The notes under the pieces: generated by a model
Told to the model about the DNA's origin: nothing
Seen by the model: the letters and a program-made list of their open reading frames with translations, nothing else
Databases searched by the model: none
Shown: positions 1-64,000 of the stretch, in pieces
Numbering within the stretch: position 1 is the first letter of the stretch
Layout: the number at the start of each line of letters is the position of its first letter
Origin: Chitinophaga deserti
Lineage (GTDB): Bacteria; Bacteroidota; Bacteroidia; Chitinophagales; Chitinophagaceae
Direction: 5' to 3'
Assembly (NCBI RefSeq): GCF_003149455.1
Contig: NZ_QFFK01000001.1
Span: 124,001 to 188,000 of the forward strand
Length of the DNA: 64,000 bases
Made by a program: the position numbers and the translations under genes

Positions 1-1256
1 GTAACAGCGTTGATGATCCTGAAATGCCCTTTGCGGAGGGGCTTCCACTTTGCAGCAACCGCGGCGTAGTCCAGCTCCACCAGTCCGCCGGAAGCTCCTG
101 CGGGGTTATGCAATTCCACGGTAATGGGGAACTTCTGTTCTGCCAGCGTCATTTTCAGCAATTCGGTACCGGCGAGCAGGAAGGCTCCAACGCCATACAC
201 CTCTGTATCGTCGAAAGTAGTTTTACCGGGAGAGTCTGCTATCTTTTGTACAAAACCCAGCTTGCCGTCGGTATGCACGCTGGACTGCAGCGCATTCCAT
301 GCTTTTACCATCACGGGGCGGAAGTCTTTCTTCGGGAGCAGTCCGTTGTTTACGCCCCAAGCCATGGCATAGAGGAAAAACCCGGTGCCGGAAGTTTCCT
401 TCGAGGGGTAATTGTCCATATCCAGCAGGGCGGCATGCCAGGTGCCATCTGCATGCTGCAGGGCGGCCAGGCGGGTAGCCATTTCTTTAAACTGCTTTTC
501 GAAAGCAGGCCGCGAGGGATGGTTTGCGGGCATATTACTGAGCATGCGTACGAGGCCGCCCATTACCCAGCCATTGCCACGGCTCCAGAACACGGAGTTA
601 CCGTTGCTTTCTTTTTTATCGAAGTAACGCGCGTCGCGGTAGTACAGGCGTTCGTTTTTATTGTACAGGTAGTCTGATGTTTTCCACCAGAGCTTCACGG
701 CAGTTTCGAGGTAAGAAGGGTCGCCGGTGGCGGTGGAAAGGTACGCCAGGGCCGGGGGGCCCATAAAGAGTGCGTCGCACCAGGCCCACTCGCGCATATG
801 GATATGGTTCTTCCATTCGAGGGATTCGTCGTGCGGCAGGCGGCCGATGCTGTCGGCCAGTGAGCGCCAGCGGCGTATCATGGCTTCCTCTCCGTATATG
901 CGGTATAGTTGGGAATAGAGCTGGCCTACGCAATAATCGTCGGCAAACAGCCTGCGCGGACCGGTATTCCAACCGTTATCTTCCGAAATGCGGAGCAGGC
1001 GTTCCATATTCACCGGGTCGTTGGCGATTTCTGCAAAGGAGAAGGCGCCTGCATAGAGGGCGCCGTTGGTCCAGTCCCATTTAGACCATGTCCAGCCTTT
1101 GCGTTCCAGGTTTTTGAACTGCCAGTCGTTTACCTTTTTCATATACGTGAAAATGGTATCGGGTACCAGCCTTTCCTGTGCGCATACAGGCATGGCTATT
1201 CCGGCGCTGATGATGCCGGCGAGGCACCATTTCTTCCAGTTAGTGATCATATCCAT
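1..1256 (-). CDS. Glycoside hydrolase family 88/105 protein, C-terminus cut off by the window edge
   Basis: The reading frame is open from an ATG at 1256 to the left edge (about 418 codons seen, no stop). It starts with a signal peptide (about residues 1-26, ending PVCAQ), so the product is exported. The body has the (alpha/alpha)6-barrel look of unsaturated rhamnogalacturonyl/glucuronyl hydrolases: WDWTNGALYAG at about 60-70, then WCDALFMGPP and FWSRGNGWVMGGL. Family members remove the 4,5-unsaturated uronic acid left by pectin lyases. The last visible residues (PITVELHNPAG onward) resemble the start of a DUF4861-type domain, often fused to such enzymes, but this is a guess. The start lies 2 bases after the kduI stop, so the two are probably co-transcribed. 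The enzyme would feed its product to KduI. The exact substrate cannot be read from sequence. Confidence 0.85.
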   Translation of the reverse strand, partial: MDMITNWKKWCLAGIISAGIAMPVCAQERLVPDTIFTYMKKVNDWQFKNLERKGWTWSKWDWTNGALYAGAFSFAEIANDPVNMERLLRISEDNGWNTGPRRLFADDYCVGQLYSQLYRIYGEEAMIRRWRSLADSIGRLPHDESLEWKNHIHMREWAWCDALFMGPPALAYLSTATGDPSYLETAVKLWWKTSDYLYNKNERLYYRDARYFDKKESNGNSVFWSRGNGWVMGGLVRMLSNMPANHPSRPAFEKQFKEMATRLAALQHADGTWHAALLDMDNYPSKETSGTGFFLYAMAWGVNNGLLPKKDFRPVMVKAWNALQSSVHTDGKLGFVQKIADSPGKTTFDDTEVYGVGAFLLAGTELLKMTLAEQKFPITVELHNPAGASGGLVELDYAAVAAKWKPLRKGHFRIINAV

Positions 1257-1258
1257 GA

Positions 1259-2101
1259 TTATCTTAATTCGGTAATAGCGCAGTGATCCATATCCCCGTA
1301 GTCGAGGTTTTCGCCTGCCATGCCCCAGATGAAGGTGTAGTTGCTGGTGCCTGAGCCGGAGTGGATAGACCAGGGAGGGGAAATTACGGCTTCGTTGTTC
1401 TGCATCCAGATATGCCGGGTTTCCTGTGGCTGGCCCCAGAAGTGGCAAACCGACTGGCCCTGCGGCACTTCGAAATAGAAATAAACTTCCATACGGCGGT
1501 CGTGGGTATGTGCCGGCATGGTATTCCAGGTATTTCCGGGTTTCAGCTCCGTCATACCCATTTGCAGCTGGCAGGTGGGGATTACGGAATTGACGAGTAA
1601 CTTATTGATTGTGCGGTGATTGGCAGTTTCCTGTGCGCCGAGGGTTACCACTTCTGCCTCTGCTTTCGTAACACGGCGTGTGGGGTAGGTCATATGCGCC
1701 GGGGTGGAGTTGAGGTAGAAAAGGGCGGGGGCTGCTGAGCCTGCGCTGGCGAAAATCACTTCTTTCTTTCCTTTTCCGATATAAAGGGCTTCTTTATGGC
1801 CCAGTTCAAATGCTTCTCCGTCAACGGTTACGGTGCCTGCGGCGCCTACGTTGATGATACCCAGTTCACGGCGTTCGAGGAAATAGTCTGCTTTCAGTGT
1901 ATCGGGAGCTTCGAGGCGGAGGGGTGCCCCAGCAGGCATGGCGCCACCGGTGATGAAACGGTCGTAATGACTATATACCAGCTTCACCTGCCCTGCTTCA
2001 AACAGGGAGGGTATCAGCAGGGCTTCGCGCGCCTGTGCAGTGTCCCAGGATTTGGCTTCAGCGGGACTGCTGGCGTACCTGGTTTCGATATGCGTGCTCA
2101 T
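1259..2101 (-). CDS. kduI: 5-dehydro-4-deoxy-D-glucuronate isomerase KduI
   Basis: The 280-residue protein aligns end to end with KduI. It isomerises 5-keto-4-deoxyuronate (DK-I, from unsaturated galacturonate) to 2,5-diketo-3-deoxygluconate (DK-II) in the cytoplasm. The zinc ligands of the cupin fold are visible as HTH at 198-200, Glu205 and His247 (in PWSIHSGSG), matching the E. coli set H196/H198/E203/H245 with a two-residue offset. The N-terminal YSHYDRFITGGAMP motif is also typical. It sits directly upstream of the GH88/105 gene in one transcription unit and is divergent from uxaA. No kduD is seen here, so the next step must be encoded elsewhere or be done by another reductase. Confidence 0.97.
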   Translation of the reverse strand: MSTHIETRYASSPAEAKSWDTAQAREALLIPSLFEAGQVKLVYSHYDRFITGGAMPAGAPLRLEAPDTLKADYFLERRELGIINVGAAGTVTVDGEAFELGHKEALYIGKGKKEVIFASAGSAAPALFYLNSTPAHMTYPTRRVTKAEAEVVTLGAQETANHRTINKLLVNSVIPTCQLQMGMTELKPGNTWNTMPAHTHDRRMEVYFYFEVPQGQSVCHFWGQPQETRHIWMQNNEAVISPPWSIHSGSGTSNYTFIWGMAGENLDYGDMDHCAITELR

Positions 2102-2190
2102 GAATAATTGATGTTTTTGATAAATGCGTGATCGTAATGAAAATAATAACCGTGGAACGGGACCGGAAGTTATAAAGAATCTTCCGTATC

Positions 2191-2204
2191 TGCAAACGTT
2201 TGCA
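2191..2204. promoter_or_regulatory. LacI-family-type operator, perfect 14-bp palindrome
   Basis: TGCAAACGTTTGCA is a perfect dyad with a central CG, the classic form of a LacI/GalR-family operator. It lies in the divergent kduI/uxaA intergenic region, 33 bp upstream of a -7-like element for uxaA and 90 bp upstream of kduI. The same core recurs at 5474-5487 in front of exuT. No LacI-type regulator gene is in the window, so the binding protein is inferred. Confidence 0.7.
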
Positions 2205-2236
2205 TAAAGAATGGTATCACTTGGTAGGGGCTTTCG

Positions 2237-2244
2237 TACCTTTG
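2237..2244 (+). promoter_or_regulatory. Candidate -7 element for uxaA
   Basis: TACCTTTG matches the Bacteroidetes -7 consensus TAnnTTTG, about 80 bp before uxaA. No good -33 TTTG is found 19 bp upstream, so this is a partial match. Downstream lie a 9-bp inverted repeat (2250-2258 with 2283-2291) and a 16-codon open frame (2266-2316) ending 6 bases before the uxaA ATG. Confidence 0.4.
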
Positions 2245-2322
2245 TGGTAGCGTTAATATTTAATCATGAATACAGACGATAGTATTAACGCAGGTTTTCG
2301 AAATGATCTATTTTAGCATATC

Positions 2323-3969
2323 ATGAATACCTTTCTTCAGATTCACCCGAAAGACAATGTGCTGGTGGCTTTACAGGATCTCCCGGCAGGCCGGCAGATT
2401 GACTTCAACGGCACATCGATCCAATTGCTGCAAAACGTTCCCGCCAAACATAAATTTCCATTCAGGACGCTCCATTCCGGCGATCCCGTACTGATGTACG
2501 GAGTGCTGGTAGGTAAAGCCGTAACTGACATTCCGGCCGGAGAGCCCATTACCGTTAAGAACCTTCAGCACGATGCCGATGCGTTTCACGAAAAAGATGC
2601 CTCCATCCAATGGCAGGCACCGGATGTTACCAAATGGAAAAATGCCACGTTTAATGGCTTCCACCGGGAAGACGGACAGGTGGGTACCCGTAACTACTGG
2701 CTCGTGATCCCCATGGTGTTTTGCGAAAACAGGAACGTAAACGTTATTAAAACCGCCTTTGAAAAAGGACTTGGTTTCGCGCCAACGGAGGCATATAATG
2801 AGCAGGTGAACGACCTTGTGAGCCTGTATAAAAGCGGCAATCTCGACGCCATTAAAACATATCAGGCTGCGGAGACTCAAAAAGCCAATACCCGCAGTGA
2901 GATCTTCCCGAATATAGACGGTGTTAAATTCCTCATCCACGAAGGTGGCTGCGGCGGCACCCGTCAGGATTCTGATGCGCTCTGCGCCCTGCTGGCCGGG
3001 TACATCCACCATCCCAATGTGGCCGGTGCTACCGTACTCAGCCTGGGATGCCAGCACGCACAGGTTTCTATCCTGCAGGCATCACTTAAAAAACTCAACC
3101 CGGATTTCAATAAACCGGTACTGGTATACGAGCAGCAAACAAGCGGTTCGGAGTTCAGCATGCTGAGCAACGCCATCCGTGACACCTTCCTTGCTCTCGT
3201 GGAAGCCAATAAACAGGAACGCAAACCCGCTCCTCTTTCAAAGATCGTTATCGGTCTGGAATGCGGTGGCTCCGACGGGTTCAGTGGTATTTCCGCAAAC
3301 CCCGCCATCGGTCATACATCCGATATGCTGGTAGCATTGGGCGGTACCACCATCCTCTCCGAGTTCCCTGAACTTTGCGGCGTGGAACAGGAACTGATTA
3401 ACCGTTGCGAAGAAGAAGCCACGGCCGATAAGTTCATCTCCATCATGCGTGCATACGAAAGCCAGGCACAGTCTGTAGGCTCCGGCTTCTACATGAACCC
3501 TTCGCCCGGCAATATTAAAGACGGCCTCATCACCGACGCCATTAAATCTGCCGGTGCTGCCAAAAAAGGCGGTACTTCTCCCGTGCGCGATGTACTGGAT
3601 TATACTGAATACGTGACCAAACCGGGCCTCAACCTGTTGTGTACTCCGGGTAACGATGTGGAATCCACTTCTGCTGAAGTAGGTTCCGGCGCTAACATAG
3701 TATTGTTCACCACTGGCCTCGGCACGCCTACCGGCAACCCCATTGCGCCTGTTGTTAAACTGGCTACCAATACCCGCCTCGCACAGCGTATGCCTGATAT
3801 CATCGATATCAACACCGGCACCATTATCAGTGGCGAAAAAACCATTGCGCAAATGGGTGAAGAGATCCTCGAATACGTGATCAAAGTAGCGAGTGGCGAA
3901 GAAGTAACCAAAGCCGAGCTCCTCCACCAGGATGATTTCATTCCCTGGAAACGCGGGGTGAGCCTTTAA
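2323..3969 (+). CDS. uxaA: Altronate dehydratase UxaA
   Basis: The 548-residue protein dehydrates D-altronate to 2-keto-3-deoxygluconate (KDG), the third step of galacturonate breakdown. The N-terminal part (about 1-90) is the small SAF-like domain. The catalytic UxaA/GarD part carries EGGCGGTRQDS at 207-217 and LECGGSDGFSG at 313-323, with the conserved cysteines expected to hold the metal centre. Length is in the normal range for fused UxaA. It is transcribed away from kduI and has its own terminator, so it is a single-gene unit separated from the rest of the pathway operon on the other strand. Its promoter region holds the LacI-type operator. Confidence 0.96.
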   Translation: MNTFLQIHPKDNVLVALQDLPAGRQIDFNGTSIQLLQNVPAKHKFPFRTLHSGDPVLMYGVLVGKAVTDIPAGEPITVKNLQHDADAFHEKDASIQWQAPDVTKWKNATFNGFHREDGQVGTRNYWLVIPMVFCENRNVNVIKTAFEKGLGFAPTEAYNEQVNDLVSLYKSGNLDAIKTYQAAETQKANTRSEIFPNIDGVKFLIHEGGCGGTRQDSDALCALLAGYIHHPNVAGATVLSLGCQHAQVSILQASLKKLNPDFNKPVLVYEQQTSGSEFSMLSNAIRDTFLALVEANKQERKPAPLSKIVIGLECGGSDGFSGISANPAIGHTSDMLVALGGTTILSEFPELCGVEQELINRCEEEATADKFISIMRAYESQAQSVGSGFYMNPSPGNIKDGLITDAIKSAGAAKKGGTSPVRDVLDYTEYVTKPGLNLLCTPGNDVESTSAEVGSGANIVLFTTGLGTPTGNPIAPVVKLATNTRLAQRMPDIIDINTGTIISGEKTIAQMGEEILEYVIKVASGEEVTKAELLHQDDFIPWKRGVSL

Positions 3970-3996
3970 TCAGCGTTTAAGTAGATGAAAATAGAA

Positions 3997-4034
3997 AAGC
4001 GGCGGGGCCTTTGCTCCGCCGCTTCTTTTTTATC
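3997..4034 (+). terminator. Rho-independent terminator of uxaA
   Basis: A 12-bp stem (AAGCGGCGGGGC pairing with GCTCCGCCGCTT, one G-U) with loop CTTT is followed by a T-run, 27 bases after the uxaA stop. Confidence 0.85.
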
Positions 4035-4044
4035 GTTCAGCCAA

Positions 4045-4085
4045 TAAAAAAACAGCACCACTTTTTACGGTGGTGCTGTTTTCCC
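4045..4085 (-). terminator. Terminator of the exuT operon, probably bidirectional
   Basis: AACAGCACCAC at 4051-4061 pairs with GTGGTGCTGTT at 4070-4080. An A-run precedes it (T-run on the minus strand) and TTTT follows, so it can stop transcripts from both sides. It closes the leftward uxaB-exuT operon. Confidence 0.8.
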
Positions 4086-4105
4086 CTTTAAAAGATTAAA
4101 CATTC

Positions 4106-5413
4106 TTACGCTATTTCCGCACGCTCCATTTTAGGTACACAGAGGTGGATCACTAACGTGGCCACCAGGTAAGCGGTGCTGCCATATATGAAGAAGGGAA
4201 CATAGCTGTCTGTATGGCCGGCGTACCAGGTCATCATAGCACCTGCGATACCGCCGAGCGTGCCACCAATACCGGTTACGGAACCAACGGCGTATTTCGG
4301 GAAGAGATCGCCGGGCATGGTGAGGATGTTAGATGAGAAGCCCTGGTGCGCTGCGGTACCGAGGGCAATAATGCCCACCGCTACGTAGTAGCTGCCGGTA
4401 AAGGCTGCATAGAAAATCGGTAATGCACACAGTCCGCAGATAACAAGTGTGGTTTTGCGGGCGCGGTTCAGCGTCCAGCCGTTTTTCAGGAATTTGGTGG
4501 TCAGCCATCCGAAGAAGATACTGCCGATATCAGAAATGATATAAATGAAAACGAAGGTGAAACCGATGGAAGAAATATCCAGTTTCTGATCCAGCGTATT
4601 GTTGCGGGAGAAGAAGAGCGGCAGCCAGGTGAGGAAGAAGTACCAAACACTGTCGGTAAGGAATTTGGCGCCGGCAAAAGCCCATGTCTGGCGGTAACCG
4701 AAAAGCCTGATCCAGGATACTTTACCCGGAGGGTCCTGCTCCTTATCACTTTCAATGTATTCCAGCTCTGCTGCGCTGAGCGATTGGCTTTCGCGGGGCT
4801 TACGGTACATTTTAATCCAGAATGCGATCAGTATAAAACCCAGCGCCCCTGTCACAATAAAACATACTCTCCATCCAAAATGCTGATTCAGAAACGGAAC
4901 GGCTAATGCGGTAGCGATCACCCCAATATTTGCGCCCGCATTCATGATACCGGTAGCCTGCGACCGCTCCTTTCGCGGCAACCACTCCGATATGGTTTTA
5001 TTGGCCGATGGAAAGTTCCCTGCTTCTCCCAATCCCAATGCAAACCTGGCCCCTATTAATCCCCCCGCGCTTTTTACCAGTCCATGCAGCATACCCGAAA
5101 GGCTCCATACACCCAGGGCAATCGGGAAGCCTTTGCGAACGCCAATGCGGTCGAGGAACCATCCCACTATCAGGAAACCCAGTGCATATGCGATCTTGAA
5201 AGCTGCATCGGTATTACCCAGTGCTTTTTTAAATTCCGCATGATCGGAAGTTCCCATCACATGGTCGGCCGATAAACCCAGAATATCTTTCTGAAAAGTT
5301 TCATCAGTAGAGATCATCGACAATACCTGACGGTCGATATAACATATGGTTGTGGCAAAAAAAAGTAATGCGACAATTCGCCAGCGATACCGGCCAATTA
5401 CAGTGGAATTCAT
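4106..5413 (-). CDS. MFS hexuronate transporter, ExuT-like
   Basis: The 435-residue major facilitator protein has about 12 hydrophobic segments. The ICYIDRQVLSM segment after the first helix and GEAGNFPSANKTISEWLPRKERSQATG in the fourth-fifth helix region are hallmarks of the anion:cation symporter family that includes ExuT. It is the last gene of the uxaB-uxaC-kdgK-eda operon, which points to galacturonate/glucuronate uptake. A longer-than-usual loop follows helix 1 (about residues 38-68). The 39-bp gap to eda is the largest in this operon, and a LacI-type palindrome lies 61-74 bp upstream, so its expression may be tuned separately. Confidence 0.85.
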   Translation of the reverse strand: MNSTVIGRYRWRIVALLFFATTICYIDRQVLSMISTDETFQKDILGLSADHVMGTSDHAEFKKALGNTDAAFKIAYALGFLIVGWFLDRIGVRKGFPIALGVWSLSGMLHGLVKSAGGLIGARFALGLGEAGNFPSANKTISEWLPRKERSQATGIMNAGANIGVIATALAVPFLNQHFGWRVCFIVTGALGFILIAFWIKMYRKPRESQSLSAAELEYIESDKEQDPPGKVSWIRLFGYRQTWAFAGAKFLTDSVWYFFLTWLPLFFSRNNTLDQKLDISSIGFTFVFIYIISDIGSIFFGWLTTKFLKNGWTLNRARKTTLVICGLCALPIFYAAFTGSYYVAVGIIALGTAAHQGFSSNILTMPGDLFPKYAVGSVTGIGGTLGGIAGAMMTWYAGHTDSYVPFFIYGSTAYLVATLVIHLCVPKMERAEIA

Positions 5414-5452
5414 ATCAGTTGATTGTTTAAGGGATGATCATTACAGAACAAT

Positions 5453-6115
5453 TTACTGAAACGACCTTAATAATGCAAACGTTTGCTTAATCTTTTCAGC
5501 CAGTCCGGACCAGTCCTTTTTAGACAGGATATCTTTAGGGATGAGATTGGATCCCATACCTACGCAGACAACGCCTGCGCCGAACCAGGCTTTCAGATTA
5601 GCTATTTCAGGTTCCACGCCACCGGTAGGCATAAACTTCAGGCCGGGGAACAGTGGTTTGATGGCTTTTACGTAATCAGGACCGAGTGCGCTTCCGGGGA
5701 AGAGCTTCACCAGTGGTGCACCATTCTTTTCCGCGATGGAAATCTCTGTGGGCGTCATACATCCGGGAATCCAGAGGATGCCGGCAGCTTTGCAGTAAGC
5801 AGCGGTTTCAGGGTCTACTACAGGGCACACGATAAAATCGGCCCCCATGTCAGTGAACGTTTTTGCGTCGGCTGCATTCTTAATAGTACCGATGCCCAGT
5901 TGCATGTCGGGCATGGTAGCGGTTTTCAGATCGCGCAGATGCGCGAAGTTCTGACGGGTGCCCTCCCCGCGGTTGGTAAATTCGAATACGCGGATACCAC
6001 CTGCATAACAGGCTTTCATCACTTCCGCACACACTTCAGGATCTTCATGGTAAAATACCGGGATCACCTTCGTGTCTTCAAATGCTTTTACAATTATATC
6101 TGGTTGCGTTTTCAT
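5453..6115 (-). CDS. eda: 2-keto-3-deoxy-6-phosphogluconate (KDPG) aldolase
   Basis: The 220-residue class I aldolase splits KDPG into pyruvate and glyceraldehyde-3-phosphate. The Schiff-base lysine is Lys137 in PLVKLFPGSALGP, the catalytic Glu45 is in FEFTNRGEG, and the phosphate-binding MPTGGV lies near 162-167. It is 4 bp downstream of kdgK, whose product it uses. The final codons (QTFALL) coincide with a LacI-type palindrome, so the 3' end may double as regulatory DNA. A 4-hydroxy-2-oxoglutarate aldolase side activity is common in the family. Confidence 0.95.
   Translation of the reverse strand: MKTQPDIIVKAFEDTKVIPVFYHEDPEVCAEVMKACYAGGIRVFEFTNRGEGTRQNFAHLRDLKTATMPDMQLGIGTIKNAADAKTFTDMGADFIVCPVVDPETAAYCKAAGILWIPGCMTPTEISIAEKNGAPLVKLFPGSALGPDYVKAIKPLFPGLKFMPTGGVEPEIANLKAWFGAGVVCVGMGSNLIPKDILSKKDWSGLAEKIKQTFALLRSFQ
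5474..5487. promoter_or_regulatory. Intragenic copy of the LacI-type operator, in the 3' end of eda
   Basis: TGCAAACGTTTGCT matches 13 of 14 bases of the palindrome at 2191-2204; its inner 12 bases form a perfect dyad. It overlaps codons of eda and lies 61-74 bp upstream of the exuT ATG. It is either an operator for an internal exuT promoter or a second site for the same regulator. Confidence 0.5.
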
Positions 6116-6119
6116 CTTA

Positions 6120-7118
6120 CTACATCATTTGCGTGATTGTTTCCCGGGGCGTGAGGTTGAAATCTCCCATCCTGAACAGTTTCGTATAAGCTGCGGCTGC
6201 GGCATACCCGATTGTATCCTGCGGGGTAAAGCCATGCAGGTTGGCATGAATAAGGCCTGCCATAAAACTGTCGCCACTCCCCACACGGTCCACCACGTCA
6301 TTGGTTTCATATTGCCGGCTTACAAACAACTCGCCCTGCGTGTAATACACGGCATAGTACTGGTTGTGTGTGGGCCCTTCCGAAAACCGGAAAGTGAACG
6401 CCACGCGGTCGCACTTGGGAAAGCGGGCAATGATAGCTGCTGCAGATTCCCGTGCTGCCTGCAGATATCCCTCTTTCGAGTTCTCCCCTACGGCTTCTTT
6501 ATTCAAATGCACGCCCAGCATCATATCTGCCGCCCAAATGTTCCCCATGATCACATGGCAGTATTCCGATAGCGCGGGCATTACATCCAGCGGTGATTGT
6601 CCATATTGCCAGAGCTTGCTTCTATAGTTCAGGTCGGTGGAGATGGTCATGCCTTTACGGGTGGCAGCCTCCAGCACTTCGCGGCAGATCAGTACTGCAT
6701 TGGCGTTGAGTGCGGGCGAAATGGCGCTCCAGTGAAACCAGTTGGCTCCTTCCAGTAAGGCATCCCAGTCTACGGTACCCGGCTGTATTTCACTGAAACT
6801 GGAGTATTTACGGTCGTACACCACCTCGGAGTGCTTCAGATCTGCTCCCTGCGATAAATAATATGCACCGATTCGGTCGCCGCCCCAGAGCATTCTGTCA
6901 GTAGCAATGCCTGCTGCTTCCAGTTGTGCCATAGCCTGGCGGGAAAGGCCATTGTCGGGCGCCTTACTGATGTAGGCTACTGTATTGCCCCATGTGCCCA
7001 GTGCTGCGGCTACATTGGCTTCCGCACCGCCAACGTACATGGCTGCGCGGTGATTAGCCCATTCGGGCGAAAGGCGGAATAATATCTCTCCGAAAGTGAT
7101 GACTGATACTGGTTGCAT
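6120..7118 (-). CDS. kdgK: 2-keto-3-deoxygluconate kinase (PfkB family)
   Basis: The 332-residue ribokinase-fold enzyme phosphorylates KDG to KDPG. The N-terminal PfkB signature is MYVGGAEANVAAAL (about 27-40); the C-terminal ATP site and catalytic base are in DRVGSGDSFMAGLIH with Asp283. Its ATG overlaps the uxaC stop by one base (TAATG), so translation is probably coupled. Position between uxaC and eda supports the KDG assignment over other sugar kinases. Confidence 0.94.
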   Translation of the reverse strand: MQPVSVITFGEILFRLSPEWANHRAAMYVGGAEANVAAALGTWGNTVAYISKAPDNGLSRQAMAQLEAAGIATDRMLWGGDRIGAYYLSQGADLKHSEVVYDRKYSSFSEIQPGTVDWDALLEGANWFHWSAISPALNANAVLICREVLEAATRKGMTISTDLNYRSKLWQYGQSPLDVMPALSEYCHVIMGNIWAADMMLGVHLNKEAVGENSKEGYLQAARESAAAIIARFPKCDRVAFTFRFSEGPTHNQYYAVYYTQGELFVSRQYETNDVVDRVGSGDSFMAGLIHANLHGFTPQDTIGYAAAAAYTKLFRMGDFNLTPRETITQMM

Positions 7119-8512
7119 TAAAAATTAAAATACGCCTGTGCGTTGTTATAGCATATGTTTTGCACCGTTTTGCCCAGCCATGGAATATCGGCGGGCAGTT
7201 CACCGTTCTCTGCGTCGTTGCCGAACAAATTACACAATATTCTTCTGAAATACTCATGGCGGCTGTACGACAAGAAGCTGCGTGAATCGGTGAGCATACC
7301 TACAAAGCGGCTGATGAGGCCCATATTGCTGAGGGCGTTCATCTGTTTCTCCATCCCGTCTTTCTGATCCATGAACCACCAGCCGGAGCCGAACTGCATC
7401 TTACCGGCTACACTGCCGTCCTGGAAGTTGCCCACCATGGTGGCAAATACTTCGTTGTAGGAAGGGTTCAGGTTGTATACTACCGTTTTGGCCAGTCGGT
7501 CGTCCTTATCGAGGCGGTCGAAGAATTTGCTCATGGCTGCAGCCATCGACCAGTCGCCGATAGAATCTACGCCTGCATCCGCACCCAGCCTGGTGAGTAA
7601 GCGGCTGTTATTGTTACGGATGGCGCCCACATGAAATTGCTGTACCCAGCCTTTTTCGTGGTTCCACTGGCAAATAAAGTGGAGCGTGGCGGATTTGAAC
7701 ATAACTGCATCCTTATCCTCCAGCTGCTTTCCGGCCATTACATCTGCGAATGCCTGTTCCAGCGCTGCTTCCGTAAAATCACTGTATACAAAGTAGTTAA
7801 GTCCGTGATCGGAAAGGCGGCCGCCTGCTGCATGGAAGTAGTCGTGGCGGTTTTTAAGTGCCTCCAACAGTGTTTTGTAAGAGTTGATGTTTATCCCCGC
7901 TGCTGCGCCCAGCTTTTCCAAATAGGCTTTGAAAACGGCAGGGTCTTCGGTTGCCATGGCTTTATCGGGCCGGAAGGTAGGCAGTACTTTCACATCGAAC
8001 CCTTCTTTCCGCAAAGCAATATGATGCTCCAGGGAATCGGAAGGATCGTCTGTAGTACAAAGCGCCTTAACCTTGAAATGATGGAGCAGGTTGCGGGTGG
8101 AATATTGCGGCAGCTGTGCATTACAGGCTTCATATATTTTGGCGGCGTTATCCCCGTTCAGGGTTTCGCGGATGCCGAAAGGATTGTTCAGTTCCATCGC
8201 GCTCCAGTGATAGAGCGGGTTACGTAGTGTATAGGGTACCGTTTCCGCCCATACGCGGAACTTCGTGAAATCATCTGCATTACCTGTGATCAGGTCTTCA
8301 GCAACCCCATTGGCCCGCATGGCGCGCCATTTGTAATGATCGCCTTTCAGCCATATCTCCGTCATGTTCGCGAAGGTTTTATTCATCGCAATCTCATCCG
8401 GAGGGAGGTGGTTATGGTAATCGATCACGGGCATGTCTTTCGCATAATCGAAATACAGGCGCCGGGCCGTTTCGGTTTGTAAGAGGAAGTCTTCCGACAA
8501 AAATTGTTTCAT
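7118..8512 (-). CDS. uxaC: Glucuronate/galacturonate isomerase UxaC
   Basis: The 464-residue protein isomerises D-galacturonate to D-tagaturonate and D-glucuronate to D-fructuronate. It is a member of the amidohydrolase fold. The near-N-terminal DYHNHLPP gives the metal-binding HxH pair, and the KALCTTDDPSDSLEHH segment is typical of the family. It starts 4 bp after uxaB and overlaps kdgK by one base. Length is normal for UxaC (about 465-470). Confidence 0.97.
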   Translation of the reverse strand: MKQFLSEDFLLQTETARRLYFDYAKDMPVIDYHNHLPPDEIAMNKTFANMTEIWLKGDHYKWRAMRANGVAEDLITGNADDFTKFRVWAETVPYTLRNPLYHWSAMELNNPFGIRETLNGDNAAKIYEACNAQLPQYSTRNLLHHFKVKALCTTDDPSDSLEHHIALRKEGFDVKVLPTFRPDKAMATEDPAVFKAYLEKLGAAAGININSYKTLLEALKNRHDYFHAAGGRLSDHGLNYFVYSDFTEAALEQAFADVMAGKQLEDKDAVMFKSATLHFICQWNHEKGWVQQFHVGAIRNNNSRLLTRLGADAGVDSIGDWSMAAAMSKFFDRLDKDDRLAKTVVYNLNPSYNEVFATMVGNFQDGSVAGKMQFGSGWWFMDQKDGMEKQMNALSNMGLISRFVGMLTDSRSFLSYSRHEYFRRILCNLFGNDAENGELPADIPWLGKTVQNICYNNAQAYFNF

Positions 8513-8516
8513 GCGA

Positions 8517-10016
8517 TTATAAAACCTTGGAATGGTGGATGATGTATTCCTTTACGCCGTTTTGCAACATGCCAACGAGGTGATCGGTAACGGTGTCTGC
8601 AAAACCGGGCATTTGGTTGAGGTTGGTTTGCCAAAGGCGGTCGTCTGCGCAAATATCACGAACCATAGCGGATATCTCGGGGTACCCTGTTTTAGCAACC
8701 GATTTCCAGTAACCGGCAAATATAGCGGCATTGTCGTCGTTGATATCATACAGATCGTCTCCCCGCTGGCCCTGGTACTTGCCGTCGTTTTCCCGCACAG
8801 GGCGGAGGAAGAGCAATGTACAGGCAAAGCCCAGCAGCATCATTTCCGGCAGAAGGCCTTTGCTTTCGCGGTAGCGGATCATGGTTTGCACATTGCGTGC
8901 ATTCATTTTACTGCTCTGCTGGAAAGTGATGGATAATAGTTTATGCTCGATGGCAGGGTTGGCAAAGCGGTCCAGCACATCGGAGGCGAACACGGCTACC
9001 TGCGGCCCGAGATGTTCCAGCGTAGGCAGGATCTCCCCTTTCACCACTGTTTCGAAAAAGCGGCGCATGTAGTTGTCTTCCATGCATTCGTACACGGTAT
9101 TGAGTCCGGAGAGATATCCGAGGGTAACGGCGGCGGTATGACTGCCGTTGAGGATACGCAGTTTCTGTTCGCGGTACGGGGTGATGGTGGGGGCGATGAG
9201 CATCCGGTCGTCTCCACGGTGGAAGCCCAGCTTCTGTGCCACACCGGCATCGCCTTCAATGGCCCATAGCAGGAAGGGCTCGGAGTCAATCCACAGTTCA
9301 TCTTCATACCCTGCTTCTTCCCAGCATTCCGCCAGATTCTTGGGCTTGCCGGGCACTATACGGTCTACCAGCGAACTGCAGAAGCGGTTGCCCTGGCTGA
9401 TCCACTGGATGAAATTATCCGGCATTTCGTTATACGCTGCCAGTTTGAGGACGATGGAGCGGAGCAGTTCGCCGTTATCCACTACCAGTTCGGTAGGGAT
9501 GATGACGAAGCCGGGGAGCTTGCGGCGGAAGCGTTCAAACAGGATGGCGAGCAGTTTTCCGGGGAAAGATGCCGGCACTCCTGCCGCCACGTTCTCTTCC
9601 ACATATTGAATGCCCACTTCCGTGGTGTTGGAAACAATGATTTCCATGGAGGGCTGGCAGGCTGCTTCGAGCACCGCTTCCCAATCTGCATTCGATTGCA
9701 ATACACGGCTAACAGAAGCATTTACCAGGTATTGATCAACGGGCTTCCCCTGGGAAACACCTTTAATGTGGGTGGTGAACAGTCCGTCCTGCGCATGGAA
9801 CGCAGCGGCGTCTCCGCCATCGGTGCTTTTCACAATGGCGATACGGCCGTTGAAAATACCCTGTTTATTTGCTTTATCTACGAGGTAATCGACCAGTCCG
9901 CGCAGGAGTACGCCGGTGCCGAACTGAAGAATTTTTTCCGGTAACTGAAGATGATCGGAGGTAACGCCCCACTCGGGGTGATTCATAACGTGAGCCTTAT
10001 TCAAACGAGGTAGCAT
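8517..10016 (-). CDS. uxaB: Tagaturonate reductase UxaB (mannitol dehydrogenase family)
   Basis: The 499-residue NAD-dependent polyol dehydrogenase reduces tagaturonate to altronate. The Rossmann part begins with KILQFGTGVLLRGLVDYLVD (about 29-48). The catalytic Lys/Asn/His signature appears as KLRILNGSHTAAVTLGYLSG. It is the first gene of the five-gene leftward operon. UxaB rather than fructuronate reductase (UxuB) fits because the neighbours include altronate dehydratase and no UxuA is present. Confidence 0.93.
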   Translation of the reverse strand: MLPRLNKAHVMNHPEWGVTSDHLQLPEKILQFGTGVLLRGLVDYLVDKANKQGIFNGRIAIVKSTDGGDAAAFHAQDGLFTTHIKGVSQGKPVDQYLVNASVSRVLQSNADWEAVLEAACQPSMEIIVSNTTEVGIQYVEENVAAGVPASFPGKLLAILFERFRRKLPGFVIIPTELVVDNGELLRSIVLKLAAYNEMPDNFIQWISQGNRFCSSLVDRIVPGKPKNLAECWEEAGYEDELWIDSEPFLLWAIEGDAGVAQKLGFHRGDDRMLIAPTITPYREQKLRILNGSHTAAVTLGYLSGLNTVYECMEDNYMRRFFETVVKGEILPTLEHLGPQVAVFASDVLDRFANPAIEHKLLSITFQQSSKMNARNVQTMIRYRESKGLLPEMMLLGFACTLLFLRPVRENDGKYQGQRGDDLYDINDDNAAIFAGYWKSVAKTGYPEISAMVRDICADDRLWQTNLNQMPGFADTVTDHLVGMLQNGVKEYIIHHSKVL

Positions 10017-10260
10017 GCATCTAAATTTAATATATGACCTGGCTAATTTCCGATAAATATAAAATTAGACTGTGACTTTTTTGACGAATAGTTAAAGAAT
10101 TATGGCAAAAATGCAATATCAATCGTTGTAAATCCATTCATTTTGAATTTTTTCCATCGGGCCTATCGGGTGAAACTATGGTGCTATCAGCAGTATCTAT
10201 AGGTCGTGCCCCCCTATCCCGGGTATTTTCAGTAATTTTGCACGCTAAACCGATAGGAAA
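10017..10260. other. Divergent uxaB/mnmA intergenic region
   Basis: This A+T-rich region holds the uxaB promoter (leftward, not confidently placed) and the mnmA promoter. A -7-like TAATTTTG at 10233-10240 precedes the mnmA ATG by 20 bases. No copy of the TGCAAACGTTTGCA operator is visible here, which is odd because this is where the main uronate operon should be controlled. No convincing gene is seen on either strand. Confidence 0.45.
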
Positions 10261-11349
10261 ATGAGCAAGCATGGAAAAGTGCTGGTAGCCATGAGCGGGG
10301 GCATCGACAGTACCGTTACCGCCCTTATGCTCCATGAGCAGGGATATGAAGTGGTGGGCATCACCATGAAAACCTGGGACTATGCTTCCGCCGGAGCCTC
10401 CAAAAAGGAGACCGGCTGCTGCAACCTGGATTCTTTCAACGACGCCCGTGCCGCTGCCGTACATCACGGTTTCCCGCACTTCATTCTCGATATACGCGAC
10501 GAATTCGGCGATTTCGTGATCAATAACTTCGTGGACGAATACCTCGCAGGCCGCACCCCCAACCCGTGTGTGCTGTGCAATACCCATATCAAATGGCGCG
10601 CCCTTATGAAACGGGCCGATGCCATGGATTGTGCCTTCATCGCCACCGGCCACTATGGCCAGATACGTGTGGAGAACGGTAGAGGTATCATCAGCAAGGG
10701 GGTAGATGAAACCAAGGATCAGAGCTACGTGCTCTGGGGCCTTGATCAGGATGTTATCAAACGCACCCTCCTACCCCTTGGCGGCTACCGTAAAACCGAG
10801 ATCCGCCAGATGGCTTTTGATTTCGGATACCCCGAACTGGCCAAGAAAGCCGAAAGCTATGAGATCTGTTTCGTACCCGATAACGATTACCGCGGGTTCC
10901 TGAAGCGGAAGGTAGACGGGCTGGAAGAACGTGTAAACGGCGGTAATTTCGTACTCGCCAATGGCAAAGTGGTAGGCCAGCACAAAGGTTACCCCTTCTA
11001 CACCATCGGCCAGCGTAAAGGGCTTGATATTGCCCTGGGCCGCCCCATCTTCGTTACCGAGATCATCCCCGAAACCAATACCGTGGTACTGGGCGATGAA
11101 GAAGAACTGAACCGCAGCGAAATGAACGTAGGCGGCATCAACCTCGTAAAATACGATCACCTCCCCGAAGGCATGGAAGCCGTGGTAAAAGTGCGCTACA
11201 AGGATAAAGGCACCTTAGCCAATCTCCACAATTCCGGTGATCTCGTGAAGGTTCACTTCTACGACCAGGTGAAAGGTATTGCACCCGGACAAAGCGCCGT
11301 TTTCTACGAAGGCGACGATGTACTGGGTGGTGGCATTATCCGCAGATAA
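10261..11349 (+). CDS. mnmA: tRNA-specific 2-thiouridylase MnmA
   Basis: The 362-residue enzyme installs sulphur at the wobble uridine (s2U34) of Lys, Glu and Gln tRNAs using ATP. The PP-loop is SGGIDST at 12-18. The two catalytic cysteines are Cys103 (in NPCVLC) and Cys203 (in ESYEICFVPD), which pass the persulfide sulphur to the tRNA. The C-terminal beta-barrel is complete (GIAPGQSAVFYEG). It stands alone, divergent from uxaB, with a strong terminator. Confidence 0.97.
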   Translation: MSKHGKVLVAMSGGIDSTVTALMLHEQGYEVVGITMKTWDYASAGASKKETGCCNLDSFNDARAAAVHHGFPHFILDIRDEFGDFVINNFVDEYLAGRTPNPCVLCNTHIKWRALMKRADAMDCAFIATGHYGQIRVENGRGIISKGVDETKDQSYVLWGLDQDVIKRTLLPLGGYRKTEIRQMAFDFGYPELAKKAESYEICFVPDNDYRGFLKRKVDGLEERVNGGNFVLANGKVVGQHKGYPFYTIGQRKGLDIALGRPIFVTEIIPETNTVVLGDEEELNRSEMNVGGINLVKYDHLPEGMEAVVKVRYKDKGTLANLHNSGDLVKVHFYDQVKGIAPGQSAVFYEGDDVLGGGIIRR

Positions 11350-11371
11350 GCATTGTAATTCAGCTATATAC

Positions 11372-11399
11372 AAAGGCCCCTCCGCAAGAGGGGCCTTTT
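11372..11399 (+). terminator. Terminator of mnmA
   Basis: An 11-bp perfect stem (AAAGGCCCCTC with GAGGGGCCTTT, loop CGCAA) runs into a short T tail, 22 bases after the mnmA stop. Confidence 0.85.
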
Positions 11400-11513
11400 A
11401 TTTTCTGAGAATCTTTGCCGTGGGATCCTTCTTTCCGGCATGTCTTAAGAATTGTAGTTTACTGTTTCAATGCTGTATTCATGCCACACTGTTACTTTGC
11501 TATTACTATAGCA

Positions 11514-11600
11514 TTACTGTTACAATACGGTTTTAATACGGTTACAATACGGTTAGCATACGGTTACAATACTGTTTTAATACGGTTAGAATACGGTTAG
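11514..11600. repeat. Eight-copy 11-bp tandem repeat, unit ATACGGTTnnA
   Basis: The octamer ATACGGTT recurs at 11525, 11536, 11547, 11558, 11569 (as ATACTGTT), 11580 and 11591, exactly 11 bp apart, with a degenerate copy TTACTGTT at 11514. The three spacer bases vary (ttA, acA, agC, agA). The tract lies in the 293-bp gap between the mnmA terminator and the stop of the convergent RsmB-like gene. No credible gene is in the gap. Confidence 0.9.
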
Positions 11601-11692
11601 AAGAACATTTCCCTATAAAATCCCTGCCTAAAACGACTTTTCACCCCTATTAGGAACACCTCCATCTGATACAATATTAACAGAAGGCTGTT

Positions 11693-12856
11693 TTATGATT
11701 CCTTCCGGGCAACGGTCACGAACATAGAATCCGCATACCGGTTATATCCTTCCACCACCGTGCTTTCCACAATCCGGAGCCCGCATTCCTGCTGTATGTA
11801 AGCTGCTGCATCCTCATTCTCTTCCCGGAATACCGAGCAGGTTATGTAGATAAGCGTGCCTCCCGGCGCCAGAAAGGGTACCACATTCCCCGCGATCTTC
11901 TTCTGCAGGGCGGCATATTCTGCTATTCTGGCTTTATCGAAGAAATAAAGGTTCTCCGGCGAGCGGCCCCAGGTACCTGAACCGGTACAGGGCGCATCGA
12001 GGATGATGCCGTTGAAACGGGTATGAGGTAGCTGTCCCCCTACATGGGGCGATGTAAGATCCACCACTTTGGAGGCATAATCGCGGATACCGGCCTCTGT
12101 AAAGCGCTTCCGCAGGTTATCGAGGATGGATGCCCTTACATCGGTGACCAGCAGTCTCAGATCGGGCTGAATGTCGTGGAGGAGGATGGACTTACCCCCG
12201 CTGGCGGCGCAGCAGTCCCACCAGTATTCTTTTGCTTTGGGATGAAAGCGCTGGCCGGTTTCCTGTGAGGAGAGGTCCTGTATCTCATACCAGCCTTTTT
12301 CGGGGAGGATGGCTTCAGTTTTGGTGCCGTTCGGCAGAGCAATACCATCCGTTCCTACCGTGGCATAGGTTACCCCGGCCTGCTCTAATTGCTTAATTAA
12401 GGCTTTCTTACGGCCTGGACGGGCCCGGAGGAACAATCGGGGCTGTTGGAGGAAAGAGCGGCTGAATTGGGCTGTATTGACCGACGGAGACAGTTGCTGC
12501 AGGAAGGGGAATACCGCTCCGGCATCCCAGGTAAGTCCGGCTACGGCCAGTTTCTCATCCAGAGAGGCGGCCATGTGGGAGGAAAACGCCGGACGCAGGG
12601 CTTCCAGCATGGGTTCAGGGGATGTTTCACAGAGGAATGTGGCCAGTAACAGGCGGTCTTCCACCGGCATATCCAGCTGCCAGCGGCCAAGGCGGTAATA
12701 TCTGTATACCAGTTGCGTAACCAATTTACGGTCGCGGCTGCCCATCTGGGGCCTGGATTTGAAGAAACTCTTCAGGAAGTGGTGCAGCGGCACGCTGCCA
12801 TCATAGGCCTCCAGTACGGCTGTGGCCGAACGGAGATAATTTTCCCATCGCGTCAT
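11693..12856 (-). CDS. RsmB/NOP-family RNA (cytosine-C5) methyltransferase
   Basis: The 387-residue SAM-dependent methyltransferase would make m5C in ribosomal RNA. An N-terminal NusB-like helical region (about 1-125) precedes the Rossmann domain. The SAM-binding CCAASGGKSILLHD lies at about 215-228. Both catalytic cysteines are present: Cys290 in ILDAPCTGSGTWGR (motif IV) and Cys340 in LIYITCSVFREENE (motif VI). It is shorter than E. coli RsmB (429). It is divergent from the serine hydrolase. The target base cannot be inferred. Confidence 0.88.
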   Translation of the reverse strand: MTRWENYLRSATAVLEAYDGSVPLHHFLKSFFKSRPQMGSRDRKLVTQLVYRYYRLGRWQLDMPVEDRLLLATFLCETSPEPMLEALRPAFSSHMAASLDEKLAVAGLTWDAGAVFPFLQQLSPSVNTAQFSRSFLQQPRLFLRARPGRKKALIKQLEQAGVTYATVGTDGIALPNGTKTEAILPEKGWYEIQDLSSQETGQRFHPKAKEYWWDCCAASGGKSILLHDIQPDLRLLVTDVRASILDNLRKRFTEAGIRDYASKVVDLTSPHVGGQLPHTRFNGIILDAPCTGSGTWGRSPENLYFFDKARIAEYAALQKKIAGNVVPFLAPGGTLIYITCSVFREENEDAAAYIQQECGLRIVESTVVEGYNRYADSMFVTVARKES

Positions 12857-12974
12857 GGCCGCAAAGATAATCGATCCCGCGGAAGCAGTATTTCAAATCG
12901 CACCTTATCCTGTTAATCACATTGCAGGGATTCATGTCGTGAAAGCCGTAATTTTAAAAGAAAAATCCCCCTCC

Positions 12975-14387
12975 ATGAAAGCTATCAGAACCCTGCTCTG
13001 CCTCTTACTCCCATTAAGCGCCTTCGCCCAGTCTGCAGCAGACAATATGCGCCGTGTTGAAAACGGCCTGATGCCCTGGGTACAGTTCCAGGACCAGCAG
13101 CCCATGCGTTTCTCCGTGGAAGACAGGCTTAAAGCCCTTGAAATTCCTGGTGTTACGGTAGGCGTTATCAGAAATTACAAACTCGAATGGGCCAAAGGAT
13201 ATGGCTATGCCGATAAGGAAGAAAAGCGCCCGGTTACTACCGAAACCCTCTTCCAGGCGGCATCTATCAGTAAATCGCTCAATGCTATGGCCATTCTGAA
13301 ACTGGTGCAGGATGGAAAGCTAAAGCTGGATGAGGATATCAATACCTATCTGAAAACCTGGCACCCCGAACTGAACAAAGGCACCATCACCCTGGCGCAC
13401 CTCCTCAGCCATACGGCCGGCCTTACCATACATGGCTTCCCCGGATACGAAACAACAGACAACCTGCCTACAACAGAACAGATATTACGTGGAGCCAAAC
13501 CCGCCAATACCAGCGAGGTAAGGCCCTTTGGCGCTCCCGGAGAAAAGTTTCAGTATTCCGGCGGCGGCACTACCGTTTCCCAGCTGATCCTCACTACCAT
13601 CACCGGCGAACCTTATGAAAAGTACCTCCAGGCTGCAGTACTGAACCCCATGGGTATGACGCAAAGCTTCTTCTCCCAGCCCCCGCCGAAGGATAAAGCG
13701 AATCTGCTGGCCACGGCATATGTGGGTGAGGGTAAGCCCGCTAAAGGTAAGTACCACGTGTACCCGGAGCAGGGTGCAGCCGGCCTCTGGACCAACCCCA
13801 CCGATCTTGCAAAATACATCATCGAAACGCAGCTGGCTAAAGAGGGCAAATCTTCTAAAGTACTCTCTCAATCCATGACTAAAACCCGCCTCACTCCTTA
13901 CCTCAATCCCAACTCGGCGTTAGGTGTTTTTATGGCGCGGGATGGCCGCTGGTTCAATCACAACGGCGGCAACTACGGATTTGCCTGTGTGTATTACGGC
14001 AGTATGGAAGGCGGCAACGGGTTTGTGATTATGACCAACTGCAACAATTACATGATTATCGATGAGATTGCCCGGGCTATCGGGAATGTATACCAATGGA
14101 AAGATTTCCAGGATGAAGAAAAACTACCCTTGCTTCCCGTGCTCCCCGACAGCCTGAGCAGGAAGTATACCGGCAGCTATGTGGAAAAGACTACAAAAGT
14201 AAAAATCAATACTTCCGAAGGTGGACTGCATGCTTCTTTCAATGACGGGCAACCCTGCAAAATGTATTTCACACACCCCGACCGTTTTGTGATTACAGAA
14301 ACCCCGGCTTTTTTCACATTCAAAGGTGATACGCTCCTGTTCAAAAGCGGGCCACGGGAAAGGAAGTTCCTCCGTGAAGTTAAATAA
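12975..14387 (+). CDS. Serine hydrolase, class C beta-lactamase-like, exported
   Basis: The 470-residue protein begins with a signal peptide (residues 1-19, ending SAFAQ). The beta-lactamase/D-aminopeptidase fold is shown by the SxxK motif Ser97-Ile-Ser-Lys100, a Tyr motif in FQYSGGGTTVSQ and HNGGNYGF in place of the KTG box. A C-terminal lipocalin-like stretch follows (about 390-470). I chose the ATG at 12975 because an in-frame start 120 bp upstream would put 40 residues before the signal peptide and overlap the divergent methyltransferase. The substrate is unknown; peptidase or esterase activity is as likely as beta-lactamase. Confidence 0.85.
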   Translation: MKAIRTLLCLLLPLSAFAQSAADNMRRVENGLMPWVQFQDQQPMRFSVEDRLKALEIPGVTVGVIRNYKLEWAKGYGYADKEEKRPVTTETLFQAASISKSLNAMAILKLVQDGKLKLDEDINTYLKTWHPELNKGTITLAHLLSHTAGLTIHGFPGYETTDNLPTTEQILRGAKPANTSEVRPFGAPGEKFQYSGGGTTVSQLILTTITGEPYEKYLQAAVLNPMGMTQSFFSQPPPKDKANLLATAYVGEGKPAKGKYHVYPEQGAAGLWTNPTDLAKYIIETQLAKEGKSSKVLSQSMTKTRLTPYLNPNSALGVFMARDGRWFNHNGGNYGFACVYYGSMEGGNGFVIMTNCNNYMIIDEIARAIGNVYQWKDFQDEEKLPLLPVLPDSLSRKYTGSYVEKTTKVKINTSEGGLHASFNDGQPCKMYFTHPDRFVITETPAFFTFKGDTLLFKSGPRERKFLREVK

Positions 14388-14393
14388 ATAAAG

Positions 14394-14423
14394 AAGGGGC
14401 GGCCAATGAAGGCCGCCCCTTTT
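14394..14423. terminator. Terminator between the serine hydrolase and odhB
   Basis: AAGGGGCGGCC pairs with GGCCGCCCCTT around loop AATGAA and is followed by TTTT on the plus strand. It lies between convergent genes 7 and 22 bases from their stops. Confidence 0.8.
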
Positions 14424-14444
14424 GCGATATACTATTACGGTAAA

Positions 14445-16004
14445 TTACAGTTTCAGTAAAGCCTTCACCGGATCTTTGCCGAACAGCAGCTGATCGGGAT
14501 TCTCCAGCATATCTTTCACTCTTACGAGGAAGCTTACGGATTCGCGGCCGTCGATGATACGGTGGTCGTAGCTCAGCGCCAGGTACATCATGGGGCGGAT
14601 TACCACCTGTCCGTTCACGGCCATGGGACGGTCCTGGATTTTGTGCATACCGAGGATGGCAGACTGCGGGATGTTGATAATGGGCGTGCTCATGAGGGAA
14701 CCGAATACCCCACCATTGGTGATGGTGAAGGTACCGCCGGTCATTTCGTCCATGGTCAGTTTGCTGTCGCGTGCTTTGGTAGCCAGCTCCACAACTTTCT
14801 TTTCGATATCAGCCATGCCCAGGCTTTCTGCATTGCGGATCACGGGTACCACGAGGCCTTTGGGGGCGGATACGGCGATGGAAACATCGCAGTAATCGTG
14901 GTAAACGATTTCCTCACCATCGATGTAGGCGTTCACCGCAGGGAATTCCTGGAGGGCGAAGCATACTGCTTTGGTGAAGAAACTCATGAAGCCGAGGTTT
15001 ACACCGTGGGCGGTTTTGAAGGTTTCTTTGTATTTAGCGCGGATAGCCATGATGTTGGTCATGTCCACTTCGTTGAAAGTGGTGAGCATGGCCGTGGTGT
15101 TTTTGGCTTCCACGAGGCGGCGGGAAACGGTTTTGCGGAGGTTGCTCATTTTCTCGCGACGGTCGTTGCGGGAGAAGAGTTCCTGTCCGATCGCCACACC
15201 GGGGTTCTGGAGGGCAGCCATTACATCATCTTTCATGATCTTGCCATGGGCGCCGGAGCCTTTGATGCTGGCGGGGTCTACCTTTTTATCTGCGATAACC
15301 GCGGCGGCAACGGGACTGGCCTTCACATCATTAGGGATGGAGGTTACAGGGGCCTGTTGTGCCTGGGGGGCAGCCTTGGGAGCGGCAGCGGCCTGTGGGG
15401 CGGGTGCTTTACCGGCAGGGCGTGCTGCGGAAGTATCGATCTGGCAGGCAACGTCACCGATGTTCAGTGTGTCGCCGTCTTTTGCAATAGTTTTCAGTAC
15501 ACCGGCTTCTTCTGCATTCAGCTCGAAGGTGGCTTTTTCAGATTCCAGTTCGCAAAGCACTTCATCCCTTTCCACGTAATCGCCGGTTTGTTTCAGCCAT
15601 TTTACGAGGGTTACTTCACTGATGGATTCACCTACAGTAGGAACTTTGATATCAATCGTGCCTTTGTTGACAGCGGGGGCGGCAGGAGCGGGAGCTGCTT
15701 CGGGAGCCGGAGCGGCTGCTGCGGGGGCTGCTGCTGCAGGAGCAGCGGCGGGCGGTGCATCACCTGTTGCATCGGTATCGATGGTGCAGGCTACTTCTCC
15801 GATCTTAACAGTGGCGCCTTCTTCTGCCACAATCTTCAGCACGCCGGACTTCTCGGCGGTAAGCTCCAGTGTGGCCTTTTCAGACTCCATTTCACACAGA
15901 ACATCGTCCTGATTCACAAATTCGCCGTTCTTCTTCAGCCATTTTGCGATAGTAACTTCGCTGATTGATTCTCCTACCTGAGGTATTTTAATTTCGATTA
16001 TCAT
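14445..16004 (-). CDS. odhB: 2-oxoglutarate dehydrogenase E2 (dihydrolipoyl succinyltransferase), two lipoyl domains
   Basis: The 519-residue protein transfers the succinyl group to CoA in the TCA cycle. It has two lipoyl domains, the first at 1-77 with lipoyl Lys43 in [10 protein letters not shown] and the second at about 115-190 with [11 protein letters not shown]. Alanine/proline-rich linkers separate them. A peripheral subunit-binding domain follows (about 230-265, ending [13 protein letters not shown]). The catalytic domain runs to the end with [16 protein letters not shown]. Many succinyltransferases have one lipoyl domain. Pairing with the E1 gene next door identifies the substrate. 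The gap to odhA is 96 bp. Confidence 0.95.
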
Positions 16005-16100
16005 GTGTTTAACCCTCCCGTAAAAAGTTACGTTAAAAATTTGATGCGTAAAATTAAGGGCTTTCGCGTTAGTGCGGTCAGCCTTTCTTTTACTTTCTCC

Positions 16101-18848
16101 TTAAATATTGAATGCGGTATCGATGATTTCCTGTTGTTCCTGCGCGTGTACTTTGCCATAACCGGTGGCCGTGGCGGCGCTGGGGTTGCGGGAGATGACG
16201 CCGTAATTGAACTGCTTGAGGTTCATCTGCAGGAAGCTGGCAGCACCCATGTTCAGGGGCTCTTCCTGAACCCAGAACCATGTAGCGCCTTTGTATTTCG
16301 ACTGGATAGCTTCCAGCTGCGCAATGGGCAGGGGGTACAGCTGCTCGAGGCGAACAACGGCCACGTCCTTCCGGTCGTCCTTCATTTGCTTCTCGCTCAG
16401 GTCGAAGTACATTTTGCCGGTGCAGATGAGCACTTTCTTCACTTTTGAAGGATCGGTGATGAACGGATCGTCCAGCACTTCCTTAAAGCCTCCCTGGGTA
16501 AAGTCCGTAGCCGGACTGTAGCTCCGCACATGGCGCAGGTTGGCTTTGGGGGAGAAGTTGATCATCGGTTTCCGGAACGGCAGTGCCAGCTGGCGGCGCA
16601 GTGCATGGAAGAAGCTGGCCGAGGTGGTGCAGTTGGTGATGAAGATGTTGTATTCGGCGCATTGCTGCAGGAAACGTTCCAGGCGGGCACTGGAGTGCTC
16701 GGGGCCCTGGCCTTCGTAACCATGCGGCAGCAGCATTACCAGCCCGCTTTGCTTCTGCCATTTGGTTTCGGCAGAAGTGATGAACTGGTCGATCAGCGTT
16801 TGCGCGCCGTTCATAAAGTCGCCAAACTGCGCTTCCCAGATGGTCAGTGCATTAGGATTGGCGATAGAATAACCATATTCGAAGCCCAGCACGGCAAACT
16901 CGCTCAGCAGGGAATTGTAGATACGGAACTTACCCTGGTTCTCGCCGATGCGGCTGAGACGGCTGTATTCCTCATCGGTTTCCTCGCTGCGGAGTACGGC
17001 ATGGCGGTGGGAGAAAGTTCCCCGCTTCACATCCTGCCCGCTGAGGCGCACGTCTTTACCGGCACCCAGGATACTGGCATACGCCAGCAGTTCGCCAGAC
17101 GACCAGTCGAGCAGCCCCTGTTCGGCAAACAGCTTCTGTTTATCCTTCAGGAGTTTTTCGATCTTACGCAATTGCTTAAACCCATCCGGGATGGCCATGA
17201 TATCGGCAAACAGCTTTTCGAGCTCTTCTTTGGAGATTGCGGTGTCGGGAGATTTCACGAAATCTTCCGGGGTCGATTTCCGCAGTTCCTGCCACCATAC
17301 TTCCGGCTGCTGGTATTTATACGGGATCGGGTGTTGCTTCACATTGTCGAGGCGCTCCTGAAGGTCTTTCCAGAAAGACTTTTCCATTTCCGTGGCGAGT
17401 GCCGCGTCCACATCACCATTGGCGATGAGTTGTTTGGAATAGATCTCGCGGGGATTAGCGTGTTTCTCGATGGCTTCGTACAGCTTGGGCTGGGTAAACT
17501 TGGGATCGTCCCCCTCGTTGTGGCCATGCTTACGGTAGCAAACCATGTCGATATAGATATCGGAGTTGAATTCCTGACGGTAACGGGTGGCGATTTCTGC
17601 CACTTTCACGGTAGCTTCCACATCATCCCCGTTCACATGGAACACGGGAGCCTGAACAATGGAGGCTACGCTGGTGCAGTAGTCGGATGAGCGGGCATCT
17701 TCGAAATCGGTGGTGAAACCGATCTGGTTGTTGATCACGAAGTGCATGGTACCGCCGGTATAGTAACCGCGGAGCTTGCTCATCTGGGCTACTTCATATA
17801 CCACGCCCTGTCCGGCAATGGCGGCGTCGCCATGGAGGAGGATGGGGAGGATCTGATCGTAGTCGCTGTTATAGATCACATCGGCCTTGGAGCGGGCGAA
17901 GCCTACTACCACGGGGTCTACCACCTCAAGGTGTGAGGGGTTGGGAGTGAGCTGCACGTTCACTTCCTTGCCGTTAGGCGTCTGGATGCTGGCGCGGAAG
18001 CCGAGGTGATATTTTACGTCGCCCGAGCCCATAGTGGTGTCGGGAACGGCGGTTCCTTCAAATTCTGAGAATATCTGCTCGTAGGTTTTGCCGAGGATGT
18101 TGGCCAGTACGTTCAGACGGCCGCGGTGGGCCATACCGATTACGGCTTCTTTAACACCGTATTCAGCAGCAGTATTGATCATGGCATCGAGCGCAGGGAT
18201 GGTGGTTTCACCTCCTTCGAGGGAGAAACGTTTCTGGCCGATGTATTTGGTGTGCAGGAATTGTTCGAACATCACGCCCTGGTTCAGTTTACCGAGGATG
18301 CGTTTCTTCTGTTCTGCTTTCAGGGGAGCACGGAGGGTGGTCTCCATTTCCTTCTGCAGCCATTCGATCTTTTTGAGATCGTTGATATAGGTGAATTCGA
18401 TGCCTACTTTACCTGCATAGATTTCTTTTACATGCTGAACGATCTTTTCGAGGGGAGCTTTGCCGATCCCGATGATCTGGCCGGCATAGAATTCTGTTTT
18501 AAGATCGGCATCGGAGAGGCCGAAATGTGCGAGGTCAAGATTGGCATGCCTGTCTTTTCTTTCGCGGATGGGATTTGTTTTGGCGATAAGGTGGCCTTTT
18601 TTGCGGTAGGCCTGAATGAGGCGGTAAGCCGCCAGTTCCTTGGTCAGCTGTTCGTTCGAAACTCCCAGAGCGGTGGTGCCGGTTGCCGCGGCGCCTGCTT
18701 TCCCGTTTGCGTTGCTCACTGCAAAGTCGAATCCTTCAAAAAATTTGATCCAGTCCGGGTCTACCGAGGCCGGATCTTCGCGGTACGAATTGTACAGCGA
18801 TTCTATGTACGCCGGGTGCGAGTTGGTGACAAACGAAAAGTCCTTCAT
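16101..18848 (-). CDS. odhA: 2-oxoglutarate dehydrogenase E1
   Basis: The 915-residue thiamine-diphosphate enzyme decarboxylates 2-oxoglutarate and passes the succinyl group to the E2 encoded next. The N-terminal docking helix starts SFVTNSHPAYIESLYNSYREDP. The ThDP/Mg site includes LLHGDAAIAGQGVVYE. The transketolase-like pyrimidine-binding and C-terminal domains are complete (EAQFGDFMNGAQTLIDQFI; LLPHGYEGQGPEHSSARLER). Length is normal (about 900-940). Leftward, upstream of odhB. No promoter consensus is clear in the 273-bp gap to rpsT. Confidence 0.97.
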   Translation of the reverse strand: MKDFSFVTNSHPAYIESLYNSYREDPASVDPDWIKFFEGFDFAVSNANGKAGAAATGTTALGVSNEQLTKELAAYRLIQAYRKKGHLIAKTNPIRERKDRHANLDLAHFGLSDADLKTEFYAGQIIGIGKAPLEKIVQHVKEIYAGKVGIEFTYINDLKKIEWLQKEMETTLRAPLKAEQKKRILGKLNQGVMFEQFLHTKYIGQKRFSLEGGETTIPALDAMINTAAEYGVKEAVIGMAHRGRLNVLANILGKTYEQIFSEFEGTAVPDTTMGSGDVKYHLGFRASIQTPNGKEVNVQLTPNPSHLEVVDPVVVGFARSKADVIYNSDYDQILPILLHGDAAIAGQGVVYEVAQMSKLRGYYTGGTMHFVINNQIGFTTDFEDARSSDYCTSVASIVQAPVFHVNGDDVEATVKVAEIATRYRQEFNSDIYIDMVCYRKHGHNEGDDPKFTQPKLYEAIEKHANPREIYSKQLIANGDVDAALATEMEKSFWKDLQERLDNVKQHPIPYKYQQPEVWWQELRKSTPEDFVKSPDTAISKEELEKLFADIMAIPDGFKQLRKIEKLLKDKQKLFAEQGLLDWSSGELLAYASILGAGKDVRLSGQDVKRGTFSHRHAVLRSEETDEEYSRLSRIGENQGKFRIYNSLLSEFAVLGFEYGYSIANPNALTIWEAQFGDFMNGAQTLIDQFITSAETKWQKQSGLVMLLPHGYEGQGPEHSSARLERFLQQCAEYNIFITNCTTSASFFHALRRQLALPFRKPMINFSPKANLRHVRSYSPATDFTQGGFKEVLDDPFITDPSKVKKVLICTGKMYFDLSEKQMKDDRKDVAVVRLEQLYPLPIAQLEAIQSKYKGATWFWVQEEPLNMGAASFLQMNLKQFNYGVISRNPSAATATGYGKVHAQEQQEIIDTAFNI

Positions 18849-19063
18849 TTACAACGAATTTAAGCTTGGTCTTTAATTCTGCTTTAACCTATAACAAGAA
18901 AAATGTGTTACGGGATTGCAAATATCGCTAAAGATTTGGGATTTTGCGGCCTTTTTACCGGATTTACAGGGTGGAAAACGTGTTGGTTTTTCACATTTTT
19001 TCATGATCTTTGTTCGCATTCCGCAATGGTAAGACCGGTAAAATCCTGAAATCCCGGTATTTA

Positions 19064-19096
19064 TTTTTGTTTATAAAAAGATAAAACTTACCTTTG
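19064..19096 (+). promoter_or_regulatory. Canonical Bacteroidetes promoter of rpsT
   Basis: TTTTTG (19064-19069), a 19-bp spacer and TACCTTTG (19089-19096) match the -33/-7 consensus of the Bacteroidetes primary sigma factor. The rpsT ATG is 25 bases downstream. Confidence 0.85.
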
Positions 19097-19121
19097 CCGT
19101 CCGAAACTTGAAATTTAAACA

Positions 19122-19376
19122 ATGGCAAACCATAAAGCAACAAAAAAAGACGTACGTCAGAGCAGAAAGCGTAATGAGCGTAACCGTTACTACGGCAAAA
19201 CGACCCGCAATGCCATACGGGATCTGAAGAAACTGACCGACAAAGCCTCAGCTTCCGAGAACCTCCCGGAAGTGATCTCTATGATCGACAAACTGGCTAA
19301 GCGTAACGTTATCCACAAGAACAAAGCAGCTAACCTGAAAAGCAAGCTCGCCTCTAAGGTGAACGCTCTCGCTTAA
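19122..19376 (+). CDS. rpsT: 30S ribosomal protein bS20
   Basis: The 84-residue, strongly basic protein matches bS20 along its length, starting [22 protein letters not shown]. It binds 16S rRNA early in 30S assembly. It is a single-gene unit with a consensus promoter and its own terminator. Confidence 0.97.
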
Positions 19377-19402
19377 TAGTCAGCCTGTTAACATAATTTT
19401 CC

Positions 19403-19436
19403 AGCTCTTCCCTGCAACACGGGAAGGGCTTTTTTA
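19403..19436 (+). terminator. Terminator of rpsT
   Basis: AGCTCTTCCC pairs with GGGAAGGGCT (one G-U) around loop TGCAACAC and is followed by TTTTT, 26 bases after the stop. Confidence 0.85.
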
Positions 19437-19619
19437 ATTTCCCGGATTCCCTCAGGTTAACCCTTTTCCGCTCCAAACTCAGATCTTCTATCTTTCCCGG
19501 GAGATTCCCTGACTCGCCAACCTTATCCTTACAGTTGCTACTTACGCCATCAAGCCCCCCTGTATATCCATTAAATAACACAATTTGCAATTATAACCTC
19601 TTTTGAGCAGGCCCGTTTG

Positions 19620-19702
19620 TTCAGTACTCCTTCAGTGAACCTTCAGTCAAACACCCTCAAACCTATACCACCACTGAACACCACTGAAGGATCACTGAAG
19701 GA
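19620..19702. repeat. Opposed 11-bp-period arrays forming a 20-bp inverted repeat
   Basis: TTCAGT recurs at 19620, 19631 and 19642 (11-bp period). Its complement CACTGAA recurs at 19672, 19682 and 19693. The core arms 19628-19647 and 19683-19702 match at 19 of 20 positions in inverted orientation, separated by 35 bp. The tract fills most of the 330-bp gap between the rpsT terminator and the M14 peptidase gene, which holds no other gene. Confidence 0.85.
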
Positions 19703-19767
19703 TGGCAGGAGGATGTCAGCAGGTTTTGTATATTTACAACACCTTTCAACAATCAAACACTTAACCG

Positions 19768-21525
19768 TTGATTATCAATCATCTAAACCGAACCTGGCGC
19801 AGCTTTGCGCTGGCAGCTTTGTTTGCCGCATTCTCCCAACACACTAAGGCACAAGACTTAACGACAAAATACGAGCGCTCCGGCGCCCGGGAAACCGTAA
19901 CCTATGCCGAATGCATCGATTACTGGAAAACGCTCGTCCGCCGCTTCCCGCAGCTCCATATCCGGGAAATAGGAGCTACAGATGCAGGGTTCCCCCTCCA
20001 CCTCGTCACCCTCTCCCCCGACCGGGACTTTGACTATGCCAGCCTGCACCGCAAAAACCGCCGTATTATCCTCATCAACAACGGCATCCACCCCGGTGAA
20101 CCTGATGGCATAGATGCCACCATGATGCTGGTACGCGACCTCTGCCTCGGCAAAAAGAAGCTCCCGGCCAATGTGACCCTCGCCATTATCCCCATCTACA
20201 ATATCGGCGGAGCGCTCAACCGCTCCGAATTCTTCCGGGTAGATCAGAATGGCCCCGATGCCTTCGGTTCCCGGGGAAACGCCCAGAACCTGGATCTTAA
20301 CCGGGATTTCATTAAAGCCGACTCCCGTAACGCCCGCACCTTCCACCAGATCTACCACCTCACCGATCCGGACGTGTTTGTGGACAACCACGTAAGCAAT
20401 GGTGCTGATTACCAGCACGTCATGACCCTGCTCGCCACCCAGCACGGTAAACTTGGCGGTGTTATGGGCGCTTACCTCCACGATACTTTTGAACCGGCCC
20501 TCTATAAAATGATGGCTGAGAAAGGGTACGACCTCCTCCCCTATGTGAACCACTTCGGGCCAACGCCCGACAGCGGTTGGACTGCCTTCGCCGACGGGCC
20601 CCGGTATTCCAGCGGATACACCACCTTATTCCACACCTTCGGCTTTGTACCCGAAACCCATATGCTGAAGCCCTACAAACAGCGTGTAGAGGCAACCTAT
20701 GCCCTGATGGAATGCTTCATCCGCTTCACCTCCGAGAACAGTAATAAGATCAAAGCCCTCCGCGATGCTACCCGGGCATCCGTAAAAACGCAGGAAAGCT
20801 TCCCGCTCAGCTGGCAGCCTGATGTTAGTAGGCCACAATTGTACACGTTCAAAGGTTATGAAGCTGGTTACAAACCCAGCGAGGTATCCGGACTGCCGCG
20901 GCTTTACTATGATCGCAACAAACCATACGAAAAGCAAATCCGGATATTTAACCACTTTGAGCCGGACAACTTCGTAACCAAACCTGAAGCTTATATTATT
21001 CCGCAGGGATGGTGGACTGTGATTGAGCTGCTGCAAAACAATAAAGTACAGATGAAGCGCCTCACCCGTGATACCATCATCACTGTTGAAGTATATACCA
21101 TCAAGGATATAAAAACCGTAGCGCAGCCCTATGAAAAACATTACATGCATCACGGCGTAACTACGGAAACATCGCAACAAAAAATTGCATTCCGGAAAGG
21201 TGATTATCTCATCCCCATGAATCAGGCGGCTAATCGTTTTGTTGTGGAAACATTGGAACCGAAAGGTGCGGATTCTTACTTCGCATGGAATTTCTTTGAT
21301 GCTATTCTGGGAAAGAAAGAAGGGTATTCAACGTATGTGTTTGAAGATACTGCAGGTGAGTTCCTCCGTCAAAATCCTGAAGTACGAAAAGCACTTGAAA
21401 CACGCCGTGCCAGCGATTCTTCGTTTGCAAAAAGCGGTGGTGACCAGTTGAATTTCGTATACCGTCAATCCCCCTGGAACGAGCCGGGATTCATGCGGTA
21501 TCCGGTGTTCAGAATAGTGAAATGA
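19768..21525 (+). CDS. M14-family zinc carboxypeptidase, exported
   Basis: The 585-residue protein has a signal peptide (about 1-28, FALAALFAAFSQHTKAQ) and an N-terminal M14 peptidase domain. The zinc ligands are His108 and Glu111 in NNGIHPGEPDG and His208 in FVDNHVSNG. The catalytic glutamate is probably in GFVPETHML (about 301). NLDLNRDFIK supplies substrate-binding residues. The C-terminal part (about 350-585) has no domain I recognise. The start is TTG at 19768, because no ATG precedes the signal peptide in frame; this makes the exact N-terminus uncertain. It probably trims peptides in the periplasm or outside the cell. Confidence 0.85.
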   Translation: MIINHLNRTWRSFALAALFAAFSQHTKAQDLTTKYERSGARETVTYAECIDYWKTLVRRFPQLHIREIGATDAGFPLHLVTLSPDRDFDYASLHRKNRRIILINNGIHPGEPDGIDATMMLVRDLCLGKKKLPANVTLAIIPIYNIGGALNRSEFFRVDQNGPDAFGSRGNAQNLDLNRDFIKADSRNARTFHQIYHLTDPDVFVDNHVSNGADYQHVMTLLATQHGKLGGVMGAYLHDTFEPALYKMMAEKGYDLLPYVNHFGPTPDSGWTAFADGPRYSSGYTTLFHTFGFVPETHMLKPYKQRVEATYALMECFIRFTSENSNKIKALRDATRASVKTQESFPLSWQPDVSRPQLYTFKGYEAGYKPSEVSGLPRLYYDRNKPYEKQIRIFNHFEPDNFVTKPEAYIIPQGWWTVIELLQNNKVQMKRLTRDTIITVEVYTIKDIKTVAQPYEKHYMHHGVTTETSQQKIAFRKGDYLIPMNQAANRFVVETLEPKGADSYFAWNFFDAILGKKEGYSTYVFEDTAGEFLRQNPEVRKALETRRASDSSFAKSGGDQLNFVYRQSPWNEPGFMRYPVFRIVK

Positions 21526-21648
21526 TACTAATACTCTCAACAAGCAATTCTTCATCGAATCGACAGAAAAAAAATAACTGCCAGAAAAATTTTTCAGTTA
21601 CAAAAAAATATACATTGCCATCATTGTTTAACATTTTAATATTAATCT

Positions 21649-22383
21649 ATGACGCAAGAAACGTTGGCAATTTTAAACGCAATTAATTCATTAGGCACAG
21701 AGATGGCCTACAAGTTCGACTACCTGGATGGTAGAATTGACGGACTGGAGAAGAGGATGGACAGGTTGGAATTTAGATTCGATGGACTGGAGAAGAGAAT
21801 CGACGAGATGGAAATCAAATTTGAGATGAAATTTGATTTGATCGATCAAAGATTCACCATCATGGACAGCAAATTTGATTTGATCGATCAAAGGTTCGAA
21901 TCAATGGACAGCAAATTCGACATGATCCACCTTAGGTTTGATGAAATGGATGAGAAATTTGAATTGATCGATCAAAGGTTCACCATCATGGACAGCAAAT
22001 TTGAATTGATTGATCAAAGGTTCGGGTCAATGGACAGCAAATTCGAATTGATTGATCAAAGGTTCGAATCTATGGACAGCAAATTCGAATTGATTGATCA
22101 AAGGTTCGAGTCAATGGACAGCAAATTCGAATTGATTGATCAAAGGTTCGAATCAATGGACAAGAAATTCGAATTGATTGATTTAAGGTTTGATGAGGTA
22201 GACAGAAGATTCGATGACGTAGACAATCGGTTTGAACTGATGCATACCCGGTTCAACCTTCTTGAAATCAGATTAGCACCCATCGAAAGCAGCCTGATCC
22301 GCATTGAATCCGATCTTGATCAGATTGAAGCCTGGACGGGTTACAGGGCTGATCCGAATCTGCCGAAGTCGCGGAAAAACTAA
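21649..22383 (+). CDS. Heptad-repeat coiled-coil protein of unknown function
   Basis: The 244-residue protein is almost all coiled coil. Nine 14-residue units run from residue 62 to about 187 with consensus FELIDQRFESMDSK, i.e. two heptads with Phe/Ile/Met at core positions. The N-terminal 60 residues continue the pattern less strictly (LEKRMDRLEFRFDGLEKR). It is highly charged, with no signal peptide or membrane segment, so it is probably cytoplasmic and rod-like. I do not recognise an enzyme domain. Similar repeats occur in Bacteroidetes proteins of unknown role. It is followed by a terminator and appears to be a single gene. Confidence 0.8.
   Translation: MTQETLAILNAINSLGTEMAYKFDYLDGRIDGLEKRMDRLEFRFDGLEKRIDEMEIKFEMKFDLIDQRFTIMDSKFDLIDQRFESMDSKFDMIHLRFDEMDEKFELIDQRFTIMDSKFELIDQRFGSMDSKFELIDQRFESMDSKFELIDQRFESMDSKFELIDQRFESMDKKFELIDLRFDEVDRRFDDVDNRFELMHTRFNLLEIRLAPIESSLIRIESDLDQIEAWTGYRADPNLPKSRKN
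21832..22209 (+). repeat. Nine in-frame 42-bp tandem repeats inside the coiled-coil gene
   Basis: Each unit encodes F-x-L-I-D-Q-R-F-x-x-M-D-x-K. Units 4-8 (about 21958-22167) are nearly identical in DNA, each with TTGATTGATCAAAGGTTCG or a one-base variant. The sequence homogeneity suggests recent expansion or gene conversion. Confidence 0.9.
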
Positions 22384-22449
22384 GTAAAATTGCCCTCGAA
22401 AATGTTATCCCATGTTATTGATTAATACCCACATAGTTTAATACCCACT

Positions 22450-22480
22450 GGCCGCTCCCGATAAAGGAGCGGCCTTTTTT
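22450..22480 (+). terminator. Terminator after the coiled-coil gene
   Basis: GGCCGCTCC pairs with GGAGCGGCC around loop CGATAAA and is followed by six T, 67 bases after the stop. Confidence 0.85.
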
Positions 22481-22530
22481 CTTCTTATGTCCTGAAAAGT
22501 ATATCTTAATCTTATTATTCCCCTTATCCT

Positions 22531-23097
22531 ATGTACGCATTTGAATTTGCCGCGGTGGTTTTTAATTGTATCCTCATTGCAGCCGTGTTCAGACCCGGCC
22601 GGAAGAAAACCGCGGCACGGGAGCCTAAAATGTGGCATATCCCCCTTGCCGCAGCCATTATCTTTTTTCTCATAGCTTTTCTTACTGGTGGTTTCACGCT
22701 GGCAATACTATTATGCCTTATCTTCTCCGTCATTGCAGCATCAGGCGCATGGTTCAGGGAAAGAAACCGTAAACAAAAAGAGAAAATGCCATGGTTCACT
22801 GAAATCTGTGAGGCCATTGAAAATTCGAAACATTACAATAACAAGGGGATAATTTCACCTGCCATTCTGCATGAATTCATCAGCTCAACTACCACCATTG
22901 CAATCGCGAAACAATTATTGCAGGAAAACCGGGATAACGATATCTATGACCTAAAACCGGATCTGACTAATCCATTCAGCCGGTCTGCACTACTCGTCTC
23001 CTTTACATCCGGCGACAATAAAACTTACTTAGTCCTATTGCACGAAAGTGAGACGGGATTGTTGATGGAAACTGCGGGTATTTGGGAACGGGTTTAG
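22531..23097 (+). CDS. Hypothetical protein with two or three N-terminal membrane helices
   Basis: The 188-residue protein is not recognised. Hydrophobic segments lie at about 3-20, 37-55 and 56-73, the last two close together, followed by a basic ERNRKQKEK stretch and a soluble C-terminal domain (about 80-188) predicted to face the cytoplasm. The C-terminal part (SALLVSFTSGDNKTYLVLLHE) looks like a small beta-rich domain. It is convergent with the ketosynthase-like gene, and the two stop codons overlap by four bases. Reality is supported by length and hydrophobicity pattern only. Confidence 0.6.
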   Translation: MYAFEFAAVVFNCILIAAVFRPGRKKTAAREPKMWHIPLAAAIIFFLIAFLTGGFTLAILLCLIFSVIAASGAWFRERNRKQKEKMPWFTEICEAIENSKHYNNKGIISPAILHEFISSTTTIAIAKQLLQENRDNDIYDLKPDLTNPFSRSALLVSFTSGDNKTYLVLLHESETGLLMETAGIWERV

Positions 23098-24116
23098 GAC
23101 TTACTTCCCTGCAGCAACACAAACGTATGCTGCTCCCCGTAAAAGTTATTGTAAAGAAGGGCAGTTTTATGGCGGCCGGAAAGTAACTCCTGCGTGGCCG
23201 TCCACATACCGAAAGCGCCGGCGGTATCGTACTCGCCGCAGTATTGTTTGAAGTGAATTTTCTCTACGGAAGAAGGGAGTACCTTTTCAGCCACGTCGTA
23301 ATAATGATCGAATCGGGTATCGCCATTACGGCCGCTTACCAGCAGATCGATTTCTTCCGGGGCAACGCCTTGCTGTGTGAGGAATTGAGAGAGACTGGCA
23401 GTGAGCTGCTCAGGTGTGGGTTTATAAAGCATCTGCATGCCTTTCAACTCAACTGCAGATGGAGCGGTGCCGATGAGGAAAAATACGGAACCTTCACCTG
23501 CAATGGTACCCTGGGTATCGGATCCCAGCATGTCTGCCGGTTGTGTGAGTTCGGTTTTCCAGTAGCCGATACGGCTTTTGATGTAGTGATGTTCAACTGT
23601 CATTTCGTCGAAACCACCGGTGAGTACACTTTCCGCTACGCCTTCCTGAATCTGCAATATGCTGTCGAGGAGGGCGTGTTCGAAAGAGAAACCACGGTGA
23701 ACGAAAGTATTGTTATAGTCGGTGCATTGCTGCTGCAATGCTATCAGTCCGTTTACGGAATTGTAGGTGGACTGTATGAACGGCGTGGGATTGAGGGCCG
23801 TTTCTTCATACGTACGGATATCGTGCAGGAACTTCTCGGTATCCTGCAGGCTGCCACGGCCAGTGCCGGTGATGATAGCACCCGGAACGGCAGAATTACA
23901 GTTGCGGAGGCATTGCAATGCCGAGGTTAAACCCATCTTCAGCAAACGGCTCATACGGCGCAAACTGTTGGGCGGGATAAAGCCTGTATACGCCGGCTCC
24001 ACGGCGCGCATCAGATTACGCTCCGTGAGGGGAAGCAGTTGCGGTATGTAATCTCCCGTAAAGCTTTGCTGGGGGGAGATAGCCGCACTGGACTGTATGT
24101 AGCACTTAATATCCAT
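23094..24116 (-). CDS. Ketosynthase-like protein lacking the active-site cysteine (chain-length-factor-like)
   Basis: The 340-residue protein has the thiolase fold of beta-ketoacyl synthases (MSRLLKMGLTSALQCL; SVLTGGFDE; a C-terminal GAFGMWTATQELLSG) but the nucleophile is gone. In my by-eye alignment with the neighbouring ketosynthase, its Cys163 corresponds to Gly142 here, in TFVHRGFSFEHALL. It overlaps the end of that ketosynthase gene by 11 bases, so the two are probably made together and form a heterodimer, as in type II polyketide KS/chain-length-factor pairs. It is the last gene of the dialkylresorcinol-type block. The function as partner or chain-length determinant is inferred. Confidence 0.75.
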   Translation of the reverse strand: MDIKCYIQSSAAISPQQSFTGDYIPQLLPLTERNLMRAVEPAYTGFIPPNSLRRMSRLLKMGLTSALQCLRNCNSAVPGAIITGTGRGSLQDTEKFLHDIRTYEETALNPTPFIQSTYNSVNGLIALQQQCTDYNNTFVHRGFSFEHALLDSILQIQEGVAESVLTGGFDEMTVEHHYIKSRIGYWKTELTQPADMLGSDTQGTIAGEGSVFFLIGTAPSAVELKGMQMLYKPTPEQLTASLSQFLTQQGVAPEEIDLLVSGRNGDTRFDHYYDVAEKVLPSSVEKIHFKQYCGEYDTAGAFGMWTATQELLSGRHKTALLYNNFYGEQHTFVLLQGSKS

Positions 24117-25320
24117 ACTTACTGATCACGAGTGATGCATTGTTACCGCCGAACCCGAAGGAGTTAGACACCACGTTCAGCACGGGCGACTCTTCCAGCA
24201 GGCGCGTTTCCGGTGAGATGCGCAGCTCTTCCATTCGCGCATTAAAATTGAGATTTGGCCAAATCATCTGCCGGTTGATGGACAACACGGAAAAAATGGC
24301 CTCTATCGCTCCGGCTGCCGCAAGGGTGTGGCCGGTAAAAGGTTTGGTAGAACTGAATGAAGGTACGTTGTCGCCAAAGAGCCGTTCCAGTGCCCGGCCT
24401 TCAGATACATCGTTATTGAGCGTGGCGGTACCGTGGACGTTGATGTATTGCACATCTTCCAATGTGCGGCCGCTCATGGCAATGGCCTTGCGCATAGCCT
24501 CAAAAGCGCCATCACCTTCCGGTGAGGGCGATGTGGGATGGAAGGCTTCGTTGGTATTGCACCACCCGCTCAGCTCGGCCATGGGCCTTGCCTTACGGCG
24601 TTGTGCGAAGCTTTCTGATTCCAGTACGAGGTATGCCGCACCTTCGCCAAGGTTAAGACCATTCCGGTCGTTGTCGAAGGGCATGCAATGCCTTTTGTCG
24701 ATATTTTTAAGGGAATTGAAGCCGTTGATGGTAAACCGGGTAAGGGCTTCGGTACCGCCGCATACTGCGCGCTGAACGAGTCCTGCGCGAATGAGCCTTG
24801 CGCCATACATGAGTGCATTGGCGGAGGAAGAGCATGCGGTACTGATGGTGGTAACGTAGGCAGTGAGGCCGGTGTGGTCAGCGATGCGTTGTGTACAGTC
24901 TGCACAATCGAGGGCATCGATGAGTTGCAGGAAAGTGCCTTCCTTTTCGGGGTCGAGAATATCGAAGTAAATCTTCTCGGTATCGCACATGCCTCCAACG
25001 GTGGAGGCATTGATGAATGCGGTGGGCGTTTCTGCGGCATCGCGGATGCCTGCGGAAAGCAGTGCTTCCTGCATGGCTATGAGGCCGAGGAGCGTGGTGC
25101 GGGTGAAGCCGGTGGCATCGGTAATACCGGCCATTTCCGCCAGTTCTGCCGTACTGCATTTCACTTCACCTACCGGCAGCACATCGCGGTGAATGGTATC
25201 CACATATTGCGAGTACCCGATGCCGCTCCGTTGCGCCCGGAGGCTGCGGAAATTCTCCTCCACGTTATTCCCGATGGCGGAGATCATACCCATCCCTGTT
25301 ATCAGCACACGTTCTGCCAT
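24106..25320 (-). CDS. Beta-ketoacyl-ACP synthase (FabF-like)
   Basis: The 404-residue condensing enzyme has a complete catalytic set: Cys163 in TISTACSSSANAL, a first histidine in YINVHGTATLNND and a second in FTGHTLAAAGAIEAI. It would extend acyl chains on the ACP encoded 13 bp upstream. Overlap with the cysteine-less KS-like gene suggests a heterodimer. In flexirubin/aryl-polyene type pathways such enzymes build the polyene or acyl chain. Confidence 0.9.
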   Translation of the reverse strand: MAERVLITGMGMISAIGNNVEENFRSLRAQRSGIGYSQYVDTIHRDVLPVGEVKCSTAELAEMAGITDATGFTRTTLLGLIAMQEALLSAGIRDAAETPTAFINASTVGGMCDTEKIYFDILDPEKEGTFLQLIDALDCADCTQRIADHTGLTAYVTTISTACSSSANALMYGARLIRAGLVQRAVCGGTEALTRFTINGFNSLKNIDKRHCMPFDNDRNGLNLGEGAAYLVLESESFAQRRKARPMAELSGWCNTNEAFHPTSPSPEGDGAFEAMRKAIAMSGRTLEDVQYINVHGTATLNNDVSEGRALERLFGDNVPSFSSTKPFTGHTLAAAGAIEAIFSVLSINRQMIWPNLNFNARMEELRISPETRLLEESPVLNVVSNSFGFGGNNASLVISKYGY

Positions 25321-25333
25321 ACAGTTCAGCGGA

Positions 25334-25591
25334 TTAAGCCGCCTGTTTGCTCATGATGAATTCTGCCATGGTCTGCACGCTCTGAAGGATCTTACGGCCT
25401 TCGCGCGGGTCTTCCACTTTAATCTTATAGTTCCTTTCCAGCAGCACCATCAATTCCAGCGAATCGATGCTGTCGAGCCCAAGACCTTCGCCGAACAGGG
25501 GAGCATTGTCGTCAATGTCTTCCGGTTTGGTGTCCTGCAGGTTGAGGGCTTCGATGATCTGCTGTTTGAGTTTCAGTTTTAATGCTTCCAT
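25334..25591 (-). CDS. Acyl carrier protein
   Basis: The 85-residue acidic helical protein has the phosphopantetheine site Ser41 in LGLDSIDSLELMVLL. It sits between the ABC permease and ketosynthase genes, so it is dedicated to this pathway rather than being the housekeeping AcpP. It would carry chains built by the ketosynthase and hand them to DarB or the BtrH-like protein. Confidence 0.93.
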   Translation of the reverse strand: MEALKLKLKQQIIEALNLQDTKPEDIDDNAPLFGEGLGLDSIDSLELMVLLERNYKIKVEDPREGRKILQSVQTMAEFIMSKQAA

Positions 25592-25669
25592 GTTGTTGTA
25601 GGTTTTACGCCAGTGGCGTATTCCGGGGGAGTAAAATTAGTTGTTTTACCGTTGTTATGAAAATTGTTC

Positions 25670-26962
25670 TTATCCGATCCTCCGCTGTTCCACCATGGCG
25701 GCTATTACCAGCATGGCTCCGCCGCAGCAAAGCAGTTTCGCCAGATCAGGTAAAACATACCGGATATGGCCGTTGCGGAGGTAAACATCGTTAATGGCAT
25801 CCAGCCCCCAGCTCAGGGGCGAGAGCCGGCCGATGTGCTGCATTGCTTCCGGCATGATTTCCAGCGGTATCCAGATGCCGCCGATGGCGCTGAGGATCAC
25901 GATGCTCACCGCTCCAAAGTTCAGCGCCTGGTTGGGCGTTTTGAATACCGAACCGATGAGTATCCCGTAAGCTGTAGCCGTTACGCCGATACTGGCCGCC
26001 ACGAGGAAACCCGCCAGATGATCGACCCCCAGCTGGAGCTTCGGTAAGCCCAGCAAGGGCAGCAGGTAAAGGCCTACCATAATCATCAGGTAGAACTGTA
26101 CAATGCATATGCCGACAAAAAACAGCAGTTTACCCGACAGTACAGACAGGTAATTACCTGGGATCAGCTTCATCCGCACCAGGCTGCCATCTTCCCGCTC
26201 ACGGATCATATTGCCCGCGATGGGGATTACGATGAAGAACATGGCGAAAATGCTCCATGCCGGCACGTTGTGTTGTACGGAGTTGGAGATGACATCTATC
26301 TGCTTCCCTTCCCCCACGCTTGTTTCACGGAGTGCCACAGCTTTGAGGCGGATGGCGGGGAATGTATCCTGCTGCAGGCTGTCGCGGTTGCGGAGCTGCA
26401 GCTGGATGCGCTCCAGCAGCAGATCGGTTTCCACCTGCGTGAGGAAATTATCCAATGCCTGATGGATCGCGCTTTTGAATGCTTTCTTTGCCGCAGGGTC
26501 GAAATACAGCTGTACAGCCAGCGAATCATTGGACAGGGCTTTTACCGGTAATTGCGCCGGCAGGCCCATCCGCTTCGAAATATCATTTACAATCTTATTG
26601 GCGTTACTGACGATTTCCGCCGTTGCGCCTTTAGGGATGGTGATGCTGATTTTATACTTCCCTTCGGCCACCATCTTCTTAGCTGCTTCTTCCGTCACGG
26701 GCTGACCGTTGAGGGAATCGATCACTTTAAACTGTCCGCCGGTCTGGAGGCCTTCGCGGATATATCGGCCGAGGCGGCCCTGGTCTTTATCGACGGTGAG
26801 GATATCGAACTGCACTTCCTGATAATCGCGGAAGGGAGCATCCTGTATGAGGGCCATCACGGTGATGAGCACGAGGGGCATGGCAAAAAGCAGCGCCAGC
26901 CCGGCTTTATCGCGCCGCAGCAGTAACCATTCTTTCCGTATCGTGGCGATGATCCTTAACAT
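25670..26962 (-). CDS. ABC-2 type transporter permease
   Basis: The 430-residue membrane protein has one N-terminal helix (about 20-40), a large soluble loop (about 50-220) and about five or six helices in the C-terminal half (WSIFAMFFIVIPIAGNMI onward). This is the layout of ABC-2 exporters. It starts 12 bp after the ATPase gene, its partner. In this block the pair could move the pigment or its precursor to the outer membrane; substrate is inferred from context only. Confidence 0.88.
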   Translation of the reverse strand: MLRIIATIRKEWLLLRRDKAGLALLFAMPLVLITVMALIQDAPFRDYQEVQFDILTVDKDQGRLGRYIREGLQTGGQFKVIDSLNGQPVTEEAAKKMVAEGKYKISITIPKGATAEIVSNANKIVNDISKRMGLPAQLPVKALSNDSLAVQLYFDPAAKKAFKSAIHQALDNFLTQVETDLLLERIQLQLRNRDSLQQDTFPAIRLKAVALRETSVGEGKQIDVISNSVQHNVPAWSIFAMFFIVIPIAGNMIREREDGSLVRMKLIPGNYLSVLSGKLLFFVGICIVQFYLMIMVGLYLLPLLGLPKLQLGVDHLAGFLVAASIGVTATAYGILIGSVFKTPNQALNFGAVSIVILSAIGGIWIPLEIMPEAMQHIGRLSPLSWGLDAINDVYLRNGHIRYVLPDLAKLLCCGGAMLVIAAMVEQRRIG

Positions 26963-26974
26963 GTTGTTGTTGCT

Positions 26975-27721
26975 TTAATCCCGTACGGCATGGCCGGTGT
27001 AATGGAGGAACACGTCTTCCAGGTTACGGCAATGACCGTGGCGGCCTATCAGTTCCGTCGGGGCGCCCTGGGTAACCAGTTTACCTTCGTCTATGATAGC
27101 CACTTCTTCACAGATCTGTTCGGCTTCTTCGAGCAGGTGCGAGGTGTAAATGACGCTGTTACCTTTCGCATTATATTCCCGCAGGAACTGCAGGATCATG
27201 GAGCGTGACTGTACATCCACCCCTGCGGTAGGCTCGTCGAGTACCAGCAGCTTTGGCTCGTGCAGGATGGAAGCGATGATATTGGCACGCCTTTTCATCC
27301 CGCCAGAAAACCTGCCTGTTTCTTTATGCGCAGCTTTTTCCAGTCCGAATGCTTCGAGGTGCTGCATGATCTTTTCCCGGAGCGGGCGGCCGCTGAAACC
27401 GTACAGGTTACCGAAGTAACGGAGGTTTTCATATGCGGTGAGCTGCGGGAAAAGTGCGATCTGCTGGGGCACCACGCCGATGGTCCGTTTTATTGCCTCG
27501 CGGTTGGCTGGTGTTTGCGGGATACCGAATATTTCAGCTGTACCGCCTGAAGGCTCTACCAGTCCGCAAAGGATGGAGATGGTAGTGGTTTTGCCGGCGC
27601 CGTTAGGCCCCAGCAGCCCAGCAATAGTGCCTTCTGCGAAAGTGCATGAAAGCCCCTGCAGGCTGGGCGTTAAGGCCCCTGCATAGGTTTTCTGCAGATC
27701 TTTCACGGCAATACTGTTCAC
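26975..27721 (-). CDS. ABC transporter ATP-binding protein
   Basis: The 248-residue nucleotide-binding subunit has Walker A GPNGAGKTT (38-46), the signature FSGGMKRRA, Walker B LLVLDEPTAGVD and the switch histidine in IYTSHLLEEAE. The class is the drug/lipid/pigment export type (DrrA/NatA-like). It is 4 bp after the BtrH-like gene and 12 bp before its permease. Confidence 0.94.
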   Translation of the reverse strand: MNSIAVKDLQKTYAGALTPSLQGLSCTFAEGTIAGLLGPNGAGKTTTISILCGLVEPSGGTAEIFGIPQTPANREAIKRTIGVVPQQIALFPQLTAYENLRYFGNLYGFSGRPLREKIMQHLEAFGLEKAAHKETGRFSGGMKRRANIIASILHEPKLLVLDEPTAGVDVQSRSMILQFLREYNAKGNSVIYTSHLLEEAEQICEEVAIIDEGKLVTQGAPTELIGRHGHCRNLEDVFLHYTGHAVRD

Positions 27722-27725
27722 GTCC

Positions 27726-28724
27726 TCAGAGTTTTACGGTGGATAAACGGCGGAATACTTTTTCTTCTTCATCTGCGATCTGCAGGAGCATTTTGCTCAG
27801 TTCGCCATACGACATGTTATCGGCAGCGCGTGCTTTACATACACGGCCGGCAGCGAATGCGAAGTTACGCCAGCCGTCGCCAACGGATGTCAGCTCACGG
27901 CCAATGTCTTTCAGCTCCTGGCGGTTCAGCAGTGTACCTGCTTCCTGGAGGAAAGCGGCGTACATAAAGCGGAAGCCTGCGCCGCCGGTACCTATTTCTT
28001 CCTGCATGCGGATTACGTTACCGAGGTAAAGTGCCGCGCGGCGGTCGCCCAGTTTAGCGGGGTAATCCTTCATCCTGTTGGCGAGGAAGCGGATGCCTTT
28101 TACGCCGAACATGGGGATGGGGATTTTCAGCATGTAATGGCATGCCTGAGCAATGCCTGCTTTTACCGGTTCCCGGAAGTCTACTTCCTGCGGAACGTTC
28201 ACGGGGTAATACATTTTCCCTTTCGGTGCCGGAAAGCCTTTGGCGAATCGGGCACGGATGAGGTTTTCGGTGTCTATGCGGGTAACGGTGTCCATGATAG
28301 GATCGCTGACGAGGTAATCGTCGCCTTCCTTACCATAAATCACGAGGTTATGTGCGTTGAAGTGGAAGCGGTATGATTCCGGGAAATATGGCAAGTAGTA
28401 CACGCTGGACTGCATCCCTACGGGCACCCCCTCTTCAAGGAGCTGGTCGAGGGCTTTCATGGCTTTATCCACGCTGCTGAATTTGCGCGATTCCATTTCC
28501 ACTCCGAGCCTTTTACAGGCACGTGAGAAGATGGCTCCGGGCCAGATGCGGTAGGTGGTGCCAGGCACGCCGTTCACCTTCACAAAAGGCAGGTGGCCGA
28601 AGAAGATGCCGGCACCGATGCCGAAGGCCATGGGTTCACTGATGTGGAGACCATAATGACCGAAGAGGTTGGATATTACGCCGCTTTCGCAGTGTGCGGT
28701 TTGCGTGTGACTGAATTGTGTCAT
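27726..28724 (-). CDS. BtrH N-terminal domain protein, probable acyltransferase
   Basis: The 332-residue protein begins with a BtrH/C39-peptidase-like domain; Cys12 in TAHCESGVISNLF is the likely nucleophile, and FHFNAHNLVIYGKEGDDYLVSDP supplies the His/Asp part of a cysteine-protease-like triad. BtrH moves an acyl group from an ACP to an amine in butirosin synthesis. Homologues are regular members of flexirubin/dialkylresorcinol blocks. Here the donor could be the ACP at 25334-25591. The acceptor is unknown. Confidence 0.8.
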   Translation of the reverse strand: MTQFSHTQTAHCESGVISNLFGHYGLHISEPMAFGIGAGIFFGHLPFVKVNGVPGTTYRIWPGAIFSRACKRLGVEMESRKFSSVDKAMKALDQLLEEGVPVGMQSSVYYLPYFPESYRFHFNAHNLVIYGKEGDDYLVSDPIMDTVTRIDTENLIRARFAKGFPAPKGKMYYPVNVPQEVDFREPVKAGIAQACHYMLKIPIPMFGVKGIRFLANRMKDYPAKLGDRRAALYLGNVIRMQEEIGTGGAGFRFMYAAFLQEAGTLLNRQELKDIGRELTSVGDGWRNFAFAAGRVCKARAADNMSYGELSKMLLQIADEEEKVFRRLSTVKL

Positions 28725-28733
28725 GTCTGTTTG

Positions 28734-29156
28734 TTATGCTGGGCGCTTGAAAGGCAGCAGTTCGCCACTGCGGAGTGTTTGAAAAGGAATGCCGAAAATT
28801 TCCGCGTAGCGGGCAATCATATTATCGCTGAGGCCTTTGAACACACCCGGTTTCATATGCCGCTTTACCTGCCATTGAAACTTACCGGCTTTGAGGGCCA
28901 GCAGTGGCAGATCAAGCAGGGTGCGTTCCATATAGTAGGCTATGGGGCTTAGTTCACCGGCATCTACCTTTGCTTTGGTATTGGCCACGCGCTGTTCCAC
29001 TTCATCCCAGGCCTGGCTCAGGGCTACGTTTTCCGGTTCCCAGCCGATGCTGGTGGCGGTGGTGTAGTCGCCAGACTGGTCTACTGCATAAAATAGTTGC
29101 CTGAATGTACCTTTATGCAGGTTGTCGCCATCCTGCGGAACTTCATCTTTTTTCAT
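28734..29156 (-). CDS. Conserved hypothetical protein of the dialkylresorcinol block
   Basis: The 140-residue soluble protein has no domain I can name. It is mostly helical with conserved-looking stretches GWEPENVALSQAWDEVEQRV and AYYMERTLLDLPLLALKAGKFQWQVKRHMKPG. It has no signal peptide. It lies between darB and the BtrH-like gene, 9 bp before the latter, so it is very likely part of the pathway. The 119-bp leader upstream holds strong hairpins. Confidence 0.75.
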   Translation of the reverse strand: MKKDEVPQDGDNLHKGTFRQLFYAVDQSGDYTTATSIGWEPENVALSQAWDEVEQRVANTKAKVDAGELSPIAYYMERTLLDLPLLALKAGKFQWQVKRHMKPGVFKGLSDNMIARYAEIFGIPFQTLRSGELLPFKRPA

Positions 29157-29176
29157 GATTGTGCAGTTTTAGGGTT

Positions 29177-29244
29177 GGGGGAACAGCCCCCTGTTATTAT
29201 TTAGAAATGCAGCAGGCACCGGTTTTTTCCGGCGGCTGCTGCAT
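29177..29244 (-). other. Intra-operon hairpins between darB and the downstream genes
   Basis: ATGCAGCAG (29207-29215) pairs with CTGCTGCAT (29236-29244), and inner CCGG pairs with CCGG, giving 14 of 16 pairs around a T6 loop. Nearer the next gene, GGGGG-AACAG-CCCCC and AACAG-CCCC-CTGTT (29177-29195) are overlapping, mutually exclusive hairpins. No T-run follows on the minus strand, so this is not a standard terminator. It may process, stabilise or attenuate the transcript. Confidence 0.5.
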
Positions 29245-29275
29245 GGAAAATCGTTTTTTGCACGGGCAAAAGAGA

Positions 29276-30412
29276 TCAGACAACAGTGATGTGTGCGTAT
29301 GCATAGGAGAAGCGTGCGCTTTCCGGTACCATCATCACGATTGTATCTCCTTTCTTCAGTTTGTCCTGATTCAGCAGTTCTTCCAGCATGAAATACGGGG
29401 AAGCTGTGCCAACGTTACCTACGCGGGTGAGGTTGGTGAACCATTTCTCCTGGGGTACGTAGCAGTTCACCCGGGCGATCTCTTCATCGATTTTCATACG
29501 GAAGAATTCAGAAGAGAGGTGCGGGAGGAACCAGGTAAGCTTATCCAGGTCGATGTTATGTTTTTCTACCAGCTCTTTCCACATTTGTGCACCGGAGGGC
29601 ACAATGTTTTTACCGAGCAGGCGGGTATCCTGTTTGAAAGAGAATACGCTGTTGGCAGCCCATTCTTCGGGCGTCATGTCGGTCCAGCCTTTGGTGGAAC
29701 CATCTTCGTTTTTAACGGCGCCTGCGTACATGCAGGTTTCCAGTTCATGGGCGTAAGAGGCGATCTCTACCCAGTCTACCCGCAGGCTGAGCCCATCTTC
29801 GTTAGGCTTATCCTGGAAAAGGGCGGCGCTGGCACCATCGGAGAGCATCCAGCGGAGGAAGTCTTTTTCAAAAGCGATAATGGGATTATCGGTGAGCGAC
29901 TTCAGGTTTTCTGTTTCCGGCTCAAAGTTGCGGGAGAGCAGCCAGGCGGAGAATTTCTCTGAGCCTGTGGCTACCGCGTTGGCAGCGCTGCCGCATTTAA
30001 CGGCCATCCACGCGTATTTGAATGCCTGCATACCGGCAGCACAGGCGCCGGTGGCAGCTACGATCTCTACGGGCTGGCATTTCAGGATGCCGTGAACCAT
30101 GGCGGCATGGTTGGGCAACAGCTGGTCGGGGCTGGTGGTGCCGCAGGCCAGAAGCTGCATATTGCTGATGGGAAATTTATCGTCGAACAGGTTTTCCACG
30201 GCTTTGGCAGTCATTTCTGCGTTGGTGTGGGTGCTTTTTCCTTCTTTGTTCTGTGCGTAGTATCGTGTCTTGATCTTATTGTTTCCCAGGATGATATTAC
30301 GTGCCCGGGAAGGCTTACCATCCACCATACCGAGGATGCTTTCCATTTCGTCATTCGCTACTGGCTCGTTCGGCAAAAATTTGGAGAGCCTCGTTATATA
30401 TACTTCTTTCAT
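29276..30412 (-). CDS. darB: 3-oxoacyl-ACP synthase III family protein, DarB-like
   Basis: The 378-residue FabH-type enzyme has Cys124 in VAATGACAAGMQAF, a His in WFLPHLSSEFF and an Asn in RVGNVGTASPYFML, the complete Cys-His-Asn triad. DarB joins two acyl units into a cyclic diketone precursor of 2,5-dialkylresorcinol, which DarA then aromatises. The gene directly follows darA, the arrangement known for these pathways. Exact acyl substrates cannot be read from sequence. Confidence 0.85.
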   Translation of the reverse strand: MKEVYITRLSKFLPNEPVANDEMESILGMVDGKPSRARNIILGNNKIKTRYYAQNKEGKSTHTNAEMTAKAVENLFDDKFPISNMQLLACGTTSPDQLLPNHAAMVHGILKCQPVEIVAATGACAAGMQAFKYAWMAVKCGSAANAVATGSEKFSAWLLSRNFEPETENLKSLTDNPIIAFEKDFLRWMLSDGASAALFQDKPNEDGLSLRVDWVEIASYAHELETCMYAGAVKNEDGSTKGWTDMTPEEWAANSVFSFKQDTRLLGKNIVPSGAQMWKELVEKHNIDLDKLTWFLPHLSSEFFRMKIDEEIARVNCYVPQEKWFTNLTRVGNVGTASPYFMLEELLNQDKLKKGDTIVMMVPESARFSYAYAHITVV

Positions 30413-30521
30413 CGCAGTGAGTTGTCCTTTTTGTCGATCTGAAGAAACGGTGCTTCCGGGGCACCGCAGTCATTTCAGGGTTGTTTTTAAGTGATTAAGC
30501 GGCCGTAAATATAGAATTTTA

Positions 30522-31448
30522 TCAGTTTTCGCGTAGCTGTATTCCTTTGTAATATGTTACATCGCTGTTAAGTTGCTTCTTTGCCAGTGTGAGCTTAAGC
30601 CATCCGGCAATGGTAGTAAAAGGCGTCAGGATGGGAATGGCGGCCAGCAGGATCACGCGGTACATGGTAACGCGGCCCTGGCGGGCGGGGCTTCCCGGCT
30701 CTCCGGCAGCGCTGATATAGTTGGCCCAGAATCGGAAAGGCTTAACGCCTCTCATTTCGAGCACTATCAGGCCGGGGTCTACTTCCACGCTGTTGAGAGC
30801 GAGCAGTTCCGAATGCAGCCTGCTGAAATCCTTCTTCCCAAGTGCCTCACCGATGGGAGCCGCAAACCGGGACGATTCCACGATTTCCTTTTCCTGCACA
30901 CCGGCCGGGGGAAATATAAAAAATGCATCTTTCTTTCCTTTGGTAGCCCAACGGAGGATGGTGATGAGCGATACGAGATTGGGGTGCTTGTCTACCAGCG
31001 CAATATGCCCGGCCAGCTGTGCACCGGCGGCCTGGAGGTAGCGTTTTACTTTCTCCTGCGCGTTGATCCACATATTACGGCATCCCAGGAGTGTAACCAC
31101 GGGCTTCCCTTTCAGCAGGCGCTTCCCTTCTTCGCTTTGCAGAAAAGCGGCGATGGGCTGCGACGGTGAGAGGAACCAGGGCTGGTAAGCGAGTAATACC
31201 AGATCATAGTGTGCTCCGGGATCAGTTTTCAGAGGTTGGATGGCTTTAGGCCTGCCCAGTACAGTTTCCGGCATAGTGTCGAAGAAACGCTGTTTGGGCC
31301 AGGGGAAAGGAAAATCCTCTACCGGCTCAATTTCCTCGAACGTTATTTCCGCCTTGCCCTGCAAAGGCGCTAACACATGATCTATTATTCTCTTTAGCTG
31401 GCCCGTTTGGGTGTAATACACCACTAATATCTTGGGAAGTTGACTCAT
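30522..31448 (-). CDS. darA: Dialkylresorcinol condensing enzyme DarA-like, flavodoxin-type
   Basis: The 308-residue protein begins with a flavodoxin-like fold (KILVVYYTQTGQLKRIIDHV, residues 5-24) and ends with a membrane-spanning segment (YRVILLAAIPILTPFTTIAGW). DarA-type enzymes aromatise the DarB product to the dialkylresorcinol. I set the start at MSQLPK (31448) because the longer frame adds 14 residues that include the promoter element at 31480-31487 and is not family-like. It is the first gene of the leftward block. Confidence 0.85.
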   Translation of the reverse strand: MSQLPKILVVYYTQTGQLKRIIDHVLAPLQGKAEITFEEIEPVEDFPFPWPKQRFFDTMPETVLGRPKAIQPLKTDPGAHYDLVLLAYQPWFLSPSQPIAAFLQSEEGKRLLKGKPVVTLLGCRNMWINAQEKVKRYLQAAGAQLAGHIALVDKHPNLVSLITILRWATKGKKDAFFIFPPAGVQEKEIVESSRFAAPIGEALGKKDFSRLHSELLALNSVEVDPGLIVLEMRGVKPFRFWANYISAAGEPGSPARQGRVTMYRVILLAAIPILTPFTTIAGWLKLTLAKKQLNSDVTYYKGIQLREN

Positions 31449-31479
31449 ATACGGCAGTCGTATGTTCAAATAAAACCTG

Positions 31480-31487
31480 CAAACATA
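31480..31487 (-). promoter_or_regulatory. Candidate -7 element of the darA operon
   Basis: On the minus strand this reads TATGTTTG, a full TAnnTTTG match, 31 bases before the darA ATG and just after the GIN lipoprotein stop. No good -33 is seen. It suggests the darA block has its own promoter. Confidence 0.45.
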
Positions 31488-31505
31488 CAAAAGTTTTTCA
31501 ATTTG

Positions 31506-32219
31506 TTATCGCTTCTGGACGGTGCCTGAACCCATTTTACTCACGTTCATGGCAGGCTCTCCTTTATAATAAACGTTGCCAGACCCTACAATATTGGCGG
31601 AGAGGGAACGGCTGGCATGCAGCTTCACGTCGCCGCTGCCGGCAATGCTTACTTCGGCGGTTTCCGCTAGCAGGTCGGAGGCATCACAATTACCGCTGCC
31701 TGCGATGTCTACATTCAGCTCACGGGTCTCCCCTTTTACATCGGCATTACCGGAACCTGCAATGTTTACACGAATGGCGGGGGCGCTGAATCCGGCTTCG
31801 ATATCGCCGCTGCCGGCAACGCTCAGCTCTACCGGCTCGGCGGAGGCATAATGGCTTTCCACTTTAATATCGCCAGAACCTGCCAGTTCTACCTCCCGGA
31901 GGGTTTCAGTGGCGAGGAACACCTTAATATCTTTATGGGTGCGGATATTGACATTGTTTTTGAACCGTACCCGCAGCACATCACCGTCTTCTTCCAGTTC
32001 GATGAGGGGTAGGATATTATCTTCGGCCTCCACTTTGGCGCTGCCGCCGGTGCCTTTGGTAATATATACATCCATGGATCCCTGAACGTGTATCCGGGAA
32101 AAATTCCTGACCTGACGGGATTCAGTGGCTACGCGGCCGCTTCCGTTAACCTGGTCGCAGGCCATCCAGAATGGCATTGCAGCCAGGAGGAAAGCCAGCA
32201 TGGTGAATTGCGTTTTCAT
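31506..32219 (-). CDS. GIN-domain (DUF2807) lipoprotein
   Basis: The 237-residue protein has a lipoprotein signal (about 1-21, lipid Cys in FWMACDQ). The rest is a right-handed beta-helix-like GIN domain in which the turn motif AGSGD/AGSGN recurs about eight times at regular steps. Such proteins are abundant in Bacteroidetes envelopes, with no known biochemical activity. It lies 57 bp upstream of darA in the same orientation, but the -7 element in between argues that it is a separate unit. Confidence 0.85.
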   Translation of the reverse strand: MKTQFTMLAFLLAAMPFWMACDQVNGSGRVATESRQVRNFSRIHVQGSMDVYITKGTGGSAKVEAEDNILPLIELEEDGDVLRVRFKNNVNIRTHKDIKVFLATETLREVELAGSGDIKVESHYASAEPVELSVAGSGDIEAGFSAPAIRVNIAGSGNADVKGETRELNVDIAGSGNCDASDLLAETAEVSIAGSGDVKLHASRSLSANIVGSGNVYYKGEPAMNVSKMGSGTVQKR

Positions 32220-32341
32220 ACAGCAGTTGATTTAGAACGAGGGTTATGGGCGAAAAATACGATAAAATATTCAGAACGCACGGCCCGGGGTAATTTCGGG
32301 CGAATCTGGCGGAAAGCAAAATCCGAAGTCCGAAATTCCTT

Positions 32342-32349
32342 TATCTTTG
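32342..32349 (+). promoter_or_regulatory. -7 element of guaA, near-leaderless
   Basis: TATCTTTG matches TAnnTTTG and ends only 7 bases before the guaA ATG. Transcription should therefore start at or within a few bases of the start codon. Confidence 0.6.
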
Positions 32350-32356
32350 CACCACC

Positions 32357-33895
32357 ATGACAGAAAAGATCCTGATCCTCGATTTCGGATCCCAATACAC
32401 GCAACTGATTGCACGTTGCATCCGGGAACTGAATACTTATTGTGAAATACAGCCATGTAACAAGCCCATAGAGTGGGACGACAGTATCAAAGGCATTATT
32501 CTTTCCGGCTCTCCCTTCTCCGTTAACGATCCGCTGGCACCAGTGGTAGATATTGCCGCCATGGGCGAGCGCGTTCCGGTATTAGGCGTATGCTACGGAG
32601 CACAGCTGATGGCCAAAGTATTTGGCGGTGAAGTAGCCAAGAGCAGCACCCGCGAATACGGCCGTGCTTTCCTCGAGCATTCCGACAAGGAAGAACCCCT
32701 CTTTTACGACGTAAACCTGAAAAGCCAGGTGTGGATGAGCCATGCGGACACGATTGTTCGTTTGCCTGAAGTGTTCACCCCTATCGCACATACCGATAAT
32801 ATTCCGGTGGCGGCCTTCAAAAGCCTCACCCTCGCCAAGCACCCCATCCATGCTGTGCAGTTCCACCCTGAGGTAACGCACTCCATCGAAGGCAAGCAGA
32901 TCCTCCGCAACTTCCTCGTTCATATCTGTGGTATGCACCAGGAATGGACGCCGGCCGCTTTCGTTCAGGAAACCGTAGCCCGCATCAAAGAGCAGGTAGG
33001 CGACCAGAAAGTGGTAATGGCCCTCAGCGGCGGGGTAGACTCTACCGTGGCTGCCGAGCTGATCCACAAAGCCATCGGCTCCAACCTGTACTGCGTGTTC
33101 GTAGACAACGGGCTGCTGCGCAAAAACGAATTCGAAACCGTACTGGATTCCTATAAACACATGGGTCTCAACGTAAAAGGTGTTAACGCAAAAGACCTCT
33201 TCTACGGCGAGCTCAAAGGTGTATCCGATCCAGAACAAAAACGGAAGATCATCGGCCGCCTCTTCATCGAGGTATTCCAGCAGGAATCTAAAGAGTTGAA
33301 AGACATTAAGTTCCTCGGCCAGGGCACCATCTACCCGGATGTGATCGAATCTGTTTCCGTTAACGGCCCCTCCGCTACTATCAAATCCCACCACAACGTG
33401 GGCGGCCTTCCTGAAAAGATGAACATGGGCCTGGTAGAACCGCTGCGCTTCCTCTTTAAAGATGAAGTACGCCGCGTAGGTAAGGAAATCGGCATCAGCG
33501 ACATCTTCCTCGCCCGCCACCCCTTCCCCGGTCCCGGTCTTGCTATCCGCATCCTCGGAGAAATCACCCCTGAAAAGGTGGACATGCTCCAGGAAGCCGA
33601 CGCCGTATACATCGATCTGCTGAAGGAAATGAACCTTTACAACCAGGTATGGCAGGCAGGTACCATCCTCCTCCCCGTACAAAGCGTTGGGGTTATGGGC
33701 GACGAGCGTACCTACGAGTTCACCGTAGCGCTCCGTGCAGTTACTTCTACAGACGGGATGACGGCCGACTGGGCTCACCTCCCTTACGAGTTCCTCGCCA
33801 AAGTATCGAACGACATTATCAATAAAGTGAAAGGCATCAACCGTGTGGTGTACGACATCAGCTCCAAACCACCGGCAACGATAGAATGGGAATAG
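32357..33895 (+). CDS. guaA: GMP synthase (glutamine-hydrolysing)
   Basis: The 512-residue enzyme converts XMP to GMP using glutamine and ATP. The N-terminal class I amidotransferase has nucleophile Cys79 in LGVCYGAQL and His/Glu in [10 protein letters not shown]. The ATP-pyrophosphatase domain has the PP-loop [10 protein letters not shown]. The C-terminal dimerisation domain is complete, ending PPATIEWE, the family's usual tail. It is a single-gene unit with a promoter very close to the ATG and a hairpin terminator. Confidence 0.98.
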
Positions 33896-33916
33896 TTTCC
33901 CCGAAGAAATGAGCAG

Positions 33917-33968
33917 TTACGAATTACGGATGAACAATTTTATTCATTTGTAATTCGTAATTGTTTTT
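33917..33968 (+). terminator. Terminator of guaA
   Basis: TTACGAATTAC pairs with GTAATTCGTAA, an inner GATGAA/TTCATT segment extends it, and TTGTTTTT follows, 21 bases after the stop. Confidence 0.7.
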
Positions 33969-34000
33969 ATCCATGGAATGATTTTTGCAAATTTGGCCTC

Positions 34001-35326
34001 ATGAACCGAACGAACATCCTGAGCAGGCTGACGGTTACCTTATCCTGCATGCTCCTGCTTTCCGCCTGCGGAATATTCCGTCAGGCACCACAGAAAACGG
34101 ACGGGCCTCCTCCCGAGCTGAGCAAGCCGGTAAAGGAAGAGCCTAAAAAGCCCGTTGACGAGAAGCCCGCAGCCCGGGCACCCTTCAACGTTCCTGCCTT
34201 TGCCCGCGAAGTGAAAAAAGACGCATATAACGTGGTGCTTTTCGCACCGCTGTATCTTGATTCCGTATTCGCCAACAGCCTGGAAATTCCCGGCCGCACT
34301 ATGCCGCGCTATGTATTGCCCGGCCTCGAATTTTATGAAGGCGCCCAGCTGGCCCTCGACTCCCTCTCCCACCTCGGCATTAAGCTGAACGTACAGGTGT
34401 TCGACAGCAAATCCCGGCAAAACGATCCGGCAACGCTTATCCGCAACCGCCGCCTCGATAATGCCGACCTTATCATTGGATCGGTAAGCTCCCCTGAGAT
34501 CAAAGCCCTCAGCGATTTCGCCAAACAAAAAGAGATCAATTTCGTATCGGCCACCTTCCCCAACGACGGCGGTATTAACAACAATCCTTTCTTCCTCATC
34601 ACCAACAGCACCCTCCGCTCCCATGTGGAAGCCATGCATGATTATGTACAGAAAGGTTTTGCCAACAAGAATATCCTCATCCTCCGCCGGAACACGCCTT
34701 TCGAAAACGGCATTTATGGCAATATCAAGGCTGCATACGAAAGGATGAACTACGATAAGAAATCCCGCATCCGCGAAGTGATCTGGAACGAAGGCACTAC
34801 GGAAGCACAACTCTCCCAGTACCTGCTGGCCGACAGGCCCAACGTACTGATCGTAACCGCACTCGACGAAGCAGGCGCCAAAAGCATCCTCCGCAAACTG
34901 GCTCCCCAGCGTGCTGCTTACCCTATGCACATCTTCGGCATGCCTACCTGGGATGTGATGAAGTTTAAAGAGCCCGATTTCGAAGGCATCACCCTGTATT
35001 ACTCTTCGCCTTATTACAACGATAAGTCTGATTACTACAGCAAATACGTAGCAGACGCGTTCCGTCATAAGTATAAATCCCGACCTTCCGACATGGCGTT
35101 CAAAGGCTTCGAGGTAACTTATTACTTCGTGAAAGCCCTTGCACAGGACGGGGTTTATTTCAACAAAGACCTCAACAAACCGGGTAACCGTGTATTCACC
35201 ACCTTCAATTACCAGCCGGTTTATCTGCAGGAAAATGGGGAAACACCGGATTACTTCGAGAATAAAAACATCTACATCATTCAGAAAGGAGACAGTGCAG
35301 ACTTTAAAATGAATACGATTAACTGA
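34001..35326 (+). CDS. Periplasmic-binding-protein-like lipoprotein
   Basis: The 441-residue protein has a lipoprotein signal (lipid Cys at about 22 in LLLSACGIF), a Pro/Lys-rich tether (about 30-60) and a type I periplasmic-binding fold (about 75-420) like leucine/amide ABC binding proteins (Peripla_BP_6). IIGSVSSPEIKALSDFAKQ and NILILRRNTPFENGIYGN are characteristic. No transporter genes adjoin it. In Bacteroidetes such proteins often follow guaA, sometimes with LysM domains, which this one lacks. A role at the cell envelope is likely; ligand unknown. Confidence 0.8.
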   Translation: MNRTNILSRLTVTLSCMLLLSACGIFRQAPQKTDGPPPELSKPVKEEPKKPVDEKPAARAPFNVPAFAREVKKDAYNVVLFAPLYLDSVFANSLEIPGRTMPRYVLPGLEFYEGAQLALDSLSHLGIKLNVQVFDSKSRQNDPATLIRNRRLDNADLIIGSVSSPEIKALSDFAKQKEINFVSATFPNDGGINNNPFFLITNSTLRSHVEAMHDYVQKGFANKNILILRRNTPFENGIYGNIKAAYERMNYDKKSRIREVIWNEGTTEAQLSQYLLADRPNVLIVTALDEAGAKSILRKLAPQRAAYPMHIFGMPTWDVMKFKEPDFEGITLYYSSPYYNDKSDYYSKYVADAFRHKYKSRPSDMAFKGFEVTYYFVKALAQDGVYFNKDLNKPGNRVFTTFNYQPVYLQENGETPDYFENKNIYIIQKGDSADFKMNTIN

Positions 35327-35345
35327 TTGATGAACAAATAATTAA

Positions 35346-35377
35346 GAAAAAAGACCGGTATCCCCGGTCTTTTTTTA
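35346..35377 (+). terminator. Terminator after the binding-protein-like gene
   Basis: AAAAAGACCGG pairs with CCGGTCTTTTT around a short loop and continues into T7, 20 bases after the stop. Confidence 0.85.
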
Positions 35378-35430
35378 TGCCCCTGCCTCCCAACCCGGCG
35401 GACCGGTTTTTGTTGTAGCTTCAGATATCC

Positions 35431-36441
35431 ATGCAGCCCGTTCTCACATTCACCGAAACAGGGATTTATTGTCCCGCAGGAGGTTTCTACATCGACCCCT
35501 GGAAGCCGGCCGACCGTGCCGTGATTACCCACGCCCATGCAGACCATGCCCGTATCGGCAGCCGGCATTACCTCTGTACAAAGGATTCCGTGCCTCTCCT
35601 GCAATTGCGGCTGGGGAAGGATATTTCCGTGCAGGGAACGGGGTGGGGAGAAACGGTGAAGATAGGCGGTGCGGAAGTATCGTTCCATCCCGCGGGCCAT
35701 ATGATAGGATCGGCACAGGTGAAAGTAACTGTAGGCGGACAAACATGGGTGGCCAGCGGCGATTATAAAACAGAGAACGACGGCATCTCCGGAGCCTTTG
35801 AACCTGTGCGCTGCCATACCTTTATTACGGAAAGTACCTTCGGCCTGCCCATTTACCGCTGGCGGCCCCAAACCGCCATCTTCGGTGACATCGAAGCATG
35901 GATGCGGGAAAATGAGGCTTCCGGGAAACAGAGTATACTGGTGGCTTACAGTTTGGGTAAAGCCCAGCGCCTCCTGTATAACCTGGCGCATACCGGCAAG
36001 CGCTTCTTCGTTCACGGGGCAATTTATAACGCCCACCAGGTATTGCTTTCGGCAGGATGGCCCCTCCCTCCCGTGGAGCTGATCACCCCTGAAACACCTA
36101 AAAGTGACCTGAAAGGCCAGCTAATAATTGCGCCTCCTTCGGCGGCGGACTCCGCATGGATGAAGCGCTTCTCCCCATATTCCCTCGGAGTATGCAGCGG
36201 ATGGATGCAGGTGCGGGGCAATGCCCGGAGAATGAATGCCGATGCGGGATTCGCGATTTCTGACCATGCAGACTGGACGGGGCTGCTACAATCCATCCGC
36301 GCCACACATGCCGAAAAAGTATTCGTGACACACGGCTTCAGCAGCACGCTGGCGCGTTACCTCGAGGAAAACAACATACCCGCAGAAGCCGTGCGTACTG
36401 CTTTCGGCGGAGAAGAAGAAACGACCGAAACCACTGTATGA
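35431..36441 (+). CDS. Ligase-associated DNA exonuclease, metallo-beta-lactamase fold
   Basis: The 336-residue protein has the MBL metal motif HAHADHA at 34-40 and further ligands in FHPAGHMIGSAQ and SGDYKTE; the C-terminal SDHADWTGLLQSI and VFVTHGFSSTLARYL complete the beta-CASP-like layout. It belongs to the SNM1/Artemis-like group found beside ATP-dependent ligases. It is 3 bp before the ligase start, so they are translated from one message. It probably trims DNA ends during repair. Confidence 0.9.
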   Translation: MQPVLTFTETGIYCPAGGFYIDPWKPADRAVITHAHADHARIGSRHYLCTKDSVPLLQLRLGKDISVQGTGWGETVKIGGAEVSFHPAGHMIGSAQVKVTVGGQTWVASGDYKTENDGISGAFEPVRCHTFITESTFGLPIYRWRPQTAIFGDIEAWMRENEASGKQSILVAYSLGKAQRLLYNLAHTGKRFFVHGAIYNAHQVLLSAGWPLPPVELITPETPKSDLKGQLIIAPPSAADSAWMKRFSPYSLGVCSGWMQVRGNARRMNADAGFAISDHADWTGLLQSIRATHAEKVFVTHGFSSTLARYLEENNIPAEAVRTAFGGEEETTETTV

Positions 36442-36444
36442 CCC

Positions 36445-38043
36445 ATGCATCAGTTCTCCCAACTCATTTCAGACCTTTCGCATAGCACCAAAACCAATGA
36501 AAAACTGGAGCTGCTCAGCCGGTATTTTTCTACTGCCGACGAGCGCGACAAAGCCTGGATGCTGGCCCTTTTCAGTGGCAGAAGGCCCAAACGGGCAGTT
36601 AACTCCGCTCAGCTGCGCCGCTGGTGCCAGGAGGCTGCCGGGCTGCCTGAATGGCTCTTCAATGAATGTTATCATACCGTAGGCGACCTCGCCGAAACCA
36701 TTGCCCTGCTGCTGCCACCGCCTGAACGCGGGGAAGCGCCCAGGCCGCTGCATTACTGGATAGAATCACTCATGCTGCTGGAAAAAGCGCCGGAAGCGGA
36801 AAAGCAGGCTTTTATCCGCAACGCCTGGGAGCAGCTGCAGCCGGGGGAGAGGTTTGTTTTCAACAAGCTTATTACCGGCGGCTTCCGGATAGGGGTATCG
36901 CAGGGGGCGATGGTGAATGCCATCGCGAAAGCTTATGGCATGGAAGGGGCTGTGGTAAGCCATATGATCAGCGGCAACTGGGACCCGCAGCAAACCACGC
37001 TTCCGCAGCTGCTGCATAATCATCACAACAATCCGGACGATTCGAGGCCCTACCCTTTCTTTCTGGCGCATGCGCTGGATGGCGGGCCTGCCACACTGGG
37101 AGAACCAGCCGAGTGGCAGGCAGAGTGGAAATGGGATGGCATCCGCGGCCAGCTTATCCGCAGGAACGGACAGGTATTTTTATGGTCGCGCGGGGAAGAG
37201 CTGATTACGGATAAATTCCCCGAAATAGCCGGATTGCTCGATTATTTACCGGATGGAACGGTGATAGACGGAGAGATACTCGCATGGGATGAAGTACTGG
37301 CACGCCCGCTCCCTTTTCAGAATCTTCAAACCCGCATCGGCCGGAAGAACCTTACTAAAAAACAACTACAGGAATCGCCCGTAGTACTGCTGGCATATGA
37401 TCTGATGGAATGGAACGGGCAGGATATACGCCTGCTGCCCCTGCGCGACCGCCGCCTGCAGCTGGAAGCGCTGGCAGATTCCGTCAACCAGCCGGCATTG
37501 AAGATATCGCCATTGATCACCTATACCGACTGGGACGAACTGGCCACCATTAGAGCGCAAAGCCGGGACAATAACAGTGAAGGCCTCATGCTGAAAAATG
37601 CAGGCTCTACCTACCAGGTGGGCCGCAGGCGGGGCGATTGGTGGAAATGGAAAGTAGACCCTTTTACGGTGGATGCCGTGATGGTTTATGCCCAGAAAGG
37701 GCACGGCCGCCGGTCGAATCTTTATACCGATTATACCTTTGCCGTGCGCAATGGCGATCAGCTGGTGCCTTTTGCAAAGGCATATTCAGGGCTTACGGAT
37801 GTGGAGATCGGGCAGGTAGATGCCTGGGTGAAGAAGCATGCCGTGGAAAAATTCGGGCCGGTGCGCACGGTAAAGCCTGAACTGGTGTTCGAAATTGCTT
37901 TTGAAGGAATAGCCGCCAGCAACCGGCATAAATCCGGTATAGCCCTCCGCTTCCCGCGTATCCACCGCTGGCGGCATGATAAACCCGTGTCAGAAATCAA
38001 TACGCTCGACGATCTGAAGCAACTGCTGGAACAACAATCGTAG
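36445..38043 (+). CDS. ATP-dependent DNA ligase
   Basis: The 532-residue ligase has an N-terminal DNA-binding domain (about 1-200), the adenylation domain with AMP-accepting Lys229 in EWKWDGIRG, motif III DGTVIDGEILAWD, motif V DWWKWKVDP and a C-terminal OB domain ending RFPRIHRWRHDKP. It seals nicks in repair; the replicative enzyme would be a NAD ligase elsewhere. It forms a unit with the exonuclease gene. In the usual arrangement the helicase follows directly, but here two transport genes lie between. Confidence 0.95.
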   Translation: MHQFSQLISDLSHSTKTNEKLELLSRYFSTADERDKAWMLALFSGRRPKRAVNSAQLRRWCQEAAGLPEWLFNECYHTVGDLAETIALLLPPPERGEAPRPLHYWIESLMLLEKAPEAEKQAFIRNAWEQLQPGERFVFNKLITGGFRIGVSQGAMVNAIAKAYGMEGAVVSHMISGNWDPQQTTLPQLLHNHHNNPDDSRPYPFFLAHALDGGPATLGEPAEWQAEWKWDGIRGQLIRRNGQVFLWSRGEELITDKFPEIAGLLDYLPDGTVIDGEILAWDEVLARPLPFQNLQTRIGRKNLTKKQLQESPVVLLAYDLMEWNGQDIRLLPLRDRRLQLEALADSVNQPALKISPLITYTDWDELATIRAQSRDNNSEGLMLKNAGSTYQVGRRRGDWWKWKVDPFTVDAVMVYAQKGHGRRSNLYTDYTFAVRNGDQLVPFAKAYSGLTDVEIGQVDAWVKKHAVEKFGPVRTVKPELVFEIAFEGIAASNRHKSGIALRFPRIHRWRHDKPVSEINTLDDLKQLLEQQS

Positions 38044-38295
38044 CCCCATCGCATTACCCTTTTAGTCTACAGAATATGTGTTGAAGTCATGTACTACCTT
38101 TGGTTTGCGGGGGAGAAGTCCCTGCCGCCAAAACATCCTTAAACCGTACAGAACGGAAGGGAAAAGGACCAATCATTCGACGACCAACATTAAAAAAACG
38201 CAATTGTACCTACCATTGCCGAAGTCATTGGCTTTTCTTTCGTAATGCCCGAGGATGCAACATTCTATTCACACGTGAAAATTTGATAACGCCAG
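38044..38295 (+). other. Intergenic region before the TauE/SafE gene
   Basis: No gene is supported. A -7-like TACCTTTG lies at 38095-38102, 194 bases before the TauE ATG, with no clear -33 element. No terminator is evident for the ligase transcript, so read-through into the transporter gene is possible. Confidence 0.4.
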
Positions 38296-39111
38296 ATGGA
38301 CTTGCAGGCCGCATTGTTGTTAGTATTAATAGGATTTGGAATCGGAACCTTCGGTACCCTGATAGGGGCCGGTGGAGGCTTTATATTAATGCCCCTCCTG
38401 TTACTCATGTATCCCAACATGGAACCGGATGTGCTCACCAGTATTTCACTCGCCGTAGTTTGTCTTAACGCTACTTCAGGATCTGTAGCCTATGCCCGTA
38501 AAAAACGGATCGACTACCGGTCGGCCGCCATCTTTGCAGTAGCCACCCTGCCGGGAGCTATCCTCGGCGCTATGGCCACCAGCGTTATCTCAAGGCATAC
38601 CTTTAACCTCATTCTCGGAGGATTATTAATCGTCATCGCAATTTTTCTCATACTGAAACCTAACCGCGGAGCCTATGCCGCGGGTACCCTCAAGGGTAAA
38701 TGTGTAGATCGTGATCTTACCGAACGCAGCGGGGAGCAGCATCAGTACCGTTTTAACATCTGGTACGGCATCGCCATCAGCTTTGCCGTAGGCTTTATCA
38801 GCAGTTTGCTGGGCATCGGCGGTGGCATCATCCATGTGCCTGCACTCATCAGCGTACTTAACTTCCCCATCCACATCGCCACAGCCACCAGTCACTTTAT
38901 TCTGGCCATTATGTCGCTGGCAGGCACGATAGTGCACATGATCCAGGGCAGCTTCTGGGAAGGCTGGCAAACAGCTCTCTCCATTGGTATTGGTGTGGTG
39001 GTAGGTGCCCAACTGGGCGCAGGACTTTCCAGCAAAGTAAAGCCCAAAGGCATCATGATTGCCCTGGCAGGCGCACTGCTTATTGTTGGTGTAAGACTTC
39101 TTTTTACCTGA
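38296..39111 (+). CDS. TauE/SafE-family sulfite exporter-like permease
   Basis: The 271-residue membrane protein has about eight hydrophobic segments in two homologous halves, each with the family's glycine-rich signature: GTLIGAGGGFILMPLLL at about 20-36 and SSLLGIGGGIIHVPALI in the second half. The family moves small organic anions, sulfite or sulfoacetate. The neighbours (DNA ligase, purine permease) give no clue to substrate. Confidence 0.88.
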   Translation: MDLQAALLLVLIGFGIGTFGTLIGAGGGFILMPLLLLMYPNMEPDVLTSISLAVVCLNATSGSVAYARKKRIDYRSAAIFAVATLPGAILGAMATSVISRHTFNLILGGLLIVIAIFLILKPNRGAYAAGTLKGKCVDRDLTERSGEQHQYRFNIWYGIAISFAVGFISSLLGIGGGIIHVPALISVLNFPIHIATATSHFILAIMSLAGTIVHMIQGSFWEGWQTALSIGIGVVVGAQLGAGLSSKVKPKGIMIALAGALLIVGVRLLFT

Positions 39112-40431
39112 TTACTGTAGTAGAAAACTCAGTACAAACAGTACGGAAAGCACGTACATCACCGGGCTGATCTCCCGGTATTTTCCTGTAAATACTTTCA
39201 GTAAAACATAAGACAGCATCCCGAACACGATTCCTTCGGCGATGCTGTACGTGTATGGCATCATCACAATCGCCAGAAAGGCGGGGATGGCTTCTGTCAC
39301 ATCTTCAAAATTGATCTTCACTACCGACCCCATCATCAGCATCCCCACAATAATCAGGGCAGGCGCCGTAGCTGCCGCGGGTATCATGGCAAAAAGCGGT
39401 GCAAAAAACAATGCCAGCAGGAACATGCCCGCAACGGTAACGGCAGTAAGCCCTGTGCGCCCGCCGGATGCAATACCGCTGGCGCTTTCCACATAAGCCG
39501 TTACCACACTCGTACCCAGCAATGCCCCTGCCGTTGTACCTACGGCATCTGCAAACAATGCCTGTTTGGCGCGGGGGATGCGGCCCTGACTATCGAGCAG
39601 TCCGGCTTTATTGCAGAGCCCTATCAATGTACCCACTGTATCGAACAAGTTGACCATCAGGAGGGTGAAGAGGATCACCACCATGTCCATGGTAAAAATC
39701 TTATCGAATTCAAGCTGAAAGGCAATCGGGGAAAGACTGGGCGGCAGGCTTACGATACCATGCTCCGGCCACATGGTAAGCCCCAGGGGAATGCCCGCCA
39801 GCGTGGCGAAGAGTATCCCAATCAGAAGTGCGGCATTTACTTTCCGGTACATTAAGACGGCGCTCACAACCAGCCCAAGCAGGGCAATGAGCGGTCCGGC
39901 GCTGGTAATGTGCCCTATTTTGAGGATCACCCCATCCAGTTTGTCCTCCCCTATATGGCGCATACCTGTTTCAATTATGCCCGCATTGGCCATGCCTATC
40001 AGTGCGATCAGCAGTCCGATTCCGACGGATATGGCGTGTTTGAGATTTTCGGGAATGGAATTGATGATGGCTTCACGGATATGAAAAAGGGAAAGGAAGA
40101 TGAATATGATCCCTTCCAGGAAAACGGCTGTTAGTGCGAACTGCCAGCTGTAACCCATACCCAGCACAATGGTGTAGGCGAAAAAAGCGTTCAGTCCCAT
40201 GCCCGGAGCGAGGCCCACGGGCAGTTTGGCGTACAGTCCCATCACGAGCGTACCGATGGCGGCGGCCAGGGCGGTGGCGGTGATGAGCGCGTTAAAATCC
40301 ATGCCTGTTTTGGAGAGGATCATGGGGTTTACCGCCAGGATGTAGGCCATGGTGGAAAAGGTAGTGAGGCCCGCCAGCAACTCCTGCCTGACGGTGGTAC
40401 CGTTCTCGTGTAAACGAAAGAAATCGCGCAT
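39112..40431 (-). CDS. Purine (guanine/hypoxanthine) permease, AzgA-like NCS2 family
   Basis: The 439-residue permease has about 12-14 membrane segments. AYILAVNPMIL, LPVGLAPGMGLNAFFAY and LFDTVGTLIG are hallmarks of the AzgA branch that takes up guanine, hypoxanthine or adenine. I chose the ATG at 40431 (MRDFFRLHENGTTVRQE) because a longer frame adds 44 non-family residues across the divergent helicase start. It ends 1 bp before the TauE stop, so the two genes converge without a terminator. Confidence 0.9.
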   Translation of the reverse strand: MRDFFRLHENGTTVRQELLAGLTTFSTMAYILAVNPMILSKTGMDFNALITATALAAAIGTLVMGLYAKLPVGLAPGMGLNAFFAYTIVLGMGYSWQFALTAVFLEGIIFIFLSLFHIREAIINSIPENLKHAISVGIGLLIALIGMANAGIIETGMRHIGEDKLDGVILKIGHITSAGPLIALLGLVVSAVLMYRKVNAALLIGILFATLAGIPLGLTMWPEHGIVSLPPSLSPIAFQLEFDKIFTMDMVVILFTLLMVNLFDTVGTLIGLCNKAGLLDSQGRIPRAKQALFADAVGTTAGALLGTSVVTAYVESASGIASGGRTGLTAVTVAGMFLLALFFAPLFAMIPAAATAPALIIVGMLMMGSVVKINFEDVTEAIPAFLAIVMMPYTYSIAEGIVFGMLSYVLLKVFTGKYREISPVMYVLSVLFVLSFLLQ

Positions 40432-40435
40432 ACGG

Positions 40436-40443
40436 CAAAGGTA
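40436..40443 (-). promoter_or_regulatory. -7 element of the purine permease, leaderless
   Basis: On the minus strand TACCTTTG ends 4 bases before the ATG, so the transcript should begin at or next to the start codon. The divergent helicase ATG is 36 bases away on the other side. Confidence 0.55.
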
Positions 40444-40478
40444 TGCCTTGCGGGAATTTTTCCTAATTTCAATGTCTG

Positions 40479-42923
40479 ATGAAAAACACACCCGGCTGGC
40501 AAGCGATCGAACAGTGGCTGGGAGCAAAAGGGCTTGCCCCCTTTGCCTTCCAGGAAGAAGCATGGGAACATTACCTGCAGGGCCGCTCCGGCCTCGTAAA
40601 TGCCCCTACGGGCTTCGGCAAAACGTTTTCCTTATTCCTGGGAACCGTGATCCGCTGGATCAACGAAAACCCCAAAGATTACCGGAAACGTACCGGCAAC
40701 GGTCTCCGCCTTATGTGGATCACCCCGCTGCGGGCACTCGCTAAAGACATAGGGCGCGCCATGGAGGAAGCCCTCCGTGAGCTGGATGTACCCTGGGCGG
40801 TAGGTATCCGCAGCGGGGATACGCCTGCCAGCGTGCGCGAAAAACAAAAGCGCAGCATGCCCGAAGTGCTCATCATCACCCCCGAATCCCTTCACATCCT
40901 CCTCGCCCAGCGGGAATATCCTAAACGCTTTGAGCACCTGGAAACTATCGTGGCCGACGAGTGGCATGAGCTGCTTGGCTCCAAGCGCGGGGTTATGACC
41001 GAGCTGGGCATCAGCCGTCTCCGTGGCTTACGTCCTCATCTCCGCATCTGGGGCATTTCCGCCACTATCGGCAACCTCGACGAAGCGCTTGATGTACTCC
41101 TCGGCAATCTGCCCGGTGAGCGGGTGATTGTTAGGGCCGATGTGCATAAGGCCATCGAAGTGGAAAGCATCCTGCCCGATGAGATCGAGAAATATCCCTG
41201 GGCCGGGCATATGGGGTTGCGCCTCCTGCATAAAGTGCTGCCCGTGATCATGGAAAGTAACACCACCCTCCTTTTCACCAATACCCGCGGACAGTCCGAA
41301 ATATGGTACCACCAGATCCTGAAGGAATGCCCCGAGCTGGCAGGCGCCATCGCCCTGCACCACGGATCTATCGACGCCGAGCTGCGCATTTGGGTGGAAG
41401 AAGCCCTGCATACCGGTACCCTCAAACTGGTGGTATGTACTTCCAGTCTTGACCTCGGCGTGGATTTCAGGCCGGTGGATACGGTGATTCAGGTGGGCAG
41501 TCCAAAGGGTGTGGCCCGTTTCCTGCAACGGGCAGGGCGTAGCGGTCACAGGCCCGATGCTGTGAGCCGTATCTGGTTCCTCCCCACCCACTCCCTCGAA
41601 CTGGTAGAAGCCGCCGCGTTGAAAGACGCCATGGTGGAGAACCTTATCGAAAGCAGGATGCCCGTTATCCTAGCGTATGACGTGCTGCTCCAATACCTGA
41701 TGACGCTCAGTGTGTCTGAAGGGTTTGAGGCGGAACAAATACGGAAAGAAGTACAGTCTACTTTCTGCTTCCGGGATCTGACCAATGATGAATGGAACTG
41801 GTGCCTTTCCTTCCTCGTATCGGGCGGCGAAGCACTGCAGGTATACGATGAATATCATAAAGTCCACCTCGTGGGCGACCGTTACTACTGCACCAGCAAG
41901 CAGCAGGCCATGCGCCACCGCCTGCACATAGGCACCATAGTGAGCGATGCCATGCTGAAAGTGCGGTACATGACGGGGGGATACATCGGTGTTATTGAAG
42001 AATATTTCATATCCCGCCTTACTCCGGGCGACAGCTTCCGCCTCAGCGGTCATAACCTCGAATTTGTTATGATCAAAGACATGACGGTGCTGGTGCGCAA
42101 ATCCAAATCAAAGAAAAGCATTGTACCCAGCTGGAACGGTGGCCGTATGCCCCTTTCCGCCAACCTCGGGATGATGCTGCGCCGGAAGTTCCATGAGGCT
42201 ATGGCAGGCAAGGCCCATGAGCCGGAAATCGTTATTTTGCAGCCGCTTTTTGAGTTGCAGCAGATGCTGTCTCACATCCCACGGGAAAATGAGCTGCTGA
42301 TGGAGCAAATCAAAACGGAAGACGGGTATCATCTTTTTGTATATCCTTTCGAGGGGCGCCTGGTGCATGAAGTGATGGCCATGCTGCTGGCCTGGCGTAT
42401 CAGTCAGCTGCATCCCATCACGTTCTCCATTGCCATGAACGATTACGGATTCGAGCTGCTGAGCGACCAGCCCATCCCGGTAGACGATACTAATGCGGAT
42501 GAGCTTTTCTCTGTAGAAAATCTTACCACCGATCTGCAAAGCAGTGTAAACGCCACGGAAATGGCGCGCCGTAAGTTCCGGGACATCTCAGTCATTGCAG
42601 GGCTTGTATTCCAGGGGTATCCGGGTAAATCGAAAGCTAACAGACATCTGCAATCGTCTGCTTCGTTATTGTTTAAAGTGTTTGAGGATTATGACGCGCA
42701 GAATATCCTGGTGCGGCAGGCGTACAACGAAGCATTTTTTTACCAGATGGAAGAAGCCCGTTTACGGGAAACTTTGGAGCGCATCCGCAACAGTAAGATC
42801 GTGATTACTTTCCCACAGCGGCTAACGCCGTTCTGCTTCCCTATTAAGGTGGATAGCCTGCGTGAGGAACTGACCAGTGAGAAGCTGGAAGACAGGATTA
42901 AGAAGATGACCCTGTGGCAGTGA
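40479..42923 (+). CDS. Ligase-associated DEXH-box helicase (Lhr-like)
   Basis: The 814-residue superfamily 2 helicase has motif I NAPTGFGKTFS (Lys48), motif II DEWH in IVADEWHELLG, motif III ISATIGN, and motifs V/VI in CTSSLDLGVDFRPVD and VARFLQRAGRSGHRP. The C-terminal Lhr-core region (about 430-814) follows. It is shorter than full Lhr (about 1500), matching the Lhr-core form found with repair ligases and MBL exonucleases. It unwinds DNA or DNA:RNA during repair. PdeM lies 92 bp downstream. Confidence 0.93.
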   Translation: MKNTPGWQAIEQWLGAKGLAPFAFQEEAWEHYLQGRSGLVNAPTGFGKTFSLFLGTVIRWINENPKDYRKRTGNGLRLMWITPLRALAKDIGRAMEEALRELDVPWAVGIRSGDTPASVREKQKRSMPEVLIITPESLHILLAQREYPKRFEHLETIVADEWHELLGSKRGVMTELGISRLRGLRPHLRIWGISATIGNLDEALDVLLGNLPGERVIVRADVHKAIEVESILPDEIEKYPWAGHMGLRLLHKVLPVIMESNTTLLFTNTRGQSEIWYHQILKECPELAGAIALHHGSIDAELRIWVEEALHTGTLKLVVCTSSLDLGVDFRPVDTVIQVGSPKGVARFLQRAGRSGHRPDAVSRIWFLPTHSLELVEAAALKDAMVENLIESRMPVILAYDVLLQYLMTLSVSEGFEAEQIRKEVQSTFCFRDLTNDEWNWCLSFLVSGGEALQVYDEYHKVHLVGDRYYCTSKQQAMRHRLHIGTIVSDAMLKVRYMTGGYIGVIEEYFISRLTPGDSFRLSGHNLEFVMIKDMTVLVRKSKSKKSIVPSWNGGRMPLSANLGMMLRRKFHEAMAGKAHEPEIVILQPLFELQQMLSHIPRENELLMEQIKTEDGYHLFVYPFEGRLVHEVMAMLLAWRISQLHPITFSIAMNDYGFELLSDQPIPVDDTNADELFSVENLTTDLQSSVNATEMARRKFRDISVIAGLVFQGYPGKSKANRHLQSSASLLFKVFEDYDAQNILVRQAYNEAFFYQMEEARLRETLERIRNSKIVITFPQRLTPFCFPIKVDSLREELTSEKLEDRIKKMTLWQ

Positions 42924-43015
42924 TGCCCTGCTGCGTTTAAGGCAGCTGAGGGTCGCCCTACTTTTATAACTATAACAAAAACATCCCGGCATATCCGGTT
43001 AAAATAAAGATAGCA

Positions 43016-43666
43016 TTGGAAGATATCAGGTATGAAATGAAGGGCGGACACTGGCGGTTATCTGCCGGCAAAGCAGTGTATTGGGAAGAAGAGCGGGCGC
43101 TCATTGTGGCAGACCTTCATGTGGGAAAGGCGGCTCATTTCCGCAAAGCGGGTATTGCGGTACCGGGGAACATTGTGCAGGAAGACCTGTACCGGTTGCA
43201 GCAACTGATCACCAAATACAATCCGCAGCGGCTAATTGTGGTGGGTGATATGTTCCATAGTTCTGCTAATAACGAAGTGCAGTATTTCCGGATCTGGCGC
43301 AACCAGTTTCCACATATCCGGTTCGAGCTGGTAACGGGTAACCACGATATCATGGACCCGTCTGTATATGCATCTCTCGATGTTCAGCTGATGGATACGC
43401 TGACGCTGGGAGGCATTTACTTTGTGCATGACCCAAAAGACAAACCTGCAGATAACGGGGAACTTTATGCCATGTCGGGCCACATTCATCCGGGAGTTTG
43501 GATGGTGGGTAATGGCCGGCAACGTTTGCGGCTGCCGTGTTTTTATTTTGGTGCGGAGGGTGCTATCCTGCCTGCGTTCAGTGCATTTACCGGGACGTAT
43601 TGTGTGGAGCCCGGGGAAGATTCGGAGGTTTTTGTAATTGGAGGGACGGGGGTGTTTAAGGTGTAG
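43016..43666 (+). CDS. pdeM: Ligase-associated DNA damage response phosphoesterase PdeM
   Basis: The calcineurin-like metallophosphoesterase (216 residues) has the metal-binding series ADLHVGK, VVGDMFHSS, VTGNHD and SGHIHPG. It is the fourth member of the ligase/exonuclease/helicase set and would act on damaged DNA ends. I use TTG at 43016 because it keeps the first beta-strand expected before WRLSAGKAVYW; the ATG at 43037 is a shorter alternative. It ends 4 bp from the convergent VOC gene. Confidence 0.85.
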   Translation: MEDIRYEMKGGHWRLSAGKAVYWEEERALIVADLHVGKAAHFRKAGIAVPGNIVQEDLYRLQQLITKYNPQRLIVVGDMFHSSANNEVQYFRIWRNQFPHIRFELVTGNHDIMDPSVYASLDVQLMDTLTLGGIYFVHDPKDKPADNGELYAMSGHIHPGVWMVGNGRQRLRLPCFYFGAEGAILPAFSAFTGTYCVEPGEDSEVFVIGGTGVFKV

Positions 43667-43670
43667 GTGA

Positions 43671-44036
43671 CTACTTCTCTCCTTCTATATTTTTACCGAA
43701 TGCGAGTACGTTTCCGTCCGGATCTTGTACTGCAAAATCTCTCATGCCGTAACCACGATCTTCCGGAGGTGCGAAGGTATTCGCTCCTTTGGTACTAATA
43801 TCCCTGAAGTAATCGTCTACTTCATCACAGAAAATATACATATCCCCTTCTCCGATGGCTTTCTTATGTCCCTGAGCTTCCGGGCCGGAAAGATGTATGC
43901 GCACTTCTCCAAGTTCGATTCCTACTATGCTGGCGAATTCAAAATACTTTGTAAACCCAAGCACCTCAGTGTAAAATGGAACTGCGATACTGAGATCCCT
44001 GACCTGGAAGATGGTTGCTGCGCAAAAGGCTTTCAT
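43671..44036 (-). CDS. VOC-family (glyoxalase/bleomycin-resistance-like) protein
   Basis: The 121-residue protein has the paired beta-alpha-beta-beta-beta modules of vicinal oxygen chelate proteins: FQVRDLSIAVPFYTEVLGF at the start and AVQDPDGNVLAFGKNIE at the end. Members are metal-dependent lyases, dioxygenases or drug-binding proteins. There are no informative neighbours, so the reaction is unknown. Confidence 0.85.
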   Translation of the reverse strand: MKAFCAATIFQVRDLSIAVPFYTEVLGFTKYFEFASIVGIELGEVRIHLSGPEAQGHKKAIGEGDMYIFCDEVDDYFRDISTKGANTFAPPEDRGYGMRDFAVQDPDGNVLAFGKNIEGEK

Positions 44037-44584
44037 GTGAGGAGTTTTATGTAAGATGAATGTACGAAGAAAATGCTGCCCATTTGCTTCACTCCAGCGG
44101 TGTCGGATGAGATATCCTACAGCTGGTGTTTATCGACAAAGAATTGATGGTTATGGAAGAATGCGGCTACGCATCTTGGTAATATTCGTAGGAAGAATGG
44201 GAGTTGAACACATATATTCTAAGAATAGAAGGTACGCAGGCATATTGCGGAATCATACCCGGCTCACACCTTAGCTGCAGGTTATTTAGCGTACATTAAA
44301 GTGCAGTTACAGTGCTTATTTGAAGCTAATTACTACCTGATTACCGGATAGTAACTTTGTGGTAACCAGAAATTATTGTTGGAGAGAACGTGGACTTGAT
44401 GCGAATGCGGGGAGGATGTTATGCGAAGTTGGTGAAAAGGGGACAGGAAAGAGAAATAGTGAAGATGACGAGCATGGGGTATATGGCAATGGCTGGCGGA
44501 GGAATTGCCTGCCGTGTAGATTTGGGTTCCATATATTTTGATAATTAATTAGTTATAACAAAATCTCTCTCTTATGGCGATAGG
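44037..44584. other. Gene-poor stretch, 548 bp
   Basis: No convincing gene is seen. A -7-like TAACTTTG at 44352-44359 precedes an open frame of 60 codons starting at 44359, but its composition is not protein-like. A short open stretch near 44115-44182 (LQLVFIDKELMVMEECGYASW) could be a gene remnant. Confidence 0.4.
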
Positions 44585-45358
44585 CTATTCCCGTTGGATG
44601 AGCACCTGTCTGTTTTGAGCAGAGAGTGTGGTGAGGACAGGAGAGACTGATGGGTGAGATGGTTCGTGAACGGGCTTTACTTTGGTAATAACCGTTTCCT
44701 TTTGTTCCTCTTCCACTATTGCAATGATATCTGCTGCATATCCCCTTCGGTTACCGATATCATCACCATCTTTAAACTGCCTTACCTGCAGCACTACTAT
44801 CAGTGTGCCTTTACCGGGTACGTTTACCTGCATATCTGCACCTTCGAAGTATTGATAACGTCCATTCAGGGTGATGTTCAGCACGGCAGTGTCAGAACCG
44901 GTTACTGTTCGTGTAGTGAAGTCGATCCGGGTGGCAATCAACTTTATCTCAATGCGGTCTGCTTTTGCAAATGCTTTGAATTCCTGTGCGGGGATGTGCA
45001 GTTTCCCGTCTTTAGTGAATACGGGCCTTGCATTGATGTGCGTATTGATACCTGTGTATCCATTGAAGCGGAATTTAGCCAGTGCTGCATGATTGTTCCT
45101 GCCAGCCTGCAGAATTAAGCTGTTCAGGCGGTTTACCAGCGCATGATCTGTATGGATGTCCAGGTGTGGCGTGATAGCATGGCGGATAAGGGCGCCTTTG
45201 CTGCTGGCTGCACCGAACCTTTTGGCAGCGCGGCGGGTGTTTGCCGTTTGCCTTACTTTTTCCGGCACGGTTCGCAGGCAGTGTTTGCCGTTTCGTTTGT
45301 AGGCAATGATATTGCCCAGCCTGCCGGTAAATGGAATGAGAGAATCTAAGATTGCCAT
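44585..45358 (-). CDS. Hypothetical protein, 257 residues
   Basis: I do not recognise the function. The N-terminus (GRLGNIIAYKRNGKHCLRTV) resembles the opening motif G-x-LGN-x3-YKR-x-GK seen in Bacteroidetes proteins of the DUF6266 type; this link is tentative. The middle is basic (about 35-95), and the rest looks beta-rich (RIEIKLIATRIDFTTRTVTGSDTAVLNI). There is no signal peptide or membrane helix. The gene stands alone between two gene-poor regions. Length and an uninterrupted, well-formed translation support it as real. Confidence 0.65.
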   Translation of the reverse strand: MAILDSLIPFTGRLGNIIAYKRNGKHCLRTVPEKVRQTANTRRAAKRFGAASSKGALIRHAITPHLDIHTDHALVNRLNSLILQAGRNNHAALAKFRFNGYTGINTHINARPVFTKDGKLHIPAQEFKAFAKADRIEIKLIATRIDFTTRTVTGSDTAVLNITLNGRYQYFEGADMQVNVPGKGTLIVVLQVRQFKDGDDIGNRRGYAADIIAIVEEEQKETVITKVKPVHEPSHPSVSPVLTTLSAQNRQVLIQRE

Positions 45359-45730
45359 AATAGAGAAATTTTGTTACCCCTAAATTTATGTAAACCGCCA
45401 CGGAGCTAAGGTTGCGATAATTGAAGGATATCTAATACAGTAATTTCAGGGATTGTAAAACGTCGAAGGTTAGAAGCACTCATGCTTCAGTAATCTCTAA
45501 AGTGAAATGCATGGTGGTTAGAGGATTTCGAAAAGTGGTAAACCATATAAATAATCCTGATAAATATCAAATACCCCCCGTAATGGTAGAGAATCGGGTA
45601 TTCAAATCAGGCATGTCTCAACCTGACTCCAGGCTTTAACTATCCGGGAATTGCAGATAATTGAAGGGAAGCGGGATCTGAGTTACCTGAACTTGTCATG
45701 GGGAAATGGCGTGTCCGGAGAAAGAAGCCA

Positions 45731-45760
45731 AATAAAAAATGCCGGAGTTTCCTCCGGCAC
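45731..45760 (-). terminator. Orphan terminator-like hairpin
   Basis: TGCCGGAG pairs with CTCCGGCA around loop TTTC; on the minus strand it is followed by TTTTTTATT. The nearest upstream minus-strand gene (the S24 repressor) ends 536 bp away, so either its message has a very long 3' end or a small unseen RNA lies between. Confidence 0.65.
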
Positions 45761-45901
45761 TGTCAATGGTTAACTTGGGGTTGGGAAAACAACGATGAAA
45801 TCCTTTGCATATGACATACGGTTTATTCTATGTCACAATCTTTAAGCGTTCAGTTGTTGCCCTGATACGGTCGCAAAATTATTTTATGTTACTACAATGC
45901 C

Positions 45902-46081
45902 CTGGTATCGCTACCTGCATCTACTGACAATAATATGCTGGTTTCACTTCCCGCAACTGCTGATAATATTATCCTGGTATTACTACACGCATCTACAGAT
46001 AATCATATTCTGGTATCGCTATCTGCATTTGCTGTTAATAATATGCTGGTATCACATCCCACACCTGCTGAAAATAACACA
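45902..46081. repeat. Five tandem 36-bp imperfect repeats
   Basis: Units start at 45902, 45938, 45974, 46010 and 46046, each opening CTGGTWTYRC or similar. Read in the frame of 45902, each unit gives 12 residues like LVSLPASTDNNM. That frame lacks an upstream ATG, though an internal ATG at 45935 opens 70 codons. A second plus-strand frame is open too. Coding is unproven. Confidence 0.85.
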
Positions 46082-46295
46082 CAGCAATCATTACCTGAAC
46101 CCACTGAAAGCAATCCATGTGTTACTACCGGAAACTCCAGACAGTAGTTATCACGGCATTAATACGCGCAACTGCCGATAGCAATACCCGGCCGCGATCT
46201 CTCACGGCCGGAAAGCTTCTTCATACTTCCGGGTAATGGAAAGTAAGTTGATTGGTAGCAGTGGTTACCAAACTGCAACCTCTTCAGGCTACAGA

Positions 46296-47051
46296 TCAGT
46301 TCTTCATCTGCTTCTTCAGCATGCTTACCTGCTCCTGAAGCTGGTTTACCATACCTGCAAGGTGGTTCACGCTCATTTTATGCTGCTGGCCCATTTTCTG
46401 GATAACAGCATCTGCCGCCCAGATCTCCAGTACTTCTTCCATATTCACAGAATAAGGATCGTACATGGGATTGTCGGAAGCAAGCGTAACCTTGGCTTTG
46501 GAACGGTTGCTTTTCAGTACACGCTTGTAAACAATGCCTTCGCGGTTGGTCACCACAATGTATGCCTCGTTATTCCGGATATCCTCCCAGCCGTCTACCT
46601 TATGGCAAACTACTACGGAACCGGATGGTGTTGGCAACATGGAATCCCCTGCGATCTCAAAAGCACGGTATTGGCCCGCACCCAGCATGGGCAAAGTAAA
46701 TGTGTTCAGCTCATCGATGAACTCGTCATCATTGAAGCCCGCGAGATAACCCGCAGCGGCCTTTACCGGAACAAATACTACATTCTGACGGTTGGTACCG
46801 CCCAGCTTCTGCTGGCGCCTGCGCTCCAGGAAGCTTTCCTTGGCAGAACTCAGGTCGCGCCGCAACAGATCGTCGATCGAAACACGGAACATATCGCTCA
46901 CCTGTTCCAATACCTCTGTTCGAGGCTCGGCACGCTCCTCTTCATAAGCCCCCAGTAAAGAACGCTTTATGTTAAGGCGGTCAGCAAATTCCTGCTGCGT
47001 CCAGCCCTTTTGCTTGCGCAGATATTTAAGATTTTGGCAAACAGTAGACAT
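46296..47051 (-). CDS. XRE-type, S24 peptidase-containing LexA-like repressor
   Basis: The 251-residue regulator has an N-terminal XRE helix-turn-helix (QNLKYLRKQKGWTQQEFADRLNIKRSLLGAYE, about 6-38). A C-terminal S24/LexA-type domain follows, with the catalytic Ser in IAGDSMLPTPSG and Lys in GIVYKRVL. An Ala-Gly bond in VKAAAGYLAG is at the place where such proteins self-cleave. A short coiled coil ends it. I chose the ATG at 47051 because the longer frame would translate through two dyads that look like its own operators. It probably represses itself and dinB-dnaE and is released by DNA damage; this is inferred. Confidence 0.85.
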   Translation of the reverse strand: MSTVCQNLKYLRKQKGWTQQEFADRLNIKRSLLGAYEEERAEPRTEVLEQVSDMFRVSIDDLLRRDLSSAKESFLERRRQQKLGGTNRQNVVFVPVKAAAGYLAGFNDDEFIDELNTFTLPMLGAGQYRAFEIAGDSMLPTPSGSVVVCHKVDGWEDIRNNEAYIVVTNREGIVYKRVLKSNRSKAKVTLASDNPMYDPYSVNMEEVLEIWAADAVIQKMGQQHKMSVNHLAGMVNQLQEQVSMLKKQMKN

Positions 47052-47091
47052 CCCTAAATTATTTAGTACAACAATGCTAACAAAATTAGCA
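47052..47091 (-). promoter_or_regulatory. Repressor promoter with two tandem dyad operators
   Basis: On the plus strand TGCTAA-CAAAA-TTAGCA (47075-47091, perfect arms) and CCCTAA-ATTAT-TTAGTA (47052-47068, weaker) are centred 23 bp apart. A minus-strand -7-like TAATTTTG (47088 to 47081) lies inside the strong dyad. The weak dyad directly abuts the ATG at 47051. The same motif is paired again upstream of dinB. Confidence 0.7.
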
Positions 47092-47162
47092 AACATTTTT
47101 TGTAATAAAAAATTTTATCTGTGACTCAACGCTTATTTTTGCCCCGGACAAACTCAAACAAT

Positions 47163-47627
47163 ATGCAAGCTTTGTTAGACATTCACTCTTACGTGCGCTG
47201 GCTCATCCTCGCCTTTGGCGTAATCGCAGTGATCCGCGCCATTATGGGCGTTACCGGAAAGAAGCCTTACGGCGCAGGCGATACCAAGGCCGGCCTCTTT
47301 TTCATGATCTTCCTGGACATTCAGCTGTTGATCGGCCTGGTGCTTATGTTCACCAGCTCGCTCACCAAAACCGCTTTTGGCAATATGGGCGCCGCAATGG
47401 GCGACAAAGTGCTCCGTTTCTTTACCGTTGAGCACACCCTGCTGGGCATCATCGCCATCGCGCTCGTTCACATCGGCCGTTCCAAAATCAAGAAAGCTGA
47501 CTCGGATGCTAAAAAGCACAAAACCGCGCTCATCTTCTTCGGTCTCGGACTCGTGCTCATCCTCGCCATGATCCCATGGCCCGGCCGTGAACTGATCGGC
47601 AGAGCACTGCTCCCCTCCCTCCGTTAA
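47163..47627 (+). CDS. Four-helix membrane protein, unknown function
   Basis: The 154-residue protein has four hydrophobic segments (about 10-30, 42-65, 88-106 and 120-140). Histidines near the start of helix 1 (DIHSYVRW), helix 3 (VEHTLLG) and its end (ALVHIGRS) could bind haem, as in small cytochrome b-like proteins, but this is speculative. I start at ATG 47163, 22 bases after a TATTTTTG -7-like element (47134-47141). It is divergent from the repressor, so the repressor's operators lie close to its promoter. Confidence 0.75.
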   Translation: MQALLDIHSYVRWLILAFGVIAVIRAIMGVTGKKPYGAGDTKAGLFFMIFLDIQLLIGLVLMFTSSLTKTAFGNMGAAMGDKVLRFFTVEHTLLGIIAIALVHIGRSKIKKADSDAKKHKTALIFFGLGLVLILAMIPWPGRELIGRALLPSLR

Positions 47628-47646
47628 TAGTTTTATAACTATCCAT

Positions 47647-47689
47647 AAAAAAAGTAAGAACAGGTTGATCCCCGTTCTTACTTTTTTTT
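47647..47689. terminator. Bidirectional terminator
   Basis: AAAAAAAGTAAGAAC pairs with GTTCTTACTTTTTTT around a 12-base loop. It serves the membrane-protein gene on the plus strand and the SdpI-like gene on the minus strand. Confidence 0.85.
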
Positions 47690-47729
47690 ATGCACGGGAA
47701 TGCTTGCCACTTCCCGTGCCCACGACGAT

Positions 47730-48404
47730 TCAACCCTGCGTCTTATAAAATAACCGGTAAGAATAAATGTAAGGCAGTGCCGCCAGGGCCATCCCCGCAA
47801 AAATAAACAGGAACACCCCGCTCATCACCGGCATAAACATCCCGGCTACCATAATTACAATACCTGCATACAGCCACAACCTGCCTGCCATATGGTGCGT
47901 TTCCGTCCATATAACATCATTGGCCAGCGTCCACGGAGTACGGACGCCCACAAAATAGTTGGGTTTGAGATTCCGCAGGAAAACACCCAGCGCTGCAATA
48001 AGGAGCCCTACGCCCACAAACACCCATTTCTCCAGGAATATTTCCCTGCCTGTACTGATCAGATAGATGACAATTGATGTAAATACAGCCAGATAGATAT
48101 GTATCCGGAAACGGATGCGGTAATATTCTTTCATATACGCCCTGAATTCAGCCGGCGTTTCATCCCATACATCCCGCTTCGGAATATACCGGAACAATGC
48201 GTACAGCATGCCATTCGTAAAAAAGAGGAAGATCATTAACAGGAGGAACTCCCTTTTGTACACCATCCCGTCGGCCTCGCCGTTCAGGTTAAAATTGGTG
48301 GGAATCTGCGCAGGAAGCGTATTCCAGATCAGTGCAAGGTACACCATGGGCCCTAACAGCAGTGCCAGCAGCAGGACTTCTTTAACATAATCCGTGTGTT
48401 TCAT
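47730..48404 (-). CDS. DUF1648/SdpI-family membrane protein
   Basis: The 224-residue protein begins with a DUF1648 module (LPAQIPTNFNLNGEADG, about 30-46). It ends with an SdpI-type module (NYFVGVRTPWTLANDVIWTE) and about six membrane helices. SdpI of Bacillus is an immunity protein against a toxin, but most homologues have unknown roles. It is divergent from dinB, with 118 bp between the start codons that also hold the dinB operators. Confidence 0.85.
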   Translation of the reverse strand: MKHTDYVKEVLLLALLLGPMVYLALIWNTLPAQIPTNFNLNGEADGMVYKREFLLLMIFLFFTNGMLYALFRYIPKRDVWDETPAEFRAYMKEYYRIRFRIHIYLAVFTSIVIYLISTGREIFLEKWVFVGVGLLIAALGVFLRNLKPNYFVGVRTPWTLANDVIWTETHHMAGRLWLYAGIVIMVAGMFMPVMSGVFLFIFAGMALAALPYIYSYRLFYKTQG

Positions 48405-48466
48405 AACGAAATGGATTAGTTCTACCTATTAAACAAACGCCTGGTTGCTTTAGTTTATTATTTCTT

Positions 48467-48507
48467 TGCTAACTGCATTAGTTTTGCTAATTATTTTAGT
48501 AATTTTG
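48467..48507 (+). promoter_or_regulatory. dinB-dnaE promoter with two tandem dyad operators
   Basis: TGCTAA-CTGCA-TTAGTT (48467-48483) and TGCTAA-TTATT-TTAGTA (48485-48501) are centred 18 bp apart. The second runs into a TAATTTTG -7-like element (48500-48507), 15 bases before the dinB ATG. Left half-sites are identical to the strong site upstream of the S24 repressor. A repressor bound here would cover the promoter. Confidence 0.7.
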
Positions 48508-48522
48508 GGTAAAGACACGATT

Positions 48523-49746
48523 ATGTTGTTAGACGGCCAACGCACGATCGCGCATTTCGACCTGGACTGCTTTTTTGTTTCGGTTGAATGCCTGAAAGAT
48601 CACAGCCTTAAGGGCAAGCCCCTCCTCGTAGGCGGCAAGGGCGACAGGGCCGTGGTGGCAGCCTGCAGCTATGAAGCCCGCACTTTTGGCATCCACTCCG
48701 CCATGCCTATGAAAATGGCTTTGCGGCTTTGTCCGCATGCCATAATCAGAGGCGGGGACTTTGAAGAATACAGTCATTTTTCGCGGGAAGTGACCGACAT
48801 TATCGCCGGTTCGGCCCCGTTATATGAAAAATCCTCCATCGACGAATTTTACCTGGACCTGACAGGGATGGATAAATACTTCGGTTCCCTCAAATGGACC
48901 ACCGAACTCCGCCAGAAAATCATGCGCCAGACGCATCTGCCCATCTCCCTCGGCCTGGCGTCCAATAAAATGGTGTCGAAAGTAGCCACCAACGAAGCCA
49001 AACCAAACGGACAGCTTTCCATCCCCTTCGGGCACGAAAAAGGGTTCCTCGCCCCTATGCCGGTCGATAAAATACCCATGGTAGGGAAAGAAACCGCTGC
49101 ACAGCTCCGCCGCCGGGGGGTAGAAACCGTGAAAACCCTCAGCGAGATCCCTGTTGGCCTCCTGGAGGCCTGGATGGGGAAAAACGGGATATCCCTCTGG
49201 AACAAAGCCAATGGGATCGATGAATCGCCCGTAATTCCGTTTCATGAGCAAAAATCTATTTCTACGGAACAGACTTTCCCGCAGGACACGATAGACCTGG
49301 GTTTTATGCACAGCGAACTGGTGAGGATGACGGAAAAGATCGGCTTCGAGCTCCGGCAGCAAAACCGGCTTACCGGCTGTGTAACTGTCAAAATCCGGTA
49401 TTCCGACTTCGAAACCGTCACCAAACAACTCAGTATCCGCTATTCCTCCAGCGATCATGTGCTGCTGGAGCATGTGAAACAACTGTTCTCCAAGCTGTAC
49501 GACCGCAGGCTGCTGGTACGCCTGATCGGCGTGCGGTTCAGCAACCTCGTTTCAGGGAATTACCAGATCAGTCTTTTCGATGATACGGAAGATATGATTT
49601 CATTATACCAGGCTATCGACAGCATTAAACAGCAGTTCGGCTGGCAATACCTGATGCGTGGCAGCAGCAGCGGTGGAAACTTCGATCAGCAGCTGCAGCC
49701 CTACCAGAAGGAAACCCTGATTATGAAACGCCGATATCCTCATTAA
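48523..49746 (+). CDS. dinB: DNA polymerase IV (Y family)
   Basis: The 407-residue translesion polymerase has the catalytic aspartate in AHFDLDCFFVSVE (Asp13), the second acidic pair in SSIDEFYLDLTG (about 106-107), helix-hairpin-helix LPHP-like region PMVGKETAAQLRRRGVETVKTL and a complete little-finger domain. I start at ATG 48523, because the longer frame (from 48466) adds 19 hydrophobic residues and crosses the operators. One base separates its stop from the dnaE start, so the two polymerases are co-expressed. Confidence 0.95.
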   Translation: MLLDGQRTIAHFDLDCFFVSVECLKDHSLKGKPLLVGGKGDRAVVAACSYEARTFGIHSAMPMKMALRLCPHAIIRGGDFEEYSHFSREVTDIIAGSAPLYEKSSIDEFYLDLTGMDKYFGSLKWTTELRQKIMRQTHLPISLGLASNKMVSKVATNEAKPNGQLSIPFGHEKGFLAPMPVDKIPMVGKETAAQLRRRGVETVKTLSEIPVGLLEAWMGKNGISLWNKANGIDESPVIPFHEQKSISTEQTFPQDTIDLGFMHSELVRMTEKIGFELRQQNRLTGCVTVKIRYSDFETVTKQLSIRYSSSDHVLLEHVKQLFSKLYDRRLLVRLIGVRFSNLVSGNYQISLFDDTEDMISLYQAIDSIKQQFGWQYLMRGSSSGGNFDQQLQPYQKETLIMKRRYPH

Positions 49747-49747
49747 C

Positions 49748-52723
49748 ATGTACCTGAATTGCAAATCCTGGTTCAGCCTGCGTTACGGCACCATCCGTAC
49801 CGACGAGCTCGTGGCTACCGCCAAGGCCCACGGGATTACGTCGCTCGCACTTACAAATATCAATGCAACTACGGATGCATGGATGTTTGTACAGGAATGC
49901 ATGCAGCACGACATCAAGCCCATCCTCGGCTTAGAATGCCGGAACGGTGCTGCTTTCCGGTACATCCTCCTTGCCCGGAATATGGACGGATGGCTGTCTA
50001 TTAACCGCTTCCTCTCCCGGCACCTCCAATCAGAAGAACCATTTCCGGAGCAAGCCCCTTTTCTGCCGGAAACCTTTGTGATATACGCCTGCGGAGCCAG
50101 ACCACTCCATTCTTTAGCGGAAAACGAACTGATAGGCATCCGCCCCAGGGAACTAAACCGCCTGTTCCGGACAGATACCCGGCGCTATGCAGATAAGCTC
50201 GTTGTATTACAGCCCATCAGTTTCCAGAACGAAGAATCCCAGCGGCTGCACCGGGTTTTACGGGCAGTCGATAATAATTTGCTCATCAGCCAATTGCCGC
50301 CGGAAGAAGTGGCAGGGATAGATGAATGCTTCATCCCTCCCTTTCAACTGCTGGAACTATTTAAAGAACAACCCCACATCGTCCGCAATACCCTCCGGGT
50401 GATGGAGGAATGCCAGCTGCATTTCACCTTCGGGCAACACCTCAACAAAAAACGTTTTACACACAGCCGCGAAGGCGACCGAGAACTGCTGAGGGACCTG
50501 GCATATGAAGGGATGGAATACCGCTACGGAATTGGAAATGCAGAAGCGAAACAACGCATCGATAAAGAATTGCTGATCATCGACCAGCAGGATTTCAATG
50601 CTTACTTCCTCATTACCTGGGACATTGTGCGCTATGCCCGTCACCGCGACTTCTTCCATGTAGGCAGAGGCAGCGGGGCTAACTCCATCATTGCTTATTG
50701 CCTGGGCATCACGAACGTAGACCCCATTGCGCTGGATCTGTATTTCGAGCGGTTCCTCAATCCGCACCGCAGCTCTCCTCCTGATTTCGATATCGACTTC
50801 TCCTGGCGCGACCGGGATGAGATCTTCGATTATATTTTCAATAAATACACGACAGAACATACCGCCCTGCTGGGAACCGTGGCTACCTTCCAGACAAACG
50901 CCATCGTACGCGAGCTGGGCAAAGTATATGGATTACCCAAAGGCGAGATCGACAAAATCCTTGAAAACCCTTACCAGGTAAAACTGGGAGAAGACAATGT
51001 GCATCAGCGCATCATCCGCTATGGCCGCATGCTCGACCGGTTCCCCAATCACCTGAGTATTCATGCCGGCGGTATCCTCATCAGTGAAGCGCCCATCCAT
51101 CAGCACTGCGCAACGCACCTGCCCCCCAAAGGGCTTTGCACCGCGCAGCTGGATATGCATCTGGCAGAAGCCATCGGCCTGCATAAATTCGATATCCTTA
51201 GTCAGCGCGGCCTCGGGCACATCCGTGATTCGCTGGATATCATTAAAGAAAACCACGGGCTGGATCTGGACATCCACGATGTTAAATCCTTCATGGAAGA
51301 TCCCAAGGTGAAGGACGCCCTCCGTAATGTTCAGACTATCGGTTGCTTTTACATCGAATCTCCCGCCATGCGGCAACTGCTGCGCAAGCTGCGTTGCGAC
51401 GATTACATCACGCTTGTGGCTGCCAGCTCGATTATTCGTCCGGGTGTGGCACAGGCGGGCATGATGCGGCAGTATGTGCTGAACTTCCATCAGCCCGACA
51501 AAGTGGAATACCTCCACCCCGTCATGAAAACCCTGCTGGGAGAAACGTATGGCGTGATGGTGTACCAGGAAGATGTGATCAAGGTAGCGCACCACTACGC
51601 CAACCTCGATCTGGCAGATGCAGACACTCTCCGGCGTGCTATGGCAGGAAAATACCGCGGGCAGCAGAACTTCGAGAAGATCAAGAACCTTTTCTTCGAT
51701 AACTGTGAAAAACTGGGGCGCCCCAGGGCCGTGAGTGATGAGGTGTGGCGCCAGATCGCCAGCTTTGCTAATTTCTCATTTTCCAAAGCGCACTCGGCCA
51801 GTTTCGCCGTGGAAAGCTATCAGAGTCTTTACCTGAAAACTTACTTTCCGGCAGAGTTTATGGTGGCAGTTATCAACAATTTCGGCGGGTTCTATAACCG
51901 GGAACTGTATTTCAGGGAGCTGAAGAAAACCGGCGTCAATATCAACCCGCCCTGTGTTAACCGTAGTGACTATTACACTAACATCAAGAAAAACGAAGTG
52001 CATGTTGGGTTTATACATGTGGAGAAACTGGAGCAGGCATGGATCGAATCCGTGCTGGACGACCGTAAAGCGAACGGGTATTTCCTCAATATGGAAGATT
52101 TCGTGAACCGTACGCAGCCTCACCCTGCACAGCTGGAAATTCTGATACGCATCGGGGCTTTCCATTTCACGAAGGAAACAAAGAAGAACCTTTTGTGGAA
52201 AAGCGCTGCGCTGTTGCGCAGGGATACAAACGATCCCTCAAAGCCCGGGCTATTCAGGGAGCCTTCCCGCAACTGGACGCTGCCTACGCTCTCCTATCAC
52301 GATCACGAGGATGCATTCGATGAAATTGAACTGCTGGGCTTTCCGCTGACTTCACCCTTTGGCGTATTGCAACACGACCAGCGCAAATACATGCCGGTTG
52401 CTGATCTGGAGCGTCATCTGGGCAAAAACGTATCCATGCTCGGCTACCTCGTAACACTCAAACATGTCTATACCGTAAAACAGGAAGCCATGTGCTTCGG
52501 TACTTTCCTCGACCGTGATGGCGACTTTCTCGACACTGTGCATTTCCCCGACAGTCTGCGCCGGTACCCTTTTATGAAAGGCGGCTTTTATATTCTTGAA
52601 GGCAAAGTGATAGAGGAGTTCGGGGTATATTCCCTCGATGTACACTACATGCGGAAAATAGGATACTTCGAAGATAAAGCGAAAGAAACCGGCACCCTTC
52701 GCGCTCCGCTCAGTACTGCATAA
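49748..52723 (+). CDS. DnaE-type DNA polymerase III alpha subunit, error-prone-like
   Basis: The 991-residue C-family polymerase is shorter than replicative DnaE (about 1160). The catalytic triad is in VGRGSGANSIIAYCLG and PDFDIDFSWRDRDEIFDY (about 344-361), and the third aspartate region is LHKFDILSQRGL. HHH and OB-fold regions follow (FDEIELLGFPLTSPFG). The PHP domain is degenerate: NCKSWFSL replaces the usual H-x-H-S opening and LTNINATT the LTDH motif. Coupling to dinB under shared operators suggests a DnaE2-like mutagenic role, analogous to imuB-dnaE2 cassettes. A second, replicative dnaE should exist elsewhere. Confidence 0.9.
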   Translation: MYLNCKSWFSLRYGTIRTDELVATAKAHGITSLALTNINATTDAWMFVQECMQHDIKPILGLECRNGAAFRYILLARNMDGWLSINRFLSRHLQSEEPFPEQAPFLPETFVIYACGARPLHSLAENELIGIRPRELNRLFRTDTRRYADKLVVLQPISFQNEESQRLHRVLRAVDNNLLISQLPPEEVAGIDECFIPPFQLLELFKEQPHIVRNTLRVMEECQLHFTFGQHLNKKRFTHSREGDRELLRDLAYEGMEYRYGIGNAEAKQRIDKELLIIDQQDFNAYFLITWDIVRYARHRDFFHVGRGSGANSIIAYCLGITNVDPIALDLYFERFLNPHRSSPPDFDIDFSWRDRDEIFDYIFNKYTTEHTALLGTVATFQTNAIVRELGKVYGLPKGEIDKILENPYQVKLGEDNVHQRIIRYGRMLDRFPNHLSIHAGGILISEAPIHQHCATHLPPKGLCTAQLDMHLAEAIGLHKFDILSQRGLGHIRDSLDIIKENHGLDLDIHDVKSFMEDPKVKDALRNVQTIGCFYIESPAMRQLLRKLRCDDYITLVAASSIIRPGVAQAGMMRQYVLNFHQPDKVEYLHPVMKTLLGETYGVMVYQEDVIKVAHHYANLDLADADTLRRAMAGKYRGQQNFEKIKNLFFDNCEKLGRPRAVSDEVWRQIASFANFSFSKAHSASFAVESYQSLYLKTYFPAEFMVAVINNFGGFYNRELYFRELKKTGVNINPPCVNRSDYYTNIKKNEVHVGFIHVEKLEQAWIESVLDDRKANGYFLNMEDFVNRTQPHPAQLEILIRIGAFHFTKETKKNLLWKSAALLRRDTNDPSKPGLFREPSRNWTLPTLSYHDHEDAFDEIELLGFPLTSPFGVLQHDQRKYMPVADLERHLGKNVSMLGYLVTLKHVYTVKQEAMCFGTFLDRDGDFLDTVHFPDSLRRYPFMKGGFYILEGKVIEEFGVYSLDVHYMRKIGYFEDKAKETGTLRAPLSTA

Positions 52724-52754
52724 TAGCGTCTCTTTCCGCCTATAAACATATAAA

Positions 52755-52790
52755 AAAAGCCGCCTCATGAGAATGAGGCGGCTTTTGTAT
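52755..52790. terminator. Terminator between dnaE and lysC
   Basis: AAAAGCCGCCTCAT pairs with ATGAGGCGGCTTTT around loop GAGA. It lies between convergent genes and can serve both. Confidence 0.85.
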
Positions 52791-52811
52791 TCATGTAATC
52801 AACAATCATTA

Positions 52812-54134
52812 CTATTCCAGTCCGAACAGTCCTTTATTCAGCAGCTGGAGTGTTTTCTCCTTGTGCTGGCCACCAACGAGGATGGAAATGTTGTGCCTGC
52901 TGCCGCCGTAAGAGATCATACGCAGGGGCACTTCATTCAGGGAATCGAACAGTTTCTTGAGGATAGACGGTGTGGCCGCAACCTCATTACCCACGATGGA
53001 AACGATAGCCTGGTGGTGATCCAGCTCTACTGTTCCGAAGGGCTGCAGTTCTTTGAGGATCTGATCAAGATGACGCTGATCGTCGATCGTGATAGAAACC
53101 GCCACTTCTGAAGTGGTGATCATATCGATCGGTGTGCGGTATTTCTCGAAGATCTCGAAGATTTTACGGAGGAAGCCGTAAGCCAGGAGCATGCGGCTGG
53201 ATTTGATCTTGATGGCGATGATACCATCTTTCGCTGCGATAGCTTTCACACCGTTGCCGTTAGGCATTTCAGTGATGATGGTGCCTTTCGCTTCGGGCTG
53301 CATCGTGTTCAGCAGTTTCACGGGAATGTTGAAATGCTGTGCAGGCCAGATGGATGCAGGGTGAAGGATCTTAGCGCCGAAGTAAGCCAGCTCGGCAGCT
53401 TCGTCGAAAGAGAGCTGCTCGATCGGGAATGTTTTCTTCACAACACGGGGATCGTTGTTGTGCATACCGTCGATATCGGTCCAGATCTGTACTTCTTTTG
53501 CCTGGATGGCTGCGCCGATGAGGGAAGCAGAATAATCGCTGCCACCACGTTTCAGGTTATCTACTTCTCCGCGGAAGTTGCGGCAGATGTATCCTTGTGT
53601 AATGAAGAGCGTCTGGCCTTTCTGCTGTTCCAGCAGGTGGTTGAGTTTTACTTTGATGCGGGGAATGTCCGGTTCTTCAAACTCATCGATGCTCATGAAA
53701 TCCAGCGCAGGCAGCAGCACGGCTTTCACGCCGGTTTCCTCCATGTATGCGCTGAATAGTTTGGTAGACAGGAGCTCGCCCTGGGCGAGGATGTCTTTGT
53801 TCAGTGCCTCGTTGAAAGAAATACGAAGGATGATATTAAGGAATTCAAAATGTTCGTCTACGATGGCTTTGGCATTAGCCCGTCCTGCTTCGGTTTTCAC
53901 CAGTTCGTTACAGAAAGCCCGGTAATGGCTTTCCAGCTTGTCGATCTGCTGCTTCGCTTCCGTCTTCTTTCCTTCAGACAGCGATTGACCAATTTCGACA
54001 AGTGCGTTGGTTGTTCCCGAAAGGGCGGAGAGTACCACTATTTTGGCATCGGTGTCAGCTGTGATCAACTGTGCTACGGAATGCATGCGCTCCGGTTTGC
54101 CAACCGAGGTTCCGCCAAATTTTAAGACTTTCAT
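52812..54134 (-). CDS. lysC: Aspartate kinase
   Basis: The 440-residue monofunctional kinase catalyses the first step of the aspartate pathway (Lys, Thr, Met). The N-terminal LKFGGTSVGKPERM (4-17) binds ATP/aspartate, and RGGSDYSASLIGAAI is the second family signature. Two ACT-type regulatory domains occupy about 290-440. It is the third gene of DUF3467-Ldh-lysC, 20 bp after the dehydrogenase. Confidence 0.96.
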   Translation of the reverse strand: MKVLKFGGTSVGKPERMHSVAQLITADTDAKIVVLSALSGTTNALVEIGQSLSEGKKTEAKQQIDKLESHYRAFCNELVKTEAGRANAKAIVDEHFEFLNIILRISFNEALNKDILAQGELLSTKLFSAYMEETGVKAVLLPALDFMSIDEFEEPDIPRIKVKLNHLLEQQKGQTLFITQGYICRNFRGEVDNLKRGGSDYSASLIGAAIQAKEVQIWTDIDGMHNNDPRVVKKTFPIEQLSFDEAAELAYFGAKILHPASIWPAQHFNIPVKLLNTMQPEAKGTIITEMPNGNGVKAIAAKDGIIAIKIKSSRMLLAYGFLRKIFEIFEKYRTPIDMITTSEVAVSITIDDQRHLDQILKELQPFGTVELDHHQAIVSIVGNEVAATPSILKKLFDSLNEVPLRMISYGGSRHNISILVGGQHKEKTLQLLNKGLFGLE

Positions 54135-54154
54135 TTGTTTGTGATATATATTAC

Positions 54155-55231
54155 TTAAAAATCGATTTTAAATTTCATGGCTACTTCGCCAAGGTCTTTT
54201 ACCACAGGATCGAGGATCGGGATACCGGCTTCCATACGGTAGGCCTGCATTTCCCTTTCAGGATCGCCGGGGATCAGTACTTTTTCTTCTCCCGCAACGG
54301 TTTTAGCTCCCCGGAAGCGCTTGATCCAGGTATCCATATGTGACTTGAACTCATCAGCCGGACGGAAGGCATCTACCCGCATAGCCCCGAAGAAATGGCC
54401 CAGTCCTTTCCCGACTGGGTCGGGAGGCAGGGGAAGGAAACTCACGAAAGGCGGTGCCCAGGGACCATAATTGGCACCAGACAACACAGCCGAGAAGATA
54501 TCCACGATAGAGCCGAGGCAATAGCCTTTATGGCTGCCATGTTCCCGGTCGCCTCCGAGCGGCAGCAATGCACCACCGCTTTTAAGCTCGTTCGGATTGG
54601 TACTGGAATGGCCATGCTTATCCTGCACCCAGCCTGTAGGGGCCTCCATTTCCTTGCGCTGGAGAATCTCCAGTTTACCGTTGGCGGCTGTGGTAGTCGC
54701 AAAGTCGGCAACGAAAGGAGGCTGTTCCCCTGCCGGGATGGCTACCGCGATGGGATTGGTACCCAGCATACGCTCCGTGGCAAAAGTAGGGGCTACGAGC
54801 GGACTGGCATTTGTCATGGCCATGCCGATCATATCCTGCTCCAGTGCCATCATGGCGTGGTATCCGGCTATCCCGAAGTGGTTGGAATGGCGGACGCTAA
54901 CCCATCCCGTGCCGGCGATTTTTGCCTTTTCGATGGCTACCTGCATAGCAAAAGGCGCTACCACGAGGCCAAGGCCTCCGTCTCCATCCACCACTGCCGT
55001 AGAAGGCGTTTCGTGGACGATCCGGATATCCGGCGTGGGATTGATACGGCCTGCTTCCCATAGGCGAACGTACCCGCTAAGGCGTGCAACACCATGAGAA
55101 TCAATACCCCTGAGGTCAGCAGAGAGTAAAACGGTAGCCGCAAGTTCTGCATGTGCTGCAGAGCAGCCCATTTTCAGAAATACATCGCGGGTAAATGCCT
55201 GCAGGTGGCTATACGGGAAAATTTGCTCCAT
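54155..55231 (-). CDS. Ldh/malate dehydrogenase family oxidoreductase (YlbC/MdhA-type)
   Basis: The 358-residue NAD(P)-dependent dehydrogenase of the type 2 malate/L-lactate family has the characteristic ADLRGIDSHGVARLSGYV (about 38-55), catalytic His in VSVRHSNHFGIAGYHA and GSHKGYCLGSIVDI. Substrate may be malate, lactate, ureidoglycolate or another 2-hydroxyacid. I start at MEQIFPY (55231); a longer frame overlaps the upstream gene. It lies between DUF3467 and lysC. Confidence 0.9.
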   Translation of the reverse strand: MEQIFPYSHLQAFTRDVFLKMGCSAAHAELAATVLLSADLRGIDSHGVARLSGYVRLWEAGRINPTPDIRIVHETPSTAVVDGDGGLGLVVAPFAMQVAIEKAKIAGTGWVSVRHSNHFGIAGYHAMMALEQDMIGMAMTNASPLVAPTFATERMLGTNPIAVAIPAGEQPPFVADFATTTAANGKLEILQRKEMEAPTGWVQDKHGHSSTNPNELKSGGALLPLGGDREHGSHKGYCLGSIVDIFSAVLSGANYGPWAPPFVSFLPLPPDPVGKGLGHFFGAMRVDAFRPADEFKSHMDTWIKRFRGAKTVAGEEKVLIPGDPEREMQAYRMEAGIPILDPVVKDLGEVAMKFKIDF

Positions 55232-55244
55232 CCTAATGCTGCGG

Positions 55245-55556
55245 TTATGCCTGAGCGGTGGGACCGCCAAAGTTCATCGGTAAGGAAACCGGTTCCTGGT
55301 CCTGGATGGCGCCATGAGCGGATTCATATTTCTTGATATTGTCTACCAGCGCTTTCATCAGGCGCTTGGCATGCTGCGGCGTCAGGATGATCCTGGATTT
55401 CACCCGGGCCTTAGGCAAACCGGGCATCACATTGATAAAATCAACCACAAACTCCGACGGTGAATGCGTGATGATCGCCAGGTTGGCATACGTTCCGTCT
55501 GCTACTTCCTCGCTTAACTCAATATTCAGCTGTTGCTGTTCATTTTCATTTTCCAT
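55245..55556 (-). CDS. DUF3467 family protein
   Basis: The 103-residue protein matches DUF3467: ADGTYANLAIITHSPSEFV, FVVDFINVMPG and VKSRIILTPQHAKRLMKAL. Function is unknown. It is the first gene of the unit, 13 bp before the dehydrogenase. Confidence 0.88.
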   Translation of the reverse strand: MENENEQQQLNIELSEEVADGTYANLAIITHSPSEFVVDFINVMPGLPKARVKSRIILTPQHAKRLMKALVDNIKKYESAHGAIQDQEPVSLPMNFGGPTAQA

Positions 55557-55586
55557 TATAATGTGGCTTTGGAATCACAAAAATAG

Positions 55587-55620
55587 AAAAAGAGGTGCCA
55601 TTTCCAGCACCTCTTTTTTT
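55587..55620. terminator. Terminator between the SusD operon and DUF3467
   Basis: AAAAAGAGGTGC pairs with GCACCTCTTTTT around CATTTCCA. On the minus strand it follows the DUF1735 lipoprotein gene by about 20 bases. Confidence 0.8.
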
Positions 55621-55639
55621 ATAATATGTATCCTTCTTC

Positions 55640-56488
55640 TTATTCTCTCACAAAAGTTTCCTCCACAATACGCGGCGCTGCCGTGTTATAGGAATAATGG
55701 AGGTGGAAAGTATGGGTAGCAGGATCGTATCTGTTTACTCCCCAATGCTGGTCAATATTGGGTGTATCGCCCGCCGGAGTGATGGTTACAGAGTTATCCG
55801 CATTTACGGTCAGCACCATCTGATAATCCGGCCCAAGGTCGCCCAGATAGGCAATAACCGAGTTTGGTCCAGTGGTAATCAGCTCTTTACGCATATCAAT
55901 CGGGCGATCGCCATTTACAGGGTGGTGAAAGACGCCGGTGGCACGATAGTAGGCATGATAAGCATTTCTTACCACCACTTCGATAAACACCTTCCCCAGG
56001 TTGGATGCAATAACAGCGCCGCTGGGATCTGTCAGTTGAAAGCCCACCATCCATTTCTTAGACAGATCAGGGATCTTGCTGGAGTTTACCTTCACCACGA
56101 AAGGTACAGACCTTGTACCGGCTGGTACCGATACTGTATTTACCGTCATGGTGTATGCATCGGCCGGCAGTTGATTGTATTCATCATCGAACTTCTGGTT
56201 GTAGATCTGTGCAGCATTTGTAATTGGGCTCACTTTTGCATTTACGGCAGTACCCAGCGGATCTTTCGATGCTATGGCCACTTCAATAGGCATGTCCTGC
56301 GCATCGTTAGACAAGTCGAAGGCCTCGATCACCTTGTCACCGTCATGCTCTGCATACAGGAATTGCAGGGCAGGCGGGGCAGTGGTGTAGTCGATAAAAC
56401 TGGCATCGTCTTTCAGGCAACCGGTAAAAAGGAGACCGGTGGCCGAAGCGAAGAGGATATATTGAGAAAGCTTTTTCATGATCTTCAT
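55640..56488 (-). CDS. DUF1735/DUF4361-type surface lipoprotein of a SusCD locus
   Basis: The 282-residue protein has a lipoprotein signal (lipid Cys in LLFTGCLKDD, about 23). A DUF1735-like immunoglobulin-fold module follows (about 50-170, with VPAGTRSVPFVVKVNSSKI), then a C-terminal DUF4361-like region (YRATGVFHHPV to the end). Such proteins are accessory surface glycan or peptide binders. It is the third gene after susC-susD, 2 bp from susD. Either Met1 or Met4 could start it. Confidence 0.85.
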   Translation of the reverse strand: MKIMKKLSQYILFASATGLLFTGCLKDDASFIDYTTAPPALQFLYAEHDGDKVIEAFDLSNDAQDMPIEVAIASKDPLGTAVNAKVSPITNAAQIYNQKFDDEYNQLPADAYTMTVNTVSVPAGTRSVPFVVKVNSSKIPDLSKKWMVGFQLTDPSGAVIASNLGKVFIEVVVRNAYHAYYRATGVFHHPVNGDRPIDMRKELITTGPNSVIAYLGDLGPDYQMVLTVNADNSVTITPAGDTPNIDQHWGVNRYDPATHTFHLHYSYNTAAPRIVEETFVRE

Positions 56489-56490
56489 TT

Positions 56491-57990
56491 TTAGTTTACG
56501 TCCCAGAAAATTTTGCTCGTGAACTGATCTATTTTACCCTGTTTCACCAGGTTGGCGGCGTTATATGACTCCTCCGTTTGCGGATACAGGAGGCGTGAGG
56601 GTAGCTGCCCGGGCTTGATAGACTCCAGCGAAGCCGGAATATTGGGGTAACCGGTACGGCGGTATTCGTTCCATGCTTCCAGGGAGTTGATGAGGTACAT
56701 GGAGATCCATTTCTGGGTGGCAATTGCTTTCAGCTTATTAGGCGAAAATTCCCAGTCAGCATCTACTTCCTCACTGGTGAGATAAGGCTGCACCAGCTCA
56801 TCATAAATGGTGGCACGGTCATCAAAACCGTTATAAGCAATCATGGCAGGGGATGTCATGAGATAATAGAAGCTTTCTGCAACGCCTTCTTCATAAAATG
56901 CTTTGGCAGTTTTCCCGAAATTTATCCCCAGTTCCTGTACGGCTTCGGCGAGCAGGAACTTCATTTCCGATACCTGGAAAATAACAACCGGTTGATTATA
57001 ACTACGGAAAATTGAAGCGGCTCCAAAAGGCGTGGCATCAGGCGGATTGAGATCTCCAAGATCTACCCCGCTGGCAGCTGTACTACCGAATATTGCTACC
57101 CCGCGATCATGATCCACCTTAGCAACACCGTAAGTTGTTGGCATAACATAATCATGTTCTGTGGCGGAAGAACCTGCCGCATTCATATAGTATCTGTTCC
57201 AAAAAGGATTCTGCTTGCCCTCAGTTCTGAGATAACCCGGATCCACTACAGCGTCTTCCTCAAGGAAACCATCAGGATCTGCTGCCAGGGCAGTGAGTAA
57301 AGGTGTAATATATGCCAGCCGGGACGCTACGCGCGATTGACGGATGAGCAACCGCATCTTTATTGAATTTGCCAACTGCTTCCAACGGTCCAGATCCCCA
57401 TCGAAGAGGATATCTTCATTACCCACGTGGATAGTATTATCAGGGTCGGTTTCATCAATAATTTTCTTGGCAGCGTCCAGCTGCCTGATAAGATCTTCAT
57501 AAATCGTAACTGCGTTATCATATGCAGGCGTTAGGTTAGCCTTTCCTTTCAGCGCTTCTGAGTAGGGAACGTTTCCGTACTGGTCAATAACCTGCTGATA
57601 CACATATGCTTTCATGATTTTGGCCAGGGCAATGAAATATTCATGCCGGGTAAGTGCAGCGGCCTTCTTCTCAATAAACTCGTAATCCATCAGGTTGTTA
57701 TACGACTGATTCCATACGCCTTGTTCTGTAGCACTGGTATAGTTATAGGTGCGGTAGGTATTATAACCACTTACCACATTGGATTTAGCCCAGTAACCAA
57801 CCGTCCAGGCACCATAAGTCTGCCAGGTATTGCATACGAGAGTGCCTGTTCCTGAAAGCGCCCCGGTAAGTACGGCCTGAGGCGTTGCGTCGGTAGCATC
57901 GTTGGGTGTATTATTAATTTCAAGGAAGTCTTTCTTGCAACTGGTGGCGAGCATGCCCACACCCAGTATGATATAGATGAGTTTCTTCAT
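56491..57990 (-). CDS. SusD/RagB-family nutrient-binding lipoprotein
   Basis: The 499-residue surface lipoprotein has lipid Cys at about 18 (LATSCKKDFLEINN) and the SusD tetratricopeptide-like fold (AKIMKAYVYQQVIDQYGNVPYSEAL; EMKFLLAEAVQELG; KWISMYLINSLEAWNEYRRTGYP). The last motif is the family's C-terminal hallmark. It caps the SusC barrel and binds the substrate before import. It is 12 bp after susC. The nutrient is unknown. Confidence 0.95.
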   Translation of the reverse strand: MKKLIYIILGVGMLATSCKKDFLEINNTPNDATDATPQAVLTGALSGTGTLVCNTWQTYGAWTVGYWAKSNVVSGYNTYRTYNYTSATEQGVWNQSYNNLMDYEFIEKKAAALTRHEYFIALAKIMKAYVYQQVIDQYGNVPYSEALKGKANLTPAYDNAVTIYEDLIRQLDAAKKIIDETDPDNTIHVGNEDILFDGDLDRWKQLANSIKMRLLIRQSRVASRLAYITPLLTALAADPDGFLEEDAVVDPGYLRTEGKQNPFWNRYYMNAAGSSATEHDYVMPTTYGVAKVDHDRGVAIFGSTAASGVDLGDLNPPDATPFGAASIFRSYNQPVVIFQVSEMKFLLAEAVQELGINFGKTAKAFYEEGVAESFYYLMTSPAMIAYNGFDDRATIYDELVQPYLTSEEVDADWEFSPNKLKAIATQKWISMYLINSLEAWNEYRRTGYPNIPASLESIKPGQLPSRLLYPQTEESYNAANLVKQGKIDQFTSKIFWDVN

Positions 57991-58002
57991 GATCGGATCG
58001 GA

Positions 58003-61000
58003 TTAAAAAGTAACAGATACGTTAAAACCATACAGGCGTGTTGGCGGGGTCTGGCGATAGTCATTCAACCCCGTGGCGTTGCCGGTGGTAAAGTTGAATT
58101 CCGGATCGGTGTATTGATTCGACTTGGGCAGCCAGGTAACCAGGTTTCTGCCGGTGAACCCGATAGTCGTTTTCTTCACGATTTTCAGGTGGCGTAAAAC
58201 TGAAGCTGGTAAATCATACGAAAGCGTCAGCTCCCGCAGTTTCCAGAAGGCACCGCTGGACACATAGTTTTCCCCGATAGAAGTACGATACGCACTTTCC
58301 GGCCAGAAGTCGTAGTTACCATCCATTACCAGCACGTTGTTGTTGTCTATATATTTCCCGGATCCTGCGGGTGACTCAATAACGGAATTGGGGAAGATGA
58401 AGCGCTGGCGGTTATAGGAAGCACTAACTGCAGAAGCGCCGGTGAAGTCGAGGTCGGAACCAATGTCGTGGTACACAACATACCCTCCGCGGTATTCGCC
58501 GAGTGCGGTAAAGCGCAGACCTTTCCATTGGAAGCTGGTATTGATACCCACTACATGTTTTGGATTTGTATTACCGATGATAAAATAACCGGAAGCGCGG
58601 CTGGGCATACCCGTTTCCGCATCCACGATCACTTTGCCATTATGTTTCTCGTAAGAAGTTGTTTTCAGCATGGGATAGGGATATCCCGGAATGGCCGCCA
58701 CATAAGCGTTACCTGAAGCGTCTGACAGTGCCAGCTCAGGAAGGTCTGCCCCGATCTCCAGTACTTTGTTATCACGGAAAGCATAGTTACCACCAATCTC
58801 CCAACGGAAATCCGCAGTTTTCAGCGCCAGTAACTTCAGATCAATTTCATACCCTTTGTTCTTCACTTTACCAGTATTGATGAGGTATCCGCCATATCCT
58901 GTAGAGTTGGAAAGACCTGCCGTGATGGTTTGGTCAATAGAAAGCTGATCGTAGTACGTAAACTGCAAGTTCACCCTGCCGTCCACAAAGCCCATTTCCA
59001 CACCCGCTTCTTTTGACTTCAGTCTTTCCGGGCGAAGGTTGTCGCTCACGAGGGTGTTACCCACAGTATACCCCACAGTAGATCCAAAGGGGAACCCGGG
59101 ACCACGAACGAATACTTCATCAAGCGAGTGCGGGCCGATGTTTGCCTGGCCTACTTCCGTATACCCCAGGAACAGTTTGAGATAATTGATAGCGCGTTTA
59201 CCCTTCAGGAAAGGAATAGCCTCTGTGGCCACAAACGCAACGTCGATGCTGGGATATCCGAAATTGCGGTTCACTTTGGAAAGGCGGGAGATATGATCGA
59301 GGCGGTAGCTGCCGTGCATAAACACGAAATCTTTATACCCGAAAGAAGCATCCATGTATTGCGAATGCTCACGGGCGGTAAAGTTGCGTTCATCCCCATC
59401 CAGCTCACCCACGCGGTTGCTCACATTGAAGAAGCCCGGGTTCACCAGTGCATTGGCACGAACAAACCCAACCTTGCTCCTCTCCTGCCTGATGTGGTTA
59501 CCCAACATCACGCGCACATCGAGATCATTGAACTTCTTCTGGAAAGTAGCCATGAAATCGAATTGGTTTAACGCGTAATTGCTCCAGTTATCCTGTACAA
59601 AACCATTGGTCACCTCGGCTTTCACTTTATTGCCGGAAATCTCTTCCGTGTAGGGCGTGTAAGTGAATTTGTCTGCACGGTCTTTGGAAGCGGAGTTTTG
59701 CGTAGAGGTTGATACCCTTCCGAGGAACGACAGCCATTCCAGGGGTTTGTAATTCAGGGTAACGTTCCCGATGAGGTTATCGGTTTTAGCATCGGTCCTG
59801 AACTGATCGATGATGAAGTAAGGGTTATAGTAGTATTCGTTATAGTACCCGTTGGGGTTCGCGAATTTATCGGTACGCCAATTCTTATAGCTGGTAAGGG
59901 GTACATGGGCAGCGGTGTTCATCACCATCCAGTATACGCTTTCCTCCAGCCCACCGGCATTGGTATGCACATCTGCGGTATTCTGGGAATAGCTGATATT
60001 GGCACTTGCGGTTACTTTCCCGAACTCACGGCTGGCATTCACCCGAACACCATTTCTGCCAAACTTATCCTTCGGCACTACACCGTTCACTTTCTGGTTC
60101 TGAATGGAAGCGAAGAAAGATGTTTTATCATCGGCAGTGGCAACAGAGAGGTTGTTTTGCAGGGTGAGTCCTGTGTTCCAGAAGTTGTACCTGTCCCGCG
60201 TTGGGGAGTATTTCACCCGCTGAATAGATCCGTCTTCCAGTGGTTTTCCTATTTCCACTTCGGAACCATCGTAAGCGGGGCCGTACTGCTGGTTTTCGTA
60301 AGCATTGTAAACAGGGATGGGGGCTTTGGTGGAGCCGGTCCCGAATTTGTCCTGCAGCGCAGGGAAGAAAGATATTTCCTCGAACTGGGTGGAGTTAGCA
60401 AGCTGGACTACAGGCCGGCCTTTCTGTGCTTTTTTGGTGGTGATGATGATGGCACCGTTGGAGGCACGGGCGCCGTAAAGGGCGGAAGCGTTGGCGCCTT
60501 TCAGGATGTTCACATCTTCCACATCTTCCGGGTTGATGGTGTTGAACTGGCTGCCGGGGATTTCCACACCATCGAGTACGATCAGTGCCTGGTTCTCGCC
60601 CGTGATAGAGCGGTTCCCCCGGAGGATGATGCGGGTGCTGGGGTTAGCCGAGTTATTAACCGTGTTTACCTGCAGGCCTGAAACTTTGGCTACGAGCGAC
60701 GAGGCTACCGTGGTAGCCTTTGCCGTTACCAGGTCGGCACTTTTCACTTTCCCGACGGAGTAGCCAACAGATTTAGCCTGCCGCTGGATACCCATAGCCG
60801 TAGTGATTACGACTTCCTGCAGACTGCGCGAATCCAGCATCAGGATTACGGGTAAAGAGGTAGAAGAGCCTACTGGTTTTTCGAGCGTGTTATAGCCTAC
60901 GCTCCGAATCAGCAGTACGTCTTTTTCTGAGACCTGAATTTTGTAATTCCCGTTTTGATCAGCGGTGGTACCTTTTGTGGTTCCCTTGATCTGGATGGAG

Positions 61001-61119
61001 GCGTAAGGTATGGGAGAACCGTCTTCCCCTGTAACCTTACCGGTGACCTGGCGTAATTGGGCATAAGCCAGGCTCCCGCTCACCATGAGCATGGTGAGAA
61101 AAAGTAGAGCCTTTTTCAT
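58003..61119 (-). CDS. SusC/RagA-family TonB-dependent outer-membrane transporter
   Basis: The 1038-residue protein has a signal peptide (1-20), a carboxypeptidase-regulatory-like domain (about 24-95, VTGKVTGEDGSPIPYASIQI) and a TonB plug (about 110-230, with the SusC hallmark ILKGANASALYGARASNGAI). A C-terminal 22-strand barrel ends in LYGFNVSVTF. It imports whatever SusD captures. No glycoside hydrolase, protease or sigma/anti-sigma pair adjoins the locus. A 22-bp repeat arm begins one base upstream of the ATG. Confidence 0.96.
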   Translation of the reverse strand: MKKALLFLTMLMVSGSLAYAQLRQVTGKVTGEDGSPIPYASIQIKGTTKGTTADQNGNYKIQVSEKDVLLIRSVGYNTLEKPVGSSTSLPVILMLDSRSLQEVVITTAMGIQRQAKSVGYSVGKVKSADLVTAKATTVASSLVAKVSGLQVNTVNNSANPSTRIILRGNRSITGENQALIVLDGVEIPGSQFNTINPEDVEDVNILKGANASALYGARASNGAIIITTKKAQKGRPVVQLANSTQFEEISFFPALQDKFGTGSTKAPIPVYNAYENQQYGPAYDGSEVEIGKPLEDGSIQRVKYSPTRDRYNFWNTGLTLQNNLSVATADDKTSFFASIQNQKVNGVVPKDKFGRNGVRVNASREFGKVTASANISYSQNTADVHTNAGGLEESVYWMVMNTAAHVPLTSYKNWRTDKFANPNGYYNEYYYNPYFIIDQFRTDAKTDNLIGNVTLNYKPLEWLSFLGRVSTSTQNSASKDRADKFTYTPYTEEISGNKVKAEVTNGFVQDNWSNYALNQFDFMATFQKKFNDLDVRVMLGNHIRQERSKVGFVRANALVNPGFFNVSNRVGELDGDERNFTAREHSQYMDASFGYKDFVFMHGSYRLDHISRLSKVNRNFGYPSIDVAFVATEAIPFLKGKRAINYLKLFLGYTEVGQANIGPHSLDEVFVRGPGFPFGSTVGYTVGNTLVSDNLRPERLKSKEAGVEMGFVDGRVNLQFTYYDQLSIDQTITAGLSNSTGYGGYLINTGKVKNKGYEIDLKLLALKTADFRWEIGGNYAFRDNKVLEIGADLPELALSDASGNAYVAAIPGYPYPMLKTTSYEKHNGKVIVDAETGMPSRASGYFIIGNTNPKHVVGINTSFQWKGLRFTALGEYRGGYVVYHDIGSDLDFTGASAVSASYNRQRFIFPNSVIESPAGSGKYIDNNNVLVMDGNYDFWPESAYRTSIGENYVSSGAFWKLRELTLSYDLPASVLRHLKIVKKTTIGFTGRNLVTWLPKSNQYTDPEFNFTTGNATGLNDYRQTPPTRLYGFNVSVTF

Positions 61120-61120
61120 A

Positions 61121-61404
61121 GATGATTTAGATTTTGGTTGACTACCGCAATGTAGGTAGTTTTTTGAATCCGCAAAAATTTTAAGTTAAAACTTTGTTAA
61201 GGGTTATTAACACCCTACTGCAGCGGATGTGCGGTAATCACTAGATAAGTTATTGATGTTCAATATTGGACTAAACTTTTCATGATAGCTCTAAAAGTGA
61301 TTGAAAAAGAGGAGATATTTTTCAGTTTGGGGCACAAAAAAGCCGGTTTCCGAAGAAACCGGCGGATTGATGATCAGTTGGTGTCAATCAAAATCTAAAT
61401 CATC
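61121..61404. repeat. 22-bp inverted repeat bracketing the susC upstream region
   Basis: The arm 61121-61142 (opening GATGATTTAGATTTTG) and the arm 61383-61404 (ending AAAATCTAAATCATC) are inverted copies with 21 of 22 matches. The segment between them is 240 bp and contains the presumed susC promoter, a small hairpin (61141-61160, ACTACC/GGTAGT) and a minus-strand terminator. This is the geometry of an invertible promoter or of the ends of a small mobile element. Confidence 0.75.
61336..61363 (-). terminator. Minus-strand terminator upstream of susC
   Basis: GCCGGTTTC (61342-61350) pairs with GAAACCGGC (61355-61363) around CGAA; on the minus strand six T follow. It would insulate susC from transcripts of the helix-hairpin-helix gene. 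It lies 365 bp after that gene's stop and inside the inverted-repeat-bracketed segment. Confidence 0.75.
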
Positions 61405-61728
61405 AAAGAGTTAAGGGCTACTTGGATAAACAAGCGATGCAAGATACATTGTAATACTGCAATCGCCTAGTAATTGGGGGATGAAGTTCACATAAATAAC
61501 AAGGGATAGACAATTATGTTGCCCGGAGCGCAAAGTGGAAATAGTGGGTGCCCTTACCGATATTAACTGTTTTGAGGATGAGTGGTAAGTGGCAAATATG
61601 TCAAAAGAGATTGAAGCCCGTAAAACAATGCATACTACAGGGCGCCTGCCGGCAATCTTCTGACCATGAATTCTGACCGTTTTGCCAGGAATTGATCTAT
61701 CCGGAATCACTAGTTTTCATCCACACAT
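61405..61728. other. Intergenic region, 324 bp
   Basis: No gene or clear signal is seen between the outer inverted-repeat arm and the stop of the helix-hairpin-helix gene. A minus-strand open frame of 99 codons (61710-61411) has no protein-like features. Confidence 0.4.
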
Positions 61729-63828
61729 TCATTTCTCCTTCCCCCACTCATATTCAATTTGTAGCTGCACAGTACTACGACTTTCCGGACCTAATACTTC
61801 CCTCCATTCATTCAACGTTTGGGGATGCTCTTTTGATTGTGCGTATTGCCAGCTGCCCCAGATGCTCCAGCGTTCTCCAAGCTTCCGCTGGGCCTGGAAC
61901 CGGCAGTACCATCCCGTTCCGCTAAACCGGCTAACGGTTCCATCTCCTGCAAATCCCTGACCAGAGAGATACATGGCCTGCCCGGGAGATGGACTGTACC
62001 AGGTATGGGCAAATACACCCTTCCATTTTCCATACTTCCATTTCCATTGCTGAAGAGCCATCCAGCTGGAAGCACCGGCAACCTGCTGAGCCTGCACCCT
62101 CACCTTCCATGTTACAGCGGCGGATAAAGGAACTTCTCCCCGCAACTGAATCTGATGCTTCGCCTGCTTCAACGTCTGCATCTCGCGATACCCCTCCCGC
62201 AGCATATCCTGCGCCTGCTCCGCGTACCGGTAACTACCCTGAATCATGGCATGGCGTTCAGGGTTCCATTGTACAGCCAGCAGTGCATCTGTACCGGCCG
62301 ACGGGCTGCCAACACGGTATCTCAACCAGGGAAATCGGTATAAATCCACATATCCTGATACCACGCAGTTATTGCGGACCTTCCATTGCAATGCTCCATA
62401 ACATCCTTCTTCGTTCCCTGCAATGCCCGTTACGCCGAACGGTGCACCATATAACCCCGAAAAACCCGGCTGGCCTTTCCTCCAAACCATTCCCGCATCC
62501 AGCACCGGTGATAAAGCCACCAGTAATCCCTGCATGGCTGCCCGGTTTCCTGATCCGCTTTGCGCTACTTCTCCGAAAAAGTGAACATTCTTCCAGGTGA
62601 ATGCATGATCAAAACTACATTCCAGCAATTGGTTTCCCCGGAAGCGAAACCGCTGGTACAGTTCATCACCTGCGCGAAGGGGCACCGAAAACTTTTGGCC
62701 CTGTACATTCAATCCTGCATGCCCAGTTTTCAACCGCAGTTTCAGCATGGCTCCGGCTGTATGTTGTATAATGTTGCCCCGGGCTTCCTGTTCAGAAATT
62801 GTGCGATGGTAGCCTCCTGTCATTAAAGAACCTGCTGAATCAAAATCTTCTCCTGCTACCGGGCGCACCCTTCCGTCGAGCGCCCGAACGGAAAGCCAGG
62901 AAGTGAGTTCCCATTTCCGAAACGCCAGCGTCCCCGCTGCTCCACGGTAAAAGTAGTACTCACCGGCTCCGGCATAAGGGCGGAGCGACTCCCCTTCCCG
63001 TTTTAAAAAAAGTACGGATGAGCTTCTTCCCGGAGCGAGGCCGTGCCATTGAATTAACCCCTGCCCCATATTGATCGTGTAATCTCCCAACACCAGGGTT
63101 TTGAGTAATCCCGGCCGCCGTATTACCCAATGAAAACCGAGATGATCGGGTATGGGAATCCCTTTTTTACGGAGATAAGATTCACCGGCATCTTTCTCCA
63201 ACACTATTCCCCATCCAGCATACCGCCCCATTTGATAGCGGTAACGCAACAATATCTTCTCCGGACTGCCGGCATATGCAGGCGCCTTTTCCGCAGCAGG
63301 GAAAAGCTTTGCTCCGGGGCCATCCCAGGTTCTTGCAAATCTCAGCTGAAGCATATGGGTTCCATCAGTCCAGGAAGTGCGTAATGGAACCTCCTGACGG
63401 AATGGATTGCCTGCAGTCACATATGGCAGTAACTTCCGGATAGTGTTCAGATCAAAACCTTTTACCGCCTGCAGCTCGAATATAGCCGCTAAGGGCCCCA
63501 GTGATTTCCGGTGCTCCAGTAATTGAAATATCTGAACCGGCAGCAACAATCCCAATTCCTGTAAATCTTCTGCCGATGCTGCATTAAGGTCCAGTGGACG
63601 ATGAAGGTACTTTTGCAACAGGCTCCATTGTTCATCATTTTCCCGGAGGCTCCCGGGATCCAGCTCTGCCAGCTGCTCCTGTGTTTCCGAAGTATGCCTT
63701 TCTTCTTCCTGAATTGCATATACAGGGTTAGCCAAACACATCATCAGGCAGCAGCATACATGCTGAAAAACTAACTTCCACACATTACCTACTGGCAATA
63801 CATGATTTCTACATTTGAACTGCTTCAT
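61729..63828 (-). CDS. Helix-hairpin-helix domain protein with a predicted outer-membrane beta-barrel part
   Basis: The 699-residue protein has a signal peptide (about 1-38). Next comes a ComEA-like helix-hairpin-helix module (about 76-140: LDLNAASAEDLQELGLLLPVQIFQLLEHRK and FELQAVKGFDLNTIRKLLPYV). A long region of alternating aromatic/polar strands (about 150-699) resembles a beta-barrel. Its final strand, QLQIEYEWGKEK, lacks a terminal aromatic residue. Such proteins are common in Bacteroidetes and are thought to be exported. A role in DNA handling at the envelope is possible but unproven. It is leftward and monocistronic. Confidence 0.8.
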   Translation of the reverse strand: MKQFKCRNHVLPVGNVWKLVFQHVCCCLMMCLANPVYAIQEEERHTSETQEQLAELDPGSLRENDEQWSLLQKYLHRPLDLNAASAEDLQELGLLLPVQIFQLLEHRKSLGPLAAIFELQAVKGFDLNTIRKLLPYVTAGNPFRQEVPLRTSWTDGTHMLQLRFARTWDGPGAKLFPAAEKAPAYAGSPEKILLRYRYQMGRYAGWGIVLEKDAGESYLRKKGIPIPDHLGFHWVIRRPGLLKTLVLGDYTINMGQGLIQWHGLAPGRSSSVLFLKREGESLRPYAGAGEYYFYRGAAGTLAFRKWELTSWLSVRALDGRVRPVAGEDFDSAGSLMTGGYHRTISEQEARGNIIQHTAGAMLKLRLKTGHAGLNVQGQKFSVPLRAGDELYQRFRFRGNQLLECSFDHAFTWKNVHFFGEVAQSGSGNRAAMQGLLVALSPVLDAGMVWRKGQPGFSGLYGAPFGVTGIAGNEEGCYGALQWKVRNNCVVSGYVDLYRFPWLRYRVGSPSAGTDALLAVQWNPERHAMIQGSYRYAEQAQDMLREGYREMQTLKQAKHQIQLRGEVPLSAAVTWKVRVQAQQVAGASSWMALQQWKWKYGKWKGVFAHTWYSPSPGQAMYLSGQGFAGDGTVSRFSGTGWYCRFQAQRKLGERWSIWGSWQYAQSKEHPQTLNEWREVLGPESRSTVQLQIEYEWGKEK

Positions 63829-64000
63829 TTCTTTTAAGTAAAATGAACAGTCAACGTTTTCTTAAAACGCAACAGCCAGCTATGCAACTACATTCTGCCC
63901 AACCACTATCTATACTATACTGATCCGGTCCTGTATAACAGAACGTGATTGATTATCAATCTTCGGTCAGCCTCCCCTTTGCTAATTTTCTGGTAATCAC
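63829..64000. other. Right-edge intergenic sequence
   Basis: This holds the upstream region of the helix-hairpin-helix gene. No gene or clear promoter is seen before the window ends. Confidence 0.4.

Follow-up and report, generated by a model that had tools for sequence, protein, structure and literature searches.

A predicted non-canonical LexA-type repressor and its paired CTAA-N5-TTAG operators at a dinB-dnaE2 locus of Chitinophaga deserti

A gene for an S24-type repressor lies close to a dinB-dnaE2 polymerase operon in the 64 kb stretch of the Chitinophaga deserti genome analysed here (the window), and the locus raises the question of whether the repressor governs a local mutagenesis switch or the SOS response of the whole cell. 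The original prediction held that the repressor and the operon form a self-contained regulon. Our analysis points, with high confidence, to a different reading: the gene at 46296-47051 would encode a Bacteroidetes non-canonical LexA of the CTAA-N5-TTAG group, acting as the SOS master repressor, also over dinB-dnaE2. The assignment to this group draws on the domain content, the motif and the protein family.

The repressor and the neighboring genes

The repressor gene (46296..47051, minus strand; best start ATG 47051, shorter than the mechanical ORF) encodes a protein of 251 residues, with an N-terminal HTH_3 domain of the Cro/CI type (Pfam 1e-13, residues 8-62) and a C-terminal Peptidase_S24 domain (PF00717, 1.3e-9). 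The LexA winged helix is absent, the Pfam matches at E 0.001 for this part being helix-turn-helix families of the HTH_3 type only, which agrees with the XRE-type DNA-binding domain proposed earlier for this S24 repressor. The Ser/Lys dyad and the Ala-Gly bond that had been claimed are also present, as the catalytic pair Ser137/Lys176 and the predicted cleavage bond Ala100-Gly101. In an alignment of 87 relatives, composed of matched pieces rather than full proteins, A100-G101 and Ser137 are kept throughout and Lys176 in 85 (one gap, one Q). A second Ala-Gly, A104-G105, was considered for the cleavage and rejected. Its alanine occurs in 32/32 Chitinophaga-type and 25/29 family proteins and in only 2/26 of the distant ones, against A100-G101 in all 87.

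Two genes separate the repressor from dinB, in the window as in 32/32 Chitinophaga-type loci. The first (47163..47627, plus strand) is divergent, faces the repressor promoter, and encodes a hydrophobic protein of 154 residues with no family match. The second (47730..48404, minus strand) encodes an SdpI/DUF1648 membrane protein (Pfam SdpI 3.3e-20) and is divergent from dinB across the dinB operators. The 154-residue protein is possibly a bystander, possibly a co-regulated gene; the same two possibilities apply to the SdpI-like protein.

The operators in the window

The CTAA-N5-TTAG pattern has four exact matches in the 64 kb window, two at the promoter of the repressor and two at that of dinB-dnaE, whereas 0.55 matches are expected per window from 100 dinucleotide shuffles, none of which gave four. 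The cores (no strand assigned) fall within all four 17-bp intervals of the original prediction. Operator R1, CTAAATTATTTAG (47054..47066), lies directly upstream of the repressor start codon and R2, CTAACAAAATTAG (47077..47089), follows; D1, CTAACTGCATTAG (48469..48481), and D2, CTAATTATTTTAG (48487..48499), are located upstream of dinB. The longer form TGCTAA-N5-TTAGCA, put forward as the shared motif, is complete only at 47075-47091; the other three sites show the core with partial flanks. The element TAATTTTG, which we take to be a Bacteroidetes-type -7 promoter element, is enclosed by R2 (minus strand, 47081-47088), and a second copy, the -7-like element of dinB (48500..48507, plus strand), abuts the core of D2.

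Conservation of the operators in relatives

Conservation of the dyads at orthologous promoters had been set beforehand as a test, and it is observed. In 32/32 Chitinophaga-type loci the repressor promoter carries a CTAA-N5-TTAG pair (operator spacing 20-23 bp), and the dinB promoter carries the motif within 700 nt, again in 32/32, as a pair spaced by 18-19 bp in 31 of them. The sequence TANNTT(T/A)G directly follows the TTAG of the last dinB operator in 25/32. A fixed helical phasing of the paired operators is not supported, since the spacing differs between the two promoters.

Over the best 80 of 431 dinB loci, the dyad stands within 220 nt of the gene in 37, while the reversed, N4 and N6 controls give 0/80 each; among the more distant loci it is found in only 4/43. 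Exceptions at the dinB promoter are L042 with a single dyad, and L073 and L075 with none. In the family, the dyad is present at the repressor promoter in 29 and at the recA promoter in 29 of the 30 best-scoring loci (no random draw), the controls for recA being 1/30 reversed, 0/30 N4 and 0/30 N6. The dyad is missing from the repressor promoter in L129 and from the recA promoter in L154. Some loci are not independent, as L051/L052 and L065/L070 each carry one species name.

These counts bear on two alternative explanations. The HTH domain matches phage- and ICE-type repressors best (ICEBs1 Xre regulator 3.1e-7; RstR family below cut-off), as would be expected of an immunity repressor of a phage or mobile element that came by chance to lie beside the polymerase operon and regulates no SOS genes. 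We regard this origin as extremely improbable: a match is present in 76/79 family genomes (a count that takes in weak, incomplete and remote ones), the repressor gene adjoins dinB-dnaE2 in 32/32 Chitinophaga-type loci, and CTAA-N5-TTAG sites stand at recA. The dyads could also be bound by another factor, with the S24 protein controlling something else. The dyad at the promoter of the repressor itself in nearly all of the best-scoring family loci argues against such a factor, as does the related regulator of P. actiniarum, for which specific binding to CTAA-N5-TTAG was demonstrated by EMSA and damage induction by RT-qPCR (PMC8565304); this explanation appears very unlikely.

The motif elsewhere in the genome

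Within the window the dyads stand at the two promoters and nowhere else, which would fit a repressor that governs only itself and dinB-dnaE2, apart from the global SOS response. The genome as a whole gives another picture. It contains 35 CTAA-N5-TTAG sites, compared with 20 and 12 for the wrong spacers N4 and N6 and 73 for the pattern read backwards; N4 and N6 were taken as the fairer controls because the backwards pattern has a different base-step make-up. Twelve of the 35 sites are found at eight units, namely the repressor, dinB-dnaE2, recA, umuD, a umuC-like gene, a PA0069-type radical SAM gene, radC and a gyrB/parE-type gene. The sites upstream of umuD and of the radical SAM gene are paired. 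Separate contigs carry umuD and the umuC-like gene, each of the two genes being preceded by its own site or sites. A genome search with PF00717 returned the window repressor and UmuD and no others, so that UmuD is the sole other S24 protein found. The self-contained regulon of the original prediction does not survive these observations, to which the recA dyads of the family add, and we consider it exceedingly improbable. Since the motif precedes recA, umuD, radC and further genes outside the window, the predicted regulon of the repressor is the global SOS regulon and not a local one.

None of the remaining 23 sites has a neighbor recognized as an SOS gene (gene names were assigned by eye, on the basis of ORF starts). 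Pfam searches on the neighbors of three of them returned the 2'-5' RNA ligase family (L027), an RNA polymerase alpha-CTD-like domain (L032) and no match (L007). These 23 sites are not claimed as targets, because several are inside ORFs and their count is close to that of the wrong-spacer controls.

The dinB-dnaE2 operon

DinB (48523..49746, plus strand) is a Y-family polymerase of 407 residues (Pfam IMS 1.8e-46; NCBIfam DNA polymerase IV PRK02406 above cut-off), for which the best start is ATG 48523, shorter than the mechanical ORF. An alignment with PDB entries shows that the active-site residues D13 and D107-E108 are kept; D13, D107, E108, D366 and G373 are present in 80/80 relatives. The segment AIDSIKQQFG (residues 364-373) is RecA-NT-like, as judged by eye against the N-terminus of the RecA of the same genome, and DUF4113 is not among the Pfam hits of the protein. 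The QISLF sequence at 348-352 is presumably a clamp-type motif. One base after the dinB stop, the gene for a DnaE2-type C-family polymerase of 991 residues begins (49748..52723, plus strand; Pfam DNA_pol3_alpha 5.7e-64), with the catalytic Asp motifs kept in PDB alignments.

No imuA is present within the operon according to the ORF list. The ImuA profile NF033429 matched only RecA in the genome, below cut-off, though the same profile exceeded its cut-off in 0/14 control genomes, Caulobacter included, which leaves this negative result with no functioning positive control; with PF00154 at E 0.1, a single protein of the RecA family was detected across the genome. An ImuA-ImuB-DnaE2 cassette was rejected on account of the active-site acids of DinB and of the operon without imuA.

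Proposed mechanism

In the proposed model, a repressor dimer would bind the two dyads of its own promoter, resulting in autorepression, and likewise the two dyads of the dinB-dnaE2 promoter, where the -7 element would be covered or abutted. Once DNA is damaged, the repressor would be induced by the RecA filament to cut itself at Ala100-Gly101 via Ser137/Lys176, releasing its own promoter and those of dinB-dnaE2, recA, umuD, the umuC-like gene, radC and further genes. DinB and DnaE2 would then perform translesion synthesis, the recruitment probably proceeding via the RecA-NT-like tail of DinB. We infer binding, cleavage, damage induction and the polymerase complex for this organism; binding and mitomycin induction were demonstrated by others in relatives.

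Relation to known systems

The repressor family, the motif and the polymerase pair are already known in Bacteroidetes, and the locus is therefore not a new regulon. For Bacteroidetes, Sanchez-Osuna et al. described in 2021 the motif, the wiring and the repressor family with its HTH+S24 architecture, showed binding by EMSA and induction by mitomycin C, and named Chitinophagaceae among the families with large regulons (PMC8565304). The window repressor shares with those proteins the HTH (PF01381) and S24 domains, the A-G bond, the S/K dyad, the motif, predicted autoregulation and paired sites, and the predicted targets overlap (recA, umuD/C, dinB, radC, topoisomerase IV). There is no material difference, apart from its being another genome, with umuD and the umuC-like gene on different contigs. 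Canonical LexA likewise has an S24 domain with self-cleavage residues and autoregulation, but its winged helix is here replaced by HTH_3, and the motif differs.

An active Y-family polymerase with DnaE2 was reported in Bacteroidetes genomes without ImuA/ImuB, with DnaE2B-PolY-RecA as a putative mutasome (PMC12926913). The dinB-dnaE pair appears to resemble this module, both having an active-site-bearing PolY beside a DnaE2-type polymerase in an operon without imuA; the RecA-NT-like segment in the DinB tail, judged here by eye, may be a further parallel. The ImuA-ImuB-DnaE2 cassettes under LexA also combine a Y-family protein and DnaE2 in an operon under an SOS repressor, but ImuB is catalytically dead there and imuA is present. 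In PMC6511836, a PolY operon of Cellulophaga algicola with DnaE2 and/or ImuB-C is listed. The locus is a clear and well-conserved case in which a LexA-like SOS switch uses a DNA-binding domain of phage type and is connected to a pair of mutagenic polymerases. Such a switch is of broad interest to the study of mutagenesis, but it was established in 2021. The window genome adds the conservation counts and its own list of targets.

Leaders and other dyads at dinB promoters

In 20/32 Chitinophaga-type loci, among which the nearest relatives of the window are not found, the SOS-controlled dinB-dnaE2 mRNA is predicted to begin with a leader of 108-377 nt (measured from the last operator to the DinB match). 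A long hairpin is conserved in two groups of these leaders, of 12 and 6 loci, with double-sided pair changes in 0/18 and 6/30 pairs, respectively. The fold z-scores of five such leaders are -4.9, -8.8, -1.4, -2.5 and -3.0, compared with +1.0 for L040, a close relative of the window. Rfam at gathering thresholds found only tRNAs in four leader-bearing loci and nothing in the window, with no match to the hairpin. A dispersed repeat is not supported as its origin, since the four genomes searched with one leader as query contain a single match apiece.

The dinB promoters of other Bacteroidota show other dyads, GATTA-N5-TAATC and CGTCA-N6-TGACG. Tentatively, and with more doubt than confidence, the hairpin may provide a second, RNA-level control of the mutasome under the LexA-type repression, and the S24 regulators of other Bacteroidota may read these two dyads, which differ from the published ones, at the same dinB promoter. 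Structured leaders and other dyads at orthologous promoters are leads on the evolution of SOS control.

Paired dyads at the repressor and dinB-dnaE2 promoters

The window contains four exact matches to the dyad CTAA-N5-TTAG (pattern scan of 64 kb). Two lie in the promoter of the S24 repressor gene (46296-47051, minus strand, ATG at 47051), one directly upstream of the start (47054-47066) and the other at 47077-47089, and two lie upstream of dinB (48523-49746, plus strand, ATG at 48523), at 48469-48481 and 48487-48499. Dinucleotide-shuffled versions of the window average 0.55 dyads, and the count stayed below four in all 100 of them. The dyads in the window are real. The longer form TGCTAA-N5-TTAGCA, given in the title of the original prediction, is complete in only one site; the CTAA/TTAG core is found in each. 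The -7-like promoter element TAATTTTG is located inside the upstream repressor operator (minus strand) and also abuts the second dinB operator. A degenerate tandem repeat (45901-46077, 36-bp period, ~4.9 copies) is observed ~220 bp past the 3' end of the repressor gene.

Repressor and polymerase proteins

The repressor consists of HTH_3 (1e-13) and Peptidase_S24 (1.3e-9) domains, and the LexA winged-helix family is absent among its Pfam hits. In an alignment of 87 relatives (32 Chitinophaga-type, 29 from family genomes and 26 of greater distance), neither A100-G101 nor S137 ever varies, and 85 retain K176, the exceptions being one gap and one Q. Both the non-LexA DNA-binding domain and the Ser/Lys dyad with its Ala-Gly bond, as originally proposed, are thus borne out.

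DinB (407 aa) conserves D13 and D107-E108 in 80/80 relatives. It carries a clamp-type QISLF, and its AIDSIKQQFG segment looks similar, on visual comparison, to the N-terminal helix of RecA from the same genome. The adjoining 991-aa C-family polymerase (dnaE2, 49748-52723, plus strand) can be aligned to Pol III alpha subunits of known structure across the catalytic Asp motifs. No imuA is present in the dinB-dnaE2 operon. Genome-wide, the ImuA model NF033429 retrieved only RecA, below the cut-off; since none of 14 control genomes, Caulobacter included, exceeded this cut-off either, genome-wide absence of ImuA remains unproven. The PF00154 search found one RecA-family protein. For Bacteroidetes, a putative mutasome of DnaE2B, an active PolY and RecA has been described in genomes that lack ImuA and ImuB (PMC12926913). 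In the accessible text of the respective papers, a PolY operon with DnaE2 and/or ImuB-C is described for Cellulophaga algicola (PMC6511836), and the PHP and thumb domains of Bacteroidetes DnaE2 are reported as reduced (PMC3919608).

Conservation of the dyads

Loci near dinB were taken as the best 80 of 431 from a DinB scan of named genomes. They include 32 Chitinophaga-type loci (L040-L071), one of them titled a Flavihumibacter MAG and two pairs sharing a species name. In the nearest locus, L040, which bears the title Chitinophaga pinensis isolate 3, identity to the proteins of the window is 100% for the repressor and 99% for DinB. A dyad lies within 700 nt of dinB in 32/32 of these loci, paired in 31 (spacing 18 bp in 24, 19 bp in 7) and single in L042. 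Beyond this set it is found in 3/5 loci (L072-L076) and, within 220 nt, in 4/43 (L077-L119). The reversed, N4 and N6 controls gave 0/80 each, and the N7 variant occurs once across L072-L119.

The repressor promoter carries a dyad pair in 32/32 Chitinophaga-type loci (spacing 20–23 bp). Within the family, where 76/79 genomes matched the repressor, the 30 top-scoring loci, among them those of the own genome and of one congener, have at least one dyad in every case but L129 (29/30). For recA (77/79 genomes matched) the figure is likewise 29 of the 30 best-scoring loci, L154 lacking the dyad, with controls at 1/30 (reversed), 0/30 (N4) and 0/30 (N6). The dyads are therefore conserved at related promoters, the check proposed originally. 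The repressor, a 154-aa membrane protein, an SdpI-like protein, dinB and dnaE2 co-occur in 32/32 Chitinophaga-type loci; L044 has a ~4 kb insertion within this group.

Predicted genome-wide targets and the published system

The 6.33 Mb genome (23 contigs) contains 35 dyads; the N4 and N6 variants number 20 and 12, and the backward-read pattern is commoner (73). Twelve of the 35 fall at eight units: two each at the repressor, dinB-dnaE2, umuD and a PA0069-family radical SAM gene, and one each at recA, radC (with a ribose-phosphate pyrophosphokinase gene running divergently), a umuC-like gene (UmuC is its top NCBIfam match at 393 bits, short of the cut-off of 431) and a gyrB/parE-type gene (no family score reaching its cut-off). 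The radical SAM gene would correspond to the SplB group of PMC8565304, and the gyrB-type gene to topoisomerase IV subunit B. The other 23 sites, assessed mostly by eye, are not claimed as targets. Genome searches found two S24 proteins, the repressor and UmuD (PF00717), and three Y-family polymerases (PF00817); no dyad of the 35 lies next to the third of these polymerases, on contig C21. The regulon is thus global, not "self-contained" as first described.

Literature searches on the motif with Bacteroidetes and LexA, or on Chitinophaga with SOS response, LexA and dinB, found only PMC8565304. Its accessible text describes CTAA-N5-TTAG with S24/PF01381 repressors, EMSA for P. actiniarum that included mutants of the half-sites and the spacer, mitomycin C induction, regulators binding their own promoters, and promoters with several sites. 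Among the targets are recA, umuDC, dinB, radC and topoisomerase IV, and the regulons of Chitinophagaceae are described as large. The system is already published, and the genome of the window is a further case of it; the core mechanism originally proposed is very probably right.

Ligase-associated DNA damage response genes are found at 35431-43666 (DEXH helicase, TIGR04121; PdeM endonuclease, TIGR04123), with ORFs 35431-36441 and 36445-38043 resembling, by eye, an exonuclease and a ligase; the window scan shows no dyad in this cluster.

Leaders and other dyads at dinB

A long dinB leader is present in 20/32 Chitinophaga-type loci. Twelve (L054, L058-L060, L062-L066, L069-L071) share a GC-rich hairpin between the operator pair and dinB, GTGAT..CGGCTGGCAGGCC...GGYCYGCCATCCG..ATCGC, with double-sided changes in 0/18 pairs and no Rfam match in the three loci searched. 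Six (L051-L053, L055-L057) have a different long hairpin in the same place, with double-sided changes in 6/30 pairs (fold z -8.8 for L055), and L061 and L067 a shorter one. A one-leader query returned a single copy in each of four genomes checked, at the dinB leader itself.

Among the 48 loci that lie outside the main Chitinophaga set, 6 have GATTA-N5-TAATC in the 250 nt upstream of dinB (9 of 12 copies in 534 kb of these loci are there), and 4 have CGTCA-N6-TGACG (4 of 5 copies); with the spacer set to any other length between N3 and N9, neither dyad turns up upstream of dinB. Both are leads, not tests, because they were discovered by inspecting the same sequences. GATTA-N5-TAATC is possibly the motif of another regulator. 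In L090, L094, L109, L111 and L112 it stands in the gap that separates dinB from the divergent gene of an S24 repressor (35–39% identical to that of the window), in three of them as a pair 23 bp apart. Of the CGTCA loci (L082, L085, L089, L093), all from MAGs, three bear the title Saprospiraceae and one Chitinophagia. L073, which has no CTAA dyad upstream of dinB, carries there three perfect GTTCC-N3-GGAAC-type inverted repeats in ~160 nt.
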